Shown here: positions 1 through 64,000 of the stretch, piece after piece | Numbering within the stretch: the stretch's first letter is position 1 | Layout: each line of letters opens with the position of its first letter | NCBI GenBank assembly: GCA_030584085.1 | Contig: CP129490.1 | Coordinates: forward strand, 715,511 to 779,510 | Source: Melioribacteraceae bacterium | GTDB taxonomy: Bacteria > Bacteroidota > Ignavibacteria > Ignavibacteriales > Melioribacteraceae | DNA: 64,000 nucleotides | Reading direction: 5' to 3' | The notes under the pieces: generated by a model | Database searches by the model: none | The model's input: the letters and a program-made list of their open reading frames with translations, nothing else | Told to the model about the DNA's origin: nothing | Position numbers and translations under genes: made by a program

Positions 1-667
1 AATCATTGGGGATATTTGGTAATGCGGGTTTTTTAATTATACTTCTGTCACCATCAAATTTCTTTGCTGAAAATACTTTGTATTGATAATCCGATAAAAA
101 CGGATGAACTACATGGTTATAAATATCTCTTTGATAAGTAAACCTTTTCTCAAGATTTGTCCGTCTTTCATACTCAAATGTATTCTCTACTTGTGCGGCA
201 TCTAATATTAAAAAGAATGGTGAGAATGATTTTTCTGATTCACGGAATGCGCTAACTACATCTTCATAAATCGAATCGGGTGAAGCAACACGATGAGGAA
301 CTGCAGCTCCTTTTAATAGTGGCTCAATCTCCAAAATATTATCCGAACTTCGACCTGTTTTATCATCAAAAATAATAGAAACAAATCCGGCTGTCATATC
401 AGTGTAAAGTGAATCGGTAATAGAATTCATTGCTTTGGCAACACCTTGTGATTTACCAAGAAATGCGGAACGTTTACCGCAAATAGCAGCCGAATGAGAG
501 ATTGTATAAGCAACTTCTTCATGAAATGAAACGGGATGCTGTTTAAATGTTTTTGCTACATATTCGCCGTAAACTTGTGTGCCGCCTAAACCTGGAACAT
601 TGGTCACAACACTAACACCTAAATCAACAAATGCTTGTGCAATAATTTCCGAAACTTTCGCCTGCAT
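1..667 (-). CDS. TPP-dependent enzyme, PYR-type N-terminal domain (3' end beyond window)
   Basis: Open from an ATG at 667 to the window edge, 222 codons seen, so the C-terminal part is missing. The N-terminus (MQAKVSEIIAQAFVDLGV, then NVPGLGGTQVYGEY) and the HEE at residues 49-51 match the PYR domain of thiamine-pyrophosphate enzymes, where a glutamate activates the cofactor. The later FDDKTGRSSDN and PHRVASPDSIYEDV segments recall indolepyruvate or 2-oxoacid ferredoxin oxidoreductase alpha chains and sulfopyruvate decarboxylase-like proteins. The exact substrate cannot be told without the rest. It starts 8 nt after the ybdG-like gene on the same strand and is probably co-transcribed with it. 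Domain class fairly sure, function not. Confidence 0.65.
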   Translation of the reverse strand, partial: MQAKVSEIIAQAFVDLGVSVVTNVPGLGGTQVYGEYVAKTFKQHPVSFHEEVAYTISHSAAICGKRSAFLGKSQGVAKAMNSITDSLYTDMTAGFVSIIFDDKTGRSSDNILEIEPLLKGAAVPHRVASPDSIYEDVVSAFRESEKSFSPFFLILDAAQVENTFEYERRTNLEKRFTYQRDIYNHVVHPFLSDYQYKVFSAKKFDGDRSIIKKPALPNIPND

Positions 668-675
668 AATATCAC

Positions 676-1905
676 CTATGTTTTAGATGAACCTGACAAT
701 GATTTAAAATCATTACCAGTTGGATTCTGGAATATTCTCAATTCAAATTGTGGAACGACAGCAAATATATGATCAAATATATCTGATTGAATATCTTCAT
801 ATTCCGCCCATTTAGTTGTGGTGGCGAACACGTAAATTTCAATCGGTAACCCTTCTGGACCCGGTGGTAAATGGCGGACTAAAAAAGTCATTCCCTTATT
901 AACATCTTCTCTTTTTAAAAGATATTCTTTTAAGTAAGCTCTAAAAGTCCCGACATTGGTGAGTCTTCTTCCGTTTATAAGTTGAGTTGTGTCAAACTTT
1001 TTTTCTTCGTTATACTTTTTCACTTCGTTTTTTTTCTTATCAAGATAATCTTTTATTAATTGGTACTTGCCGAATCTCTCCAACATTTCATCAGTGCAAA
1101 AGGTTATTGAATTTTGGTCGATATAAATTGACCGTTTAATTCTTCTACCACCACTAAGCTGCATACCGCGCCAGTTTTTGAAACTGTCTTCAATAAGTTT
1201 ATAAGTCGGAATAACGGTGATGGTTTTATCCCAGTTCTGAACTTTTATTGTATGAAGAGCGATATCGATAACATCACCATCGGCACCAAACTTCGGTACT
1301 TCTATCCAATCTCCAACCTTAACTAAATCATAAGAAGAAATTTGTATGCTTGCAACAAAGGAAAGTATTGTATCGCGGAAGACTAGAATAATTACTGCGG
1401 TTAAAGCACTTAAACCACCAAGAATAGCCCAAGGCGACTGTCCGGTGAGAGTTGTAATGATTAAAATACCCCCGAAAATAAACATGATTATTTTTACAAC
1501 TTGAATGTATCCTTTAATCGGACGGTCTTTGTATCGCTCAATCTTTTCATAAACTTCTACAATACCTGTGAGTAATGAACTGATAGTTAATAGAATAAAA
1601 AAGATTATTAATATGGTTGAGAATCTTTGTATCAACCCAGCAAAAGTCGGAACCAAGTATGCGAAGTTAATTATTACAAGAAACGGTGCAACAAGAGAAA
1701 TTCTTCTTAAAACTCTGTCGCTTAATAAAATATCATCCCATTCAATTTTTGTTTTTTTTACAAATCCTTTAATTACCCGCATAAGAATTTTTTTTGTAAT
1801 CAGATAAGCAACATATGCCAATAGAATTACACCAACAAAAACTATATTTTCTTTAAGAAAAGGATACTGCTCTAACCAATTATTAATGTCTTCAATAAAT
1901 TTCAT
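676..1905 (-). CDS. ybdG: Mechanosensitive channel, MscS superfamily, YbdG type
   Basis: 409 residues, close to the ~415 of E. coli YbdG, an inner-membrane miniconductance channel that vents solutes on hypo-osmotic shock. About five hydrophobic segments fill residues 20-190. The pore-lining and beta-domain block follows (DTILSFVASIQISSYDLVKV, then GDWIEV). The YbdG-specific tail is recognisable from FKNWRGMQLSGGRRIKRSI and the later TFLVRHLPPGPEGLPIEIY. Start ATG at 1905. The gene stands 8 nt upstream of the TPP enzyme on the same strand. A second, shorter MscS-type channel lies at 23789-24709. Family assignment is strong; YbdG subfamily membership rests on the conserved tail. Confidence 0.85.
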   Translation of the reverse strand: MKFIEDINNWLEQYPFLKENIVFVGVILLAYVAYLITKKILMRVIKGFVKKTKIEWDDILLSDRVLRRISLVAPFLVIINFAYLVPTFAGLIQRFSTILIIFFILLTISSLLTGIVEVYEKIERYKDRPIKGYIQVVKIIMFIFGGILIITTLTGQSPWAILGGLSALTAVIILVFRDTILSFVASIQISSYDLVKVGDWIEVPKFGADGDVIDIALHTIKVQNWDKTITVIPTYKLIEDSFKNWRGMQLSGGRRIKRSIYIDQNSITFCTDEMLERFGKYQLIKDYLDKKKNEVKKYNEEKKFDTTQLINGRRLTNVGTFRAYLKEYLLKREDVNKGMTFLVRHLPPGPEGLPIEIYVFATTTKWAEYEDIQSDIFDHIFAVVPQFELRIFQNPTGNDFKSLSGSSKT

Positions 1906-2024
1906 TATTTCTCAAAAATATTATTAATATTCCTCTCCCAAATTTAAGGAATTACTGTGTGACTATCCGTGAAATCAAACTTATCAGAAAATTTTTCATC
2001 TTCAATTTTCCGCATTAATTTGAT

Positions 2025-2918
2025 ATGACTACAATAATCGACAATACTAAATTTAAAGCATACTTAGCTTGGTTTACTATCTGTGTAATTTGGGGAACAA
2101 CTTATCTCGCAATTAAAATTGGAGTATCGGATTTACCACCATTTTTATTCGCCGGTTTTAGATGGATAATCGCCGGTCCGGTTTTCTTTTTGATTCTTCT
2201 ATTCGGTAAATATAAACTGCCTACGGTAAAGGACATCAAACATCTTGCTGTTGTAGGAATCTTGTTACTTGGGTGCGGTAACGGGTTAGTAGTAGTTGGT
2301 GAACAATGGCTGCCGAGTGGATTAACTTCTTTGCTTATTACAACCCTACCTTTTTGGATTGTTGGAATTGAATCATTTGTTCCGCAAGGACCGAAGTTGA
2401 ATGTAAAAATAATGTTTGGATTGTTTATTGGGTTAGCCGGAGTTACATCAATATTTTACGAAAGTCTTTTTAATTTATGGCATGCTGATTATTTCCCGGG
2501 GATAGTAAGTCTTATGTTAGCGATGGCTGCTTGGGGAGGAGGAACAGTTTATTCTAAATATAACAAAATATCTGTTCACCCAATGATGGGAGCGACTATA
2601 CAAATGATGTTCGCCGGAATATTTCAATTAACAATTGGTTTTTCACTCGGTGAATGGCATAGTTTTTATTTCACTACAGAAAGTTTCTATGCATTTGCTT
2701 ATCTAACTTTTATCGCATCGATTTTGGGTTATGGTTCGTACATGTATGCTATTTCACATTTACCAATTTCATTTGTTTCAACATACACCTATATTAATCC
2801 GGTTATTGCTTTAACATTAGGCTGGTTAGTTTTGGATGAAGTTATAAACTTACAAATATTAGTTGGAGCAGTTATAATTTTTGCCGGAGTTGCTTTAGTA
2901 AAAAGGGGAGTTAAGTAA
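2025..2918 (+). CDS. EamA/DMT-family permease (YedA-like exporter)
   Basis: 297 residues with about ten predicted membrane segments arranged as two EamA halves (roughly 15-150 and 160-295). The first helix carries the family pattern CVIWGTTYLAIKIGV, and the second repeat ends in ALTLGWLVLDEVIN, a common EamA signature. These inner-membrane proteins export metabolites or drugs; the substrate cannot be read from sequence. The gene is monocistronic, and its stop codon lies inside the stem of its own terminator. Start ATG at 2025 gives a full-length first helix. Confidence 0.88.
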   Translation: MTTIIDNTKFKAYLAWFTICVIWGTTYLAIKIGVSDLPPFLFAGFRWIIAGPVFFLILLFGKYKLPTVKDIKHLAVVGILLLGCGNGLVVVGEQWLPSGLTSLLITTLPFWIVGIESFVPQGPKLNVKIMFGLFIGLAGVTSIFYESLFNLWHADYFPGIVSLMLAMAAWGGGTVYSKYNKISVHPMMGATIQMMFAGIFQLTIGFSLGEWHSFYFTTESFYAFAYLTFIASILGYGSYMYAISHLPISFVSTYTYINPVIALTLGWLVLDEVINLQILVGAVIIFAGVALVKRGVK

Positions 2919-2930
2919 CTCCCCTTTTTT
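2901..2930 (+). terminator. Rho-independent terminator overlapping the EamA stop codon
   Basis: Stem GGGGAGTTA / TAACTCCCC with a 2-nt loop, followed by six T. The TAA stop of the EamA gene forms part of the right arm. A run of A on the left makes it able to work in both directions, so it may also end the small gene on the opposite strand. Confidence 0.85.
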
Positions 2931-3111
2931 AACCGAGCCACATCTCACTTGTCAGAATCTTTCGTTCTTTTCTCACACCCGAAGTTTCTCGCTTCAGATG
3001 TGAAAAAGGTACCGTGGGTTTTAACTTAGAATCATTCGGCAATTTTGTATCGCGATTCAAAAGTTTAGACCAGTCATCAAATCGTCTCGTTCCGAGATTA
3101 ACATTTTCCAT
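2929..3111 (-). CDS. Small basic protein, 60 aa, unknown
   Basis: Not a family I recognise. The case for a real gene is the strong Shine-Dalgarno GGGAGG placed 7 nt before the ATG at 3111, an otherwise empty region, and a stop directly abutting a bidirectional terminator at 2901-2930. The product is highly charged (about a third Lys/Arg/Asp/Glu), has no hydrophobic segment and no cysteine, and starts MENVNLGTRRFDDWSKLLNR. It looks cytosolic and mostly disordered. The 262 bp upstream (3112-3373) holds no other gene and nothing I can name. Confidence 0.5.
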   Translation of the reverse strand: MENVNLGTRRFDDWSKLLNRDTKLPNDSKLKPTVPFSHLKRETSGVRKERKILTSEMWLG

Positions 3112-3373
3112 AATTTACCTCCCTCGTAAACAATTCGGTCACTTTATTTTTACTGAAAATATGTATGAGAGTCAATACAAAAATAAATATTTAAATCGGA
3201 CAATAGGATTAAAAATCCATTGGAAATTAAACATGAATAAAATCACCAACTTAAGAACTAGAAAAAATTATTTAATTGTATAACACCTTAATAATTCAAT
3301 TGTTCCAAGGGGGAATGAGAACTAGTACAGCCGAGGTAAATTATTTTACAAAGTGGGCAGAAGTATCGATCAG

Positions 3374-3829
3374 TTACAAAAGTTCCGATCTTTCATTTGA
3401 TGTGAGCGAAATTTCATAAAAATTGGATTTATTTGGTCTGTAAACTATGAAAAGAATCAATACTAAAATTCCGACTAATAAATAAATCTGCGAGCCATTT
3501 AGTAAATAAATGATGAGATTTATGAGAAAAGCTGTATCAAGCAGCACGACAATTAAAATTGTGTTTAGTCTATATTTTTGAATTTTTGTCTCAACCGGAA
3601 GTTTGATATCAATCTTATTCCTAGCAGTAAAAAAATATTTTGCTGACAAAATAAACAATGTATTTATCATTAAAACTAAGAGAGGCAAGTATTCAAAATC
3701 AATATCTTCCATTGAAATGATATTATTGCTTCGCAGATAATAAAATGTGACGGCAAGAAACATTTGTATCGATAATATCGAATAGAAAATTAATTCTATT
3801 ACCCTAAAATCTCTATCTAAATTATTCAT
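3374..3829 (-). CDS. Four-helix membrane protein, unknown
   Basis: 151 residues with four clear hydrophobic stretches at about 10-30, 46-66, 88-110 and 113-132 and short polar loops. No motif or family I recognise. It follows the secreted protein gene at 3833 with a 3-nt gap on the same strand, so the two are very likely one operon and may work together at the envelope. Start ATG at 3829; the stretch before the first helix is short and polar, as in an inner-membrane protein with a cytosolic N-terminus. Confidence 0.65.
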   Translation of the reverse strand: MNNLDRDFRVIELIFYSILSIQMFLAVTFYYLRSNNIISMEDIDFEYLPLLVLMINTLFILSAKYFFTARNKIDIKLPVETKIQKYRLNTILIVVLLDTAFLINLIIYLLNGSQIYLLVGILVLILFIVYRPNKSNFYEISLTSNERSELL

Positions 3830-3832
3830 TTC

Positions 3833-4255
3833 CTATTCTATTCCTACCAATAGATATTTGCCCTGAACATCGACAAATTTGAATTCAATATTCAAACTTT
3901 GCTTTCCGCTTTTAAACGCAGTGTTGACAAAAACAAAAGTTCTTTCATTTTCTGTAACCACTTTGCTTCCGATGAATTCATATGAATCACTAATATCCAA
4001 ATATGCCTTTACTTTTTTGCCGATTCGTTCTGCACTTTGTAATTCGCCAGCGTTATCAGAGTTAAGTTTTTCTAAATATTTTCTTGACTCATCGTTCCCG
4101 CTATAGACTATATATTCTGCCGAATTTTTGTAATCAGCTTTTTGCACAGCGGTAAAAAATCCTTCGAGCGAACCGGATAAGCTACTATCAATCTGGGTGT
4201 TTTGAGCGAAGGTTACAAAACTTATAATTATCATGAAGGACATTATCTTTTTCAT
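3833..4255 (-). CDS. Small secreted protein with signal peptide, unknown
   Basis: About 140 residues. I place the start at the ATG at 4255 (MKKIMSFMIIISFVTFAQ), because GGAG sits 6 nt before it; an ATG four codons earlier at 4267 has weaker spacing. The N-terminus is a classical signal peptide with cleavage probably near FAQ. The mature part (SGSLEGFFTAVQKADYKNSA) resembles small NTF2-like or DUF-type periplasmic proteins in composition only; no family is recognised. First gene of a two-gene unit with the four-helix membrane protein. Confidence 0.65.
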   Translation of the reverse strand: MKKIMSFMIIISFVTFAQNTQIDSSLSGSLEGFFTAVQKADYKNSAEYIVYSGNDESRKYLEKLNSDNAGELQSAERIGKKVKAYLDISDSYEFIGSKVVTENERTFVFVNTAFKSGKQSLNIEFKFVDVQGKYLLVGIE

Positions 4256-4378
4256 CTGATACTCCATTCTTTCTGTACAGTAAAGTACTAAATACTACTC
4301 ACAAAACATTTCAATTTTCTGCTAATTCAGTAATTATGAAACTAACCACTTATTATAGCTCAAAACTCATGCCGATAA

Positions 4379-5152
4379 TCAAAATGTAAAATGCTTTATT
4401 TGCTCACCTTTTGTATCGATATCGCTCATCGCATCAATCCCAATATCCAGATGAAGATCGACATACTTATGAGTTACTATCTTATCAGATTCTTCAGTCT
4501 TAACACCTTCCGGCATCATTGGTAAATCAGACACAAGTAAAAGTGCTCCTCGCGCAATTTGATTTTTATATCCAGCTACGAAAAGCGTGGCGGTTTCCAT
4601 ATCTATTGCAATTGCACCTAAAGTTTTCAAATATTTTTTGAAATTTTTATCCCATTCCCAAACACGGCGATTAGTTGTATAAATTACTCCGGTTCTGTAT
4701 TCAACTTTATGTGCAATGATTTTATTCGAAACAAATTTATGCAACTTAAATGATGGAAGAGCAGGAACTTCCGGAGGCATATAATCATTTGATGTACCTT
4801 CACCTCTAATAGCAGCTATAGGTAAAATAAAATGTCCTAGTTCAGTTGAACGTTTTAAGCCACCGCATTTACCCAAAAAAAGAACACCTTTTGGATTTCT
4901 TGCAACGAGTAAATCCATAATTGTTGCTGCGTTTGCCGAACCCATACCAAAGTTAATAATTGATAAACCCTTGCTGTTTGTTGCCGTTTGCATTGCCCGA
5001 CCTTCACCTCTAACATCACAGTTGAATCTTTCAGCAAACTTAATTACGTAATTCTTAAAATTCGTAAGAAGCATATAATCACCGAATTCATCTATCTCGG
5101 TACCCGTATATCTTGGAAGCCAATTCTGTGCAATTTCTAATTTTGTTTTCAT
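4379..5152 (-). CDS. amn: AMP nucleosidase, short form
   Basis: 257 residues, the length of Bacteroidota-type AMP nucleosidases, which lack the N-terminal regulatory domain of E. coli Amn (~480 aa). The enzyme cleaves AMP to adenine and ribose 5-phosphate. The nucleoside-phosphorylase fold is visible from GMGSANAATIMDLL, VLFLGKCGGLK and the substrate-binding AIDMETATLFVAGY; LLLVSDLPMMPEGVKT is typical of this subfamily. The PAP2 phosphatase gene ends 2 nt before its start on the same strand, so they are probably co-transcribed, without an obvious pathway link. Confidence 0.88.
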   Translation of the reverse strand: MKTKLEIAQNWLPRYTGTEIDEFGDYMLLTNFKNYVIKFAERFNCDVRGEGRAMQTATNSKGLSIINFGMGSANAATIMDLLVARNPKGVLFLGKCGGLKRSTELGHFILPIAAIRGEGTSNDYMPPEVPALPSFKLHKFVSNKIIAHKVEYRTGVIYTTNRRVWEWDKNFKKYLKTLGAIAIDMETATLFVAGYKNQIARGALLLVSDLPMMPEGVKTEESDKIVTHKYVDLHLDIGIDAMSDIDTKGEQIKHFTF

Positions 5153-5154
5153 AG

Positions 5155-5721
5155 TTATGATTTTGTTTTGATAAGATTATTTATAATTAACGCTACCTTA
5201 GCTAAAATATAACCGAATAAGGAACCAATTATAGCACCGCCAATTATATCGGAGGGATAATGAACTCCGCAATAAACTCTTGACAATGCTAAGAGAGTTG
5301 CAATAGTAAATAATGCCCATTTGTATTTAGGAAAAAGAATTGTGAAAAATACTGCAACTGCAAAATTGTTAACTGCATGTGAAGAAGGAAATGAAAACGA
5401 ACCAGTGCAACCGGCTAATATATTAACGTCCGGTAACTCATTACATGGTCTAATCCGTTCAACTAAATTTTTTAAGAAGAAAGAACTAAATTGATCTGTT
5501 ATAACAATTAATAATATCGCACCAATCGCGGAAATTCGTCCTAATTTTCCTCCTTTAATAAGGAGGAGAAAAAACATAATTACATAAACTAAATACCAAT
5601 GTTTAACTTCGGTAATAAATGGGAAAAATTTATCGAAGAGAGGATTAGATAATGTGTGATTAAAAAGATAAAAAAGTGCAACGTCAATTTGATAAAGAAA
5701 ATCAATCATATATATTAGCAC
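5155..5721 (-). CDS. PAP2-family membrane phosphatase
   Basis: 188 residues with about six membrane helices and the three-part phosphatase signature: KNLVERIRP (motif 1), FPSSHAV (motif 2, acid-base His) and SRVYCGVHYPSDIIGG (motif 3, nucleophilic His). Family members dephosphorylate undecaprenyl pyrophosphate, phosphatidylglycerol phosphate or lipid A at the membrane; the short size suggests an undecaprenyl-diphosphatase or lipid phosphatase. The start shown is a GTG; an ATG four codons later at 5709 (MIDFLYQIDVALF) is equally possible, and neither has a clear Shine-Dalgarno. Directly upstream of amn. Confidence 0.85.
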   Translation of the reverse strand: MLIYMIDFLYQIDVALFYLFNHTLSNPLFDKFFPFITEVKHWYLVYVIMFFLLLIKGGKLGRISAIGAILLIVITDQFSSFFLKNLVERIRPCNELPDVNILAGCTGSFSFPSSHAVNNFAVAVFFTILFPKYKWALFTIATLLALSRVYCGVHYPSDIIGGAIIGSLFGYILAKVALIINNLIKTKS

Positions 5722-5837
5722 AAAGTGAATATAATTTATATTTAAGTTACGTTATCTAAACAACTTATTCCAATATAAAGAACAAAGCACTATATTAATA
5801 ATGATAAAATTCGTTATTTTACAAACTAATTAATTTT

Positions 5838-8132
5838 GTGTGGCAAAAATTGTCTGATGTAAAAATCACTTCCGAAAAAACATATAAGTATAGATATTTC
5901 CGGGAAGAAAGTAATAGGTTGTTATTAGCTCCTTTTCGAGCTCTCGCTAAGTTTACTGCGGTAGCGGGTCTATTTGCTCTAATCTTCGAAGTCCGATATT
6001 TCGCGGAACATTCTGTTGAAGTTTATCTTGCTAGGTTAAGTGCAATTCTGATTGCATTTTTATTATTAGTACTTTCAAATAGTAAGTTTGGTAAAGAGCA
6101 TCCGGTAGGATTAGTTCACATATTATTACTCTCTATTATCGGTTCCTTCGGTATAATGATTTATCTTATCCCCGATACATTGGTGTTCAATTCTCATATC
6201 ATTAGTTTAATAATATTCACTGCCGCGCTTTTCCTCAGTTGGGAAGTAACCAATCAAATTATTGTAGCTATCTATTATAACATAGTCTTTGCTGTTTCAA
6301 TATTGATGACGGACAAAGCTGTGTATGCTTTGCCAAATATGTTTGAAGCTGTATTACTTGTACTATTTATAAGTGCGATGGCAGTTGCAGCAAGTTCAAT
6401 TAATTATAGGTTAAGAAGAGAATCTGTTTTCAAAACTTTTGAAGTTGCTGCTTCGGAAAAAAGATTTAGAAATATTTTTGAAAATTCTGCCGATGGAATT
6501 TATCAGTCATCAATTGATGGAAGATTTATAATTGTTAATCCTACCTTAATTAAAATGTTGGGATATAAAACCCAAGAAGAAATCTTGGCTGTTGATATAG
6601 AAAAAGATGTATATAAAAATCCGGATGATAGACAAACCCTCTTAAAACTTTTAAGTAAGCAAGGTAAAGTTAAAAATTATAGACTCATTCTTAAAAAGAA
6701 AGACGGAACTCATATTGTAGTAAAAGCCAACGTTCGGTTAATAACTGATGACGATGGCAATCCACTTTATTATGAAGGTAGTTTGCAAGATATAACTCAG
6801 CAAGTTCAAGCAGAGTATGATCGTCAAAAAGCACTTGATGCATTAAAGATGGAGAAAATTAAAGCTGATCAAGCTGCCACAAAAGCCATCGAAGAAAGTA
6901 GTTTTAAAACCCGTTTTCTTGCCAATATGAGTCATGAAATCCGAACACCGATGAATTCAATCTTAGGCTATTTGGATTTGATTGAGAATAATCTTTATGA
7001 AGACAAAGAAGAACTAACAACCTTTGCCAGAAGTGGAAGGATGTCTGCTCATTCATTGCTTGATACTATAAATAATATTCTTGATCTCTCAAAAATTGAA
7101 GCCGGTAAAATGGAACTCGATGAAGTTGAGTTTAGTGTTAAAAAAGAATTGGACAAAGCCGTTTCAATAATTAGTCAGACCGCGAAAGACAAAAACATTA
7201 AGGTGGTTGAAAATTATGACTCGATGATACCTCATACTTTATTTGGTGATGCAACAAGATATCGCCAAATTCTATTGAACTTATTATCGAATGCAGTTAA
7301 ATATACCGATAGAGGTCAAATTGAAATTTCTATTGAGATGATGGAAAACAAGAATGATGAGGTTACCTTAAAAACAACCGTAAAAGATACTGGTCAGGGA
7401 ATTGCAAAAGAAAGCTTAAAAATGTTATTCCGTCCTTTCTCTCAAGTACATAGTGTTCGGTCGAACCGTCAAGGTACAGGTCTTGGGCTTGTTATCTGCA
7501 AAGAGTTCTCAAACCTAATGGGTGGGGATATAGAAGTAGATAGTGAAATTGGTGTTGGAAGCACATTTGCCGTTACTGTAAAATTAAGTACTAAACCCTT
7601 TTCTGTTGAACAAAAATTAGATTATGATAAAATCGCGACTGGTGCTGATGAAGAAGTTGAAGGCGAAACTGAAATACCTAGTCCCAAAACATCGGTTGAT
7701 GAAAAAGATGAATTTAAGAAAGCGATTGATATTGCGACCGCATATGTAGATGACAATAAAAAAAGAATTTTACTAGTTGAAGATAATCCCATTAGCCAAA
7801 ATGTTGAAATAAAATTGCTCAAAAGTGTTGGTTACGAAGTTGATGCAGTTTCATCAGGTGAAGAAGCTATTAGAGCAACAGCAACCGGAAGATATGATAT
7901 TGTATTGATGGATATTGAAATGCCGGGTATGAATGGATTAACTGCTACACAAAAAATTCGTGAACTTGAAACTGAAGCAAAACACATTCCAGTTATTGCC
8001 GTAACAGCGCATTCCAGTATGAAGGATAGAGAAAAATGCTTAGCGGCCGGGTTGAATGATTATATTGCAAAACCAATTTCAATAAACTTTCTAAAGATGA
8101 CAATTGACCAGTGGATTAATCAAAAAAGATGA
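5838..8132 (+). CDS. Membrane hybrid histidine kinase with PAS and receiver domains
   Basis: 764 residues. About six hydrophobic segments at 35-190 form a membrane sensor of unknown ligand. A PAS domain follows at ~205-325 (FRNIFENSADGIYQSSIDGR) with its C-terminal cap. The HisKA dimerisation helix has the phospho-accepting His366 in MSHEIRTPMNS, and the HATPase domain has N, G1 and G2 boxes (LLNLLSNAVKYTD, KDTGQGI, GTGLGL). The C-terminal receiver domain (~640-760) has acceptor Asp692 in LMDIEMPGMNG and the conserved Lys in YIAKPI. Start is GTG at 5838. No response regulator is adjacent, so its target lies elsewhere. Confidence 0.9.
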   Translation: MWQKLSDVKITSEKTYKYRYFREESNRLLLAPFRALAKFTAVAGLFALIFEVRYFAEHSVEVYLARLSAILIAFLLLVLSNSKFGKEHPVGLVHILLLSIIGSFGIMIYLIPDTLVFNSHIISLIIFTAALFLSWEVTNQIIVAIYYNIVFAVSILMTDKAVYALPNMFEAVLLVLFISAMAVAASSINYRLRRESVFKTFEVAASEKRFRNIFENSADGIYQSSIDGRFIIVNPTLIKMLGYKTQEEILAVDIEKDVYKNPDDRQTLLKLLSKQGKVKNYRLILKKKDGTHIVVKANVRLITDDDGNPLYYEGSLQDITQQVQAEYDRQKALDALKMEKIKADQAATKAIEESSFKTRFLANMSHEIRTPMNSILGYLDLIENNLYEDKEELTTFARSGRMSAHSLLDTINNILDLSKIEAGKMELDEVEFSVKKELDKAVSIISQTAKDKNIKVVENYDSMIPHTLFGDATRYRQILLNLLSNAVKYTDRGQIEISIEMMENKNDEVTLKTTVKDTGQGIAKESLKMLFRPFSQVHSVRSNRQGTGLGLVICKEFSNLMGGDIEVDSEIGVGSTFAVTVKLSTKPFSVEQKLDYDKIATGADEEVEGETEIPSPKTSVDEKDEFKKAIDIATAYVDDNKKRILLVEDNPISQNVEIKLLKSVGYEVDAVSSGEEAIRATATGRYDIVLMDIEMPGMNGLTATQKIRELETEAKHIPVIAVTAHSSMKDREKCLAAGLNDYIAKPISINFLKMTIDQWINQKR

Positions 8133-8137
8133 AGATT

Positions 8138-8166
8138 GTAGGGACAACTCAATGAGTTGTCCCTAC
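8138..8166. repeat. Family A palindrome, GTAGGGACA type
   Basis: Perfect 14-bp arms starting GTAGGGACAACTCA around a single-base loop, between the convergent kinase and rocD genes. There is no T-run, so it is not a standard terminator. Related copies lie at 16073-16099 and, inside a gene, at 18888-18909. Confidence 0.8.
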
Positions 8167-8173
8167 CTATATA

Positions 8174-9376
8174 TTAGTCCATTACCAATACTTCACGAAT
8201 ATGACTTAACGCCCAATCAATTTCTTCTTTTTTGATTACAAGAGGAGGAGCAAAACGAATAACATTATCGTGAGTTTCTTTACATAAAATGCCACGCTGC
8301 ATTAAAGCTTCACAGAATCTTCTTGCACCTTTTGCTTCAGGATGTAATTCAACACCGATAAATAATCCTTTGCCACGCACTTCCTTCACATGATTAGAAT
8401 CAATTTTTCTTAGTTCTTCTCTGAAATAATTTCCAAGCTCGAAAGAATTCTCAACAAGTTTCTCTTCAACTAAAACATTGAGAGCTTCTATAGCAACTGC
8501 CGCACCAAGCGGGTTTCCGCCAAATGTTGATCCATGATCGCCCGGGTTAAAAACGCCAAGCACTTCCTTTTTAGAAAGAACAGCTGACACAGGATAAAAT
8601 CCACCCGATAAGGCTTTACCAATAATCACTGCATCTGGTTGAACATCTTCATACATAAACGCAAAAAGTTTTCCGCTTCTTCCTAAGCCAGATTGGATTT
8701 CGTCAGTTATATAAAGAACATTGTTTTTCTTACAGATATCAAAAGTTTCCTTTAAGTAACCATCCGGTGGGGCAATTACACCGCCCTCACCTTGTATAGG
8801 TTCAAAAATAAAAGCAACTGTATTTGGAGTGATTGCATCTTCTAATGCTTTTGAATCACCATATTCAACAACTTTGAACCCTTCGGTGAAAGGTCCGAAT
8901 CCATCTTTATATTGAGCTTCGGTAGAGAAAGAAACAATAGAAATTGTTCTTCCGGCAAAGTTATTTGTACATACTATAATTTCTGCTTTGTTTTCAGGAA
9001 CACCTTTAACTTTGTATCCCCATTTCCTGGCGGCTTTTAACGCGGTTTCAACAGCTTCAGCGCCGGAGTTCATTGGTAAAATCATTTCATAACCGGTGAT
9101 CTCATTTAATTTTTTGTATAAAAGAGGAAGCTGGCTATTTCTAAACGCGCGTGAAGTTAAAGTAACTTTATCTGCTTGTACTTTCATTGCGTTTAATATT
9201 CTTGGATGACAATGACCTTGATTTACGGCGGAATATGCAGCTAAACAATCTAAATATTTTTTACCGTCAACATCGTAAACCCAAACACCTTCAGCTTTAT
9301 CAATCACTACATCAAGCGGATGATAATTATGCGCTCCGTATTTTTCTTCTAATGCAATATAGTCCTGTGAATTCAT
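8174..9376 (-). CDS. rocD: Ornithine aminotransferase (ornithine-oxo-acid transaminase)
   Basis: 400 residues, full family length. A PLP fold-type I class III aminotransferase that converts ornithine and 2-oxoglutarate to glutamate semialdehyde and glutamate. The RocD-like N-terminus is clear (YGAHNYHPLDVVIDKAEGVW). The PLP Asp and the Schiff-base lysine are in ITDEIQSGLGRSG and IIGKALSGGF (Lys254). Glutamate replaces an acetylornithine-specific pattern around the active site, and there are no arg biosynthesis neighbours, which favours catabolism. Together with arginine deiminase at 21340 it suggests that arginine and ornithine are used as carbon or nitrogen sources, though the two genes are 12 kb apart. 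Confidence 0.9.
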   Translation of the reverse strand: MNSQDYIALEEKYGAHNYHPLDVVIDKAEGVWVYDVDGKKYLDCLAAYSAVNQGHCHPRILNAMKVQADKVTLTSRAFRNSQLPLLYKKLNEITGYEMILPMNSGAEAVETALKAARKWGYKVKGVPENKAEIIVCTNNFAGRTISIVSFSTEAQYKDGFGPFTEGFKVVEYGDSKALEDAITPNTVAFIFEPIQGEGGVIAPPDGYLKETFDICKKNNVLYITDEIQSGLGRSGKLFAFMYEDVQPDAVIIGKALSGGFYPVSAVLSKKEVLGVFNPGDHGSTFGGNPLGAAVAIEALNVLVEEKLVENSFELGNYFREELRKIDSNHVKEVRGKGLFIGVELHPEAKGARRFCEALMQRGILCKETHDNVIRFAPPLVIKKEEIDWALSHIREVLVMD

Positions 9377-9534
9377 CTAACACCTACCTTAAATTAATGT
9401 GAAAAATTTAGTCACCAAATCTATCAATTTTTGGTTTGATTTGGTAAGAAAATCGATGAGTAAAATTCACTTCTTCCATAGATTTGATTAGATTTCATTT
9501 AGGATTAAGTACAACTATTTTGTGAGATGAACCG

Positions 9535-9954
9535 ATGAAAATCGATACGCAGTCCTTTTCTATTGAAACAAAAGGTCATACCGATATTATTGATATCACC
9601 GGAAATGTTAGAAAGATATTATCGGGATCAGGATTAACTGAAGGATCAGTTTTAATATTTGTCCCGGGTTCAACAGCCGGAATTACTACAATCGAATTTG
9701 AGCCAGGATTACTTCATGATTATCCGGCATTTTTCGAAAAAGTTATTCCATCGGATAAATCATACCGGCATAATGAAACTTGGCATGATGGTAATGGTCA
9801 TGCTCATGTAAGGGCATCGTTACAAGGTGGTTCGTTTACAGTTCCATTTACCGGCGCCAAATTATTACTAGGCACTTGGCAGCAAATTGTACTAATTGAT
9901 TTTGATGCACGCCCACGTAATAGAAAAGTTATAGTTCAATTAACCGGGAAATAA
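9535..9954 (+). CDS. yjbQ: YjbQ/UPF0047 family protein (secondary thiamine-phosphate synthase-like)
   Basis: 139 residues, full length for the UPF0047/YjbQ family. The hallmark is HNETWHDGNGHAHVRASLQG, whose histidines form the presumed metal and active site, followed by VPFTGAKLLLGTWQQIVLID. Members have a weak thiamine phosphate synthase activity, but the true cellular role is unsettled. The LOG-family gene starts 1 nt after its stop, a tightly coupled pair. Start ATG at 9535. Confidence 0.88.
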   Translation: MKIDTQSFSIETKGHTDIIDITGNVRKILSGSGLTEGSVLIFVPGSTAGITTIEFEPGLLHDYPAFFEKVIPSDKSYRHNETWHDGNGHAHVRASLQGGSFTVPFTGAKLLLGTWQQIVLIDFDARPRNRKVIVQLTGK

Positions 9955-9955
9955 T

Positions 9956-10486
9956 TTGAGAAAAGTTGTTACTGTTTTTGGAAGTTCTATGCCAAAACCG
10001 GGTGAGGAAGAATATGAAACTGCATACGAACTCGGGAAAATTCTTGGATCAAATGGATTTAATGTCTGCTCTGGTGGTTATCAAGGAATAATGGATGCTG
10101 TGTCTAAAGGTGTAACTGAAACTGGTGGAAAAGCTATCGGTATTACGGTTAACATTTTTAGTGCAAAAGTTAGCCAGTATTTATCAGAAGAAATCAATTG
10201 TCAGACACTGTTTTCTCGAATCGAAAAACTAATTGAAATTGGTGATGCCTATATAATTTTACGAGGCGGAACAGGGACTCTTGTAGAACTTTCTATAGTG
10301 TGGGAAATGTTCAATAAGAATTTAATGAATGAAAAACCGATTGCTTGTCATGGCGAAATGTGGAAATCTTTAGTCAAAACGATTGATGAAAGAATGCAAT
10401 ATGAAAATAGAAAATTTGGTTTTGTTTATTGGAGCAATGAAATAAGAGATTGTGCGGATTATATTATAAAAAATGTAGCGGTTTGA
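9956..10486 (+). CDS. LOG-family / TIGR00725-type Rossmann protein
   Basis: 176 residues starting at TTG (9956), 1 nt after the yjbQ stop. The LOG family signature appears as GGYQGIMDAVSKG and RGGTGTLVELSIVWE, the latter matching the PGGxGTxxE motif with Arg in place of Pro. Related enzymes are cytokinin riboside 5'-monophosphate phosphoribohydrolases or nucleotide-binding proteins; bacterial LOG-like proteins outside plant-associated species usually hydrolyse AMP-like nucleotides. The last four codons and the stop lie inside a palindromic repeat (10474-10503), so the natural C-terminus may have been altered by that insertion. Confidence 0.82.
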   Translation: MRKVVTVFGSSMPKPGEEEYETAYELGKILGSNGFNVCSGGYQGIMDAVSKGVTETGGKAIGITVNIFSAKVSQYLSEEINCQTLFSRIEKLIEIGDAYIILRGGTGTLVELSIVWEMFNKNLMNEKPIACHGEMWKSLVKTIDERMQYENRKFGFVYWSNEIRDCADYIIKNVAV

Positions 10487-10503
10487 TCAATCAAACCGCT
10501 ACA
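10474..10503. repeat. Palindrome supplying the stop of the LOG gene
   Basis: Arms of 14 bp starting TGTAGCGGTTTGAT around a 2-nt loop. The LOG gene stop TGA is in the left arm. The flanking GTAG/CTAC ends resemble the family A palindromes. It lies between convergent genes but lacks a T-run. Confidence 0.75.
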
Positions 10504-10509
10504 CAATAT

Positions 10510-13422
10510 TTATTGTATCGTATCCGGAACCGGAATTTCTTTGTTCAGTTCGCGTCCTTCTAAAGATTTACTTAATCTTTCATACCTGTCCCTCAGCGAT
10601 TTAATCGAAGGATCACCGGGTAAATAAGTTTCAATTTGATCAACTAATTCAAGTGCTTTAAGAGGTTGACCCGTTCGTTCATAAATATCTAAGAGTAATC
10701 GATACGGATTATATGAACTCTGGAAATCAGTTGGGTTCTCAGCTAGCTTACGTTCTGTTATAACTTGAACTTCACTTGCTATTTCCGAGTATCTTTCAAA
10801 ACTGCCGGCTTCATAATAAATATTGGCAACATCGAATAATATTCTATGATCCATCGGTAAAGTTTTACGAGGCAATCTTTCTTCCATCTTATCCAAAGTA
10901 GATATTACTTTTTCATTGTCACCTATGTCATATAAATAATATAATGCAAGTTTTATAAATGAATTCCTGTAATTCTGCATCATTCTTACTTCGTTATCAT
11001 TTAAGAAAACAGAAGGATCATCAATTCCTCTGAACTTAAATCCAGGTTGATATGATTTGCTATATCCATCGGGAATATTAAATAATTGCTTTTCTAAAAT
11101 TTCCGGATTAACATGAGTCATTGAGTTACCGCCCTTAACCGGAACAAGACGGTAAGCCATGCCTTCCATCTGCAGATAATCTTCTAAACCAATTTTGCTG
11201 TCATCACTTACTGTAGCCGCATAGTAAATTGGTCTATCCCATGTATTTGATTTAATAATATCCAAAGCAACTATATCTTGTACTCTAATTGCTGTAATAT
11301 CACCGTATTGAGCCGTGTGTCGCATCGTCCATGTTAATTTACCGGAATTAATTATTTCCTCGTCTTTAACATTGTACTTTTCGATAACTTCTTGAGGAAC
11401 GTCAATTGATACTTTTCTCGGTTCCCAACGAGACGGACCAATACTTTTAATTTGCGAATCAGAATAACTTAAGTTAATCTTTTGGGCACCATGCGGTTCG
11501 GTGTTTTTCATTTGATCGATGTACCAAGAAGTATTAAGCAAGCTTAAGTTTACAACTCTTACATCTTGTCTTACACCTTCAACATCCTGTAAATACCATA
11601 AAGGAAATGTATCGTTATCACCGTTAGTAAAAATTATACCATTTGGTGCAACACTTTGCAATAGGTTATATGAATAATCCCATGGAACATAATTCTTTGA
11701 TCTGTCATTCTTAAAATAGTTACTGGCAAGCATGTTAATAGGTACGGCAATAAATGATACAATAATAATTAAACTCATTACCGGTTTTATGAACGAAGAA
11801 CCTTCGAATTTTTCCTTTACAAAATCAAGAATTCCACGGACACCTAAACCTACCCAAATTGAAAAGACAAAGAACGCCCCGGTATAGAAATAGTCTCTTT
11901 CCCTCGGTTGCGGCTCCTGCATATTAAAGTAAATTGCCATTATGTATCCAAGCATTAAGAATAGAACAAGATAAATTGAAGCCATCTTCCAATCTTTCCT
12001 AAAGTGATAGAATACTCCGAGCAGACCTAGGAAAAATGGTATGCCAAGAAGTTGACCCCAGTTAACTCCATCATCTTGAATTGTAGAGTTTCTGCCGGCA
12101 TAATTCCATAGTAAATATCGGTTAAACATATGATCCATTTGCCAGCTGACGAAGAAATCAAAATCAGAACTATAATTTCTATAAATATTTTGATGCTGCG
12201 GCTCCATCGAATATCTTCTTTGGAATAAAGGTGCATCACCATATTGTTCACGATTCAAGTAAGATACAAGTTCTGAAAATGTTTTAGGACTGTTTAAGTT
12301 AATCGGAGTGTCCTGATTTGATCTAATAATAATCATCGAATAAGAGGAGAATCCTAAAAACGCAAATAAGAAACATTTCGCTACAAGATTAAGTGTTTCT
12401 TTATGATTTTTTCTGGAGTAATAGATTACATAACCAATTACTGCGAATATTGCCAGGATGATTATCATATCCAGTACAATATTGTTTTTACCTATTGTTG
12501 AAATTAGATTTGGGATATATTTTACAATACCAGGATAAACAATCAACAACGCTACGCCACCTAAAACAATAGGTAAGTAAAACGAATTTTTAGTAAAGAT
12601 TTTCTTTCTGAAGAAAAGCATGAATACGATACTTACAACACCGACAATCATTAACATTCGCCAATCAAAAGCGCCGGCTTCTTCAAAACCTACAGGTGCA
12701 GACTGAGTTTGAGTCGCCCATAATCCCATCATAACCAATAAAACTATACCGGCATGAGATGCTAATAGTACACCAGTTTTCTTTAAGTTTTCAAAATCGT
12801 CTATGTATTTACGGAAAATTACAACCATCATTATAGAAACACTTGCTAGAACCGCAAGCAGATGAACGCCTGTGGAAAGTCCGATCAAATATGCAATAAG
12901 AATCAAATACTTATTGCCGTCGACATCGTCGGCTTTTTCATTCCAAACCATTACCAACCAAGTAACAATTCCAATAAAAAATGTGGAGAGTGCATAAACT
13001 TCAGCTTCAACCGAGTTGAACCAAAATGTATCAGCAAAAGCTAAAGAGAAAGCACCGATTGCGGCAGAGATATAAGTACCAAGTTTATCTATCGATCCGT
13101 TTTCTTTGTCTTTATTGTAATTTCTTATCAACTTTACAATGATTAAATAAACAAACAAAACAGTAAAGGTTGAAGATAAAACAGATACCATATTAACACG
13201 GAAAGCTAAGTCTTCACCAAATGGAATTAGGGAGAATAATCTTCCGAGTATCAAAAAGAATGGGGTTCCCGGCGGGTGCGGAACTTGCATTAAAACTGCT
13301 GAAGCGATAAACTCACCGCAATCCCAAAATGAAACCGATACTTGAGCGGTTGAAAAATAAACAAAGAAAGCAACGAAGAAGACCACCGCCGCAATAATTT
13401 TGTGTAATTTGTTAAAATCCAT
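10510..13422 (-). CDS. DUF2723 membrane glycosyltransferase (protein O-mannosyltransferase-like) with C-terminal TPR-like region
   Basis: 970 residues. About twelve membrane helices fill residues 8-560. The first luminal loop carries SFWDCGEFI, where GT-C glycosyltransferases keep their catalytic acidic residues, followed by VPHPPGTPFFLILGR, the DUF2723 hallmark. The extracytoplasmic C-terminal region (~570-970) has TNGDNDTFPLWYLQDVEGVRQDVRV-like sequence typical of the family and ends in helical TPR-like repeats. DUF2723 is related to TMEM260 O-mannosyltransferases and is common in Bacteroidota. Start ATG at 13422 has GAGGAG 5 nt upstream. Methyltransferase and GT4 genes follow on the same strand, so this is a glycan neighbourhood. 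Confidence 0.88.
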   Translation of the reverse strand: MDFNKLHKIIAAVVFFVAFFVYFSTAQVSVSFWDCGEFIASAVLMQVPHPPGTPFFLILGRLFSLIPFGEDLAFRVNMVSVLSSTFTVLFVYLIIVKLIRNYNKDKENGSIDKLGTYISAAIGAFSLAFADTFWFNSVEAEVYALSTFFIGIVTWLVMVWNEKADDVDGNKYLILIAYLIGLSTGVHLLAVLASVSIMMVVIFRKYIDDFENLKKTGVLLASHAGIVLLVMMGLWATQTQSAPVGFEEAGAFDWRMLMIVGVVSIVFMLFFRKKIFTKNSFYLPIVLGGVALLIVYPGIVKYIPNLISTIGKNNIVLDMIIILAIFAVIGYVIYYSRKNHKETLNLVAKCFLFAFLGFSSYSMIIIRSNQDTPINLNSPKTFSELVSYLNREQYGDAPLFQRRYSMEPQHQNIYRNYSSDFDFFVSWQMDHMFNRYLLWNYAGRNSTIQDDGVNWGQLLGIPFFLGLLGVFYHFRKDWKMASIYLVLFLMLGYIMAIYFNMQEPQPRERDYFYTGAFFVFSIWVGLGVRGILDFVKEKFEGSSFIKPVMSLIIIVSFIAVPINMLASNYFKNDRSKNYVPWDYSYNLLQSVAPNGIIFTNGDNDTFPLWYLQDVEGVRQDVRVVNLSLLNTSWYIDQMKNTEPHGAQKINLSYSDSQIKSIGPSRWEPRKVSIDVPQEVIEKYNVKDEEIINSGKLTWTMRHTAQYGDITAIRVQDIVALDIIKSNTWDRPIYYAATVSDDSKIGLEDYLQMEGMAYRLVPVKGGNSMTHVNPEILEKQLFNIPDGYSKSYQPGFKFRGIDDPSVFLNDNEVRMMQNYRNSFIKLALYYLYDIGDNEKVISTLDKMEERLPRKTLPMDHRILFDVANIYYEAGSFERYSEIASEVQVITERKLAENPTDFQSSYNPYRLLLDIYERTGQPLKALELVDQIETYLPGDPSIKSLRDRYERLSKSLEGRELNKEIPVPDTIQ

Positions 13423-13464
13423 TTACTCCTCGATTGAGTTTCGTTACATCGATTTATTAAAAAC

Positions 13465-14139
13465 TTATTTATTCTGCGTTACAACACAAAGTTCAGTATA
13501 ACCACTTTTTAAAAAGGACTTTTTGAAAAATGGATCGTATGATGTATTTGCTAACTTCATAATAAATCCGTTCACACTAAACGGATCAATTCCGCTCATC
13601 TCAATAATCTTAAAATTATTTTTTACAAAAAGGTTCTTCAAAGAATTGTAAGAATACGCTTTTTCGTAACCATGCTGCCATTTACCGAAATGCAATAATT
13701 GATATAATTGCCAAAGAGAATATTTTGCCGGAACAAATGTTACGAGATAACCTTGATCATTTGTTATACGTTTCATCTCGTTAACAAAAGGTAATTCATC
13801 TCTAAAGTGTTCCATTAAACCGGCACTGTAAACTAAGTCAAATTGGTTATCCTCAAAAGCAGTATCTCGGCAGTCACCAAGATATGAATATGGAATTTCT
13901 TCTTTAATTTTGTCAATTGCGACTTGACTGTTATCCAACGTGTAAACTTCTACATCACTCCTTTTGTTTTTGAGCAACTTTATATTTGATCCGAAACCGC
14001 AACCGACTTCCAACACTTTCTTAACGGGTTTATCAATTAAATCAAGATACTTATTTAAGATATTATCCCTTTCGCCGATCATCCAAAATTCAGCTTTCGA
14101 AGTAGAGTAATTCTGCCAGTATTCATTCCAACTAATCAT
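13465..14139 (-). CDS. Class I SAM-dependent methyltransferase
   Basis: 224 residues. Motif I is VLEVGCGFGSNIKLL (residues ~40-54), the acidic loop is VEVYTLDNSQVAID, and motif IV is FDLVYSAGLMEHF. The C-terminal half is longer than the minimal fold and resembles methyltransferases of glycan and natural-product clusters. Substrate unknown; the setting between DUF2723 and a GT4 gene suggests a sugar or glycolipid target. It starts at ATG 14139, upstream of DUF2723 with a 42-nt gap. Confidence 0.82.
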   Translation of the reverse strand: MISWNEYWQNYSTSKAEFWMIGERDNILNKYLDLIDKPVKKVLEVGCGFGSNIKLLKNKRSDVEVYTLDNSQVAIDKIKEEIPYSYLGDCRDTAFEDNQFDLVYSAGLMEHFRDELPFVNEMKRITNDQGYLVTFVPAKYSLWQLYQLLHFGKWQHGYEKAYSYNSLKNLFVKNNFKIIEMSGIDPFSVNGFIMKLANTSYDPFFKKSFLKSGYTELCVVTQNK

Positions 14140-14186
14140 TAAGTCCTTTAGTAATTGTAGCGGATAAATATTTTGAAGTTTCTAAA

Positions 14187-14411
14187 TCATGATTCCGGCT
14201 TTTTGAAAAGATCATCCAGATTTGGTTTCGGTCTGTTTCGGTGATACTTTTCGATCAAATCTTTCAAGAATTCCATTGATGCTTTATCAAGATCTTCGTC
14301 ATCCTTATTTCGTTTTACAAGCATATCATAGCGCTGTTTTTCTTTCGATTCGAATTTGCGTTCGTATCGTTTAAGCGTTTCGAAATATTTTTTTTGATCT
14401 CTGTAACTCAT
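14187..14411 (-). CDS. Small charged helical protein, 74 aa, unknown
   Basis: 74 residues, about half of them Lys, Arg, Asp or Glu (MSYRDQKKYFETLKRYERKF), with heptad-like spacing that suggests a helical or coiled-coil protein. No family recognised. It lies 47 nt before the methyltransferase in the same direction and is flanked by glycan genes. Composition and codon use look like the neighbours, so I think it is real. Confidence 0.6.
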   Translation of the reverse strand: MSYRDQKKYFETLKRYERKFESKEKQRYDMLVKRNKDDEDLDKASMEFLKDLIEKYHRNRPKPNLDDLFKKPES

Positions 14412-14518
14412 TGCAAAATCAATAATTTAGAACTGAACAATATATAAAAAATAGGTGCCAAATATAATCGGAATTAATCTGTTTTGTGCCTTAGATTGAT
14501 TATAAATCATTAGCAAAT

Positions 14519-14548
14519 GTCATTCCCGCATCCTTCAATCGGGAATCC
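14519..14548. repeat. Family B hairpin (GTCATTCCCGC type)
   Basis: A 30-bp imperfect hairpin GTCATTCCCGCAT...GGGAATCC downstream of the GT4 stop. Same family as 30051-30080 and the pair at 50604-50674. Confidence 0.8.
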
Positions 14549-14552
14549 TTTA

Positions 14553-15668
14553 TCATTCTTTTAGTTTTGGATACCACTGATAAACTTTATCAAGAAAATG
14601 CTGAGTCGATTTATCCCACGTAAAATTTGACGCCCAATTTTTTGCTTCGCATGACATTGAGTTTAGTTTTTCTTTGTTTGTCAATAATTCGATTAAAGAT
14701 GCGGATAATTTATCTTGGTTATTAAGATCGACAAGTTTACCGGTAATATTATCTCTAATGGAATCGCGTAAACCGGGTACATCTGATCCAATGACCGGAG
14801 TGCCCGCTGCGTTTGCTTCGATTACCGTAATTCCCCAACCTTCTTTTAATGCCATCGTAACGAACAACCACGACTTAGCCATCTCTTCGGCTTTTTGTTC
14901 TTCAGTCAAATAGCCTAAGAATTCTATATTGTTCTGAAGCCCTTTTTGATTTACATATTCTTTTAGATTTGGAACATGATCTCCCGAACCGCCTATTTTA
15001 AATTTTAGATTTGGGATTTTTTGAATAACTAAAGGTAAAGCATCAATTATAGCTTCAAGATTTTTGTACTTTTTAATTCGTCCTATATAACAAATTGTCG
15101 GTTCAGAATATTTATCAACTTTTAATTTGTCAAACAGATCATGGTCAATGGCATTATACAGAATATCTATTTTATTTTCTGGCTGACCCAATTCTATCAG
15201 TTCACTTTTTGTGCTTTCGGAAACCGCGAAGATTGGTGTATTGCGATATAATTTTGGAATCATTTTTTCTGAGCGAATGATATAATTCGCAAGTAGTTTT
15301 GGTAATTCTCTATATAGTGATTTCCCATGAATGTGATGAATTATTCCTACAACCGGTTTGCTTACATATGAAGGTATTCCAAGCGGTATTTTAGAAATGT
15401 CATCAACAATAAGATCGAATTTTTCTTGTGCTAAATATTTTTTGTAATAATTCTTGAATTGTCTGTTAAATAGAAACTTGTTTCCGGTTCTTCTAATTTC
15501 AATTCCGTCTAAAATTTCTTTTTGTTTAGCACCTTTAAAATTGTGCGCAACATAAGTGACGCTGTGACCTTTAGCAGCAACTCGCTTAAAAATTTCGTGC
15601 ATATGAACTTCGGCTCCGCCCATCTCCGGATTTTTAGGACAGCGCCAGTTTACTACTAATATTTTCAT
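14553..15668 (-). CDS. Glycosyltransferase family 4
   Basis: 371 residues, GT-B fold. The N-terminal domain shows MKILVVNWRCPKNPEMGGAE, the usual glycine-rich acceptor loop. The C-terminal domain shows PTICYIGRIKKYKNLEAIID, FLGYLTEEQK and the nucleotide-sugar motif KEGWGITVIEANAAGTPVIG (EX7E). It transfers a sugar to a glycan or lipid at the cytosolic membrane face. The donor cannot be told. Last gene upstream in the cluster with the methyltransferase and DUF2723. Start ATG at 15668. Confidence 0.88.
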   Translation of the reverse strand: MKILVVNWRCPKNPEMGGAEVHMHEIFKRVAAKGHSVTYVAHNFKGAKQKEILDGIEIRRTGNKFLFNRQFKNYYKKYLAQEKFDLIVDDISKIPLGIPSYVSKPVVGIIHHIHGKSLYRELPKLLANYIIRSEKMIPKLYRNTPIFAVSESTKSELIELGQPENKIDILYNAIDHDLFDKLKVDKYSEPTICYIGRIKKYKNLEAIIDALPLVIQKIPNLKFKIGGSGDHVPNLKEYVNQKGLQNNIEFLGYLTEEQKAEEMAKSWLFVTMALKEGWGITVIEANAAGTPVIGSDVPGLRDSIRDNITGKLVDLNNQDKLSASLIELLTNKEKLNSMSCEAKNWASNFTWDKSTQHFLDKVYQWYPKLKE

Positions 15669-15885
15669 TCAATCTTTCTTCATATTTATTTGGGAAATCG
15701 AGATAGCATGTGAAAATTCGAAAACCGCCTATTTTGTTTTGAGCAATGAGATTTAGGATTTTGGTATTGTCTATCAATTAGCATTTAGATATTAGGATTT
15801 TCTTTCCCGATGTTTTTGTAAATTAAAAATAATCAAAATCGGTCAAACAACGATGCAGTTATACAAAAACTTCACATTGTCAACG

Positions 15886-16018
15886 AGAAAATCCCCGGGA
15901 TTTACTCGTAATAGAATTTGATATCTATTTAGGTATTATTAAACTTCAGATGAAAAATCCCGGGGATTTAATAAAGATTCAGTTGTACAAAAATTTCACA
16001 CCTTAGGTTTCTGTGTAG
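15886..16018 (+). repeat. ~130-bp direct repeat, copy 1
   Basis: Matches 19101-19233 nearly base for base over 126 bp and then more loosely. The unit begins and ends with inverted-repeat-like AAAATCCCCGGGATTT and AAAATCCCGGGGATTT, as in a MITE of ~95 bp, and the match runs on into decayed coding sequence of the GT2 gene. The 3215-bp offset encloses the two T9SS genes. Confidence 0.85.
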
Positions 16019-16072
16019 TCAATTTTATGAACCGCGAAATAATATCAAAGAAAGGGATGGTGATAAAATAAA

Positions 16073-16099
16073 GTAGGGACAATTCGCGATTGTTCCTAC
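16073..16099. repeat. Family A palindrome, degenerate copy
   Basis: GTAGGGACAATTCGCG followed by ATTGTTCCTAC, an imperfect version of the palindrome at 8138-8166, 0.25 kb before the T9SS pseudogene. Confidence 0.7.
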
Positions 16100-16341
16100 A
16101 AGTAACGGATACTTTCGGTAGTTTTGACTAACAAGGTGAAATAATTATTCAGATTAAATTAAAAGATCACACATCCTTTTTTCCGTATTTCTACTGAGTT
16201 TAATTAAAATCCAAAACAATGAGTTAATAACAAATAAAAAATATTAAAAGAGATTAAAATTTAACTTGACACTTAGGTATTAAAATCACAAATTGCATTA
16301 ACCGGACGGTGATTTTTAATATTAACTTAAGGAGTTAAATA

Positions 16342-17500
16342 ATGAAAAAGCTTCTATTTATTCTATTTATATTTTTATGGGGGGGTAATTGCTCAAGAAA
16401 GGATAACTGATGAATTCGCAATTCAAGCCTATAATGTACCAGCAAGTACTATTACCTATTTTGAAGTAAGATTAGTTTCAAATGTATGTTGGGAAGGTTA
16501 TTCACACAATGATAGTCTTCAGATTCACCCATTAACCAGTGACTATAATTATTCTAGAGCTTCGACTCCCTTATTCGGTAATAATCCAGAAAGAATTTAT
16601 TGGCGAGGGTGCTGGACTAATGAATTTAGTCAATATGATAAAAAATTTGGTATCGGGTTGTATAAAGTCTCAGCAGCGTATGATGAAGATTTTGTTAATA
16701 TCGTTGATTGGTTTTTAATGGATTGGAGAACTTCATTATTACCAGAATCTTATGAGCTAAATGGATATGATATAGTTGTCTCTTTCGATGCTGTAACAAA
16801 TAAATTTTATTATGGTGGTGATTATAATAATAATCCAAACCCTGTCCCAATAAGTAACGCGACAATTAATTATGCAGAAGCGGCGGGTTTACCAATTGGC
16901 GTTACAACAGAACTTGAGCCGAAAATACCTTCCAGTTTTAACGTCTCTAGCTACAATAACTATCCCAAACTCACTTGGACTAAACCGTATTCTGATTACG
17001 TTCAGAATTATGAAATTTATAGGCAAGTTGGAAAATTTGGTTTTTTCCAAAAAATAACAACTGTAGATGGTACTACAAGAAGCTACATTGATTATGATTA
17101 TGTTGTGGGAAGCTCAATCAAACTAACCTATAAAATAAGAGCCAAAAACGGTACAGGTGCTACAGCATACTCCGAATTTACTCCTGAGAAATTTATTTAT
17201 GGTGATCTATATAAAGACGGATCGGAAATATTAGATTTAGAGTACAGACTTGATCAAAATTACCCGAATCCTTTCAACCCAACCACAATAATAAGCTATT
17301 CCATCAGAAGTGACGAATTTGTTCAATTAAAGATATTTAATGCCGTTGGTGACGAAGTTATTGAGCTAGTTAGTGAATCTCAAGATGCTGGGAAGTATGA
17401 AATAAAGTTTAATGCATCAAATCTTTCAAGCGGTATTTATTTTATAAGATTCAAGGCCGGTAATTTTGAGGATACAAAAAAAATGTTACTTTTAAAATAA
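16342..17500 (+). pseudogene. T9SS-sorted secreted protein with fibronectin-like domain, frameshifted in a G7 tract
   Basis: The ATG at 16342 opens a signal peptide (MKKLLFILFIFLWG), then a run of seven G at 16379-16385 shifts the frame and translation stops at TGA 16408-16410. Removing one G gives a continuous ~385-residue protein with a proper cleavage site (LWGVIAQ) that joins the frame open to 17500. Domains after repair: an unknown N-terminal beta-rich part (~20-185), a fibronectin III-like domain (PSSFNVSSYNNYPKLTWTKP to about KIRAKNGTGA), and a type A T9SS sorting domain (LDQNYPNPFNPTTIISYSI to KKMLLLK). It may be a phase-variable gene in the off state, a pseudogene, or a sequencing error. 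A downstream TTG at 16658 would give a product with no signal peptide. Confidence 0.8.
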
Positions 17501-17531
17501 TATCAATCGATTAACTACACAGGTTGTTAAG

Positions 17532-19094
17532 ATGAATAAGTTTATTTTATACTTTTCACTTACTTTGGTTCTTCTAGCTCAGACACAGAACCCAATAGAT
17601 TGGCCTTCGTTGGCAGACTCCCCCTGGCCGATGATAAAAGGTGATCCTCAAGGTACGGGCAGATCAAAATATGTAGGTCCGTCTACTGCGAATATTATGT
17701 GGACAAAAGATATGCCCCGCGGAATTGTGCATGGACCCATAATTGGGTATGAGGATATTCTATACTTTGGTACAGCAGGTATTTCACCGGATTCAAATTA
17801 TTTTTTCGCATTAAATCCCGATGGAACAGAACGGTGGGTTTTCCGTACGGAAAAAGGATACCCGAACTACGGCGCGGCGATTATAGATAAAGACAGCACA
17901 ATATATTTCCCATCCAATAATTCCCACATTTATGCAGTTGATAAAAACGGACGGCAGAAATGGAAAACCGGATCATTGGCAATTGGTCTTAAATCAATAT
18001 TGAACATTTCCAAAGAGGGAGACTTATACGTTTCGACATATTTAGACTCAATGTTGATAATTGATACGGAAGACGGAAGAATTAAATACAAGAAATATAT
18101 TGGTGAGAACTTAAATGCAAATCAGTTTGCATTTTCAGTTGAAGGAGATAAATTATTTTATGTTAGGGCTATTCGTGGATCAGGAGATAATTCGTTTGTT
18201 GGTTGTATGGATTTGGAAGGAAATATAATTTGGGAGAAAGAAGCTCGCTATTCCTCAGAGGGTATGCCGATAGTTGATAATGAAAATAACATATATATAA
18301 TTGGTGCTGATTCCTCACGAGTCATTATATCGTTTCTTGGTGCTTCTGGAGAAAAACGATGGGTTTATAAGTACCAAAAATTCACAAGATATCATACTCC
18401 CGCAATAGACAAATATGGAAATATAATTTATGCCGATTGGGTTGTGCTTGATGGCAAAACATATACGTCAATTAACTCCTTAAACAACGACGGAGACCTT
18501 AACTGGAGCTATGTTATTGACCATGATACATGGTATAATACAGACGTAGAAGGTCAAATAACCGTAGATGCAGAAGGGAAAATTTATTTTGGCGCAACAA
18601 GAGAAGGATATTTTTATTGTTTAAGTAAAGATGGGGAACTGCTCTGGAAACTATATTTGGAAGGTAACGATTTTGACTCAAGCCCGGCGATTGGATCGGA
18701 TGGGACACTTTATATTGGATCACATGGCAGTTCAACAGCTCAAGGTCAGCAAAGAACATTAATTGCAATAAAGGATGATCCAAACTCGGTAATTGACGAA
18801 GAAATTCCAACAGAATTTAAACTAGAACAAAACTACCCAAACCCATTCAACCCTAGTACAACAATAAAATTTACAATTCCGAACGTAGGGGACGAATATA
18901 TTCGTCCCCAACAAACCAGTTTAATTGTTTACGACATTCTGGGAAGAGAGATAAAAACACTTATTAATGAAATTAAAGTACCCGGCACTTATGAAGTTGA
19001 GTTCGATGCATCAAAATTACCAAGTGGAATTTTCTTTTATAGATTGCAAAGCGGTGATTTTACTCAGACAAAGAAGATGATGGTGATAAAATAG
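17532..19094 (+). CDS. Secreted PQQ-like beta-propeller protein with T9SS sorting domain
   Basis: 520 residues. Signal peptide MNKFILYFSLTLVLLAQTQ, then a beta-propeller of PQQ-type repeats with alternating blades (WPMIKGDPQGTGRSKY, ALNPDGTERWVFRT, AVDKNGRQKWKTGS, LSKDGELLWKLYLEG, SPAIGSDGTLYIGSHGS). The C-terminus (~435-520) is a T9SS type A sorting domain (KLEQNYPNPFNPSTTIKFTI to QTKKMMVIK) for secretion and surface anchoring. Within it, PNVGDEYIRPQQTSL replaces the usual short loop, because a 22-bp palindromic repeat is inserted in frame at 18888-18909. Follows the frameshifted T9SS gene by 31 nt; both lie inside the direct-repeat-flanked segment. No catalytic residues recognised. Confidence 0.85.
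   Translation: MNKFILYFSLTLVLLAQTQNPIDWPSLADSPWPMIKGDPQGTGRSKYVGPSTANIMWTKDMPRGIVHGPIIGYEDILYFGTAGISPDSNYFFALNPDGTERWVFRTEKGYPNYGAAIIDKDSTIYFPSNNSHIYAVDKNGRQKWKTGSLAIGLKSILNISKEGDLYVSTYLDSMLIIDTEDGRIKYKKYIGENLNANQFAFSVEGDKLFYVRAIRGSGDNSFVGCMDLEGNIIWEKEARYSSEGMPIVDNENNIYIIGADSSRVIISFLGASGEKRWVYKYQKFTRYHTPAIDKYGNIIYADWVVLDGKTYTSINSLNNDGDLNWSYVIDHDTWYNTDVEGQITVDAEGKIYFGATREGYFYCLSKDGELLWKLYLEGNDFDSSPAIGSDGTLYIGSHGSSTAQGQQRTLIAIKDDPNSVIDEEIPTEFKLEQNYPNPFNPSTTIKFTIPNVGDEYIRPQQTSLIVYDILGREIKTLINEIKVPGTYEVEFDASKLPSGIFFYRLQSGDFTQTKKMMVIK
18888..18909. repeat. Family A palindrome inserted in frame in a T9SS sorting domain
   Basis: Perfect palindrome with 11-bp arms GGGGACGAATA, flanked by GTA and AAC as in the intergenic copies. 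It encodes about GDEYIRPQ in the middle of the sorting domain and keeps the frame. Confidence 0.8.
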
Positions 19095-19100
19095 TATCAA

Positions 19101-19233
19101 AGAAAATCCCCGGGATTTACTCGTAATAGAATTTGATATCTATTTAGGTATTATTAAACTTCAGATGAAAAATCCCGGGGATTTAATAATGATTCAGTTA
19201 TACAAAAACTTCACACCTTCGGTTTCAGTGGTT
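19101..19233 (+). repeat. ~130-bp direct repeat, copy 2, overlapping the GT2 start
   Basis: Second copy of the unit at 15886-16018. It begins 6 nt after the stop of the T9SS propeller gene and covers the first ~23 codons of the GT2 reading frame, including both candidate start codons. Confidence 0.85.
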
Positions 19234-19836
19234 GTACCTACTTACAATAGAGAAAAACTGCTACCTCGTGCGTTGGATTCTATATTAAAGCAAACACTCC
19301 ACAATTGGGAATGTATTATTGTCGATGACGGCAGTACGGATAATACTTCTCAAATAGTGAATGATTATTTAGAAAAAGATCATCGTTTCAGATACATGAA
19401 ACATGCAAACAAAAAACCACCGCTTACTTTTAATACGGGTATTCAAGCATCAATCGGTAGATTTGTTACTTTTCTCGGTAGTGATGATGAATATAAACCT
19501 GAGCATCTGCAATTGCGATTTGATTTTATGATCAATAATCCCGACATAGATTTAATACAAGGCGGTTTGGAAATTATCGGTCATCCTTATGTAAAAGATA
19601 TGAATGATCTCTCAAAAGAAATTCATATTTCGGAATGTAAGGTCGGCGGAACATTTTTCGGTAAGCGGGAAGTATTTCTTGAATTGGAAGGATTTCGCGA
19701 TTTAAAGTATGCAGATGATGCTGATTTTTGGAAACGTGCCGAAAAGAAATTTAATGTGAAAGATGTCGATTTTCCGACATATATTTATTACAGAGATACG
19801 CCGGATAGTATTTGCAGTAATATTGAGTTTTCGTAG
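19165..19836 (+). CDS. Glycosyltransferase family 2 (single GT-A domain)
   Basis: 223 residues, GT-A fold only. Signature: VSVVVPTYNREKLLPRALDS, IIVDDGSTDNT (nucleotide binding) and LGSDDEYKPEH (DxD-like metal site). The start is uncertain: ATG 19165 lies in the repeat unit and adds MKNPGDLI, while ATG 19189 gives MIQLYKNFTPSVSVV, which fits the family better. Neither has a strong Shine-Dalgarno, so the repeat may have replaced the original promoter and start region. The final TAG lies in another repeat (19832-19858), so both ends of this gene are shaped by mobile repeats. Acceptor unknown. Confidence 0.8.
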   Translation: MKNPGDLIMIQLYKNFTPSVSVVVPTYNREKLLPRALDSILKQTLHNWECIIVDDGSTDNTSQIVNDYLEKDHRFRYMKHANKKPPLTFNTGIQASIGRFVTFLGSDDEYKPEHLQLRFDFMINNPDIDLIQGGLEIIGHPYVKDMNDLSKEIHISECKVGGTFFGKREVFLELEGFRDLKYADDADFWKRAEKKFNVKDVDFPTYIYYRDTPDSICSNIEFS

Positions 19837-19858
19837 AGACATAGCATTGCTGTGTGTC
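19832..19858. repeat. Short inverted repeat at the GT2 stop (GTAGAGACA type)
   Basis: GTAGAGACATAGCA and TGCTGTGTGTC form an imperfect hairpin; the TAG stop of the GT2 gene lies inside the left arm. Resembles family A but with GAGACA instead of GGGACA. Confidence 0.6.
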
Positions 19859-19860
19859 GA

Positions 19861-19892
19861 AAAGCCCAACTTCTCAAAGAAGTTGGGCTTTT
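19861..19892. terminator. Bidirectional Rho-independent terminator
   Basis: Stem AAAGCCCAACTTCT / AGAAGTTGGGCTTT around a short loop, T-run on the plus side and A-run mirrored on the other, between the convergent GT2 and thioesterase genes. Confidence 0.88.
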
Positions 19893-20309
19893 TCATACAG
19901 TGTATTTAGCAATATAATCTTCCGGGATTTTTGCGGGTCTTCCGGTTTCGACATTAATCATAGTGTAGACAAATTGTCCGTCCGCTGCAACTTTACCGTT
20001 TTCTTTTTTTACAATTTCAAAGTTGACAATACTTTGCGAACGGTTAAACGAATCAACTTGTGTACGTACAATTATTTTATCTGTTAAAACTAAAGCACGT
20101 TTGTAATTGATATTCACAGTTGAAACAACCCAAGTAAATCCGCGAGATAGAAAATCTTCCATTGTTACTTTATAATCTTTTCTCATTTGATCATATCTAG
20201 CTGCAAGTACATAATCCAAGTATTTCGAATTATGTACATGATTATTCATGTCGATATCATCAGGTCGAATCGTTAGTTCTGTTTCAAAAATTGAGTACTT
20301 GTCATTCAT
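19893..20309 (-). CDS. Acyl-CoA thioesterase, hotdog fold (4HBT/YbgC-like)
   Basis: 138 residues. The opening (FETELTIRPDDIDMNNHVHNSKYLDYV) is the catalytic segment of the 4-hydroxybenzoyl-CoA thioesterase family, with Asp in DIDMNNHVHN as nucleophile or base. The rest follows the single hotdog fold, ending in the FVYTMINVETGRP strand. It hydrolyses a short acyl- or aroyl-CoA in the cytosol. Last gene of the minus-strand run from metH; it sits 24 nt after the DUF1028 gene. Confidence 0.85.
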   Translation of the reverse strand: MNDKYSIFETELTIRPDDIDMNNHVHNSKYLDYVLAARYDQMRKDYKVTMEDFLSRGFTWVVSTVNINYKRALVLTDKIIVRTQVDSFNRSQSIVNFEIVKKENGKVAADGQFVYTMINVETGRPAKIPEDYIAKYTV

Positions 20310-20333
20310 AGAGAATATTTTTATTTGCGAAAA

Positions 20334-21314
20334 TTATTCATTAACCGAAAGTATTCTTTCTAAATCCTCTTCACTTACAGTTAAAAGCTCATTCTTAATT
20401 AATTTTGGAGTAAGAATTTTCCAGTTTTCATCTTTGCTGAATACTTCTTTGAATATTGGTAAAGCGTCATCAACTTTCCCGATGTTTGAAAGTGTAACCG
20501 CTCTCCAAAATTTCATTTCTAAATTCTCCGGGAATAATTCTTCTGCCATGGAATATTCTTTCATTGCTAATTCCATATCGTCGTGTTCAATAGCAAGATC
20601 GCCTTTGTTCATGTGTTCGTAAGCTTGATGAACATTATATAATCTTCTTAATTCTACTAAAGGTTCCGGATGATCTTCTATGTGTAAATCAACTAATCTG
20701 TCTAACCAAACTTTACCGGTTGACTCTGGTTTTACAACTAATATTGAAGCTGATTGTTTCCCGCGAATATCACCGCCGGCTTCTTCTGCCGCTTCTAGAG
20801 TTAATAATAATCTTTCAGCCAAAGTACCCTTTGAATTTTCAAAAGTTTCTTTCATAACCGGCCACACGGAATTATTCTTCATCATATTTGCCTGAACGGA
20901 AAATTGATTACCTTTTAAATGTCCGGCTTCCTCGGTACATTTCTTACCTGTGTAAACGGCTACATTTCCTTTTGAATCGAGAACAGCCAATTGTCTGAAA
21001 TCTCTTCCTTCGTCTTCTTCAATAAGTTTATCCAAAGTCGCTTGTGCGCTAAGTCCGTCTCTAAGTAAAGCTAAACCATCCGGACCGAAGGAGACATTAA
21101 CAAACGATTGAGTTGCAATTACACCAACTCCGGCTTCGCCCCAAGAAACTATAGTGCCTACAGAAAACCAATGCGATTGAACCGCGACACCCATTTCGCC
21201 GGTGACTGTATCTCGCGCGACAATGCTATATGTATTGGCGACGGGATTGCTGCTAAAAAAAGTTTGCGAGTACAAAGTAATCACTAAAAATAATATTGAG
21301 GCTAGATATTTCAT
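20334..21314 (-). CDS. Exported DUF1028 protein with C-terminal TPR-like repeats
   Basis: 326 residues. Signal peptide MKYLASILFLVITLYSQTFF, then the DUF1028 domain (~25-215), seen as PVANTYSIVARDTVTGEMGV, GVGVIATQSFVNVSFGPDGL and GKKCTEEAGHLKGNQFSVQA. DUF1028 has an Ntn-hydrolase-like fold, but its biochemical role is unsettled. After it, residues ~225-320 (HMNKGDLAIEHDDMELAMKEY) look like two TPR-type helix pairs, a partner-binding addition. Preceded by arginine deiminase 25 nt upstream in the same direction. Start ATG at 21314. Confidence 0.8.
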   Translation of the reverse strand: MKYLASILFLVITLYSQTFFSSNPVANTYSIVARDTVTGEMGVAVQSHWFSVGTIVSWGEAGVGVIATQSFVNVSFGPDGLALLRDGLSAQATLDKLIEEDEGRDFRQLAVLDSKGNVAVYTGKKCTEEAGHLKGNQFSVQANMMKNNSVWPVMKETFENSKGTLAERLLLTLEAAEEAGGDIRGKQSASILVVKPESTGKVWLDRLVDLHIEDHPEPLVELRRLYNVHQAYEHMNKGDLAIEHDDMELAMKEYSMAEELFPENLEMKFWRAVTLSNIGKVDDALPIFKEVFSKDENWKILTPKLIKNELLTVSEEDLERILSVNE

Positions 21315-21339
21315 TTTTTAACTCTCGTCTTTGTTTGAA

Positions 21340-22584
21340 TTACCATTTTACTTCTTTTCGTCTGACCGGCATTGTCATACATCTGCATCCGCCCCCGCCT
21401 CGTGATAGTTCTGAGCCTTCAACTGTTATTACATATTTTTGAATCGAGTTTATATCTGTTTTAGATAAGTCTTCGGATTTTATTACATCAAATCCGTTTT
21501 TGTTGAGTGCATCAATTGTGTAACTATTTCTTCCGTAACCAAGTACTTTGCCCGGTGCTACTGCAAAAAAGTTTGCGCCGCTGTGCCATTGTTCACGTTC
21601 TTGAATCCAATCATCCGAATTACCTCCGCATGAGATTGGTTTGAGATGAATTTTTATTTTTCTAAGTGCTTCGAGTATATTTGCTTCTTCTCGAATCCAA
21701 TCAACTTTTCCATTATCAATTCTAATATGTACTGTCTCAAAACTATGTTGATTAAAAACTACCGGATCGTAAATTAGACAAGCGTCTTTATCTAAAAATG
21801 TAAAAACCATATCGAGATGAATGAATGATTCTAATGTTTGCGGTAATTCCTGCACGATGATGTGTTTTGGTGTTTTAGATTTTTTTAATTCATCGATTAT
21901 AAAATCAACACCTTGTGTTGAAGTTCTCATTCCAATACCGATGCAGAGTATATCATCTCTAACTACAAGTATGTCACCACCTTCAAAAGTAATTTGTGAA
22001 ATATCCTTAACGATATTTCTTGGATTTATTGTTTCCGAATTCAATTCGGGGTGATACTTAAATATTGCTTCCATTATAAGAGCTTCTCGTTCTCTAACGG
22101 GACTGCTCATTTTTGAAATAAAAACTCTTTCACCAATTGATATTGAAGCATCTCTTGTAAAGAAAAAATTGTGCAGTGGAAGAAGTGAATATCTATCCTT
22201 GTTTAAAAATTTTGTAAGAGTATCTTTTACCATTAATACTCCCTCAATCAACTGACGAGCTAATTCTTTGGGTGGAAGAGAATATAAATATTCTTTTATG
22301 CATTCAATTCCTTCGTTGCGGCAAATATTTTCTACAACATTAATTTTAGCTTCTTCTTTTTTCAGAATATCCGTCAGAAGATCAGAAACTTCGTAAACTT
22401 TGGTAAGCTTGTTTAAAGCCGATTTGAATTGTTTGTATTCTCGTTTAGCTACTGAAAGATTTAGAATGTCACTATACAATGCTCGTTCAGCATTTTGAGG
22501 TGTCATGTTCTCGACTTCTTGACCTGGTGTATGAACAATTACACTTTCAAGTTCACCGATTTCTGAATTTACATTTGCATTCAT
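21340..22584 (-). CDS. arcA: Arginine deiminase
   Basis: 414 residues, normal for the family. It converts arginine to citrulline and ammonia. Active-site blocks are visible: the opening IGELESVIVHTPGQEVENMT, FTRDASISIGERV, FEGGDILVV, FIHLDMVFTFLDKD and the C-terminal GGGGCRCMTMPVRR with the nucleophilic cysteine at about residue 402. Neither an ornithine carbamoyltransferase nor a carbamate kinase gene is nearby, so the usual ATP-yielding arc operon is not present here and citrulline use must rely on genes elsewhere. Directly downstream of the M29 aminopeptidase (11-nt gap). Confidence 0.9.
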   Translation of the reverse strand: MNANVNSEIGELESVIVHTPGQEVENMTPQNAERALYSDILNLSVAKREYKQFKSALNKLTKVYEVSDLLTDILKKEEAKINVVENICRNEGIECIKEYLYSLPPKELARQLIEGVLMVKDTLTKFLNKDRYSLLPLHNFFFTRDASISIGERVFISKMSSPVREREALIMEAIFKYHPELNSETINPRNIVKDISQITFEGGDILVVRDDILCIGIGMRTSTQGVDFIIDELKKSKTPKHIIVQELPQTLESFIHLDMVFTFLDKDACLIYDPVVFNQHSFETVHIRIDNGKVDWIREEANILEALRKIKIHLKPISCGGNSDDWIQEREQWHSGANFFAVAPGKVLGYGRNSYTIDALNKNGFDVIKSEDLSKTDINSIQKYVITVEGSELSRGGGGCRCMTMPVRRKEVKW

Positions 22585-22595
22585 ATAATCTCGAT

Positions 22596-23786
22596 TTAGC
22601 TAATTACCCAAATATTATTTTTTATTTTCAATTCTGTATTATCTAAGTATACTGATCTTCCGATACCGCCGGGTCTAAAATCGGTAACAATATCTACATG
22701 CTGTGCCGATTTATTCATAATACCTTTTTTTGTAAAGGATTCGGTTTCACTTTTACCCTCAATAGAATTAGGATCATCTGTAAAACATTCCGGGTAGCTT
22801 GCACCGATTGCTATATGTAAAGTTCCACCGACTTTTTCAACAAACAAGGGATGCTTTAATACTTTTTGAATACCGTTATTCATACCAAGAGCTACTTCAC
22901 CCAAACGATGTGAACCTTCATCTGTTTCAATTATTTTTGTAAGTGCGTCGTGACCTAGTTTTGCGGAATACTCAACTATTTTTCCCGATTCGAATCTCAG
23001 ATGAATTCCTTGTATTGTTGTTCCTCCTTGAAATACTGGAAGATCGACATAAATTTCACCTTCAACACTGTTTGCATTCGGACTTGTAAAAACTTCACCA
23101 TCAGGGAAGTTTCTTTTTCCCGTACACTTTACGACATTTCTTTTTGATATATCCATCTTCAAAACTAATTCATTTCCGGTATAGGGATTTTCAGTAACGA
23201 TAGTTATAGAATCGCTCTTTTCCATTAATTGATAAATATCTTCCTCAACTTTTTCAAGCATTCTTGGATCAACAGTTGAAGCCGAGACTATCACTTTTGT
23301 ATAATCTTCGAGAGACATTCCTTCCAACTCTGCAAAGCCTTGTGTCGGGAATAAAGTAAGAACCCATGGTTTTCCTAATCTAATATTTTTATAAGGTTCA
23401 TCGGCTCGCATAATTGCTTTAGCATTTAGTTCGGGTAGGCCTTCAAATAGTTTGGGATTTTCCGCTCCAAGAATTTCAATATACTTTGTCATTGCATTAT
23501 ATCTTTCCATCTGCCATTCCGGGACACGTTCAATTTGCTTAACTGTACCATGTTTTGCAATTGAAGAACCCCATATTCTTCCTCTGTCGTTATCCGGAGT
23601 TACCAAGTTAACATCAGCAATTGCTCCGGCTTGAAAAATTTTATCTTGCAGAACCGAAATAAGAGGCCAGCAAACATGTTCTCCCTTAATCATCACAATG
23701 TCTTTGGGAAGTATTCCATCCAACGAATAATTGAGCAAATAATCTGCCCAAGTATTCAAATCCGATTGAGAAATATTAACTTTCAT
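22596..23786 (-). CDS. M29-family aminopeptidase
   Basis: 396 residues, family length. Thermophilic aminopeptidase M29 fold with a two-metal site: SVEGEIYVDLPVFQGGTTIQ carries the first ligand Glu, then LGEVALGMNNGI and the later HIAIGASYPEC carry others. It removes N-terminal residues from peptides, cytosolic. Lies between the MscS gene (2-nt gap) and arginine deiminase (11-nt gap) in a dense minus-strand run, which suggests that released arginine could feed the deiminase. Start ATG at 23786. Confidence 0.85.
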   Translation of the reverse strand: MKVNISQSDLNTWADYLLNYSLDGILPKDIVMIKGEHVCWPLISVLQDKIFQAGAIADVNLVTPDNDRGRIWGSSIAKHGTVKQIERVPEWQMERYNAMTKYIEILGAENPKLFEGLPELNAKAIMRADEPYKNIRLGKPWVLTLFPTQGFAELEGMSLEDYTKVIVSASTVDPRMLEKVEEDIYQLMEKSDSITIVTENPYTGNELVLKMDISKRNVVKCTGKRNFPDGEVFTSPNANSVEGEIYVDLPVFQGGTTIQGIHLRFESGKIVEYSAKLGHDALTKIIETDEGSHRLGEVALGMNNGIQKVLKHPLFVEKVGGTLHIAIGASYPECFTDDPNSIEGKSETESFTKKGIMNKSAQHVDIVTDFRPGGIGRSVYLDNTELKIKNNIWVIS

Positions 23787-23788
23787 CT

Positions 23789-24709
23789 TTATCCTCTTGG
23801 TTTCGTTCCGGGTTTTCCTTCGGTCAAATTATTATAGTAACGAGTAGTTGGGTAAGCAAAACTAATATCGTCATGTTTAGCAAATTCAATTAAAATATCT
23901 TCCCAAATTTGTTGTTCTGATGATCTTCTTTTTCTTACATCGCATAGGTACCTGATTGTAAGCTTTACTCCATATTCTTTAACCGAAGTGTAAACTGTCG
24001 GAGTCAATACGCTATAGAATATCATAAATTTACGGGATGTTTCCTTTATTTGCTTTTGAACTTCCGTGGTCAAGTTCTCAGCATCGTTATTAATTATTTT
24101 AGTGAGGATTTCTTTTGCCTTTTGCCAATTACTTTCAAAAGTGATATTTATTCCAATTTCATTCCATATATAATTAAATCCGGAACTGTAGTTAGCTTGA
24201 AAAGTAGTAAACACTTTCCCGTTTGGAACATGAATAATTCTCCCTGTACTTTGATCAGCATCAACCCAATTGCCTATTTCCATAATGGTAAATTGAAAGA
24301 TTCTTACGTCAATTACATCACCGGCAACATTATCAATTTCTATTCTATCACCTACTTCAAAAGGTTTTCTAATCATTATAAAAGCCCATCCAACCAAATT
24401 TACAATTGGGTCTTTTAAGGCAATCGCTATACCAGCAGAAAGCAATCCGAAAAATGTGGCAAGTGAGCCAAAACCTTGAAACCAGATTTTTATAAGTGCA
24501 AGGAATGCTATGACTGTTAAGACGTGAAGAGAAGATTTTCTCCACTTATATTGGATTTTAACATCGTCGATTTTTTTTGTAACGATGTTGAGTATTATTT
24601 TTCTAATAATTAGAAGAATTGTTATAGCAATAAACGAGGTGAGGAATTTTTCCTGAGTCTCTACCTGTATCCCGAAATTATGAGTTAACCAATCAGTAAC
24701 AAAATCCAT
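23789..24709 (-). CDS. Small-conductance mechanosensitive channel family (MscS) protein
   Basis: 306 residues, shorter than the YbdG type at 676-1905. Four or so hydrophobic segments at ~20-115, then the pore-lining and beta-domain signature FGLLSAGIAIALKDPIVNLV and KPFEVGDRIEIDNVAGDVID. A cytosolic alpha/beta domain follows. Its role is osmotic pressure release. Gap of 4 nt to the lipoprotein gene upstream and 2 nt to the M29 aminopeptidase downstream; the tight packing argues for a single operon. Confidence 0.85.
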   Translation of the reverse strand: MDFVTDWLTHNFGIQVETQEKFLTSFIAITILLIIRKIILNIVTKKIDDVKIQYKWRKSSLHVLTVIAFLALIKIWFQGFGSLATFFGLLSAGIAIALKDPIVNLVGWAFIMIRKPFEVGDRIEIDNVAGDVIDVRIFQFTIMEIGNWVDADQSTGRIIHVPNGKVFTTFQANYSSGFNYIWNEIGINITFESNWQKAKEILTKIINNDAENLTTEVQKQIKETSRKFMIFYSVLTPTVYTSVKEYGVKLTIRYLCDVRKRRSSEQQIWEDILIEFAKHDDISFAYPTTRYYNNLTEGKPGTKPRG

Positions 24710-24713
24710 AATT

Positions 24714-25268
24714 TTACTTGAATTTTATTGACGTTGAAATATTTTCAAAAGTTCTTCTGTATTTCATGAAATCTTCGGGCCGCGATGTAGAAGTAATAAC
24801 TAAACCATATCCATCCATATAAAATATATATCCTATTGTAGTAACCATTTGCAATCTATTAACAAAGTCAAATATTATCCATCGTGCCGGTTTCCCGTCT
24901 ATAATTACTTTACCTTCCTCTTTGAAATCGATTTGTTGCAGTTGAGTCGGAAGATAACTTTTTGAATATGTTAAATACTCATCGATATTTGTAACTGAAT
25001 CAGGCAGAGCTTCGGTAAATATGTGAACATTTTCTCTAAACAAATCTTTTTTCCCTTCGTTCGGAGCCTGTATAACTACAATCGATCCTAAATCTAAACC
25101 ACTATCTTTAGCCAATCCTTCACGATAAACCCAGTTCTCAGGATATTGAATTGTAAATTGATATTCCTCATTCTCATAAAGTTTATAACCTTCCATATTT
25201 TCTTTTTGACATGCAATTAAAAAAATAACAATAAGAGTAAATAATACCGATAAATGAATTTTTTTCAT
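24714..25268 (-). CDS. Small lipoprotein, PsbP-like/DUF1795-type
   Basis: 184 residues. Lipoprotein signal with lipobox LIAC (cysteine at residue 20), then YKLYENEEYQFTIQYPENWVYREG, the N-terminal strand of PsbP-like and DUF1795-type proteins found in many secreted bacterial proteins. The alternating beta pattern continues to the end. No catalytic residues seen; such proteins are usually membrane-anchored binding or stress proteins. Between metH (22-nt gap upstream) and the MscS gene (4-nt gap). Confidence 0.75.
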   Translation of the reverse strand: MKKIHLSVLFTLIVIFLIACQKENMEGYKLYENEEYQFTIQYPENWVYREGLAKDSGLDLGSIVVIQAPNEGKKDLFRENVHIFTEALPDSVTNIDEYLTYSKSYLPTQLQQIDFKEEGKVIIDGKPARWIIFDFVNRLQMVTTIGYIFYMDGYGLVITSTSRPEDFMKYRRTFENISTSIKFK

Positions 25269-25290
25269 AAAATAACCTTGTAATTAAAAA

Positions 25291-28200
25291 TTAATCTGCT
25301 TGATCATAATTTAATATTGAACTTAACCATTTTTCAACTTCTTTGGTACTCATCCCTTTTCGTTTTGCGTAATCCCTAACTTGATCTTCGGCTAATTTCC
25401 CAACATTAAAGTATTTGGATTCGGGATGAGCAAAGTATAAACCGCAAACTGATGCGGCCGGATACATAGCTAAACTTTCTGTTAGATTTATTCCTGCAGA
25501 TTTATTCACATTTAATAACTTGAACAAAGTAATTTTTTCTGTGTGATCCGGTTGTGCCGGGTAACCCGGAGCGGGACGAATACCGTTGTATTTTTCTGCT
25601 ATTAATTCCTCGTTAGAGAATTTTTCACCGGAAGAATAGCCCCAAAATTCTTTTCTAACTTTTTTGTGAAGTAATTCTGCGAAAGCTTCCGCAAGTCTAT
25701 CGGCTATAGCTTTTACTAAGATACTATTGTAGTCATCGTGATTTGATTCATAACTTTTTACAAGCTCATCTGCTCCAATTCCGGTTGTAACTGCAAACGC
25801 TCCGATGTAGTCTGTAAGTCCCGATTCTTTTGGTGCGATAAAATCAGATAGTGCAATATTAGGAATATCGGATGATTTGATTGATTGTTGCCTTAATGAA
25901 TGAAACGATGCAAGCAATCCTTTTCTTGAGTCATCAACATAAACCTCGATATCATCTTCAACAGAATTTGCCGGAAAGATTCCATAAACTGCATTTGCTT
26001 TCAATAACTTTTGCTCTATGATTTTATCAAGTAATGTGTTTGCATCATCAAAGAGTTTTTTTGCTTCGATTCCGTAATTTTTATTATCGAATATTGCAGG
26101 GTACCTTCCTTTTAATTCCCATGTTAGGAAGAAAGGTGTCCAATCAATATAATTTCTAATCTCTGAAAGTGAGTAGTCATGTAAAACTTCAACCCCAAGT
26201 TTATTTGGTTTTGAAATCGATTCAAAAGTATAAATTGGTTTATTCTTACGCGCTTCTTCGATTGATATTAATTTTTTCTCACTTTGTTTGCGTTTATGGT
26301 TTTCCCTCAATTCAACATATTCATTGCGAATAGTTGTTATAAATTCATCGGTAACTTTATCGTTTAGTAAATTACCAACTACACTAACGCTTCTAGATGC
26401 ATCAAGAACGTGAATTGTTGGTCCGCTATAATTTGGTTCAACTTTTACAGCAGTGTGTATTCTGGAAGTTGTTGCTCCTCCAATTAGTAAGGGAAATTTC
26501 AGATTTAATCTTTCCATTTCTTTAGCCACGTGAACCATTTCATCGAGTGATGGAGTAATCAAGCCGCTTAAACCAATTATATCAACATTTTTTTCAACTG
26601 CTGTTGAAAGAATTTTATCCGATGGAACCATTACTCCGAGATCAATCACATCATAATTATTGCATCCGAGTACGACTCCAACAATGTTCTTGCCGATATC
26701 GTGCACATCGCCCTTTACTGTGGCAAGAAGAACAGTTCCGTTTTTTTTGATATTACCGGATTTCTTTTTCTCTGCCTCAATAAACGGGATTAAGTAAGCA
26801 ACAGATTTTTTCATTACTCGGGCACTTTTTACAACTTGCGGTAAGAACATTTTTCCCGAACCAAAAAGATCACCGACTATATTCATTCCGTCCATCAATG
26901 GCCCTTCAATCACTTGAAGTGCAGATGGATATCTTTTACGTGCTTCTTCGGTATCTTCTTCTATGAAATCGGTAATGCCTTTAACAAGTGAATGTTTTAG
27001 TCTTTCTTCAACTTCAGCGTTGCGCCATTCTGCAGTTTGAATTTCCGATTTGTCTTTTTGCTTAACATTTTCCGCAAATTCGGTTAATCGTTCTGTTGCA
27101 TCTATTCGTCTGTTTAGAATAACATCTTCAACTCTTTCTAATAATTCTTTTGGAATTTCTTCATATACTTCAAGTTGTCCTGCGTTGACAATTCCCATAT
27201 CCATGCCGGCTTCAATGGCATGATATAAAAACGCAGAGTGAATTGCCTCGCGCACTAAATCATTTCCTCTAAAAGAAAAAGATACGTTGCTGACACCGCC
27301 GGAAACTTTGGCGAGAGGAAGATTTTTCTTAATCCATTTTGTCGCTTCTATATAATTTGTTGCATATCCATTGTGTTCTTCAATTCCGGTTGCGATTGCA
27401 AATATGTTAGGATCAAAAATAATATCCTGTGGAGGGAAACCGACTTGCTCAGTTAAAATTTTATAAGCTCGTTCACAAATCTTGATTTTACGTTCATAAG
27501 TATCTGCTTGTCCGTCTTCATCAAATGCCATAACTATTACTGCCGCACCATAACGCATAACTTTTTTTGCGTGATTTATAAATTCTTCTTCACCTTCTTT
27601 TAAGCTGATTGAATTTACTATTCCTTTACCTTGTAAGCATTTTAATCCGGCTTCAATAACAGACCACTTTGAAGAATCCAGCATTATAGGAAGTTTTGCA
27701 ATTTCCGGCTCGGATGAAAGTAAATTCAAAAATTTAATCATAGCTTTTTCTGAATTGATCATTCCTTCATCCATATTTATATCTAAAACCTGCGCACCAC
27801 CTTCAACTTGCTGACGCGCAACGGATAATGCTTCTTCATAATTATCTTCTTTTATTAATCGCGCAAACTTTTTTGAACCGGTTACATTTGTTCTTTCGCC
27901 AATGTTAATAAAGTTTGAATCGGGTCTTAAGACTAATGGTTCCAATCCGCTTAATCTCAAATAGGGTTCAACTTTTGGAATTTTACGGGGTTTGTGATGA
28001 GACGCCAATTGAGAGAATACTTTTATATGATCAGGTGTTGTTCCGCAACATCCACCGACAATATTATAGAAACCGGCTTCAGCAAATTCATCTAACACTT
28101 TTTTCATTGCTTCAGGTGATTCATCGTACTCACCAAATTCATTAGGTAAACCGGCGTTTGGATAAATTGAAATATAACAATCGGCGATTTTGGATAACTC

Positions 28201-28974
28201 TTGTATAAACGGCCGCATTTGTTTTGGACCGAGGGAACAATTGAGTCCAACACTTAACAAATTTTTTACATGCGAAATAGAAATCCAAAAGGCTTCGGTT
28301 GTTTGTCCCGATAAAGTTCTTCCGCTTTGGTCAACAATTGTACCTGAAATCATAATGGGTACTTCTTGATTTCTTTCTTCCAACAAATCTTGAATTGCAA
28401 CAAGTGCGGCTTTAGCATTTAACGTATCGAATATTGTTTCGACTAACAATATATCCGCACCACCATCAAGCAGACCTTTAACAGCTTCTTTGTATGATTC
28501 ATAAACTTCATCAAAAGTAACTGCCCGGAATCCGGGATCATTAACATCCGGAGAAAGAGATAGAGCTTTATTCATCGGTCCGATTGCCCCGGCAACAAAT
28601 CGAGGTTTACTCGGATCATTCTTCATAACTTCATCAACAGCAGATTTAGCAATTTCAGCTGCGGTTTTGTTTATTTCATAAGCTAAATTTTCGGTTTTAT
28701 AATCTGCTTGGGAAATTGAAGTACCGTTAAAAGTATTAGTCTCAATTATATCCGAACCTGCTTCAAGATATTGTTTATGAATTTCTTTAATTACCTGTGG
28801 TTGAGTTAATGAAAGGATATCGTTATTACCCTTTAAATCGTCTGAATGATTTTTAAATCTTTCGCCACGATAATCGGCGTCAGTAAGTTTATATCTCTGA
28901 ATCATAGTTCCCATAGCACCATCAATGACCATGATTCTTTTTTGAAGGATTTCTTTTAATTGTTCCAATAACAT
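25291..28974 (-). CDS. metH: Cobalamin-dependent methionine synthase
   Basis: 1227 residues, full-length MetH. Four modules in order: homocysteine-binding domain (~1-320) with zinc cysteines in VGLNCSLGP and [10 protein letters not shown]; pterin-binding domain (~350-620) with [14 protein letters not shown]; cap and B12 domain (~650-880) with the cobalt ligand His758 in DVHDIGKN; activation domain (~910-1227) with [15 protein letters not shown]. It methylates homocysteine from methyltetrahydrofolate. No riboswitch is visible in the 86 bp shared with the divergent hldD gene. First gene of a seven-gene minus-strand run. Confidence 0.93.
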
Positions 28975-29060
28975 AGTGTCTGTATAACCTTTCTTTGAAG
29001 ATGAAGCCCAATATAGTTAAATTAGTTTTTAATATAAATTGATAAGGAGTATATAAAACT

Positions 29061-30035
29061 ATGATAATAGTAACAGGTGGTGCAGGTTTTATAGGAAGCG
29101 TAACTGTTTGGAAGCTTAATCAAATTGGCAGAAGTGATATTGTTATTGTTGATGAGTTGAGAGACGGTGAAAAGTGGAAAAACCTAAATGGACTTTCGTT
29201 TGCGGATATCTATCATAAATCTGATTTTCTTGATATGGTTTTAGACAATGAAGTTCCTTTCAAACCGGAAGCAATAATTCATCTCGGCGCTTGTTCATCA
29301 ACAACCGAAAAAGATGCTGATTATCTTTTGCATAATAATTTTGTATATACTGTCGAACTTGCGAAGTATGCTCTTGAAAGAGATATAAGATTTATTTCTG
29401 CCTCATCCGCGGCGACTTATGGAAGCGGTGAATTTGGTTATAACGATAATGAGAACGAAGTTGAAAAGCTAAGACCGCTGAATATGTATGGCTATTCAAA
29501 ACAAATGTTTGATCTTTGGGCTAAACAGAATAAAGTTTTAGATAGAATTGTAGGACTTAAATATTTCAATGTATATGGACCAAATGAATTTCACAAAGGT
29601 GATATGAGAAGCGTTGTTCACAAATCATTTGAACAAATTAGAGATACGGGTAAAGTAAAGTTATTTAAGTCAACAGATGCAAAATATGAAGACGGCGGAC
29701 AGATGCGTGATTTTATTTATGTAAAGGATGCTGTTGATATGACATTATTCTTCCTCGAAAATATTGATGCAAACGGAATTTATAATATTGGTACCGGTCA
29801 TGCAAGGACTTGGAATGATTTAGTGACCTCAGTATTTAATTCAATCGGTAAACAGGTTAACATTGAGTACATTGACATGCCGCAGCATTTACTTGGCAAG
29901 TATCAAAATTTTACCGAAGCTAAAATTGAAAAAATCAAAAGTGCTGGTTACAAAAAGGAAATTACCTCGCTTGAAAAAGGTGTTGAGGATTATGTTAAGA
30001 ATTATCTTTTGAAAAATGAGTATTTAGCTTGGTAA
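29061..30035 (+). CDS. hldD: ADP-L-glycero-D-manno-heptose 6-epimerase
   Basis: 324 residues. Extended SDR fold with GGAGFIGS at the N-terminus, a conserved Ser in SASSAATYGSGEF, and YGYSKQM (YxxxK). HldD-specific features include ADIYHKSDFLDMVL, LKYFNVYGPNEFHKGDMRSV and DGGQMRDFIYVKD. It completes ADP-heptose synthesis for the LPS inner core, which implies a Gram-negative envelope with heptose. GGAG at 29045 gives a good ribosome site. Divergent from metH with 86 bp between. Monocistronic. Confidence 0.9.
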   Translation: MIIVTGGAGFIGSVTVWKLNQIGRSDIVIVDELRDGEKWKNLNGLSFADIYHKSDFLDMVLDNEVPFKPEAIIHLGACSSTTEKDADYLLHNNFVYTVELAKYALERDIRFISASSAATYGSGEFGYNDNENEVEKLRPLNMYGYSKQMFDLWAKQNKVLDRIVGLKYFNVYGPNEFHKGDMRSVVHKSFEQIRDTGKVKLFKSTDAKYEDGGQMRDFIYVKDAVDMTLFFLENIDANGIYNIGTGHARTWNDLVTSVFNSIGKQVNIEYIDMPQHLLGKYQNFTEAKIEKIKSAGYKKEITSLEKGVEDYVKNYLLKNEYLAW

Positions 30036-30050
30036 ATCCTTTAGCCGCAT

Positions 30051-30080
30051 GTTATTCCCGCATGCTTCAAGCGGGAATCT
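30051..30080. repeat. Family B hairpin (GTTATTCCCGC type)
   Basis: A 30-bp copy of the GTCATTCCCGC...GCGGGAATCT family, between hldD and the NUDIX gene. One base differs from the copy at 50604 in the first five. Confidence 0.8.
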
Positions 30081-30142
30081 ATAAAACAAATGGATGATCA
30101 ACTTTATGGGTTTAACCAGCATTCTTTGGAGAAGAATTTAAT

Positions 30143-30601
30143 ATGAAACTCGCAACACTTTGTTATGTTCAAAAAGACAACAAAACATTAATGCTTTACC
30201 GTAATAAAAAAGAAAACGATTACCACGAAGGGAAATGGAATGGACTCGGCGGTAAGTTTGAATTGGGCGAATCACCTGAAGATTGTGCTATTAGAGAAAT
30301 TAATGAAGAAGCGGGATTAACGGTAAAGAATCTTATCATGAAGGGATTTATAACTTTCCCACTATTTGATGGAAAAGATGATTGGCATGTATTCCTTTTT
30401 GTAATTGATAAATTTGAAGGCGAATTAATTGATTCACCAGAAGGCGAGCTTGATTGGATCGATAACGATAAATTATCGGAAATAAATTTATGGGAAGGGG
30501 ATAAGATTTTTATCCCTTGGCTTTTTGAAGATAAGTTTTTCAGCGCAAAGTTTAATTATGAGGAAGGCAAGTTCAAAGATTACGAAGTTAATTTTTATTA
30601 A
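30143..30601 (+). CDS. NUDIX hydrolase, 8-oxo-dGTP diphosphatase-like (MutT/YtkD type)
   Basis: 152 residues. Complete Nudix box GGKFELGESPEDCAIREINE ending EEAGL (~34-57). The N-terminus (KLATLCYVQKDNKTLMLYRN) and the WNGLGGKFE context match the 8-oxo-dGTP diphosphatase subgroup, which cleans oxidised nucleotides. Substrate not certain from sequence alone. Start ATG at 30143 follows GGAG at 30129. Stands alone, with a repeat on each side. Confidence 0.85.
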   Translation: MKLATLCYVQKDNKTLMLYRNKKENDYHEGKWNGLGGKFELGESPEDCAIREINEEAGLTVKNLIMKGFITFPLFDGKDDWHVFLFVIDKFEGELIDSPEGELDWIDNDKLSEINLWEGDKIFIPWLFEDKFFSAKFNYEEGKFKDYEVNFY

Positions 30602-30606
30602 AAAAG

Positions 30607-30676
30607 AACACAGATTTGTTATAATCTGCGAAGATTTTAATAATCATAAAGATTTGCGTTCAATTGAATCTGTGTT
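30607..30676. repeat. Inverted repeat, ACACAGATT type
   Basis: AACACAGATT and AATCTGTGTT are 10-bp ends of a 70-bp AT-rich unit containing two AAGATTT segments, between convergent NUDIX and hydrolase genes. MITE-like; also long enough to fold as a hairpin. Confidence 0.7.
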
Positions 30677-30680
30677 GTGA

Positions 30681-31484
30681 CTATTCAATTCTTCTTTTCA
30701 AAAATCCGCAAATCATATCATTAACATAAGATGGATTTTCGATCGGGGATAAATGCCCAGCTCTTGGAACAATTGCATACTCTGAATCTTTAATCTTATC
30801 AGCCATTTCACGCATTACAGGTGGTGGAGTCAGCTTATCAAACGAACCGCCCATCACAAGTGTTGGTATTTCAATCTTCTTTAAAAATTTGGTTGTACTT
30901 GTTCTTGATAACATTGCAAGCAACGATCCTTTAACACCAACCGGATTATTATTTTTGCAAATGTTAGTAATATACTCGACAGTTGATTTCATATTTTCGA
31001 GAGATTCATCGGCAAATAAATTTGGAATCAAGTCATCAACAAATTTATCCAATCCATCGGTATTGATTTTATTAATTCCCTCTGATCTTTTAACCTTCCC
31101 GGCATCATCATCAGCATCCGATTTTGTATCCAGCAGAATCAATCCGTTGAACCTTGATTGATCTCTTTCAACTGCACGTAAAGCAATATATCCACCCATT
31201 GACAGTCCGCATAAAATAGGTTTCCCTAATTTGCCTAAATCTAGCTCGTGCATAAGCCAAAACAAATCATCAACAAAAAACTCCATTGTGTATTGACCAT
31301 CGCCGACATAACTTTTCCCTAATCCTCTTATATCATAAGCAATAATATTATAATCTTTTTGAAGTGCGCGGATTTGACTATTCCACATTGTATAATCAAA
31401 TGGGAATCCATGAATTAATATAACAGTTTGTTTTTCGCTGTTGCCCAGGTCGTGAACAGATAAACCGTTTATCGTAATATGCAT
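30681..31484 (-). CDS. Alpha/beta-fold hydrolase
   Basis: 267 residues from the ATG at 31484, which has GGAG 5 nt before it and starts MHITINGLSVHDLGNSEKQT; a longer frame from 31511 adds an unlikely MFTQILGVV. Catalytic triad: nucleophile elbow GLSMGGY, oxyanion loop HGFPFDY, Asp in GGSFDKLTPP and His in AGHLSPIENP. Related to esterases, 3-oxoadipate enol-lactonases and similar. Substrate unknown. Follows rtcB after 99 nt. Confidence 0.82.
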   Translation of the reverse strand: MHITINGLSVHDLGNSEKQTVILIHGFPFDYTMWNSQIRALQKDYNIIAYDIRGLGKSYVGDGQYTMEFFVDDLFWLMHELDLGKLGKPILCGLSMGGYIALRAVERDQSRFNGLILLDTKSDADDDAGKVKRSEGINKINTDGLDKFVDDLIPNLFADESLENMKSTVEYITNICKNNNPVGVKGSLLAMLSRTSTTKFLKKIEIPTLVMGGSFDKLTPPPVMREMADKIKDSEYAIVPRAGHLSPIENPSYVNDMICGFLKRRIE

Positions 31485-31583
31485 AACAACTCCAAGAATT
31501 TGAGTGAACAAGATAACAAAATCTTTATGAATGTTGAACTATATAAGGAATAAAAGGAACATGACACCACAACAGTGGACAAT

Positions 31584-33038
31584 TTATCCTTTAATAACTC
31601 CAACCGGTTTTATCTTTGCAACTTTTTTGCTTATACCTGAGTTATGCATTATATCAACAACATCAAAAACATCTTTATACGCATAAGGCATTTCTTCGGC
31701 AATTGTACCGTAACCTTTTGCTGCAATTGCAATTCCTTGTGAATGCAACTCTTTAATTAAATCCCTTCCTTTCCCTGCTTTTTTCGCTTGTGTTCTACTT
31801 TGAACTCTACCTGCACCGTGACATGAACTTCCGAAAGTTTCTTCCATAGCTTTTTGGGTTCCTGAAAGTATAAATGAATATCGCCCCATATCACCGGGGA
31901 CTAAAACCGGCTGACCAATATCTTTATATTTGCTTGGAATAAATTCATTCCCCGGTGGAAATGCTCTCGTTGCTCCTTTACGATGAACGCAGACATTTTT
32001 TAATTCACCGCCAACACTATGCTTTTCTATTTTCGCGATATTATGGCAAACATCGTAAATAAGTTTGAAGTCCAGTTCACTTTCGGAAATGTTAAAAGTT
32101 CTTAACATACTCTTCTTTGCAAGATGCATTATAATTTGTCTGTTGTTCCATGCGAAGTTTGCCGCACATCTCATAGCATGGAGATAATCTTGTCCTTCTT
32201 GCGATTGAATTGGTGCGCAAGCAAGTTGTCTATCGGGTAAATTAAAATTAAATTTTTTCTCTGCTTTAACAAGAACTTTTAAGTAATCATCACAGATTTG
32301 ATAACCCAATCCACGTGAACCGGTATGAATTAAAATTAAAATCTGTCCTTTGAATATTCCGAAAACTTCTGCAGCTTTTTCATCGTAAATTTCATCAACC
32401 ACATCAATTTCAAGAAAGTGATTACCGGAACCAAGCGTACCGGCTTGATCTTGTCCGCGTTCAATCGCTCGTTCTGAAACTGCATCCGGATCTGCATCCC
32501 TTAGTTTTCCTTTTTCTTCGGTGTATTCGATATCATCCGAATTACCAAAGCCATAGTCAACTGCCCATTGGCTTCCGCTTATTAAAATGTTCTTAATTTC
32601 TTTCGGCGGTAATTTTTTAATTGCACCGCTTGCACCCACACCGGTTGGCACATCTCTAAAAAACTGTTTAACGAGGTCATCAATTTTTGATTTCACTTTG
32701 TTGAATTCAAGTGAAGTTCTTGCTAATCTTACGCCGCAATTTATATCATAACCAACACCGCCGGGCGAAATTACTCCTTCATTGATATCGGTTGCTGCTA
32801 CACCACCGATCGGAAAACCGTAACCCCAATGAATATCCGGCATAGCTAGACTATATTTTTGAATTCCCGGAAGATGTGCAACATTTACAACTTGCTTGAT
32901 TGCTTCGTCATTTTGTAATGATCCTTCAAGCATATTTTTTGAAGTGTAAATTCGTCCGGGTACAAGCATCTTGCCTTGTCTTGGAATTTCCCAAAGATAG
33001 TCGGTGATCTTTTTCAATTCGTATCCGCTTAATAGCAT
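31584..33038 (-). CDS. rtcB: RNA-splicing ligase RtcB
   Basis: 484 residues, the usual size. RtcB joins 2',3'-cyclic phosphate RNA ends to 5'-OH ends, using GTP and Mn2+. Family blocks are clear: ISPGGVGYDINCGVRL (metal-binding Asp and Cys), GSGNHFLEI, HTGSRGLGYQICDDYL, and the guanylylated histidine in the C-terminal CHGAGR region. The archease cofactor gene lies 50 nt upstream in the same direction, matching the known functional pair. No anticodon nuclease or other partner is visible nearby. Confidence 0.92.
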   Translation of the reverse strand: MLLSGYELKKITDYLWEIPRQGKMLVPGRIYTSKNMLEGSLQNDEAIKQVVNVAHLPGIQKYSLAMPDIHWGYGFPIGGVAATDINEGVISPGGVGYDINCGVRLARTSLEFNKVKSKIDDLVKQFFRDVPTGVGASGAIKKLPPKEIKNILISGSQWAVDYGFGNSDDIEYTEEKGKLRDADPDAVSERAIERGQDQAGTLGSGNHFLEIDVVDEIYDEKAAEVFGIFKGQILILIHTGSRGLGYQICDDYLKVLVKAEKKFNFNLPDRQLACAPIQSQEGQDYLHAMRCAANFAWNNRQIIMHLAKKSMLRTFNISESELDFKLIYDVCHNIAKIEKHSVGGELKNVCVHRKGATRAFPPGNEFIPSKYKDIGQPVLVPGDMGRYSFILSGTQKAMEETFGSSCHGAGRVQSRTQAKKAGKGRDLIKELHSQGIAIAAKGYGTIAEEMPYAYKDVFDVVDIMHNSGISKKVAKIKPVGVIKG

Positions 33039-33088
33039 AGTTTCACCTTGATACGTTTCTGATATGATATAATTATAAAAGGAATGGG

Positions 33089-33514
33089 TTAAATGTCAAA
33101 GATAATTCGCGTGGTATATTCGTCTTTTTCTTTTTTGATTTCCAATCGATGATAAGTGATTGCTTTTATTTCTTCTTTAAAATCAATTTTCGATGGTTGA
33201 ACAGTTAAGCCTGCAAGACGAACAGTTAATTTATAATTATTAGTATGATGAAGTTTTATATCCTCAACGGAAGTACAAAACCATTTTTTTGAAAGGAATA
33301 AATAATTTATTTCGCTTAAAAAATTAACCAGCAATTCTTCGAGGGATTCTGCTTCAAAATCTAATTTAATTTTTTCATCATCGTATAAAATCTCGGCATC
33401 AAGCATCGCCTTGTTCCAAGCATCAACCGCGCAAAGAAATAATTCTTCGATTGTTGATGAGGTTAATTCAACGGCAATATCGGCGGTGTGCTCTATGAAT
33501 TTATAGTTATACAT
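33089..33514 (-). CDS. Archease (RtcB activator)
   Basis: 141 residues, typical length. Begins YKFIEHTADIAVELTSST, the archease hallmark with conserved His and Asp for metal; acidic C-terminal residues in YTTRIIFDI complete the site. It speeds RtcB guanylylation and broadens its NTP use. Upstream of rtcB with a 50-nt gap, so it is probably translated first. Confidence 0.88.
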   Translation of the reverse strand: MYNYKFIEHTADIAVELTSSTIEELFLCAVDAWNKAMLDAEILYDDEKIKLDFEAESLEELLVNFLSEINYLFLSKKWFCTSVEDIKLHHTNNYKLTVRLAGLTVQPSKIDFKEEIKAITYHRLEIKKEKDEYTTRIIFDI

Positions 33515-33569
33515 ACTATAATGTGATGAATTCTGGAATCAAAAGAAATAGTAAAAGTGGTTTCTTTAA

Positions 33570-35747
33570 TTAAAAATAATAAAGATAACTTACCTTTAAT
33601 ACTCCGGCTCGGTTAACTGTATGCATTCTATTTGGACGAATTGTCCCCGCTAAATCAAATTCGGGACTTCTATCCTGAACTTCGTTATACGCAAAATGAA
33701 TCCAACTTTTTGGTGAGAAATTGTATGATAAAAGGAAACCAACAATAAATCGTTCAAATTTGTCAGTTGAACGTACAAATACATTATCAAAGTAAATTCT
33801 TATTTTAAGATCATTCACAGGTTTTATATTAAGGTAGGGACGAGTATTAAATGTAATGTCTTCAATGTTTCCATCTGGATTACCTTCGATAAACATGTCA
33901 TATGAAGTTCCAATGGTAAGTTGACTCATTAATTTATAGCTGAATGAAGTCCCCATCCATGAATAGAAAGCAAGCCAATCTCGGCTGAAGTTATAAGTAT
34001 GAGAATATCCTCCCCATAAATTGCCACTCCAATTAGGCGAAATATTAAACCAAGAACTTAAGTTTGCACTATAGGAAGAGTAATCAACATTGTTATCCTT
34101 AGATTTTCCGGCATCTAGATTTATTTCCAATCCCCAATTGTCTCTGAATTGCATATTATAACCTAGGATTGCAAAGTAATCAGTATAGTCGTCAGCTTTT
34201 TCCCAATTAAAACCACCACCGCCATATATCATAATGGATTTTAGATATCCAGTATCCCACCACCATCGTGGACCTGTCAGACCGACAGTTTCCATGGTTC
34301 CTCGCCATGGTACAAATCCAATTTCTTGAACATCAAAATCATTACCAATGTATCTACTTCTAAACATATTAATCCAAGAGTCTGCAAAGTTTGTGAAGCC
34401 AACAGAAAAGGCATAATCACCTTCGTTTCCTTTTATCGATCTTGCAAGTTGATATGAAAGCTGCCAATTGCTTCCTCTAAATGCACCATCGATATCAAGC
34501 ACTCCGTAATTATTGTATTCATTAAATTTTCCGACATATAAAACGCCGATCGAGGAGTTGTCCAAGATTTGTTTTTTCAATCTTACAGATGCGAAGTATG
34601 AAGTAGGTTCAGTAATTTTTTCATTATTTAAAAAATAATCGGTTTGTTCTGTACGGGCAACAAATCCGCCGTATTCCCAATCACCAAATCTTCCGAATGC
34701 ACGTGTACCAAATGATAATGGAACTTCATTTCCGTCGGGCAATTTTTTGCCAATTCGTCGTGAATAAAACAACTCGATTGGTTTATAGAATCCGGAATTT
34801 CTATCTCGACCTGATGCATTAAAAACTTCACTTCCTTCAGTAAAGAATTGTCTTCGTTCACTAAAATAGGATTCATAACGGGAGATATTAAAATCATATG
34901 GATCAGCTTCAATTTGAGCAAAGTCGGGATTTGCGGTAAACTGAAATTTTAATTCAGGCGAGGGGTTATAAGAAATGTCCAGCCCTAAATCTGTATCAGT
35001 ATCGTATTCATCATTTCCGATATAATTAATTTTACTAATGCCAACCGGATAAATTTCCAAATTCAAACCATGTTGAGTTGGAGAAAAATCATCAAGGACT
35101 AAGCTTCCCCATTTGGAAATTCTTTGACCCTCGTTTTCCTCATATGCTATCCAATAAGTATCTTCGTTATTTATTGAACGCCATCTGTCAAAATCGAGAC
35201 CCCATTCTGTTAACTTGTCATTGTATTGAATTGACTTGTACGGAATTTCCATTTCTGCAACCCAGCCCCAATCATAAATTTCGGTATCAGCGAACCAAAT
35301 TCCATCCCAACTGTAATCACGGTTACGAGCATCGTCAAGCAACCTTGTATCTCCTCTAACACCGGAAGCATAAACAATAAATTTGTAAGCAGTTCTTCTG
35401 TCACCGAAAGTATCAATCATAAATGAAACACCATCTCCGGCAAAATCATCGAGTACACCTGTTTCGATTTGAATTTCTTCATGATTATCATAGCATATAA
35501 ATAAACAATACAATGCATCTTCTGTTGTTAAAACTTTTGTAACGGTTCTTTGAGTTGGTTTTTCATTATTATAAGGCGAATATTGAACAAAATCGGTAAC
35601 TGAATCAGCTTGTAACCAGATATCATCAATCTTACCGTCAATTATAATTTGTTGATCAATTTTTTTGAGATGTAAAACTTTGTCTGAATTTGCAACTTGA
35701 GCAGTTAATAAGGTTACGAAAACAATAAAAAGTAAAATAGACCGCAT
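33570..35747 (-). CDS. Outer-membrane protein: CBM9-like domain plus DUF5916 beta-barrel
   Basis: 725 residues with signal peptide MRSILLFIVFVTLLTAQVAN. Residues ~25-210 are a CBM9-like carbohydrate-binding fold (IDGKIDDIWLQADSVTDFVQ to WGLDFDRWRSINNEDTYWIA). Residues ~220-725 are a DUF5916 barrel, with FNISRYESYFSERRQFFTEG as the conserved linker and many alternating aromatic strands that end in a terminal Phe, as outer-membrane barrels do. DUF5916 proteins are widespread in Bacteroidota and Ignavibacteria, and their ligand is not established. Transcribed toward archease; a 55-nt gap makes read-through possible. Confidence 0.82.
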   Translation of the reverse strand: MRSILLFIVFVTLLTAQVANSDKVLHLKKIDQQIIIDGKIDDIWLQADSVTDFVQYSPYNNEKPTQRTVTKVLTTEDALYCLFICYDNHEEIQIETGVLDDFAGDGVSFMIDTFGDRRTAYKFIVYASGVRGDTRLLDDARNRDYSWDGIWFADTEIYDWGWVAEMEIPYKSIQYNDKLTEWGLDFDRWRSINNEDTYWIAYEENEGQRISKWGSLVLDDFSPTQHGLNLEIYPVGISKINYIGNDEYDTDTDLGLDISYNPSPELKFQFTANPDFAQIEADPYDFNISRYESYFSERRQFFTEGSEVFNASGRDRNSGFYKPIELFYSRRIGKKLPDGNEVPLSFGTRAFGRFGDWEYGGFVARTEQTDYFLNNEKITEPTSYFASVRLKKQILDNSSIGVLYVGKFNEYNNYGVLDIDGAFRGSNWQLSYQLARSIKGNEGDYAFSVGFTNFADSWINMFRSRYIGNDFDVQEIGFVPWRGTMETVGLTGPRWWWDTGYLKSIMIYGGGGFNWEKADDYTDYFAILGYNMQFRDNWGLEINLDAGKSKDNNVDYSSYSANLSSWFNISPNWSGNLWGGYSHTYNFSRDWLAFYSWMGTSFSYKLMSQLTIGTSYDMFIEGNPDGNIEDITFNTRPYLNIKPVNDLKIRIYFDNVFVRSTDKFERFIVGFLLSYNFSPKSWIHFAYNEVQDRSPEFDLAGTIRPNRMHTVNRAGVLKVSYLYYF

Positions 35748-35882
35748 TTAATCCCCATCATTTTGAAATCTACATTTTAGACGAAATTCTTTCTATAAGG
35801 TTCACAATTTTAGGAATGATTCTTTATTCTCGACTGATTAAATTAAAAAATACAAATATATCGTTTTTAGAGGAAATTGGTA

Positions 35883-37004
35883 ATGAAAATTCTTTTAATT
35901 GGCGGATATGGTAATGTTGGCAAATTTCTATCTGAATTAATTTTATCAAATACTAATTCATCAATTATTATTGTAGGCCGAGATAAAGCGAAAGCAGAAA
36001 AATTTAAAGATGAATTAGTAGTAAGACATGATGAGAAAAGAATCGAAACCGGTTTTGTCGATGCTTCAAATACCGGTTCTCTTATAAACGAGTTTATGAA
36101 ATCCGATTTTGTAATCAATGCAGCCAGTACAATTCAGTTTACTAATAATATTGTCGAAGCATTACTTCAAACAAAGAATAATTACCTCGATGTATTGATG
36201 TCATCTCCGCAAAAGTTAAACTTATTAAAAGCTACCTCGGAACAATTTGTCAAGAATGATCAATGTATAATAAGCGATGGCGGATTTCATCCCGGTTTAC
36301 CGGCGGCATTAATTCGTTATGCTGCAGATTATTTTGATGAAATTCACTCGGCGAATGTAGGCAGCTTGCTGAATATGGATTGGAAGTTTGAATTTTCTTC
36401 ACCGGATACAATAAAAGAATTCATTTATGAGTTCAAAGAATATGGTTCAACCGCTTATGTTAAAAAAGAATGGAGAAAGCTTAGTTATAAAGATTACAAA
36501 TACTTTGATTTCGATAAACCTTTCGGAAAGAAACCTTGCATCTCTATGATGATGGAAGAGTTAAAGGAATTACCGGATGAATATCCGTCACTTTCTGAAA
36601 CAGGATTTTATATCTCCGGATTTAATTGGTTTACTGATTATTTTGTCACACCATTAATGATGTTCGCCGTGAAAAGATTTTCACTGAATAAATTGAATTC
36701 GATTACAAAACTTTTTAAGTGGAGTCTCCGGAAATTTTCGAAACCTCCTTATAAAGTTATTCTTCAATTAATTGCAGAAGGAATTAAAGAAGATAAAAAT
36801 CAGCAAATGAAAATTGAAGTATCTCATGAAGACGGATATTTTCTAACTGCTGTTCCTGCGTTTGCATGTTTGCATCAGTATTTAGAAAAGTCCAATAGAA
36901 TTCCCGGACTTCACTTCCAAGCAAATTATGTTGAACCGAAAAAATTTTTAAATGACATAAAGCGATTAGGATGTGAAGTTAAAATCGAATTCAATTTGAA
37001 ATAA
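35883..37004 (+). CDS. Saccharopine dehydrogenase-like NAD(P)-binding protein
   Basis: 373 residues from ATG 35883, with AGAGGA 7 nt before it; a TTG two codons earlier is too close to that site. Rossmann start MKILLIGGYGNVGKFLSELI, then GRDKAKAEKFKDEL, VINAASTIQFTNNIVEALLQ and the conserved ISDGGFHPGLPAALIRYAAD. Resembles the saccharopine dehydrogenase family in the N-terminal half; the C-terminal half differs from true lysine biosynthesis enzymes. Substrate unknown. Divergent from the DUF5916 gene. Confidence 0.75.
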   Translation: MKILLIGGYGNVGKFLSELILSNTNSSIIIVGRDKAKAEKFKDELVVRHDEKRIETGFVDASNTGSLINEFMKSDFVINAASTIQFTNNIVEALLQTKNNYLDVLMSSPQKLNLLKATSEQFVKNDQCIISDGGFHPGLPAALIRYAADYFDEIHSANVGSLLNMDWKFEFSSPDTIKEFIYEFKEYGSTAYVKKEWRKLSYKDYKYFDFDKPFGKKPCISMMMEELKELPDEYPSLSETGFYISGFNWFTDYFVTPLMMFAVKRFSLNKLNSITKLFKWSLRKFSKPPYKVILQLIAEGIKEDKNQQMKIEVSHEDGYFLTAVPAFACLHQYLEKSNRIPGLHFQANYVEPKKFLNDIKRLGCEVKIEFNLK

Positions 37005-37067
37005 TCATAAACTTTTTCATTTTTAATTCGATGATAGGTCATAGTATTAAAAAATCCGGAGATATTT

Positions 37068-37469
37068 ATGGCATTCATTGAATGGAGTGATGACCTTTCT
37101 GTAAAAAATTTAACAATCGATTCCGAACATAAAAAACTTGTAGAAACCACAAATAAACTACATGCCGCAATGAGGGAAGGTAAGGGTTCTGCAGTTCTTG
37201 GAAATATTCTAAATGAACTGATTACTTATACTAAAACACATTTTAAGAACGAAGAAAACATTATGCGCAAGCATAATTACGCACATCTCGAAACACATAT
37301 TGCCGAACACAATAGTTTTGTGAAAGAGGTTGAATCATTTTATGAAAAATATAAATCCGGCTCCGGCTCCGTTGCCGTTACAATTTCATTAATAACTTTT
37401 CTTAAAGATTGGTTGGTTAAACATATACAAGGGAGTGATAAGAAGTTCGGACTATCAATCTTGAATTAA
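37068..37469 (+). CDS. Bacteriohemerythrin
   Basis: 133 residues, single-domain. Starts WSDDLSVKNLTIDSEHKKLV with the first His ligand; then FKNEENIMRKHNYAHLETHI and AEHNSF and finally the HIQGSDKK ligand near the end, the full set for a non-haem di-iron site. Binds O2 reversibly; in microaerophiles it acts as a store, sensor or delivery protein. GGAG is 7 nt before ATG 37068. Its tail end is almost back-to-back with meaB (3 nt), so both are convergent. Confidence 0.9.
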   Translation: MAFIEWSDDLSVKNLTIDSEHKKLVETTNKLHAAMREGKGSAVLGNILNELITYTKTHFKNEENIMRKHNYAHLETHIAEHNSFVKEVESFYEKYKSGSGSVAVTISLITFLKDWLVKHIQGSDKKFGLSILN

Positions 37470-37471
37470 TG

Positions 37472-38587
37472 CTATTTCCTTTCACGAAAAATGTTTAATA
37501 GTTTTTCGGCGGCTGTTGTCGGCGGTAATTCTGAACTCAATACTTGTTCTTGAATCAGCTTGTATTCCTTTTTGATTATATCATCATTAAAAAATGAATC
37601 TCGTAAACCATCTTCAACTAATCTCAAAACCCATTCTAATGATTGCTCTTTTCTTCGTTGAGTAAAAACACCTGATTCTTTTGTAAGTTTTTCAAAATCT
37701 TTAATCATCTTCCAAATTTCGGGGATACCTTTACCAGTTAATGCAGAACAAGTTAAAGCTTTTGTCTGCCAGCCTTTTGTAGCATGTTGAATATAATGAA
37801 GTGCATTTGCGTATTCTGATTTTGATAGTTTTGCTAATTGCTCATTTTTACCATCAGCTTTATTTATTAATACCGCATCAGTAAGTTCAATTACACCTTT
37901 TTTTATTCCTTGTAATTCGTCACCACCGCCGGGAATTAAAACCAGTAAAAAGAAATCAACCATTGAACGGACTGTTATTTCACTTTGTCCAACTCCCACG
38001 GTTTCGATTAAAATCACATCGTAACCTGCTGCTTCACAAAGTGTAATTGACTCTCGAGTTTTGCGGGCAACACCACCCAATGTTCCACCGGAAGGAGATG
38101 GACGGATAAAGCAGTTTTCTTCCTTTGCTAATTTTTCCATTCGTGTTTTATCACCGAGAATACTTCCCCTTGAAATACTGCTGGATGGATCAACAGTTAA
38201 TACAGCAACTTTGTGTCCTAGCTTTAATAAATACATTCCAAGTGATTCAATCAAAGTGCTTTTCCCTGCACCGGGAGTTCCGGTAATTCCGATTCTCAAT
38301 GAATTGCCTGAATTGGGAAGAAGTTTTTGTAATAATTCTTGAGAAAGTTGATGATGTTTTGACGAGTTACTTTCAACTAAAGTGATAGCCCGGGCAAGTT
38401 TTATTCTGTCACCTTTTAGAACTCCTTCAACATATTCATCAATCGAAAGAAAGGTATTCTTTTTTGAATTCGTTGATTCGGATTTCTTATCGCTCGACTG
38501 AATCCCTTTAACAATTCTAACAGCAAATTCATCTCCGGCATTTTCGGGTGTCCATTCGGGTTTATATGTGTTGTCTTTTTTGCTCAT
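37472..38587 (-). CDS. meaB: Methylmalonyl-CoA mutase-associated GTPase MeaB
   Basis: 371 residues from ATG 38587 (MSKKDNTYKPEWTPENAGDE). An upstream ATG at 38632 would add MRFFASLRMT, which is repeat-encoded (family C, 38603-38687), so it is rejected. G3E GTPase with Walker A GITGTPGAGKSTLIES, VLTVDPSSS, the ETVGVGQSE switch and NKADGKNEQL. It protects methylmalonyl-CoA mutase and gates cofactor exchange. Same strand and pathway as the mutase genes upstream, separated by an unrelated acetyltransferase, a terminator and a repeat. Confidence 0.9.
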   Translation of the reverse strand: MSKKDNTYKPEWTPENAGDEFAVRIVKGIQSSDKKSESTNSKKNTFLSIDEYVEGVLKGDRIKLARAITLVESNSSKHHQLSQELLQKLLPNSGNSLRIGITGTPGAGKSTLIESLGMYLLKLGHKVAVLTVDPSSSISRGSILGDKTRMEKLAKEENCFIRPSPSGGTLGGVARKTRESITLCEAAGYDVILIETVGVGQSEITVRSMVDFFLLVLIPGGGDELQGIKKGVIELTDAVLINKADGKNEQLAKLSKSEYANALHYIQHATKGWQTKALTCSALTGKGIPEIWKMIKDFEKLTKESGVFTQRRKEQSLEWVLRLVEDGLRDSFFNDDIIKKEYKLIQEQVLSSELPPTTAAEKLLNIFRERK

Positions 38588-38602
38588 AAGTGAAATTAGG
38601 CA

Positions 38603-38687
38603 TGTCATTCTGAGCGAAGCGAAGAATCTCATTTTGTAATTAGTGGAGATTCTTCAGTCGTCAAAATGCGACTCCTTCAGAATGACA
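38603..38687. repeat. Family C MITE-like repeat (TGTCATTCTGA ends)
   Basis: 85-bp unit with TGTCATTCTGAGCGAAGCGA at one end and TCCTTCAGAATGACA at the other, plus internal GAATCTC / GAGATTC arms. Located between the acetyltransferase and meaB genes. Confidence 0.82.
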
Positions 38688-38692
38688 AGGAT

Positions 38693-39247
38693 TTATTTTT
38701 TTAACTTCTTGTACTCCCTCTGTAATATACTATAAAATTTCACATCTATGTACTTGTCATCTTTAACAACGTCTTCTCTTAAGTGACCTTCCAACTTCAT
38801 TCCGTGTTTTAACATTACTTTACCCGAAGCCGGATTAGTAATAAAGTGATGAGCGAAAATTTTATTCAATTTTAATTCCTCGAAACCATATTTCAAAATA
38901 ACTGACAAAGCTTCACTAGCATAACCTTTATTCCAAAAGGGAACACCGATCCAAAGTCCAAACTCTGCTTTGTTGAACTTTGGTTGTAAAGTAAAACCAA
39001 TTGCACCGACTAATTCATTATTATCATTTTTAGTGATTGCCCAAATAATACTTTTGTTTTCTTCGCATTCTTTTTGATGAGTAATAATCCATTCTTCCGC
39101 TGCGCCATCGGGATAGGGATGCGGAATATATAAAGTTGTCTCGGCAATTTTCTTATCACCGGCTAATTTTTGTACTTTTTTTGCGTCATCCAATGTAAAT
39201 GCACGCAAAGTAATACGCTCTGATTTTAATTTTGGTATTATTTTCAT
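38693..39247 (-). CDS. GNAT acetyltransferase (RimJ/RimL-like)
   Basis: 184 residues. Starts with IIPKLKSERITLRAFTLDDA as in RimJ/RimL N-acetyltransferases; acetyl-CoA binding is in FWNKGYASEALSVILKYGFE, and the C-terminal FHHFITNPASGKVMLKHGMK-like part is standard. Acetylates a protein or small amine. Placed between the mutase large subunit and meaB but with no known link. The terminator at 39249 ends just before its ATG, so it probably has its own promoter or depends on read-through. Confidence 0.8.
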   Translation of the reverse strand: MKIIPKLKSERITLRAFTLDDAKKVQKLAGDKKIAETTLYIPHPYPDGAAEEWIITHQKECEENKSIIWAITKNDNNELVGAIGFTLQPKFNKAEFGLWIGVPFWNKGYASEALSVILKYGFEELKLNKIFAHHFITNPASGKVMLKHGMKLEGHLREDVVKDDKYIDVKFYSILQREYKKLKK

Positions 39248-39248
39248 A

Positions 39249-39275
39249 ATAAAAATGCCGAGCTAAACTCGGCAT
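39249..39275 (-). terminator. Rho-independent terminator after the mutase large subunit
   Basis: On the minus strand: ATGCCGAG / CTCGGCAT arms with a five-base loop and then TTTTTATT. It lies between the mutase large-subunit gene and the acetyltransferase. Confidence 0.78.
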
Positions 39276-39304
39276 CAAATTTAATAATTTATGCTGATTT
39301 GATG

Positions 39305-41482
39305 TTAACTAAATCTCTTATTTATTTCATCCATGATTTTAATTCCCGCTTCAGGAATTTGTGTACCCGGACCGAAGATCAAAGCAGCTCCCGCTTCATA
39401 CAAGAAATCATAATCTTGTGAAGGAATTACACCACCGACAATAACAATAATATCTTCACGACCGAGTTTTTTTAGTTCATCAATTAATTGTGGTACAAGA
39501 GTTTTATGTCCCGCCGCAAGTGAACTTACACCAATTGCGTGCACATCATTTTCAACTGCCTGCTTTGCCGTTTCTTCGGGAGTTTGGAAGAGGGGACCGA
39601 CGTCAACATCAAATCCCATATCGGCGTAAGCGGTTGCGACAACTTTAGCTCCGCGGTCATGTCCGTCTTGTCCCATTTTAGCAACCATAATTCTGGGACG
39701 ACGACCTTCGTGCTCTGCAAATTCGTCAGTCATTTTTCTTACTTGTTCCACTGTTCCACCTTGTTCATCGCTGTATTCACTTCTATAAACACCTGAAATA
39801 GTTCTTGTTGTTGCATGATATCTTCCGCTTACTTTTTCAATTGCATCTGAAATTTCTCCTAGTGTCGCTCTAACTCGAGCAGCTTTGACTGATAAATCTA
39901 ATAAATTTCCGTCACCTTTGTCGGCACATTTTGTAATTGCTTCGAGCGCTGACTTTACATTTGCTTCATTACGACCGGATTTTATTTTTTGTAATCTTTT
40001 AATTTGAGACAATCTTACTGCAGTGTTATCGACTTCCAAAATTTCAATCGGATCTTCTTTATCTAATCTATATTTGTTGACACCTACAATTGTTTCTTTA
40101 CCTGAGTCAATTCTCGCTTGTCTTCTCGCAGCAGCCTCTTCAATTCTCATTTTAGGAATACCGGCTTCAATTGCTTTTGTCATTCCACCGTAAGATTCAA
40201 CCTCGTGAATGTGTTCCCAACCTTTTTTGAGAAGCGCGTCTGTTAATGCTTCAACATAATAAGAACCTGCCCACGGATCGATAACTTTTGTGATGTTTGT
40301 TTCATCTTGTAAATAAAGTTGCGTGTTACGAGCAATTCTTGCCGAGAAATCTGTCGGCAGTGCAATAGCTTCATCAAGTGAGTTTGTATGTAATGATTGT
40401 GTATGACCAAGTGCCGCAGCCATTGCTTCGATGCAAGTTCGGGCAACATTGTTGAATGGATCTTGTTCTGCTAAACTCCAACCTGAAGTTTGCGAATGTG
40501 TGCGCAATGACATTGATTTCGGATTTTTAGGATTGAATTGCTTAATTAGTTTTGCCCAAATTAATCTTGCAGCTCTCATCTTTGCAATTTCCATAAAGTA
40601 ATTCATTCCTTGCGCCCAGAAAAACGATAAACGTGGAGCAAATTCATCTATATCCATTCCTGTTTTAACACCGGTTCTTACATACTCTAATCCATCTGCT
40701 AAAGTGTAAGCCATTTCCAAATCGGCTGTTGCGCCTGCTTCCTGCATATGGTAACCTGAAATTGAAATGCTATTATACTTCGGCATCTCTTTCGCTGAGT
40801 ATTTGAAAATATCAGCAATAATTTTCATCGACATTTCAGGCGGATAAATATATGTATTGCGAACCATGTACTCTTTTAAAATATCATTTTGAATTGTTCC
40901 GGTAAGTTCTTCGTGTTTGACACCTTGCTCTTCAGCCGCAACAATAAAGAATGCAAGAATTGGGAGAACCGCTCCGTTCATCGTCATCGATACGGACATT
41001 TTATCGAGCGGAATTTGATCGAATAAAATTTTCATGTCTTCAACAGAATCAATTGCAACACCGGCTTTACCTACATCACCGACAACACGTGGATGATCGG
41101 AATCATACCCACGGTGAGTTGCAAGATCGAAAGCGACTGAAAGTCCGCGTTGACCTTGTGCAAGATTCCTTCTGTAGAATGCGTTACTTTCTTCCGCGGT
41201 CGAAAACCCTGCATATTGTCTAACTGTCCAAGGTTGCATCACATACATTGTCGAATATGGTCCGCGTAAAAACGGTGGAATGCCGGACATATAATCGATA
41301 TGTTCACAATTAGTGATATCATCTTTTGTGTAAAGAGGTTTTACGTTGATCTTCTCCATTGTTTCCCAAATGAAATCATCAACTTCTTTACCAGTTTCGG
41401 TTTTAAATTTTTCTTTCCACTCATCGTAAGAAGTTTTTTTACTCTTCAAGTCTAATTTTAATTCTGCAAAATTAGGTTTCAT
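39305..41482 (-). CDS. scpA: Methylmalonyl-CoA mutase, large (catalytic, B12-binding) subunit
   Basis: 725 residues from ATG 41482 ([20 protein letters not shown]), which has AGAGGA upstream; the longer frame from 41542 adds residues encoded by a repeat ([16 protein letters not shown]) and is rejected. It interconverts methylmalonyl-CoA and succinyl-CoA. N-terminal TIM barrel with [36 protein letters not shown] and other substrate residues, then a C-terminal B12 domain with [16 protein letters not shown] (DxHxxG). A repeat at 41501-41566 separates it from the small-subunit gene. No epimerase gene in the window. Confidence 0.93.
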
Positions 41483-41500
41483 TTTCAATCCTCTGCATTT

Positions 41501-41566
41501 CTTAGCGTCTTGGCGTCTTTGCGGTGAGTAAATGAAAAACAACCGCTAAGGCGCAGAGACGCAAAG
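41501..41566. repeat. Inverted repeat between mutase subunits (CTTAGCGTCT type)
   Basis: Left arm CTTAGCGTCTTGGCGTCTTT, right arm pairs with it at ACCGCTAAGGCGCAGAGACG, with an AT-rich middle. Lies inside the mutase operon between the two subunit genes. Confidence 0.8.
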
Positions 41567-41569
41567 TGT

Positions 41570-43726
41570 TTACTTAATTTTATTCAAAAGTTTATCTAAT
41601 AACTCAAACGCATCGCAGCCGAGATAGATAAATTCATTCACACCCGATTTTTTATGTTCTTCAATTTGTTCTTTTGGATAGCCGGCTAGAACAACAGTTA
41701 CTTCTTTTTTATTTTCTTTAATTCCTTTAACTATCTGTGGAACAAGCGCGGGATAAGTTTCATCAGTAGAACAGATAACAACAACATCAGTATTAGATTC
41801 ATTTGCCGTTTTGACTGCTTCCTCTGTTGAATTAAAACCTTTTGGATATTCAATTTCAAATCCAGCTATTTCAAAAAATCCTTGTGAGAAATCTGCACGT
41901 CCTTTGTATTGCTTAAGTGGTCCCATTGTAGCAAGAAATACTTTTGGTCTGTTTCCTCGTTTGTCTTCTATTTCATCGGATTTATCTCGGAGTGATTCAA
42001 AAAACTCTGATGCTCTGCGCTTCTCAAGTTTTTGAATAATTATTCCTTCTCCGGCATTTGCTCTGCTTGCCTTAGAAATTTCACCGATTGTAGCGCCTTC
42101 TAAAATTGCTTGGGCACCTGTATCAATCGCATTCTCGGAAGATTCATCTACGAGTTTTTGTAGTTTTTCTAAAATGCTTGTGTGTTTGTTTGGATCACTC
42201 GAAGTTCTGAGTTTTTGCAAATACTCCGAACGTTTTTTATGAATTGCTTTATAATCAGGTTCATTCTTTCTTTTAATTTCTTCTTTTAAGTTGGCGTACA
42301 TGTTAGTACCGACAATTACAGATTTACGTTTTGAAATATCTTTCTTCCTTGTTTCCCAAATTTTTTCAATTTCGTCTTGAACATAGTTTTCTTCAAGTGC
42401 TTTTATAAGTCCACCTTTTTCATCAATCTTTTGGAATTCTTTCCATGCAGCTTTTGCGATTTCGTCTGTTAATTTTTCGACAAAGAATGAACCTCCTGCC
42501 GGATCAATCAAGTTTGTTAGGTGTGATTCTTCATCCAAAATTATTTGTGTGTTGCGTGCGATTCTTCTTGAGAACTGATCAGGCATCCCAAACAATTCAT
42601 CGAATGTATTTGTATGAATCGAATCAATTCCGCCTACTACCGCAGAGAAAGCTTCGGTTGTAGTTCGAAGCATATTTACATACGGATCAAACTTTGTCTG
42701 AGTGAATAAACCAGTTCTAGCATGTATAGTCATCTTTCGATTTTCTTCATTAACGCCGAATGCTTCGGTAATTTTAGACCAAAGAATTTTAGCAGCTCTA
42801 AATTTTGCAACTTCCATAAAAAAGAAAGAGCCGACACCAAATGTAAATCTCATTTGTTTTGCAATTAGGTTTACATCCATGCCTTTATCGGAAAGGTTTT
42901 TCATGTATTCTGCTGCAGCGGCAAGTGTGTATGAGAGTTCTTGGACTGCGCTTGCACCCGCATTATGATAAACTAATCCGCTAATACCGATAGTTTTGAA
43001 GTTCGGTATTTTTTCATTTGCCCATTCGGTAGTAAGTTTCATTTCATCAATTAAAAAATCGAAGGAGACCGGAAGAGAACCATTCTCTACTAAATACGAA
43101 ATCGGATCAGAAGTAATGCTTCCGTTGATGTGTTTTGCGTCATTTTTTTGTTCGTTAAGATAAGCTGCAAAGATTGAAATAAACGGTAAAGATGAAAAAC
43201 CAGTGTTGATGTGAATTGGATATTTAGTGATATCAATTTCGCCCAATGATTTTCTAAAACTATTTAGAGCTGAAATAGAGACACCGTTTTTTCCAACTTG
43301 TCCAACTTTTGCATAGTCAGCGTCAAGTCCTAATTTTGTTGCTTCATCCAGAGGAAGTGAAATAGAATTTTGTCCGCATGCTAAATCATTTTTGAGTGCA
43401 CTATTAAAATCCTCTGCCATTGGATATGGAATATCTTGACAAATTTCCCAACCATTTTTACTATAACCGGATGAAGATTTTCCTCGAAGAAAATTTCCAT
43501 CTCCAGGTAATTCATTAATGAACTCCAAATTTTCTACGTCATTACTTGTATAAATTGGTTGAAGATCAATTCCTTCGTAAGTTTTAGTCACCAACTTCTT
43601 TTCGAATGGAACACCTTTTAAATCTTTTTCAACAACTTCACGCCACTGTTTGTATGAAGGTGACTCAAAATCCTTTTTCAAGTTTAATTCTTTTGGAAGT
43701 TCCGGTTTCAGTTTTTCTTCAGACAT
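41570..43726 (-). CDS. mutA: Methylmalonyl-CoA mutase, small subunit
   Basis: 718 residues. Similar throughout to the large subunit (TIM-barrel with KSSSGYSKNGWEICQDIPYP, ARTGLFTQTKFDPYVNMLRT) but the C-terminal domain lacks the DxHxxG cobalt motif; there the sequence reads ATMGPLKQYKGRADFSQGFF. That is the known pattern of the non-catalytic subunit of the heterodimeric mutase. First gene of the mutase unit, start ATG at 43726, with 87 nt and a repeat before the large-subunit gene. The 297 bp upstream (to 44024) has an inverted repeat GAGAAATATTTCTC at 43893-43906 but no gene. Confidence 0.9.
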   Translation of the reverse strand: MSEEKLKPELPKELNLKKDFESPSYKQWREVVEKDLKGVPFEKKLVTKTYEGIDLQPIYTSNDVENLEFINELPGDGNFLRGKSSSGYSKNGWEICQDIPYPMAEDFNSALKNDLACGQNSISLPLDEATKLGLDADYAKVGQVGKNGVSISALNSFRKSLGEIDITKYPIHINTGFSSLPFISIFAAYLNEQKNDAKHINGSITSDPISYLVENGSLPVSFDFLIDEMKLTTEWANEKIPNFKTIGISGLVYHNAGASAVQELSYTLAAAAEYMKNLSDKGMDVNLIAKQMRFTFGVGSFFFMEVAKFRAAKILWSKITEAFGVNEENRKMTIHARTGLFTQTKFDPYVNMLRTTTEAFSAVVGGIDSIHTNTFDELFGMPDQFSRRIARNTQIILDEESHLTNLIDPAGGSFFVEKLTDEIAKAAWKEFQKIDEKGGLIKALEENYVQDEIEKIWETRKKDISKRKSVIVGTNMYANLKEEIKRKNEPDYKAIHKKRSEYLQKLRTSSDPNKHTSILEKLQKLVDESSENAIDTGAQAILEGATIGEISKASRANAGEGIIIQKLEKRRASEFFESLRDKSDEIEDKRGNRPKVFLATMGPLKQYKGRADFSQGFFEIAGFEIEYPKGFNSTEEAVKTANESNTDVVVICSTDETYPALVPQIVKGIKENKKEVTVVLAGYPKEQIEEHKKSGVNEFIYLGCDAFELLDKLLNKIK

Positions 43727-44023
43727 TATAAAGCTCCGTTATAAACTTTTCTTTTTGTTAATCTAATAAACTTATCAATAATCAGCGATAATATCTCATT
43801 TGCAGAAATAGAAGAAAAGAAAAAATCGAGCCAAATAAGGATTGGGTTTAAGTGAAATAGGGTTATTTTTCGCTAAAAACCTAACTTAAATTGAGAAATA
43901 TTTCTCGTTTTTGGAAAAAGTAAATATGGTAATTAGTTGTGATACCTCTTGAATATTTAATCCGAAAATTTATTTCAATTTATCTTTTCCCACTATGTGC
44001 TATATTTCAGAGGATAAATAGGG

Positions 44024-44974
44024 ATGGTTATGAAGATCATACTTACATTAATCATAGCAATTTCAGTTCTGTTTATCGGATGTACGGTTACTACAACAAC
44101 GCCGAAATTGCAAAACGCTGAGCAATTTGGCGTGGTCAATAATAATACGATTAAGATCACTAATCATGAATCAGCTGGTGACTTTAGTGTTCGATTGAAC
44201 GTGAGTAAAAACCGCGATAGAATCTTGAGCAGCAAAATTGAAGGACACACGATGGTGAATAAAAATGGGATTTATGAAGTCGAACCTGTTGAAGGCGAAG
44301 ATTATTTCTTTGAAACCGCAGGGGTCAATACAGAAGAGTTCACCGGAAATAATCTACATTGGAATATTCCTGAATTTCAAACAAATTTTGAGGTTGAAGT
44401 CAATGTCACACCTAATTTTTCCGTCTACGGTGGAACTACTTTCGCGGACATTGATCAAATTGATTTGAACAACTTTAATTTTGGACTTGGATTTTTTAGA
44501 GAAGAAAATAATTGGGCGGTTCGATTGGATATTGCTGGTGCATATTATGAGACTGAAACTCATATCGATTATGTTCGGCTTGAAGATAAACCATTTACCG
44601 GTGATGCTGAGCGTAAAGTATTTTTCTTCTATGAATCTCACAAAGAAAATTTTTTTGATCTGTCTTTGGGAGTAACAATAAACTCAAGAAATCCTGAATG
44701 GTTCGTAAACGGATTTATTAACTACACCTTCGGCCAACAAAGCTTTTTTGATATTGAACCTACCTCCGTTACTTTTTATGATTGGTTAAAGTCTTCTGAA
44801 GGTAAGAGGTTTGAGTTGGATGAGACTTACCATACTCTTTCACTCGGTCTATATAAAGAGATTGAATCTTTAGGGTATTTGTTTGGCGGAGTAAGATTTA
44901 ACAAGTATACCGACTCAGAAGACAAACTTTTTGCTCCAAATTATTTTCTCCAATTTGATTTTCAACTTTTCTGA
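44024..44974 (+). CDS. Predicted lipoprotein / outer-membrane barrel-like protein, unknown
   Basis: 316 residues; start ATG at 44024 or 44030 (MKIILTLIIAISVLFIGC). Lipobox LFIGC with cysteine near residue 20. Residues ~120-316 show alternating amphipathic strands (FEVEVNVTPNFSVYGGTTFA, FLQFDFQLF at the end with a terminal Phe), suggesting a beta-sheet outer-membrane or periplasm-facing protein. No family recognised. Its stop overlaps the mobA start (TGATG), so the two are translationally coupled, a link to molybdenum cofactor that I cannot explain. Confidence 0.65.
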   Translation: MVMKIILTLIIAISVLFIGCTVTTTTPKLQNAEQFGVVNNNTIKITNHESAGDFSVRLNVSKNRDRILSSKIEGHTMVNKNGIYEVEPVEGEDYFFETAGVNTEEFTGNNLHWNIPEFQTNFEVEVNVTPNFSVYGGTTFADIDQIDLNNFNFGLGFFREENNWAVRLDIAGAYYETETHIDYVRLEDKPFTGDAERKVFFFYESHKENFFDLSLGVTINSRNPEWFVNGFINYTFGQQSFFDIEPTSVTFYDWLKSSEGKRFELDETYHTLSLGLYKEIESLGYLFGGVRFNKYTDSEDKLFAPNYFLQFDFQLF

Positions 44975-45624
44975 TGCATAATAAAATCAACGGCATAATA
45001 CTCTCCGGTGGAAAAAGTTCTCGAATGGGCGAAGATAAAGCCCTGCTGAAGGTCGGCACAAGAACTATCATTGAAATAATGATTGACAAACTAAAACCAT
45101 TCTGTAATGAGATTATAATCAGTGCAGACGAAACTGAAAAATATTCTCAATTTGGCTATAAAGTTGTACCTGATAAATTCAAAAACGGTGGACCTCTTGC
45201 TGGGATTTATTCTTCACTTATCGAATCAAATACAGAAAAGAATTTTATTATTTCTTGCGACTTGCCACTTGTATCTTCAGAAGTAATTGAAAAACTTATT
45301 AACTGTAATTCCACCAAAGAAATAATTCTTCCGGTTACGAATGGAAAGTATCATCAACTTTGCGGAGTTTATTCGAAGTCAGTTTTGGAAAAATCTGAAT
45401 CTATTTTAAATACAGAAGAGGAGAAGAGAAGAGAGGGTGAGGGGGAGAATTGGAGAAAAGGAGAAGAGGAGAAATGGAGAAAGAAGAGAAATACTTCCGT
45501 TAAAAAATTACTCGAAGTTTCTCAAGTTGAGTTTGTTGATTTAACTTCAATTTCCGGCAAGAATGAATTTTTGAATATGAATACGGTTGAGGATTTTGAG
45601 TTGATAAAAAAGATGTTTGAATGA
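44974..45624 (+). CDS. mobA: Molybdenum cofactor guanylyltransferase MobA
   Basis: 216 residues. Starts NKINGIILSGGKSSRMGEDK (LxGGxSxRMGxDK, nucleotide-binding), then NGGPLAGI and ISCDLPLVS. It attaches GMP to molybdopterin, producing bis-MGD for enzymes such as the molybdoenzyme at 46899. Between the conserved CGVYSKSVLEKSESI and VKKLLEVSQVEFVDL it carries a ~28-residue charged, Trp-rich insert (EEEKRREGEGENWRKGEEEK and following), encoded by a purine-rich element also found at 59828. Start overlaps the upstream stop. Catalytic motifs intact, so it is likely still active. Confidence 0.87.
   Translation: MHNKINGIILSGGKSSRMGEDKALLKVGTRTIIEIMIDKLKPFCNEIIISADETEKYSQFGYKVVPDKFKNGGPLAGIYSSLIESNTEKNFIISCDLPLVSSEVIEKLINCNSTKEIILPVTNGKYHQLCGVYSKSVLEKSESILNTEEEKRREGEGENWRKGEEEKWRKKRNTSVKKLLEVSQVEFVDLTSISGKNEFLNMNTVEDFELIKKMFE
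45444..45479 (+). repeat. Purine-rich repeat inserted in frame in mobA
   Basis: GGAGAATTGGAGAAAAGGAG followed by AAGAGGAGAAATGGAG; almost the same as the reverse complement of 59828-59863. It encodes the NWRKGEEEKW segment of mobA. Confidence 0.65.
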
Positions 45625-45644
45625 TACTCATCTTTCTTGATCGA

Positions 45645-45903
45645 TTAATCATAATGAAAGCGGCATTTCAATATTCTGATTTCATCATCCGTTACTTGAT
45701 AAATTAATCTGTGTTCGCTTGTGATTCGCCTTGACCAGCAGCCGGTATATTTATGTTTAAGCGGTTCGGGTTTTCCAAGACTTGTGAATGAATTGCGAGA
45801 AATATCTTTTAAAAGTTCATTTATTCTTTTAAGAATTTTTTTTATCAGTTTTCTGCCAGAATAAATAGTCGTCCCAAGATTCTTCCACAAACAGATATTT
45901 CAT
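45645..45903 (-). pseudogene. yoeB: YoeB-family toxin, frameshifted in an A8 tract
   Basis: YoeB-type mRNA interferase. The ATG at 45903 overlaps the antitoxin stop (ATGA) and starts MKYLFVEESWDDYLFWQKTD, as in intact YoeB. Eight A's (T's on the plus strand, 45836-45843) then shift the frame and reading ends after KKNS. One A fewer restores ILKRINELLKDISRNSFTSL and the conserved GKPEPLKHKYTGCWSRRITS through FHYD (active-site Glu, Arg, His and C-terminal Tyr present). So the gene is either inactivated, phase-variable, or misread in a homopolymer. A short frame starting at 45890 is an artefact of the shift. Confidence 0.85.
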
Positions 45904-46154
45904 TCTTCAATCAGATCTTTTTCGAAATGTTTCCCTTCTTTGAACTTCTTAATAGCGGAATCTAATCTTTGTTCATTTAGTTTCGAGGCAAGTTCGTAAG
46001 ATGTTGCATTTAGTGAATTGTATTCCTCCAGAGACATTATTACAACCCCGTTATCTTTCCCACGATTAATCAACAATGTTTCAAAATTATTGGTAACAAC
46101 ATCAAAGTATTTTTTTATGTCTTTTCTAAATTCTGAAATTGTAGTTGAGAGCAT
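45900..46154 (-). CDS. yefM: YefM/Phd-family antitoxin
   Basis: 84 residues. Phd/YefM fold with STTISEFRKDIKKYFDVVTN, LLINRGKDNGVVIMSLEEYN and a C-terminal helical tail (LNEQRLDSAIKKFKEG) that binds YoeB. It also acts as autorepressor in known pairs. Intact, first gene of the toxin-antitoxin pair, overlapping yoeB by the ATGA junction. The promoter should lie in 46155-46250. Confidence 0.87.
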   Translation of the reverse strand: MLSTTISEFRKDIKKYFDVVTNNFETLLINRGKDNGVVIMSLEEYNSLNATSYELASKLNEQRLDSAIKKFKEGKHFEKDLIEE

Positions 46155-46410
46155 GATTCAACCTTACTTTTTTGTACAAGTATATGTACATAAATAGAAT
46201 TTGTCAATGATATTTCTACTGCTTGAATCTTTTCCCCATTACGTACATCTTAACAGAATAAAAATATCCAGTTATGCTTTATACGGATAAAACGTCTTTT
46301 ATTTCCCAAAATCAATGATTTTATAAAGAAAAATTTCCCAATTATAAAAATGAGATTTGTCTACCCTTAAAAAATTTTATAAAAACGCATAATTATAAAT
46401 GGCAAGAAAG

Positions 46411-46453
46411 TTGACATCCACAAATATCAACATTTACAAATGAGAATTTCTCA
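46411..46453 (+). promoter_or_regulatory. Putative promoter and dyad directly before the merR start
   Basis: TTGACA at 46411-46416 is a good -35 match. A perfect inverted repeat TGAGAA-T-TTCTCA occupies 46441-46453 and abuts the ATG at 46454. There is no Shine-Dalgarno in the 20 nt upstream. The dyad could be a regulator site or a hairpin that masks the start. Confidence 0.5.
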
Positions 46454-46897
46454 ATGAACTTAACTGAAATAAAAGATAAACCGATCTACCCGATCAGAAC
46501 GGCAGCCGAACTTCTCGGTATTTCTGTTCACACTTTAAGAATGTATGAGCGTGAAGGATTAATCCTCCCACATAAAACAGAAGGAAACCAGCGTTCATAT
46601 TCACAAGCGGATATCGATAGAATCGAATGTATTCGCAGAGCAATTAACGAAAGTAAAATTAGTATTAACGGAATCAAAACAATTTACTCGTTGATTCCCT
46701 GCTGGGAAGTAGTTAAATGTTCGGATGAAGACAGAAAAAATTGTAAAGCCTATTTGGGTCATACAGAACCTTGCTGGACTTATAATCACCCAAACACAAC
46801 TTGCGAAAATAGAGACTGCCGAGAATGTGAAGTTTATACAGATCATTCAAGCTGTGGTGAAGTGAAAGAATTAATTCGAAAAATTTCGGGAAACTAA
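46454..46897 (+). CDS. MerR-family regulator with cysteine-rich C-terminal domain
   Basis: 147 residues. N-terminal MerR winged helix (~10-80) with AAELLGISVHTLRMYEREGL, followed by RSYSQADIDRIECIRRAINE. The C-terminal ~65 residues hold nine cysteines in a pattern (PCWEVVKC, CKAYLGHTEPCW, NTTCENRDCRECEVY, SSCGEV) like the 'two-CW' domain found with redox regulators; a metal, Fe-S cluster or sulfur-state sensing role is my inference. The gene ends 1 nt before the molybdoenzyme gene, so it probably regulates that operon. Confidence 0.82.
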   Translation: MNLTEIKDKPIYPIRTAAELLGISVHTLRMYEREGLILPHKTEGNQRSYSQADIDRIECIRRAINESKISINGIKTIYSLIPCWEVVKCSDEDRKNCKAYLGHTEPCWTYNHPNTTCENRDCRECEVYTDHSSCGEVKELIRKISGN

Positions 46898-46898
46898 C

Positions 46899-49106
46899 AT
46901 GGAATTATCACGACGAAGATTTCTGCAGATTTCATCGGCTACTGTAACCGGACTTGCAGCGGTAACATCGCTAAGTACGATTACCAAGGGCGCCAAAAAG
47001 CTTGAAGAGAAAACCGGCAAACCGGTTAAAGGAATACAAAAAATCCCAACTTACTGCGATTTATGTTTTTGGAAATGCAGCGCTGTTTCTTATCTAAAAG
47101 ATGGTGAGCTTTGGAAAATAGAAGGACATCCGAACGATCCATTAAGTAACGGTAGACTTTGTCCGAGAGGAACCGGAGGTGTCGGTGCTCATTACGATAA
47201 AGATAGATTGAAAACTCCGCTCATCCGTAAGAATGAACGTGGTGAAGAAAAATGGGTCAGCGTTACTTGGACTGAAGCACTTGATTACATAGCTGATAAA
47301 ATGAAGAAAATAAAAAGCGAATACGGTCCCGAATCAATGGCATTATTCAGTCACGGTGTCGGCGGAACATTTTTAAAACATATGATAAAAGCTTACGGTT
47401 CACCAAACGAAACAGCTCCGTCATTTGCGCAATGCCGCGGACCAAGAGAAACCGGGTTTGAATTAACCTTCGGTGATATTGTCGGCTCACCCGAAAGAAC
47501 AGATATCGAAAACACGAAGTGTATGGTTCTGATCGGTTCGCACCTTGGTGAAAATATGCACAACACACAAGTGCAGGAATTTGCTAAAGCAAACAAAAAA
47601 GGTGCAACATTTATTGTTGTTGATCCGAGATTTTCCGTTGCTGCAAGCAAAGCAAAATATTATCTACCGATTAAACCGGGAACCGATATTGCATTGCTGC
47701 TCGCTTGGATGAACGTTATTGTTAACGAAAATCTTTATGATAAAGAATACGTAGAAAACTATGGATTCGGTTTTGAACAGTTTGCTTATGAAATAAAAGA
47801 TTACACACCTGAGTGGGCTTATCCCCAAACTGGAATTGATCCAAAAGTAATAAGGGAAACAGCTTATGAAATGGCTAAGCATAAACCGGCTACAATAATT
47901 CACCCCGGTAGAAGAACAACTTGGTATGGAGACGACAGTCAAAGAAGTCGTGCGATTGCATTGCTCAATGCACTTCTCGGAAGCTGGGGAAGAAAAGGCG
48001 GATTCTTTATGCCGACCAAATTAAGTATTCCTTCTTATCCTTATCCGGAATATCCAAATCCGGAAAGAGGAAGAGTTGATAACCCTGATGAAAGATTTCC
48101 ATTCGCAAAAGGTGAGCTTTTGGCAAACGGAATTCGTGAAGCAACAATTACAGGAAATCCTTATCCTGTAAAAGGTTGGATAGTTTATGCAACCAATTTA
48201 CTTCAGGCAATTCCGAACCAAAAAGAGACTATAAAAGCAATTCAAAATTTAGATTTAATGGTAGTTGTAGATGTTGTTCCAAGTGAGATTGCCGGTTGGG
48301 CTGATGTTGTGCTTCCTGAATCGGTTTACTTGGAAAGATATGATGAATTAAATATTTCTCCTTTCAAAGAAGGTTTTGTTTCGATTCGTCAGCCTGTAAT
48401 TGAAGAACCTTCACATCAAAAACCGAATTGGTGGATTGCAAAAGAATTAGGAAAGCGTCTCGGTTTGCAAAAATATTTTCCGTGGAAAGATGTTGAAGAA
48501 TATCTCGATACAAGGTTGAAAACAGTCGGACTTTCACTTGAAAGATTGAAGAAAGAAGGAGTAGTAAAAGCTCCCAAGCAGCCGATATATTTTGAAGATG
48601 GAATACAGCCGAATTTCTGGACGCCATCGGGTAAAATTGAATTCTACTCGCTTCAATTAAAAGAAAAAGGATTTGATCCCGTACCGAAATTTACCGAACC
48701 GGAATCACCACCTCCCGGTTACTTCAGATTATTAATGGGAAGAGCTCCTGTTCACACTTTCGCTAAAACACAATCAAACCCAATATTGAAAGATATGATG
48801 GAAGAAAACTCGGTTTGGATAAACATTGATATAGCACAGCGTTATGGTCTTAAATCAGGCGATTATATAAAACTCAAAAACACCGAGGGTGTAGTTTCGA
48901 ACAAGGTAAAAGTAAAAGCAACAGAGAGAATTCGTCCCGATAGTGTTTACATGGTTCACGGATTCGGACAGCGTTCAAGAATGTTGAAAAGCACTTACTT
49001 AAAAGGTGCCAGCGATGCACAACTTACGACAAAGTACAAGCTCGATCCGCTGATGGGTGGCACTGCGATGAATGTCAATTTTGTAACTTTTGAGCGGGAG
49101 GCGTAA
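46899..49106 (+). CDS. Molybdopterin oxidoreductase catalytic subunit, polysulfide/thiosulfate reductase (PsrA/PhsA) type
   Basis: 735 residues. Tat signal SRRRFLQISSATVTGLAAVT sends the folded enzyme to the periplasm. The [4Fe-4S] motif follows (YCDLCFWKC then GRLCPRG). Bis-MGD binding residues are spread over the central domains; the segment SFAQCRGPRETG (Cys ~179) is where Psr/Phs-type enzymes keep the Mo-ligating cysteine, with no selenocysteine. C-terminal molydopterin-binding domain ends with LMGGTAMNVNFVTFER. Length and the three-gene ABC context (Fe-S subunit and NrfD-type subunit) match polysulfide or thiosulfate reductase; oxidative use on sulfur compounds cannot be excluded. Confidence 0.87.
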   Translation: MELSRRRFLQISSATVTGLAAVTSLSTITKGAKKLEEKTGKPVKGIQKIPTYCDLCFWKCSAVSYLKDGELWKIEGHPNDPLSNGRLCPRGTGGVGAHYDKDRLKTPLIRKNERGEEKWVSVTWTEALDYIADKMKKIKSEYGPESMALFSHGVGGTFLKHMIKAYGSPNETAPSFAQCRGPRETGFELTFGDIVGSPERTDIENTKCMVLIGSHLGENMHNTQVQEFAKANKKGATFIVVDPRFSVAASKAKYYLPIKPGTDIALLLAWMNVIVNENLYDKEYVENYGFGFEQFAYEIKDYTPEWAYPQTGIDPKVIRETAYEMAKHKPATIIHPGRRTTWYGDDSQRSRAIALLNALLGSWGRKGGFFMPTKLSIPSYPYPEYPNPERGRVDNPDERFPFAKGELLANGIREATITGNPYPVKGWIVYATNLLQAIPNQKETIKAIQNLDLMVVVDVVPSEIAGWADVVLPESVYLERYDELNISPFKEGFVSIRQPVIEEPSHQKPNWWIAKELGKRLGLQKYFPWKDVEEYLDTRLKTVGLSLERLKKEGVVKAPKQPIYFEDGIQPNFWTPSGKIEFYSLQLKEKGFDPVPKFTEPESPPPGYFRLLMGRAPVHTFAKTQSNPILKDMMEENSVWINIDIAQRYGLKSGDYIKLKNTEGVVSNKVKVKATERIRPDSVYMVHGFGQRSRMLKSTYLKGASDAQLTTKYKLDPLMGGTAMNVNFVTFEREA

Positions 49107-49107
49107 G

Positions 49108-49647
49108 ATGGCAAGATTCGGAATGGCAATAGATACTAAACTTTGCGTCGGTTGTATGGATTGTGTTGTTGCCTGTAAAACAGAAAATAATGTTCCCGAA
49201 GGTTATAATAGAGATTGGATAACAGAAGAAGCATTAGGAAAATTTCCGAACATAAATCTGGAAATAAGAAGCGAGAGATGTAATCATTGTGAAGATGCAC
49301 CATGCGTTTCAAGTTGTCCGACGGGTGCAAGTCATTATCACGATGTCGGCGGAGTTGTATTAATTGAACATAACGAATGTATAGGATGTAAAGCCTGCGT
49401 TGCAAGTTGTCCTTATGATGCAAGATTTATTCATCCGGATGGTTACGCCGATAAATGTACTTTCTGTATTCACAGAGTTGAAGAAGGTAAAGATCCGGCA
49501 TGTGTTTCGGTTTGCCCTACAAACTGTATGATCTTCGGTGATCTTGATGATCCTAACAGCGAAATAAGCAAACAACTTAATTCAAGAAAACATCATTCGC
49601 TGAAACCTGAAGCCGGTACAAATCCAAAAATATTCTATTTGACTTAA
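49108..49647 (+). CDS. Ferredoxin-like subunit with four [4Fe-4S] clusters (PsrB/PhsB type)
   Basis: 179 residues from ATG 49108, which follows GGGAGG by 9 nt; a TTG at 49090 inside the upstream gene is not the likely start. Four cysteine sets are visible: CVGCMDCVVAC, CNHCEDAPCVSSCP, CIGCKACVASCP and CTFC...CVSVCP, the DmsB/PsrB pattern. It passes electrons between the membrane subunit and the molybdoenzyme. No own signal peptide, so it would ride with the Tat substrate. Starts 1 nt after the catalytic gene's stop. Confidence 0.92.
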   Translation: MARFGMAIDTKLCVGCMDCVVACKTENNVPEGYNRDWITEEALGKFPNINLEIRSERCNHCEDAPCVSSCPTGASHYHDVGGVVLIEHNECIGCKACVASCPYDARFIHPDGYADKCTFCIHRVEEGKDPACVSVCPTNCMIFGDLDDPNSEISKQLNSRKHHSLKPEAGTNPKIFYLT

Positions 49648-49658
49648 AGAGGTTTACG

Positions 49659-50591
49659 ATGCACGAAATTTCAACAACTAGAAATAATCATTTAATCGAT
49701 CCGACTCTAAGTGTTTGGGGATGGGAAATTCCGGTTTATCTTTTCTTAGGCGGAATGGTAGCCGGGATGATGATTATAACCGGATACTTTTTATTTAAAC
49801 AGAGACAAAGTGAAGAAACTTGTTCATGCCGTTATGTACCCTGGGTTAGTTTAGTTTTATTGAGTTTGGGTATGTTCGCGTTATTCTTAGATCTCGAACA
49901 CAAATTATTTACATGGCGATTATACACAACATTCCAAGTAACTTCACCAATGTCTTGGGGAGCTTGGATTTTAATAATTGTTTACCCCGCGATACTCGTA
50001 ACTATATTAATCACACCACCGAAATGGTTGATTGAAAAGTTTCCTGTTGTAAAAAAATATTCGAATTGGCTGAACGAAAGAAAAATATGGATTAAAAACA
50101 TCGGTGTTGCAAATATGATTTTAGGAGCAATGCTCGGAATGTACACCGGTATTCTTTTAAGTTCACTCGGTGCGAGACCTTTGTGGAATACTTCAATATT
50201 GTGGTTACTATTCTTGGTTTCCGGACTTTCCGGTGCGGCGGCTTTTGTTCATATGGTTGCAAAAAATGTTTACGAAAGAGAATTGCTCGCAAAAGCCGAT
50301 AACGGATTTTTGACTTTCGAATTATTTGTAATCGGATTAATGATTATTGGTTTGCTTACATCAACTCAAGTTCATCAAGATGCGGCGATGTTAATTCTAA
50401 ACGGTCCATTTGCACCAACCTTTTGGGTGTTCGTTGTCGGTATCGGAATAATAATTCCGTTGATAATACAATTGATGGCGGTGAATCATAAAGTGAATCA
50501 CACGCCGTGGGCACCGATAATGGTCATACTCGGTGGATTGATTTTAAGATTTGTAATCGTTGAAGCAGGACAGGTTAGTTCTTGGTTTTAA
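49659..50591 (+). CDS. NrfD/PsrC-type quinol-interacting membrane subunit
   Basis: 310 residues with about eight membrane helices. Starts DPTLSVWGWEIPVYLFLGGM and continues with GYFLFKQRQ, MFALFLDLEHKLFTWRLYTT and SPMSWGAWILIIVYPAIL, the NrfD/PsrC pattern. It exchanges electrons with menaquinol and anchors the complex in the inner membrane; coupling to proton movement is known in the family but not shown here. Third gene of the operon, 11 nt after the Fe-S subunit. A double repeat follows the gene, before the YeeE genes. Confidence 0.88.
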   Translation: MHEISTTRNNHLIDPTLSVWGWEIPVYLFLGGMVAGMMIITGYFLFKQRQSEETCSCRYVPWVSLVLLSLGMFALFLDLEHKLFTWRLYTTFQVTSPMSWGAWILIIVYPAILVTILITPPKWLIEKFPVVKKYSNWLNERKIWIKNIGVANMILGAMLGMYTGILLSSLGARPLWNTSILWLLFLVSGLSGAAAFVHMVAKNVYERELLAKADNGFLTFELFVIGLMIIGLLTSTQVHQDAAMLILNGPFAPTFWVFVVGIGIIIPLIIQLMAVNHKVNHTPWAPIMVILGGLILRFVIVEAGQVSSWF

Positions 50592-50603
50592 CTTTTTATT
50601 AGT

Positions 50604-50674
50604 GTCATTCCCGCATGCTTCAAGCGGGAATCTAATTTAATATGAGATGCCCGATAGAGACATTCGGGCATGAC
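50604..50674. repeat. Head-to-head pair of family B hairpins
   Basis: 50604-50633 (GTCATTCCCGCATGCTTCAA then GCGGGAATCT) and, inverted, 50645-50674 (AGATGCCCGA...GGGCATGAC), whose reverse complement aligns with the first. Separates the psr-like block from the YeeE genes. No T-run. Confidence 0.8.
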
Positions 50675-50709
50675 TAAGAGATTTTAAGCAGATTTAAAAG
50701 GAAATATAA

Positions 50710-51297
50710 ATGACAGCACTTACTCACATTTTATCAAAAGTTAAACTTCAGGTGACTGATAATGAACATACTTACAGTCACGTTGAAGCAAAACCTTATT
50801 CAAATCCATATTACGTCGGATTTGGGTTGGGGCTTGTTTTATTAGCAGCATTCGTTATTATGGGAAGGGGACTCGGAGCTTCCGGCGCGGTTTCATCGGT
50901 TGTAACCGTTGGAGTAAACGCAGTTGCTCCGGAACATGCACAGAGTAACGGTTACTTTTCATCTTATCTCGGCGACGGTTCTGTTAGCCCTCTAAAAGAT
51001 TGGCTTGTATTCGAAGTTCTCGGAGTTATCTTCGGTGGATTTTTATCCGGTATGTTAGCCGGAAGAGTTAAAGGCGGAGTTGAAAAAGGACCGCGTGTTA
51101 AAACAAGAACTCGATTTATTTTCGCTTTTATCGGCGGTACATTAATGGGATTCGGGGCTAAGCTTGCAAGAGGATGCACAAGCGGACAAGCGCTTACCGG
51201 TGGAGCTTTACTCGGACTCGGGAGCTGGGCATTTATGCTTGCAGTTTTTGCCGGCGGATATGCAGTAGCTTATTTTATGAGGAGGCAATGGAGATGA
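50710..51297 (+). CDS. YeeE/YedE-family sulfur compound permease, subunit 1
   Basis: 195 residues with about four to five membrane helices. DUF395/YeeE features: FVIMGRGLGASGAVSSVVTV and GTLMGFGAKLARGCTSGQAL, whose cysteine in GARLA(R)GCTSG-type motif takes part in thiosulfate or persulfide transfer in known YeeE. A shorter half-size protein than E. coli YeeE (352 aa), so it probably pairs with the next gene. ATGA overlap (51294) with the second half gene supports a coupled two-component transporter. Confidence 0.85.
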   Translation: MTALTHILSKVKLQVTDNEHTYSHVEAKPYSNPYYVGFGLGLVLLAAFVIMGRGLGASGAVSSVVTVGVNAVAPEHAQSNGYFSSYLGDGSVSPLKDWLVFEVLGVIFGGFLSGMLAGRVKGGVEKGPRVKTRTRFIFAFIGGTLMGFGAKLARGCTSGQALTGGALLGLGSWAFMLAVFAGGYAVAYFMRRQWR

Positions 51298-51893
51298 ATG
51301 CACCATTTTACAAATTCGACTTATTTGGTTTTGACGTTAGTTTAATAATTGCATTTGCAATCGGTATCGGTTTCGGGTTTGCTTTAGAACGCGGCGGATT
51401 CGGGAGTGCAAGAATTTTAGCTGCGCAATTTTACTTTACCAATATGCGCGTTCTTAAAGTTATGTTCACTGCAATTGTTACCGCAATGATCGGCGTTTTT
51501 TATTTGTCATACATTGGATACTTAGATTTATCCTTAGTTTTTATAAGTGATACATATATCATCCCTCAAGTTGTAGGCGGATTAATTCTCGGTATGGGAT
51601 TTATAATTGGTGGATACTGTCCCGGTACTTCTTTTGTCGCATTTTCAACGGGCAAGAAGGATGCAATTGTTTTTATACTCGGAGTTACTTTCGGCATATT
51701 TATCTTCGCTGAATTATTCCCATTCATCGAAGATTTTTATTACTCAACAAATATGGGAAGAGTAACTTTGCCCGACTACTTCGGACTTTCTTACGGGATG
51801 GTTGTATTTTTAGTAGTGTTGATGGCGCTTGGTGCTTTTGCCGCAGCAGAGTGGGGTGAAAGAGTTATGGCGAAAAAAGGAGAATCAAAATGA
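51294..51893 (+). CDS. YeeE/YedE-family permease, subunit 2
   Basis: 199 residues from ATG 51294, which overlaps the upstream TGA and has GGAGG 8 nt before it; longer frames starting upstream are not credible. Membrane segments start at ~20 (SLIIAFAIGIGFGFALERGG), and the conserved cysteine loop is seen in GMGFIIGGYCPGTSFVAFST. Second half of a split YeeE/YedE transporter for sulfur compounds. The rhodanese gene overlaps its end by four bases, so all three are coupled. Confidence 0.85.
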   Translation: MNAPFYKFDLFGFDVSLIIAFAIGIGFGFALERGGFGSARILAAQFYFTNMRVLKVMFTAIVTAMIGVFYLSYIGYLDLSLVFISDTYIIPQVVGGLILGMGFIIGGYCPGTSFVAFSTGKKDAIVFILGVTFGIFIFAELFPFIEDFYYSTNMGRVTLPDYFGLSYGMVVFLVVLMALGAFAAAEWGERVMAKKGESK

Positions 51894-52537
51894 AAAATTA
51901 CATTATGAATTTATCCGGTTCAAAAAAATTAGCAATAGTTGGTTTAATACTCGGTTTGGTTGCGGTACTTCTCGGTAATCCATACGATAATACTTATGCA
52001 AAAGTAAATGTGAAAGAGTTATCCGTCGAGGCAATTCGTGATAGCGAAATAATCAACGTTAAAGAACTTGCCGACTGGATAATTGAAGGAAGAGTAGATT
52101 ACAGATTGGTGGACTTGCGCGATGAGGAAGCTTTCAAAGAATATTTTATTCCGACTGCAGTAAATATTCAGACTTCAAAATTATTAGAATCCAATTTAAT
52201 GCGTAATCAAAAAATTCTTTTGTACTGCGAAGATAATATCAAAGCAGCGCAAGGTTGGTTTATTCTGAAAGCTAATAATTACAAGGGTGTGTATATCTTG
52301 GACGGTGGTGTTGATAGTTGGAAAGATGAAATCCTATTTCCAAGTATATCCACGAATGCTTCGCCGGAAGAAAAAGCAGAGTTTGATAAGATGGTTGAAG
52401 TAAGCAAATTTTTCGGCGGCTCACCACAAGTCGGCGAAACCGAAGGTGGAAAAGAAATTAAAATGCCTAAGATTGAAATGCCTGCTGCGATACCGATGAA
52501 TACAAACAGCGGTAAACCGAAGCGGGAAGGATGTTAA
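51890..52537 (+). CDS. Membrane-anchored rhodanese-domain protein
   Basis: 215 residues. One N-terminal membrane segment (LAIVGLILGLVAVLLGN), then a rhodanese domain (~50-155) with the catalytic cysteine in ILLYCEDNIKAAQGW and the VDLRDEEAF and YILDGGVDSW blocks. The tail is Pro/Met-rich (EIKMPKIEMPAAIPMNTNSG) and ends in a cysteine. It likely carries a persulfide at the periplasmic face. ATGA overlap with the second YeeE gene. Passing sulfur between the transporter and the reductase is my inference. Confidence 0.86.
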   Translation: MKNYIMNLSGSKKLAIVGLILGLVAVLLGNPYDNTYAKVNVKELSVEAIRDSEIINVKELADWIIEGRVDYRLVDLRDEEAFKEYFIPTAVNIQTSKLLESNLMRNQKILLYCEDNIKAAQGWFILKANNYKGVYILDGGVDSWKDEILFPSISTNASPEEKAEFDKMVEVSKFFGGSPQVGETEGGKEIKMPKIEMPAAIPMNTNSGKPKREGC

Positions 52538-52538
52538 T

Positions 52539-52630
52539 GGATTTAGCGGATTGATGAATTTGGCGGATTTTGCGAATTTTAAGTCCAAGATTATTTAATT
52601 CGTAAAATTCGCTAATCCGTAAATTCGTAA
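52539..52630. repeat. Inverted repeat, GGATTTAGCGGAT type, overlapping the THEP1 gene end
   Basis: Left half GGATTTAGCGGATTGATGAA and following, right half AATTCGTAAAATTCGCTAAT and following, roughly complementary. The right half encodes the last six residues and stop of the NTPase on the minus strand (NYEFTD, 52612). Confidence 0.75.
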
Positions 52631-53070
52631 TTACACTCACTTAATCCATACTTTTCGATAACCTCATCAACCAAACTTTCTCTCACGACTAAAACAAGTT
52701 CAAACAAATTTTCTTTTTTGAATTTATCAACGGCAATGCTTATCGTCGGTTCATAACCTTGATCAACCATTTCGAGTTTTCCGACCTCATCAATAACAAT
52801 GTAATCAGCTTCGGTATGTAATGATTCTTTAATCTGTTGCTTTGCCCAATCCATAACTTCTTTGCTGAATTTATATTTCCCAATAACAATTGCCTCATGA
52901 CTTTTCGTTTCAAGCAATTTTATTTCACCGGTTTTGATTCGCTGAATGTATCTTTTACCTTCTTTTACAGGCGCAATAATTCCGTCACAGTTTTTGTCTG
53001 CAATAAAATTTTGCAATCGTGTAGTTTTACCGGAATGAATCGGTCCGCTAAATAATATTATTTTCTTCAT
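52612..53070 (-). CDS. THEP1-type NTPase (P-loop nucleoside triphosphatase)
   Basis: 152 residues. Walker A GPIHSGKTTRL (~8-18) and Walker B ADYIVIDEVGKLE (~88-100) with the DEVGK pattern of the THEP1/COG1618 family. Members hydrolyse NTPs with broad specificity; their cellular job is not settled. The start overlaps the membrane protein gene by 23 bp, and the C-terminus is encoded by a repeat. Context with a transporter-like protein suggests a role in coupling, but that is a guess. Confidence 0.83.
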   Translation of the reverse strand: MKKIILFSGPIHSGKTTRLQNFIADKNCDGIIAPVKEGKRYIQRIKTGEIKLLETKSHEAIVIGKYKFSKEVMDWAKQQIKESLHTEADYIVIDEVGKLEMVDQGYEPTISIAVDKFKKENLFELVLVVRESLVDEVIEKYGLSECNYEFTD

Positions 53071-54145
53071 ACGATTCGATGTCTGCCATTAAAAGAAGAA
53101 TAAAAGAGTTTTTTAAAAAGGGAATTATGCGTTTATAATTTTTCAATCCTTTTGTCTGTTCCCAGCTGTAATTTATAATTCCTTTGAAGTAAGGAAACAA
53201 TGCTAAAATTGTTTCAACTTCTTTTGAATAATCGGATTGTTTTTTCATTAAATATTTTTTTACCCATTTGACAATTATGGGTGATAATAACACAAACCAA
53301 ACATACATTATAAGAATTGAGCGAATCAACATGAAAATTATGTTGTAAAATAAATTATCGTCCAGCTCCGGATTTGAATATGATATTATCATCATTAACA
53401 CAGCGAACGCAGCAACTGCAATGTTTGCTTTTTTCTTCCACCACTTTCTTTTCTTTTTTTCTTTATCTTTCTGTAATAATATCGATTCATCTTTTCTTGT
53501 AATTGATTCGTTAAACTCTTTTACTTTATCAAAATTTTTAGTAATCCAGCTATGAATATTACCGGCGATTATTCCGAAAAAGATTCCACCCGAAATATGA
53601 ATAAATCCATAAACTCCAATTAATATATAGCTAAGTTGTAATGCTGTGTCTGTGGAAGAAACTGATAAAAACTCATTCATCAGATAAATTCCGAAAGCAT
53701 CAATCGATTCCCATAATGTATTACCGAATAAAACTGTAAGAACAAAAACTCGTTGAAAAGCTGAATAGGCTAAAGAAATAAATCCCAACAAAAGTGCAGC
53801 TAATTTTTTGTTTATTATGAAACTAAATATCAGGTAAGCAAACAATCCTTGTAGGAATACAGCAAAATAGGCATTCAATGGTGTGTGAGGACTAACCATT
53901 GCTTTAATTAAAATAACAATCAAAGTTGATTTTAGAAGTGTTGATTTTTTCTCTGCTGAAGATGCAATAAGAGTTAAGAATATAACAGCACTTCCACCAA
54001 TAAATAACCCTGTTAGCGGTATTCTCAGCACATGAAGAATTCCACCCAAAGCAGCTTCACTGAAAGCCCAAAGCGCGGTAATTCTGCTTATAGTTGTAAA
54101 TTCTTTTTCAAGAATTGAGCTATGTTTAAAATTATCTCGAAACAA
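53048..54145 (-). CDS. Large membrane protein, possibly transporter-like, unknown
   Basis: 365 residues. About six helices in the first ~210 residues, including FSEAALGGILHVLRIPLTGL and KAMVSPHTPLNAYFAVFLQG, which resemble substrate-binding components of ECF-type transporters in topology and glycine pattern. A charged stretch rich in Lys/Glu (QKDKEKKKRKWWKKKA) follows, then two more helices (~240-310). I do not recognise a family with certainty. 1-nt gap from the AhpD-like gene upstream, 23-bp overlap with the NTPase downstream, so the three are an operon. Confidence 0.6.
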   Translation of the reverse strand: MFRDNFKHSSILEKEFTTISRITALWAFSEAALGGILHVLRIPLTGLFIGGSAVIFLTLIASSAEKKSTLLKSTLIVILIKAMVSPHTPLNAYFAVFLQGLFAYLIFSFIINKKLAALLLGFISLAYSAFQRVFVLTVLFGNTLWESIDAFGIYLMNEFLSVSSTDTALQLSYILIGVYGFIHISGGIFFGIIAGNIHSWITKNFDKVKEFNESITRKDESILLQKDKEKKKRKWWKKKANIAVAAFAVLMMIISYSNPELDDNLFYNIIFMLIRSILIMYVWFVLLSPIIVKWVKKYLMKKQSDYSKEVETILALFPYFKGIINYSWEQTKGLKNYKRIIPFLKNSFILLLMADIESYEENNII

Positions 54146-54146
54146 A

Positions 54147-54458
54147 TTACGATTCTAAAATATCGTTAACCCAAGTCATTGCAGCCATCATATTCGGCAG
54201 ACCAATGGTTGGAAGCGCTAAAAGAACTGCATGTTTAATTTCTTCTTTTGTGCATCCGGCTTCAAGAGCTTTCCTGGTATGAGAATGAACGGCTCCTTCC
54301 ATTCTAGCACCAACGGCGATAGCAAGTTTAATTAATGAACGGTTTTTATCGTTAATTGGTCCTGCTCCATGTACTTCTGCTCCTAATTTTTCGTATGCAT
54401 CGACTACCTTTGGATAATCTTCTGTGAACTTCTTAAATGGTTTTGGTAATTCACTCAT
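54147..54458 (-). CDS. Carboxymuconolactone decarboxylase/AhpD-like small protein
   Basis: 103 residues, a single CMD domain. LIKLAIAVGARMEGAVHSHT and RKALEAGCTKEEIKHAVLLA are the core. The CxxC of AhpD-type peroxidases is absent (AVHS takes its place), so the classic disulfide-reducing activity is unlikely; a Cys is left in AGCTKEE. First gene of an operon with the membrane protein and NTPase. Start ATG at 54458. GAGG is close upstream. Confidence 0.82.
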   Translation of the reverse strand: MSELPKPFKKFTEDYPKVVDAYEKLGAEVHGAGPINDKNRSLIKLAIAVGARMEGAVHSHTRKALEAGCTKEEIKHAVLLALPTIGLPNMMAAMTWVNDILES

Positions 54459-54624
54459 ATTGACCTCTTTGTAATAAAGGAAATATCATTTTCGTAAAGT
54501 TAAAGTATTATAAAAGTATCTACAAGAAAATCACTATTAGCGATTAAATAATCGCAACTAACTTTGGGATTTTTTGTAAGTTTTACATTAAGATTTAAAC
54601 ATGTTATTGAATATAGGAGGTTTA

Positions 54625-55950
54625 ATGAAATTATCGGTTATTGGTACCGGGTACGTTGGTTTGGTTTCTGCAACTTGTTTTGCCGAGATGGGAAATCATG
54701 TTATATGTGTAGATAATAATCAAGAAAAATTAGCAAAGATGAAAAGGGCGGTTGTCCCAATTTATGAACCGGGATTAGATACTTTATTCCATCGAAATAT
54801 TGAAAAGAAAAGATTAGAGTTTACCGATGATTTAAAATATGCAGTAGAAAATTCCGAAGTGGTTTTTCTCTGCTTGCCTACGCCACAGGATGAGGATGGT
54901 TCTGCAGATTTAAAATATGTGTTTGGAGTTGCCGGTGATATTGCAAAAATATTAAAAGGAAACGACGACAAAGATTTTAAAATAATTGTTAATAAAAGCA
55001 CTGTGCCAGTTGGTACTTGCGCTTCGGTTACAAAGATTATTGCCGATGAAGGAGTAAAGAATTATGAAGTGATCTCAAATCCCGAATTTTTACGTGAAGG
55101 TTTTGCAGTTGATGATTTCTTAAAACCGGATAGAATTGTAATAGGGGCAGAAAGTAAAAAAGTTTTTGAAAAAATGAGAACATTATATGAGCCATTTGTT
55201 AGGCAAGGCAACCCGATAATTGAAATGGATCCATACAGTTCCGAGATAACAAAGTATGCCGCTAACTCATATCTCGCAATGCGAATTACTTTTATGAACG
55301 AACTTGCGAACTTTACCGAGAAGGTTGGCGGCAATATTGATATGGTAAGAAAAGGTATTAGTGCCGATACAAGAATCGGGAAAAGATTTTTATTCCCCGG
55401 AATTGGTTACGGTGGTTCTTGTTTTCCTAAAGATGTTCGCGCTCTTATAAAAACATCTATTGATAAAAACTCTTCAATGACTATTCTTCAGACCGTTGAT
55501 GAAATTAATAACAGACAAAAGTTGGTTCTAGTAAATAAAATTTTAGAGCATTTTAATAATGACATTAAGGGAAAAGAGTTCGGAGTTTGGGGATTATCAT
55601 TCAAACCAAACACGGATGACATGCGGGAAGCACCATCAATTTATATAATTAACGAATTATTAAAACACGGTGCAAAAATATCGGCTTACGATCCCGAAGC
55701 AATCGAAAATTCTAAAATTTATTTTGACGATAAAATTGAATACACAGAAAACCAATATGCTGCAATTAAAGATAAAGATGCATTACTGATTTTAACCGAA
55801 TGGAATGAGTTTAGAAACCCGGATATGAATCTCATTGCGGAAAATCTAAAAGAAAAATTAATCTTTGATGGTAGAAATGTTTTTACACCCGAAAGAATGA
55901 ACGAACTTGAGTTTACTTATTACAGTATTGGCAGAGTGGCTATAAAATAG
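54625..55950 (+). CDS. ugd: UDP-glucose 6-dehydrogenase
   Basis: 441 residues from ATG 54625, which has AGGAGG 5 nt upstream; an ATG at 54601 lies before that site. Rossmann start LSVIGTGYVGLVSATCFAEM, FLCLPTPQDEDGSADLKYV, NKSTVPVGT and the catalytic cysteine in GIGYGGSCFPKDVRALIKTS, with a C-terminal GVWGLSFKPNTDDMREAPSI. It oxidises UDP-glucose to UDP-glucuronate for capsule or LPS sugars. Monocistronic, closed by a strong terminator. Confidence 0.93.
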   Translation: MKLSVIGTGYVGLVSATCFAEMGNHVICVDNNQEKLAKMKRAVVPIYEPGLDTLFHRNIEKKRLEFTDDLKYAVENSEVVFLCLPTPQDEDGSADLKYVFGVAGDIAKILKGNDDKDFKIIVNKSTVPVGTCASVTKIIADEGVKNYEVISNPEFLREGFAVDDFLKPDRIVIGAESKKVFEKMRTLYEPFVRQGNPIIEMDPYSSEITKYAANSYLAMRITFMNELANFTEKVGGNIDMVRKGISADTRIGKRFLFPGIGYGGSCFPKDVRALIKTSIDKNSSMTILQTVDEINNRQKLVLVNKILEHFNNDIKGKEFGVWGLSFKPNTDDMREAPSIYIINELLKHGAKISAYDPEAIENSKIYFDDKIEYTENQYAAIKDKDALLILTEWNEFRNPDMNLIAENLKEKLIFDGRNVFTPERMNELEFTYYSIGRVAIK

Positions 55951-55957
55951 AATTTGG

Positions 55958-55993
55958 TTCCCCGTAATTCTATTAATTACGGGGAATTTTTTT
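55958..55993. terminator. Terminator between ugd and bshA
   Basis: TTCCCCGTAATT / AATTACGGGGAA arms, five-base loop, then an eight-T run after ugd. The bshA stop (55995) is just beyond, so it may serve both genes. Confidence 0.88.
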
Positions 55994-55994
55994 G

Positions 55995-57122
55995 CTAGGA
56001 ATTTAAAACCTTCTCATAATATTTCATATACTGCGGAACAATTAAAGTTTTTTCAAAATTATCTTTTGCTAGTTTAATACAATTATCAGAGAATACTTTA
56101 TATTTTTTTTCATTGGTTAATAAGTCAATTGCATACTTAGCCATTCTTTGCACATCACCAAACTCTGCAATGAAACCGGTCTCGTTGTGACGAACAAGTT
56201 CCGGCAAACCACCGACACTGGAACTAATTACGGGAACACCGCACGCCATTGCTTCTAATGCTGACAAACCAAAACTTTCCGATTGTGACGGAAGCAAAAA
56301 TATGTCTGATGAACTAAGTATTTCCGTTAATCCGTCCTGCTTACCTAAAAAGATCACATCTTTGTGAACTTCTAATTCTCTTGCTAATCTTTCGCATTCA
56401 GATCGTTCCGGTCCGTCACCTACTAGAACCAATTTGGTTGGAATTTTCTTTTGAACTTCTTTTAAAATTCTAATTGTATCGGTAACACGTTTTACGGGAC
56501 GAAAATTCGATGTATGAACTAAAATCTTCTCACCGTTTGGCGCAATATGCTTCTTGAAATGTTCATTGCTGACTGGTTTGTAAACATCTGTATCGATAAA
56601 GTTGTGAATTACCTCGATGTCTTTATCAATATTATAGTTTGTAATTGTTTTTTCTTTTAAAAATCTTGAAACGGCAGTTACGCCATCACTTTCCTCAATA
56701 CTAAATTTTACTAATGGTAAAAAAGAAGGTTCTAATCCAACTAAAGTAATATCAGTTCCGTGAAGTGTTGTAATAATTTTAGTCTGCTTGTTTTCTTTTT
56801 TTAAGATTTGCTTTGCTAGATAAGCACTCGTCGCGTGAGGAATTGCATAGTGAACATGAAGTAAATCCAATTTCTCATATTCAATAACTTCAACCATTTT
56901 ACTAGTTAAAGACAATCCGTATAAAGAATGCTCGAAGAGAGGATAAGTAGTCATTTCAACTTCATGAAAAATTACATTTTCGACAAAACTGTTTAGCCGA
57001 TGCGGGAGAGCATAACTAATAAAATGGATTTCACATCCTTTTGCCGCTAGAGCTTTGCCTAGTTCGGTTGCAACAACTCCACTTCCACCGTATGTCGGGT
57101 AACATGTTATTCCGATTTTCAT
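55995..57122 (-). CDS. bshA: N-acetyl-alpha-D-glucosaminyl L-malate synthase BshA
   Basis: 375 residues, GT4 family. Opening MKIGITCYPTYGGSGVVATE and later LHVHYAIPHATSAYLAKQIL are BshA signatures. UDP-GlcNAc binding residues are in NFRPVKRVTDTIRIL and SESFGLSALEAMACGVPVIS. It makes the first intermediate of bacillithiol, a low-molecular-weight thiol, from UDP-GlcNAc and malate. BshB and BshC are not in the window. Convergent with ugd; the divergent neighbour is the PfkB kinase. Confidence 0.9.
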   Translation of the reverse strand: MKIGITCYPTYGGSGVVATELGKALAAKGCEIHFISYALPHRLNSFVENVIFHEVEMTTYPLFEHSLYGLSLTSKMVEVIEYEKLDLLHVHYAIPHATSAYLAKQILKKENKQTKIITTLHGTDITLVGLEPSFLPLVKFSIEESDGVTAVSRFLKEKTITNYNIDKDIEVIHNFIDTDVYKPVSNEHFKKHIAPNGEKILVHTSNFRPVKRVTDTIRILKEVQKKIPTKLVLVGDGPERSECERLARELEVHKDVIFLGKQDGLTEILSSSDIFLLPSQSESFGLSALEAMACGVPVISSSVGGLPELVRHNETGFIAEFGDVQRMAKYAIDLLTNEKKYKVFSDNCIKLAKDNFEKTLIVPQYMKYYEKVLNS

Positions 57123-57211
57123 ATCAATTTATTACCGTATAATTTATAATTGTATTTTTATTGGATATAAGTTAATCAAAAATATTTACGTAATGAAAAA
57201 CGGTTCTTTGT

Positions 57212-58081
57212 ATGAAGCTATTAATTGTCGGTCATTCAGTTGTTGATCATGTGTTTGACGGGTATGGAGAAAAAATTTCACCAGGTGGAATATTCTATTC
57301 TGCAAGTGGATTTAATGCTCTATCTAGCCAGAATGATGAACTGCATCTGTTGACTTCAATTTCCGATAATGATTTTCATTTTTTTGAAAGAACATTTAGA
57401 AAATATGATCTAATGTATGCAAATAAGCTTGAGGAAATTCCACACGTGAATCTCTACTTGGACGGTAATGCGGAGAGAAAAGAACATTACAAAAAGAGTT
57501 TTGAACCTTTACAACTTTCGAAGGAACTTAACTTGCAATCTTATGATGGAATCTATATCAATATGATAACCGGAACTGATTTATTGCCTGATGATTTCGA
57601 GCATATTAGAAAAGCTTCACTTGGAAAAATATATTTGGATGTTCATACATTATCACGCGGAATTGGGAAAGATCAACACAGATATTTTAGAAAGATTTCC
57701 GATTATGAAAAGTATCTTTGTAACGTGGACATTATTCAAGTGAACGAACATGAATTAAAAACAGTAACTCCATTTGACGAAAAAGAAAAAATTCTTAATA
57801 CAGTATTCTCATCCGGAGTTGAAGCAATAATAATTACTAAAGGTAATAATGGTGCGGAATTATTTTTATCCGACGGGTCATTTTATAGTGTAGAAGCCAT
57901 AAAAGTGAATTCCATAAATAAAATTGGTTGCGGAGATGTTTTTGGTTCCGTTTTCTTTTATTCATACCTTAGCGGATTGAATTATGAAAAATGTTTATTC
58001 AAAGCAAATAAAGCAGCCGGAATTGTTACAACTTATTCAAAAGCAAATGAATTTATTAATTTGAAAAATGATATCATCTAA
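57212..58081 (+). CDS. PfkB-family sugar kinase
   Basis: 289 residues. The N-terminus (LLIVGHSVVDHVFDGYGEKI, then SPGGIFYSASGFNALSS) has the substrate-binding double glycine of PfkB kinases. ATP site and catalytic base appear as IIITKGNNGAELFLSDG and SINKIGCGDVFGSVFFYSYL, with the usual GAGD changed to GCGD. Substrate unclear; HldE- and RfaE-like members would fit its glycan neighbours. Overlaps the rfbD-like gene by 14 nt, so the two are co-translated. Confidence 0.83.
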   Translation: MKLLIVGHSVVDHVFDGYGEKISPGGIFYSASGFNALSSQNDELHLLTSISDNDFHFFERTFRKYDLMYANKLEEIPHVNLYLDGNAERKEHYKKSFEPLQLSKELNLQSYDGIYINMITGTDLLPDDFEHIRKASLGKIYLDVHTLSRGIGKDQHRYFRKISDYEKYLCNVDIIQVNEHELKTVTPFDEKEKILNTVFSSGVEAIIITKGNNGAELFLSDGSFYSVEAIKVNSINKIGCGDVFGSVFFYSYLSGLNYEKCLFKANKAAGIVTTYSKANEFINLKNDII

Positions 58082-58985
58082 AGACATATTAAAGAGACGA
58101 ATATTAATCATCGGATCAAACGGAAGACTCGGTCAGTCACTTGTTAAAAAAATAATGGTTCGAGAAAAGACGGAATTGCTTTGTTCATCTATTGAAAATG
58201 AGTCGCTTATTAAAGGTGTTGAATATTCTAAAACTGATATAACAATTAAAGATCAGGTTAAAAAATTAGTTTTGGATTTTGTGCCTGACTACATCATAAA
58301 CGCTGCGGCATTTACAAATGTAGATAAGTGCGAAACCGAACGTGAACTTGCTTGGAAGATAAATGTCTCGGGAGTGGAGAATTTAGCGCATTATTCACGA
58401 TTGATTGATGCGCATCTTACACATGTCTCAACAGATTATGTGTTTGATGGAAACGACGGACCATATTCTGAAAGCGATTCAACTAATCCAATAAGTTATT
58501 ATGGCAGGACTAAACTTGCTTCTGAAAATGCATTGAAAATCAGTGGGTCTAAATATGTGATAGTTAGAACAAATGTTTTATTTGGCCCATCCGAATTTGG
58601 TGAACCCGATTTTGTCAATTGGGTGGTTGATTCCTTAAAAAGTAAAAAGAAAATTAGAATTGTTACGGATCAGATTAATAACCCGACATTCATCCCTGAT
58701 TTAGCTGATGGAATTCTCAAAATAATAGATTTAGACAGAGATGGCGTTTATCATCTCGGTGGAAGAGAATTTTTGAATCGATTTGAATTCACAGAGAAAA
58801 TCGCAGCCCATTTTAATTTGGATACATCACTAATAGAAAAAATTATAACTCAAGAGTTAAACCAACCGGCGCCACGTCCCTTAAAATCAGGTTTGATTAC
58901 ATTAAAAGCTGAAACAGAATTAAACTACAAACCGCGCTCACTTAAAGAAGCTTTTATTATTATGACCAAGGAACAATCCAAATAA
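58068..58985 (+). CDS. rfbD: dTDP-4-dehydrorhamnose reductase (RmlD/RfbD-like)
   Basis: 305 residues. Starts with NAD(P)-binding ILIIGSNGRLGQSLVKKIM, DFVPDYIINAAAFTNVDKCE, HVSTDYVFDGNDGPYSESD and YYGRTKLASENAL (YxxxK), the RmlD set. It makes dTDP-L-rhamnose from the 4-keto sugar. RmlA, B and C are not present here, so another sugar reductase role is possible. Overlaps the PfkB kinase gene by 14 nt. Confidence 0.85.
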   Translation: MISSKDILKRRILIIGSNGRLGQSLVKKIMVREKTELLCSSIENESLIKGVEYSKTDITIKDQVKKLVLDFVPDYIINAAAFTNVDKCETERELAWKINVSGVENLAHYSRLIDAHLTHVSTDYVFDGNDGPYSESDSTNPISYYGRTKLASENALKISGSKYVIVRTNVLFGPSEFGEPDFVNWVVDSLKSKKKIRIVTDQINNPTFIPDLADGILKIIDLDRDGVYHLGGREFLNRFEFTEKIAAHFNLDTSLIEKIITQELNQPAPRPLKSGLITLKAETELNYKPRSLKEAFIIMTKEQSK

Positions 58986-59003
58986 TTAATTAAAAAAATA
59001 AAG

Positions 59004-59054
59004 TTGACATGAAGAAACAATTTGTCTAATTTTGTTATGAGCATATGCTCATAA
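59004..59054 (+). promoter_or_regulatory. Promoter and perfect 20-bp palindrome before the DUF134 gene
   Basis: TTGACA at 59004-59009, a TAATTT -10-like hexamer 17 nt later, and a perfect palindrome with half-site TTATGAGCAT at 59035-59054. The start codon is 6 nt after the palindrome and no Shine-Dalgarno is present, so the mRNA leader is very short. The palindrome overlaps the expected transcription start, as a repressor site would. Confidence 0.7.
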
Positions 59055-59060
59055 TTAAAT

Positions 59061-59333
59061 ATGCCAAGACCATGTAAACATAGAAGAATAAAATGTAATC
59101 CCGGCTCAAATTATTTTAAACCGAGAGGCATTCCCATGCATAATCTTGAAGAGGTGGTTTTAGAAAGAGACGAGTTGGAAGCAGTTAAACTTGCAGATTT
59201 TGACGGACTCAAACATGAAGAAGGTGCGGTTAAAATGAATATTTCACGAGCAACTTTTGGAAGAATATTGGAAAAAGGTCGGTATAAAATTGCCGAATCA
59301 ATAATAAAAGGTAAAGCTATAAAAATAAATTAA
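59061..59333 (+). CDS. DUF134 helix-turn-helix protein
   Basis: 90 residues. The whole protein is a DUF134/UPF0251 unit: MPRPCKHRRIKCNPGSNYFK with a conserved Cys/basic N-terminus, LEEVVLERDELEAVKLADFD, and the HTH with GAVKMNISRATFGRILEKGR. Likely DNA-binding regulator. The palindrome at 59035 just upstream is a candidate operator. Sits 12 nt before the NifX-like gene, a pairing seen often in anaerobes. Confidence 0.87.
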   Translation: MPRPCKHRRIKCNPGSNYFKPRGIPMHNLEEVVLERDELEAVKLADFDGLKHEEGAVKMNISRATFGRILEKGRYKIAESIIKGKAIKIN

Positions 59334-59345
59334 ACGAGGTGAGTT

Positions 59346-59747
59346 ATGAAAGTAGCAATTGCAACTGATGATTATAAATCGGTAACCGGACATGTTGGAA
59401 GATGTAATGGTTTTCTAATTATTACAGTTGAAAATGGTGAAATAAAGGAAACTGAAAAACGTGAAAACAATTTTACAAATCACGGAAGGGGAAATCATGA
59501 ACATGTTTCCGGACATGGTCATCATGACAGCGAAGAACATAAAAACGGTCATCAAAGACTAGCTGATGGAATTAAAGATTGTAGTCATCTTATCTGTCAT
59601 GGTGTTGGTTGGAGACTTGTTGAAGACTTAACTTTAGCAGGAATTAAACCAATATTGACTAATGAAAGTGATACAATTACTGCTGCAATAAAACTTGAGA
59701 ACGGCACTTTAGATATTTTAGAAGATGCCGAATGTAGAGCTCATTAA
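59346..59747 (+). CDS. Dinitrogenase iron-molybdenum cofactor-type (NifX/NifB C-terminal) protein
   Basis: 133 residues. KVAIATDDYKSVTGHVGRCN and LADGIKDCSHLICHGVGWRL are the domain core. Between them is a His-rich loop (HGRGNHEHVSGHGHHDSEEH) likely to bind metal ions. No nif genes are present in the window, so its role is probably metal or Fe-S handling rather than nitrogen fixation. Co-transcribed with the DUF134 gene. Ends in AECRAH. Confidence 0.86.
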   Translation: MKVAIATDDYKSVTGHVGRCNGFLIITVENGEIKETEKRENNFTNHGRGNHEHVSGHGHHDSEEHKNGHQRLADGIKDCSHLICHGVGWRLVEDLTLAGIKPILTNESDTITAAIKLENGTLDILEDAECRAH

Positions 59748-59757
59748 ATTTAATAAC

Positions 59758-59801
59758 ATGTCGTATTGCAAAGGTTGATAATCAATCTTACAATACGGCA
59801 T
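59758..59801. repeat. Imperfect inverted repeat after the NifX-like gene
   Basis: ATGTCGTATTGCAAAGGTTG and the reverse CAATCTTACAATACGGCAT can pair with few mismatches. Could act as terminator, but the following T-run is short (CATTTAG). Confidence 0.55.
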
Positions 59802-59827
59802 TTAGAATTCACGTAAAGATTTTTATT

Positions 59828-59863
59828 CGCCCATTCTCAGCTTCTCCTATTCATCAATTCTCC
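59828..59863 (-). repeat. Purine-rich repeat, intergenic copy
   Basis: On the minus strand GGAGAATTGATGAATAGGAG and following, near-identical to the in-frame insert of mobA at 45444-45479. Confidence 0.65.
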
Positions 59864-59880
59864 TAGAAGAAAGAGATTTT

Positions 59881-61419
59881 TTACGGTTGCATAACATATT
59901 CAAGAGGTGCACCCGGCCCGATCGGTAGTCCTATACTTATCCAAATAATTAACAGTAAACTCCACGTAATCAAGAAGATAATCGAATACGGCAACATTGT
60001 CGCAATTATTGTCCCGATTCCGGCATTCTTATCATAACGCTGGAAGAATGCTACAATCAATGCAAAGTAGGACATCATTGGCGCGATAATATTTGTCACG
60101 CTATCACCAACTCGATATGCTATTTGTGTAAACTCAGGAGAATAACCTAGCAGCATAAACATCGGTATAAATACAGGAGCCATAATTGCCCATTTAGCAG
60201 AGGCACTTCCCATAAATAAATTTATTATTGCACTTATTAATATAAATGAAAGAGTTAAGGGAATACTTCCCAATCCTAAATTTTTAAGTACACCAGCTCC
60301 TTCAATAGCGAAAATTAATCCTAGATTAGTCCAATTAAAAAATGCGACAAATTGAGCGGCAAAGAAAACAAGAACAATATAGGAACCTAAAGTTTCCATT
60401 GCTTTTGACATTCCTTTAATTGCATCTCGATCACTTTTGTAAGTACCCGCACCTATCCCATAAGCAACTCCCGCAACAGCACCACCTAAAAATATAAAGG
60501 CAACAATTCCTGACATAAACGGTGATCTAAGTAAATCACCTGTTTCCGGATTACGTAAAAACCCATCCGCGGGAACTGTTCCCCATAACAAAATTGCCAG
60601 GAATGCTAATGAAGCTAGCAATGCATATTTCAAACCTTTCTTTTCTTGAGGCGATAGTCTTTTTAACTCTTCACGTTCAGCATCGCCTTTATACTCACCT
60701 AATCTAGGAACAATTATTTTCTCGGTTATCCAAGTTCCGATAGCAGCAAGGAAAAATGTAGAAACAAACATGAAGTAATAATTTGCTGCTGGGTTAACAG
60801 TGTAATCCGGGTCAATAATTCTAGCAGCTTCTTCAGATAGTCCGGCTAGTAAAGGATCGATTGTTCCAAGCAATAAATTAGCACTGTAACCGGCAGATAC
60901 CGCGGCAAATGCAGCTGCCATTCCGGCAAGAGGATGTCTTCCAACGGATAAAAATATTATTGCTGAAAGAGGGACTAATAAAACATAGCCGACTTCACTG
61001 GCAGTATTAGATAAAATACCGGAAAATACAATAACAAATGTGAGCAGTTTCTTAGGAGCAGATAACACTAATAATCTTAAAGTCGCTCCAATCAATCCAC
61101 TTCCTTCGGCAACTCCTATTCCAAGCAATGAAACTAATACAGTGCCGAGAGGTGCAAATGAAGTGAAGTTTGTAACAAGTCCTTTTAATATTTTATGTAT
61201 TCCGTCGACAGAAAAAAGATTAACCGGACGAATCAATTCTCCTGTTCCGGGATGTACAACTTCTAAATCAAATAGACTTGCAATACCGGATAGAACGATA
61301 ACTACAAATGCTAAAAGAGCAAATAATGTGGTCGGATCCGGTAAAGCATTTCCGCCTCGTTCAATAACGGTTAGAAACCTATCCATTACCGATTTTTTCT
61401 GAACATTCTCAGTTGACAT
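59881..61419 (-). CDS. AbgT-family transporter
   Basis: 512 residues, normal for AbgT, with about twelve membrane helices. Opens with [20 protein letters not shown], continues with [17 protein letters not shown] and [20 protein letters not shown], the AbgT signature. Members take up p-aminobenzoyl-glutamate or export sulfonamide-like compounds. Substrate cannot be read. Monocistronic, ending in EYVMQP. Confidence 0.9.
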
Positions 61420-61556
61420 TTAATCCCTTGTTTAATGATGAAATTTTAACGATAAATTGCGTAAAGATATAATTTTATGGGCAAATAGAAAATTTAATCG
61501 GATGCAACTTTTGATAAAATCTCACGTCTAAAAATTCAACAAACAATGGAGTTTTT

Positions 61557-63293
61557 ATGCAAAGGCATAATTCCGGACAAAAAATTTGGTTCACATTTTT
61601 AATGTCGTTTTTTGTTTTTGTTACAACTGCAAAGGCACAAAACGAAATTAATCTTAGTGATATTGAACCAGGTTATGTAGAATATGGCGCTTTTTCACTT
61701 ACCAACGATGGTGAGGTTAGAGTTACAGGAAACGTTGCCGGCTTCGAAAAATGGGGTCAAAAAACTTATTTCTATGGATGGATTCTCGATGCTACTTCTC
61801 GAAATGTTGTTTGGCACATGCTTGATATTAGAGATATCCGCGATCAATTGAATGATCGTGATTTTGTAAAAGTTGATGAACGTGTGAAACTTAATTCCGG
61901 ATTGTATGAGGTTTATTTCACCGGCGGAGCAAGTTCAAACAATATAGAAATTAACGGAATAAAGGGATTTTTCAGAAAAATTTTCGGGGATGATCAAAGA
62001 GAATTTAGAAGAAGATATCGTGACGAATTATTTTTAAAAGTAACAGGAGTTTCGGGGGGATTCTCAGTTATCGATAAAAATAAATTTGCTAACGATCTAT
62101 CTAAAAGTGCCATTCTAAGTGTCATCAGAACCGGTGATAACGAGTATGTCAAAAAACCATTTGCCCTGAAAGGCGAAACAAAACTGCGAGTCTATGCCAT
62201 TGGTGAAGGTACTGGTGACAGAATTTTTGACTATGCATGGATTTATAATGCTTCCACTTACGAAAAAGTTTGGCAGATGAGTACTCGACGTTCCGATTAT
62301 GCCGGCGGTGCGGATAAAAATATTATGGTTGATGACGATATAACTTTACCTGCCGGAAATTACATTGCTGTTTATGTGACAGATGATTCACATTCTTTTA
62401 ATGAATGGAATCAAATGCCTCCGGATGATCCGCAGTTTTGGGGATTAACAATCTGGCCTGCGACAGATAAAGATGCAAAAAACATCACAGCTTTTGACCA
62501 AAGTGAAATCAACAAACCCTTTATTGAAATTATAAGAGTACGAGATAATGAATTCCGAAAGGAGGGTTTTACTCTTAAAAAAGATATGGAAATAATTATC
62601 CATGCTTTCGGTGAGGGATATGATAAAAGAAGACTTTCTGACTTTGGTTGGATTGTAAATGCTGAAACCGGTGAGAAAGTTTGGCATATGGAAAAAGCAA
62701 GTATTGAATATGGCGGCGGTGCCGAAAAAAATCGTATGGTGCATGAAACAATCAAACTGAAAAAAGGAAATTACATTGTTTATTATTCAACCGACGGTTC
62801 GCATTCTTATGAAAAATGGAATGCCGCACCTCCATTTGATCCCGAAAGATGGGGAATCTCACTTTGGACTGTAAATAAAACTGACGAAAATAGTATATCT
62901 TTATTCGATCCGGAAAACTTTCAGAGTGAAAAAGTAATTTCACAAATAGTAAGGGTCGGTAATCGTGCTTATGAAACCAAATCCTTTAAAATCGACAAAA
63001 CACAACAAGTCAGGATTTTAGCAATTGGTGAAGGTTCAAGCGGAAGAATGTATGATTACGGCTGGATTGAAAACACGGATACAAAAACCATAATCTGGGA
63101 GATGACTTACCGGAAAACCGATAGTGCCGGGGGAGCATCCAAGAATAGAAAATTTGACGGCATAATAACATTATCACCCGGAAATTATAAACTAATCTAT
63201 GAATCCGATGACTCACACTCCTACAGAGGTTGGAACTCGACCCCACCTCACAATCAAGAAATGTATGGTATTACTCTGATGAGAGTTGAATAA
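61557..63293 (+). CDS. Secreted protein with three to four copies of an unrecognised ~125-residue domain
   Basis: 578 residues with signal peptide (FTFLMSFFVFVTTAKAQ). Three repeats at ~188-310, 322-445 and 460-578, each with the core IRxxDNxY...GEG...YDYGWIxNAxT...VWxM...YAGGADKN...GNYxxxYxTDDSHSYxxWNxxPP...WGITLW. A weaker fourth copy lies at ~30-165 (FYGWILDATSRNVVWHMLDI). Many Trp, Tyr and Asp residues suggest a beta-sandwich or propeller-like fold. No family recognised and no T9SS sorting domain at the end. Ends before a strong terminator. Confidence 0.8.
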   Translation: MQRHNSGQKIWFTFLMSFFVFVTTAKAQNEINLSDIEPGYVEYGAFSLTNDGEVRVTGNVAGFEKWGQKTYFYGWILDATSRNVVWHMLDIRDIRDQLNDRDFVKVDERVKLNSGLYEVYFTGGASSNNIEINGIKGFFRKIFGDDQREFRRRYRDELFLKVTGVSGGFSVIDKNKFANDLSKSAILSVIRTGDNEYVKKPFALKGETKLRVYAIGEGTGDRIFDYAWIYNASTYEKVWQMSTRRSDYAGGADKNIMVDDDITLPAGNYIAVYVTDDSHSFNEWNQMPPDDPQFWGLTIWPATDKDAKNITAFDQSEINKPFIEIIRVRDNEFRKEGFTLKKDMEIIIHAFGEGYDKRRLSDFGWIVNAETGEKVWHMEKASIEYGGGAEKNRMVHETIKLKKGNYIVYYSTDGSHSYEKWNAAPPFDPERWGISLWTVNKTDENSISLFDPENFQSEKVISQIVRVGNRAYETKSFKIDKTQQVRILAIGEGSSGRMYDYGWIENTDTKTIIWEMTYRKTDSAGGASKNRKFDGIITLSPGNYKLIYESDDSHSYRGWNSTPPHNQEMYGITLMRVE

Positions 63294-63307
63294 TTATATT
63301 ATTTCGG

Positions 63308-63340
63308 AAAATCCCGCATCATTTAAGATGTGGGATTTTT
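63308..63340 (+). terminator. Rho-independent terminator
   Basis: AAATCCCGCATC / GATGTGGGATTT arms, a 6-base loop and a six-T run after the repeat-domain gene. Confidence 0.88.
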
Positions 63341-63375
63341 TATTATTTAGTTTCTTCTTGAATTCGGATATTGTT

Positions 63376-63834
63376 TTATTGATGATAAGATCTGCGTTCC
63401 AAGGTTGTGTTTTTTAAGCTCGTCACAATCCGAATATTCGTAATTCTTGACTCGTTACATTTTTTATTATTAACAATGATGTATCTAATATTTTTGGGTT
63501 TATTAGCAGTGGGTGATAAATTCCTTGAACTTGTAACAGTCACATTATATTCCTTTGGTTGATCATGTTGCGCGGCTGTTTTGCGTGAGAAAGTTGGTGC
63601 TGAATAAGTGTGAACAATTACATTTTTATTTTTTGTTAAATTTTTTGAAGTCAGCTGTCGATTATGATTGTTTATGTATTCACGTATATGTTTTCTTTTT
63701 TCGTGTAAATTTTCATCTTCCGGTTTCCGATTTGAGTCAGAGAATCTGGCAAACAAATACGAAAAACAGATCACAATAATTAAAGCAATCAAAATATATA
63801 TGATTACTGTTGCTATCTGGGGTATTAAATCCAT
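63376..63834 (-). CDS. Membrane-anchored basic protein, unknown
   Basis: 152 residues. One N-terminal membrane helix (~8-30, ATVIIYILIALIIVICFSYL), then a basic, low-complexity cytosolic or periplasmic tail rich in Asn, Lys, Arg and Ser (FARFSDSNRKPEDENLHEKR, then VTVTSSRNLSPTANKPKNIR). No family recognised. Convergent with the repeat-domain gene. Confidence 0.55.
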   Translation of the reverse strand: MDLIPQIATVIIYILIALIIVICFSYLFARFSDSNRKPEDENLHEKRKHIREYINNHNRQLTSKNLTKNKNVIVHTYSAPTFSRKTAAQHDQPKEYNVTVTSSRNLSPTANKPKNIRYIIVNNKKCNESRITNIRIVTSLKNTTLERRSYHQ

Positions 63835-64000
63835 CGTTCCTATATGAGATTAACAAAGATATAATTCAATTAAAGTGCCAGTAAATTTGCGTTTTGGGGG
63901 AAATTTAGAATGATGAATTAGTTGGATTGTGTCTCATTATTATTATTTAAACTTTTTTGAGACAAATTTTTGGAATGAATTTGACTGTTTTCTTGAATAC
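63835..64000. other. AT-rich gene-free edge
   Basis: No gene, repeat or hairpin that I can support up to the window end. It should contain the promoter of the gene at 63376-63834, but no clear -35/-10 pair was identified. Confidence 0.5.

Follow-up and report, generated by a model that had tools for sequence, protein, structure and literature searches.

A psrABC operon of a Melioribacteraceae bacterium with a split YeeE pair and a Gly-Cys-ended tail protein: a possible periplasmic sulfur-carrier arm

To our knowledge, it is unsettled how zero-valent sulfur, insoluble or reactive as it is, gets to the active site buried in a Psr-type reductase. The PsrABC of T. thermophilus (2VPW) shares its three-subunit architecture with the complex described here, and we know of no YeeE or tail partner in that solved complex. 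Sud of Wolinella, a periplasmic protein of rhodanese fold that is thought to serve Psr, works through its rhodanese active-site cysteine. TusA is the usual cytoplasmic partner of YeeE. PhsABC of the E. coli SE11 plasmid, used as a yardstick, has homologues of PsrA and PsrB and a cytochrome b subunit as in the clusters termed here type-2 and type-3, and no YeeE or tail gene was found among the 11 annotated features shown for it. Half-size YeeE proteins of about 130 aa with one conserved cysteine each are known as PmpA/PmpB, and SoxYZ, which hands sulfur to the YeeE-like SoxT, provides a precedent (PMC11582611). The nearest described locus is that of 'Ca. Thermonerobacter thiotrophicus', where MerR, psrABC, two Sulf_transp domains and a rhodanese were reported in 2019, its psrABC being related to MROS_1774-1776 and IALB_1661-1663 and sharing 60-78% identity with those of M. 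roseus / I. album (PMC6338057). The gene content and neighbourhood of that cluster are the same as those of the locus studied here, and the available part of that account is silent on the lost rhodanese cysteine, the cysteine tail, the fusions and the octaheme counterpart (PMC6338057).

Here we analysed the locus within a stretch of 64,000 nucleotides (the window) from a Melioribacteraceae bacterium. Seven plus-strand genes at positions 46454-52537 encode MerR, PsrA, PsrB, NrfD, two YeeE halves and a rhodanese-fold protein. The ORF coordinates bore out this series and its gaps of 1, 1, 11, 118, -4 and -4 nt as given by the sequence-only reading, and Pfam agreed with the family calls made there (MerR_1, Molybdopterin/Molydop_binding/Molybdop_Fe4S4, Fer4_11, NrfD, Sulf_transp and Rhodanese). 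That reading had also called the arrangement unusual, which stands only in part: the gene set was published in 2019 (PMC6338057), and half-size YeeE proteins are already known as PmpA/PmpB (PMC11582611). The features of the locus are as follows.

46400..46431, + strand: probable promoter/operator, with TGGCA at 46400-46404 and the near-palindrome GTTGACATCCACAAATATCAAC at 46410-46431, about 20 nt before merR
46454..46897, + strand: MerR/HspR-type regulator with Cys-rich C-terminal domain (Pfam MerR_1, 66 bits)
46899..49106, + strand: PsrA/PhsA-type molybdopterin catalytic subunit (PF04879, PF00384, PF01568; Tat-type SRRRFL start)
49108..49647, + strand: PsrB-type Fe-S electron-transfer subunit (Pfam Fer4_11, NCBIfam)
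49659..50591, + strand: NrfD/PsrC-type membrane subunit (PF03916, 126 bits)
50603..50676, no strand: dispersed palindromic element in the NrfD-YeeE gap, unconserved (four genome copies at up to 2 mismatches)
50710..51297, + strand: YeeE C-terminal half (PmpA-like), Cys156 (PF04143 positions 151-309)
51294..51893, + strand: YeeE N-terminal half (PmpB-like), Cys109 (PF04143 positions 1-158)
51890..52537, + strand: membrane-anchored rhodanese-fold protein, flexible tail ending KREGC (PF00581)
52523..52534, + strand: codons of the terminal Arg-Glu-Gly-Cys, a conserved element (GC end in relatives)

The regulator has the winged HTH of MerR proteins by Pfam and by alignment, and HspR was its top NCBIfam model, at a score under the HspR cut-off. 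Nine C-terminal cysteines had been ascribed to it; there are nine overall, eight of them C-terminal and one (C59) in the HTH part. Among 18 sequences, paralogues included, seven of the C-terminal cysteines are invariant and one is nearly so. The module had been taken to start at 46411, a position that falls inside the near-palindrome and outside any gene. A 22-base consensus, derived from 21 regions preceding related merR genes and scored on the same set, was matched at 16 or more positions in 17 of them; TGGCA lay just upstream in 16, and consensus and TGGCA occurred together in 14. The regions under the mark were those of L101, L125, L071b and L074b. The stretch 46400-46431 thus described probably works as promoter/operator, and the Cys-rich MerR may control the operon through this palindrome in response to some signal. 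When the whole genome was scanned for the palindrome with 2 mismatches allowed, there were 97 strand-hits, against 25 with the reversed pattern as control, and no regulon could be drawn from so noisy a result. Its top matches were at sites other than the module's own.

The next three genes encode an enzyme of the Psr/Phs-type CISM kind, with a Tat-exported catalytic subunit that has [4Fe-4S] ligands and molybdopterin domains, an adjoining B subunit and an anchor. Cysteines 53, 56, 60 and 88 of PsrA, the [4Fe-4S] ligands, and Cys179, which we take from family knowledge to be the probable Mo ligand, are invariant in 17 sequences. When PsrA was searched against solved structures with phmmer, 2VPW matched at 736 bits. 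PsrA differed from PhsA in scoring 524.8 bits with the PhsA model (NCBIfam PRK15488), under the equivalog cut-off of 694, and the identity with the E. coli SE11 plasmid system was 32%. The NrfD query found 13 plasmid records, and the five listed were annotated nrfD and showed 27-31% identity. In all seven type-2 and type-3 clusters the membrane anchor is cytochrome b561. The label 'sulfur respiration' is unproven for this operon, because Melioribacter roseus, which has MerR-psrABC, showed no growth stimulation by elemental sulfur, thiosulfate or sulfite (PMC3534657), a result that was also counted against the proposal made below.

A PsrA of at least 67% identity was present in 18 of the 58 genomes searched, own genome included, and the YeeE pair was found on the PsrA contig in 16 of these 18. 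In the two others, the genes of G001 are split over two broken contigs, and the contig of G027 stops within nrfD. The upstream sequence is visible in 17 genomes, and in 16 of them merR lies ahead of psrA, G042 being the exception without merR. We also examined named loci, which are the best 80 of 568 relatives and therefore carry the closer PsrA proteins; 22 with less than 4 kb downstream of psrA were set aside, leaving 58 informative loci. The YeeE pair lay near psrA in 54 of these 58 (best 80 of 568 relatives), and the linkage spans ten phyla by NCBI label, four of the 54 loci being unlabelled. It was not found nearby in L102, L128, L131 and L162, the remaining 4 of 58 among the best 80 of 568 relatives, and these were counted against the carrier-arm proposal set out below. 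The duplicates L084/L063, L087/L068, L093/L072 and L097/L075 were each counted once in the tail, exception and PsrA-end counts. A FastTree tree of PsrA, from which T. thermophilus PsrA and SrrA are absent, served for labels and spread only, because its deep forks are open and its outgroup branch is long. Thus the gene order proposed for checking in relatives is conserved, and psr, the YeeE pair and the seventh gene co-occur more than by chance. The linkage in ten labelled phyla (best 80 of 568 relatives), together with the fusions described below, upholds the view of one conserved unit made up of the reductase, the split YeeE channel and the seventh gene.

The gap between nrfD and the YeeE pair is 118 nt in the window as compared to about 41 nt in the congener L063, and the 99%-identical record L083 has the same gap element as the window. 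We rejected the 50.6 kb repeat as a conserved boundary of the operon, given the shorter congener gap and the dispersal of the element in the genome.

The two YeeE proteins of the window each cover one YeeE half with one conserved cysteine each, like PmpA/PmpB and in comparison with SoxT and TsuA. Cys156 of the C-half is kept in 85/85 aligned rows and Cys109 of the N-half in 82/82. The C-half matches the TsuA structures 6LEO/8J4C, and phmmer against solved structures found no match for the N-half. With lengths of 195 and 199 aa, and with 3 and 6 segments in a crude hydropathy scan, the halves differ from PmpA/PmpB, which are about 130 aa with four transmembrane helices; we therefore call them PmpAB-like and do not assign them to PmpA/PmpB. 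A fusion of cytochrome b561 to the YeeE C-half is present in all four type-2 clusters, and the N-half is fused to the tail protein in 25 of the GC-ended places. AlphaFold2 on such a YeeE-tail fusion returned a poor model (mean pLDDT 60.7) that gives no docking evidence. As a control, seven other half-size YeeE pairs in relatives, a set that leaves out further non-psr YeeE pairs (e.g. in G013, G020, G031, G038, G044 and G051), scored 39-81 bits with the module models, and the GC tail was absent from all seven. The tail was accordingly rejected as a general trait of half-size YeeE pairs; the full-length YeeE of L195 and L196 are also tailless. A TusA match of at least 60 bits was present in 4 of 18 carriers, and the window genome has a single match below this cut-off, which was counted against the carrier-arm proposal. 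TusA delivery as a general role was discarded, most carriers being without such a match.

The seventh protein was modelled by AlphaFold2 with a helix at residues 10-27, a domain at 51-180 with pLDDT above 90 in every ten-residue block, and a tail (residues 181-215) at pLDDT 43-64. Foldseek gave rhodanese matches, in keeping with a rhodanese fold. The sequence-only reading had made this rhodanese a persulfide carrier, and a role through its own active-site cysteine finds no support in the relatives: of 72 Psr-locus rows, made up of the window and of rows preselected for their GC end, 6 have a gap at that position and only 2 of the other 66 keep the cysteine, which is kept in none of the 19 cytochrome-linked rows. 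The two rows that keep it are the window protein and its congener. The conserved active-site cysteine of a rhodanese sulfurtransferase is thus missing across members, yet present in the window protein. In the four type-2 clusters the rhodanese domain is gone altogether, and anchor, linker and DEGC are left in 92-130 aa.

The conserved cysteine of the seventh protein is the C-terminal one, not the rhodanese one. Of 77 uncut places, 71 have a C-terminus that ends in EGC or a GGC-like sequence, a GC-ended ORF having been preferred among one or two candidates where there was no rhodanese match (five mini-tail places). With the low-confidence tail of the AlphaFold2 model, this gives the cysteine-ended flexible arm expected of a swinging-arm carrier. 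Among the six exceptions, two have a broken frame, and KKREGC can be read there in a different one; of the 71 GC places, L159:3102 represents an additional pair, which lies on the opposite strand and is not evidently in a psr cluster. A plus-strand search found no convincing tail in L102, L128 and L131; no clear tail accompanies the YeeE of L134 and L135, though L135 has a divergent ORF ending KKGGC, and these loci were counted against the carrier-arm proposal. In the window genome EGC followed by TAA/TAG occurs at 6 sites, and only that at 52523-52534 closes an ORF of at least 25 aa. Of 97 PsrA copies, 7 have an EGC end of their own, and all 7 come from type-2 and type-3 clusters. The stops after the tail are mixed (TGA 39, TAA 16, TAG 16), and no conserved read-through peptide past the stop was seen by eye. 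Selenocysteine read-through at the tail, with 39 TGA against 32 TAA/TAG and no conserved extension, is therefore unlikely. By eye, targeting varies among the tail proteins, from an N-terminal hydrophobic anchor to cleavable-type signals (L130, L162) and a lipobox-like one (L154), and these differing signals apparently lead to one compartment.

The YeeE pair and GC tail also adjoin multiheme cytochrome and cytochrome-b-like genes in all 19 places examined. Five of these were seen in longer stretches, have eight CxxCH motifs and all pass the model of the octaheme tetrathionate-reductase family (5/5 tested), whereas the other 14 rest on similar neighbours in short loci. L173 has an octaheme-linked module with a MerR of the same family as that of the window.

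We propose, at about even chances, that the operon encodes a quinone-linked chalcogen redox complex of PsrABC, a PmpAB-like channel and a periplasmic terminal-cysteine arm. PsrABC, being of Psr/Phs type, would trade electrons with the quinone pool, and the two half-YeeE proteins would form the channel, docked to PsrABC. The seventh protein would be a tether, anchored in the membrane, in which a rhodanese-fold spacer, non-catalytic for the most part, leads to a disordered tail with cysteine as last residue. This cysteine would swing back and forth, with the mouth of the YeeE pair on the periplasmic side at one end and the molybdenum site of PsrA at the other, carrying sulfane sulfur (or another chalcogen) as persulfide or S-sulfonate, and the arm may be likened to SoxY carrying sulfur in the Sox system. 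The likeness would lie in a mobile-arm periplasmic cysteine that exchanges sulfur with a YeeE-like channel. Unlike SoxYZ, the arm is predicted to be membrane-tethered with EGC/GGC at or within two residues of its end; neither Pfam nor NCBIfam gave a SoxY match for the tail proteins scanned, and the SoxY fold was not found there. A reductive direction, which would take sulfane sulfur to sulfide at PsrA, is weakly favoured. Somewhat more tentatively, a little short of even, we suggest that such proteins, each a tether with C-terminal [E/G]-Gly-Cys, are undescribed periplasmic sulfur-carrier arms, fed or emptied by the split YeeE, which would serve unrelated respiratory enzymes, would sit on the catalytic subunit in some lineages and would keep the rhodanese domain as a vestigial spacer. 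The enzymes concerned would be those of Psr type with an NrfD subunit, those resembling Phs with a cytochrome b, and cytochromes of the octaheme tetrathionate-reductase family.

That PhsA and T. thermophilus Psr are nearest by model and solved structure would also fit an ordinary polysulfide/thiosulfate reductase operon, with a thiosulfate importer close by and with PsrA fed via the active-site cysteine of a conventional rhodanese. 1QXN, which we take to be Sud and which is listed as sulfide dehydrogenase, is among the profile matches, and the window protein and its congener still have the rhodanese cysteine and may therefore act conventionally. A Desulfurivibrio Psr operon with a secreted rhodanese is likewise described (PMC12142623). 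We hold this explanation quite unlikely, as the cysteine survives in just 2/66 Psr-locus and 0/19 cytochrome-linked rows, and type-2 clusters do without the rhodanese domain while the terminal cysteine persists. Unlike Sud, nearly all module members have lost the rhodanese cysteine.

Respiration of a non-sulfur chalcogen oxyanion (e.g. selenite or tellurite), Srr-like as in Bacillus selenitireducens and with Se or Te held on the arm, is unlikely as well. Srr comprises a Tat catalytic subunit, a four-cluster subunit, an anchor, a chaperone and rhodanese-domain proteins (PMC12481199). The EGC protein of L162 matches ExtJ, which belongs to the Geobacter selenite/tellurite cluster (PMC5877670), and the unstimulated growth of M. 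roseus on sulfur compounds (PMC3534657) would suit this explanation too. At 52.7 bits the ExtJ match barely passes the cut-off (52.5), and it lies outside the window clade; YeeE-type channels and the octaheme partner suggest, by family name, sulfur oxyanions. Alternatively, the complex could run oxidatively, with PsrA oxidising sulfide onto the terminal cysteine, the quinone pool taking up the electrons and the YeeE pair importing the persulfide sulfur. In energetic terms, oxidising sulfide with menaquinone is the easier of the two directions, which was counted in favour of this explanation. It would also parallel sulfur import from SoxYZ to SoxT1A (PMC11582611). We nevertheless judge it rather improbable, since 14 of 18 carriers lack a strong TusA match and the nearest families carry reductase names.

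The terminal-cysteine arm accompanies two unrelated enzyme classes and is missing from the seven other half-size YeeE pairs. As a mechanism it is concrete enough to be tested by a single point mutation. If it is true, a YeeE pair with an [E/G]GC end would be a marker for hidden sulfur respiration or oxidation in at least ten phyla, and the annotation 'rhodanese' would be corrected for proteins that are mostly without the catalytic cysteine.

The seven plus-strand genes of the module and the gaps between them were as the sequence-only reading had described them, and its family assignments agreed with the Pfam and NCBIfam matches. The surrounding genome is a single contig of 3.74 Mb. Among the matches listed for PsrA, the nearest named record was an Ignavibacteriales MAG (99% identical PsrA), followed by a MAG titled Melioribacter roseus (96%). 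The closest solved structure to PsrA was 2VPW (736 bits), which is listed as a thiosulfate reductase and which we take to be the Thermus thermophilus polysulfide reductase, and the closest NCBIfam model was PhsA, at 525 bits and under its cut-off of 694. Pfam identified the first YeeE gene as the C-terminal half of the family and the second as the N-terminal half. The seven-gene cluster itself is already known: the arrangement that had been regarded as unusual, comprising MerR, psrABC, two Sulf_transp domains and a rhodanese, appears in the accessible text of PMC6338057 (2019), which links its psr genes to MROS_1774-1776 and IALB_1661-1663, and the MerR-psrABC part of M. roseus is described in that of PMC3534657. 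In the literature listings and passages covered, no tail ending in cysteine was mentioned for these proteins.

Features of the window around the module
44974-45624, plus strand: MobA-like nucleotidyltransferase gene; genes of similar appearance occur close to the module in the relative's locus L199 and close to the octaheme cluster in L174
45645-46154, minus strand: YefM-YoeB type toxin-antitoxin pair between mobA and merR; a different ORF is found there in the congener L063
46400-46431: TGGCA with TTG at a fixed distance after it, before merR; resembles a sigma-54 -24/-12 element and overlaps the palindrome upstream of merR
50603-50676: palindromic element with 4 genome copies at up to 2 mismatches; two others in the window, at about 14520 and 30050

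Among the upstream regions of 21 related merR genes, 17 agreed with the palindrome GTTGATATTTATAAATATCAAC in at least 16 of its 22 positions, the consensus being derived from the same regions that it scores, and TGGCA stood just before the site in 16 of the 21. Eight cysteines are conserved in the C-terminal domain of MerR. Paralogous Cys-rich MerR genes at L071:2116-2559 and L075:8323-8751 lie close to the type-1 psr cluster without belonging to it, which suggests that these regulators form a small family. In a congener the 118-nt gap between NrfD and YeeE is short, and the palindromic element within it is a dispersed one, so the gap gives no argument for separate transcription.

PsrA of at least 67% identity was present in 18 of the 58 genomes searched (own genome counted), and 16 of the 18 had the YeeE pair close to psrA on the same contig; in G001 the pieces are on two contigs, and in G027 the contig ends early. 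Among the 80 named loci, the best of 568 relatives, psrA was followed by 4 kb or more in 58, which were counted as informative, and in 54 of the 58 both YeeE halves lay near psrA on the same strand. Co-occurrence of the YeeE genes with the reductase is borne out in relatives. The linked loci bear ten phylum labels at NCBI (Acidobacteriota 11, Myxococcota 10, Ignavibacteriota 7, Bacteroidota 6, Verrucomicrobiota 5, Pseudomonadota 5, Chlorobiota 2, Gemmatimonadota 2, Armatimonadota 1, Bdellovibrionota 1; unlabelled 4). The two halves were not both found nearby on the same strand in L102, L128, L131 and L162. Upstream in L162 there is a full-length YeeE/TsuA-like gene, preceded by a gene that looks TusA-like by eye and by three small genes. 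This Nitrospirota stretch (L162:626-12263) holds rhodanese-like genes, a multiheme cytochrome, the TusA-like and TsuA-like genes (YTD-like) and PsrABC, and also encodes a small secreted protein with a VEGC end, matching ExtJ.

When 17 seventh-gene proteins were aligned, the final Glu-Gly-Cys fell within the columns of at least 90% conservation, and the rhodanese active-site position was variable. G214 and C215 were invariant in 32 tail-protein sequences from several phyla, the rows having been picked for an [E/G]GC end. When 84 places were anchored on the YeeE N-half and the 7 cut by contig ends set aside, a GC end followed by at most two further residues was found in 71 of the remaining 77. 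The six exceptions were L066 and L108, with frame breaks and KKREGC in another frame, and L134, L135, L160 and L154, the last having a separate lipoprotein-like rhodanese with an EESC end. The rhodanese cysteine was kept in 2 of the 66 Psr-locus rows with a residue at that column (6 further rows were gaps) and in none of 19 cytochrome-linked rows. C or GC ends occurred in 14 of 709 non-module ORFs of the same loci, at least 5 of them themselves tail proteins. The window's genome has 6 sites encoding Glu-Gly-Cys followed by TAA or TAG, a count that leaves out TGA stops, and only the module gene is an ORF of at least 25 aa ending at one.

On sequence grounds, the rhodanese domain of the tail protein is optional. 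A second cluster type in four relatives comprises a TorD-like chaperone (PF02613, 4/4), PsrA of about 50% identity, PsrB, cytochrome b561 fused to the YeeE C-half in all four (491-493 aa), the YeeE N-half, and a tail protein (92-130 aa) made up of a single hydrophobic segment, a linker rich in Lys and Pro, and a DEGC end. In three further clusters (L078-L080), cytochrome b561 is separate and the tail protein has the rhodanese fold. PsrA itself ended in EGC in 7 of 97 copies, all from these seven clusters. Fusion of the tail protein to the YeeE N-half is seen in other phyla (25 GC-ended places), and the ends of more distant members read KKGGGC or GGGCS. For the window's protein, AlphaFold2 with 32 sequences predicted a helix at the N-terminus, a rhodanese core with high confidence and a tail with low confidence, and Foldseek matched this model to rhodanese domains. 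The tail seems to reach the periplasm by differing means; judged by eye, these are a hydrophobic anchor, a signal of the cleavable type in L130 and L162, and one resembling a lipobox in L154.

As a control set we took relatives' YeeE pairs not adjoining psrA. The N-half was extended with a GC end in 17/17 pairs of the first set. Longer stretches from five genomes, two of them outside the first 17 (19 places in all), carry genes for an eight-heme cytochrome c and a cytochrome b-like protein, together with the YeeE C-half and an N-half with GC-ended extension.

Octaheme clusters in relatives
L172:3165-7134
L173:2883-7369; upstream MerR from the module MerR's family (one of five)
L174:4112-8071
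L175:3206-7293
L176:2796-6804

All five cytochromes tested scored above the cut-off of 375 bits for the octaheme model of the tetrathionate reductase family (525-604 bits), and these clusters are apparently a sister system. None of seven other half-size YeeE pairs, which lie beside unrelated genes and scored just 39-81 bits with the module models, carried a GC tail, either on the N-half or on the gene that follows. Since GC ends accompany the psr and octaheme clusters and are absent from these seven, the tail tracks redox-linked YeeE pairs among those examined, whichever enzyme is present.

A mobile carrier would best explain a terminal cysteine that outlives its domain, sits on different cluster proteins and accompanies two unrelated redox enzymes, and we give this reading an even chance. 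SoxYZ to SoxT offers a working precedent in the accessible text of PMC11582611. We infer the sulfur adduct, the docking and the direction of transfer. Reductive flux is somewhat favoured because the nearest families bear reductase names, although the growth data of M. roseus (accessible text of PMC3534657) and the scarcity of TusA leave room both for oxidation and for other chalcogens. Selenite or tellurite must be taken seriously as a rival to sulfur: Srr, according to the part of PMC12481199 available, has like subunits plus rhodaneses, and the EGC protein of L162 scored barely over the cut-off of the ExtJ model, from a Geobacter selenite/tellurite cluster. As a mobile carrier arm, the terminal cysteine would visit the YeeE mouth as well as the enzyme active site.
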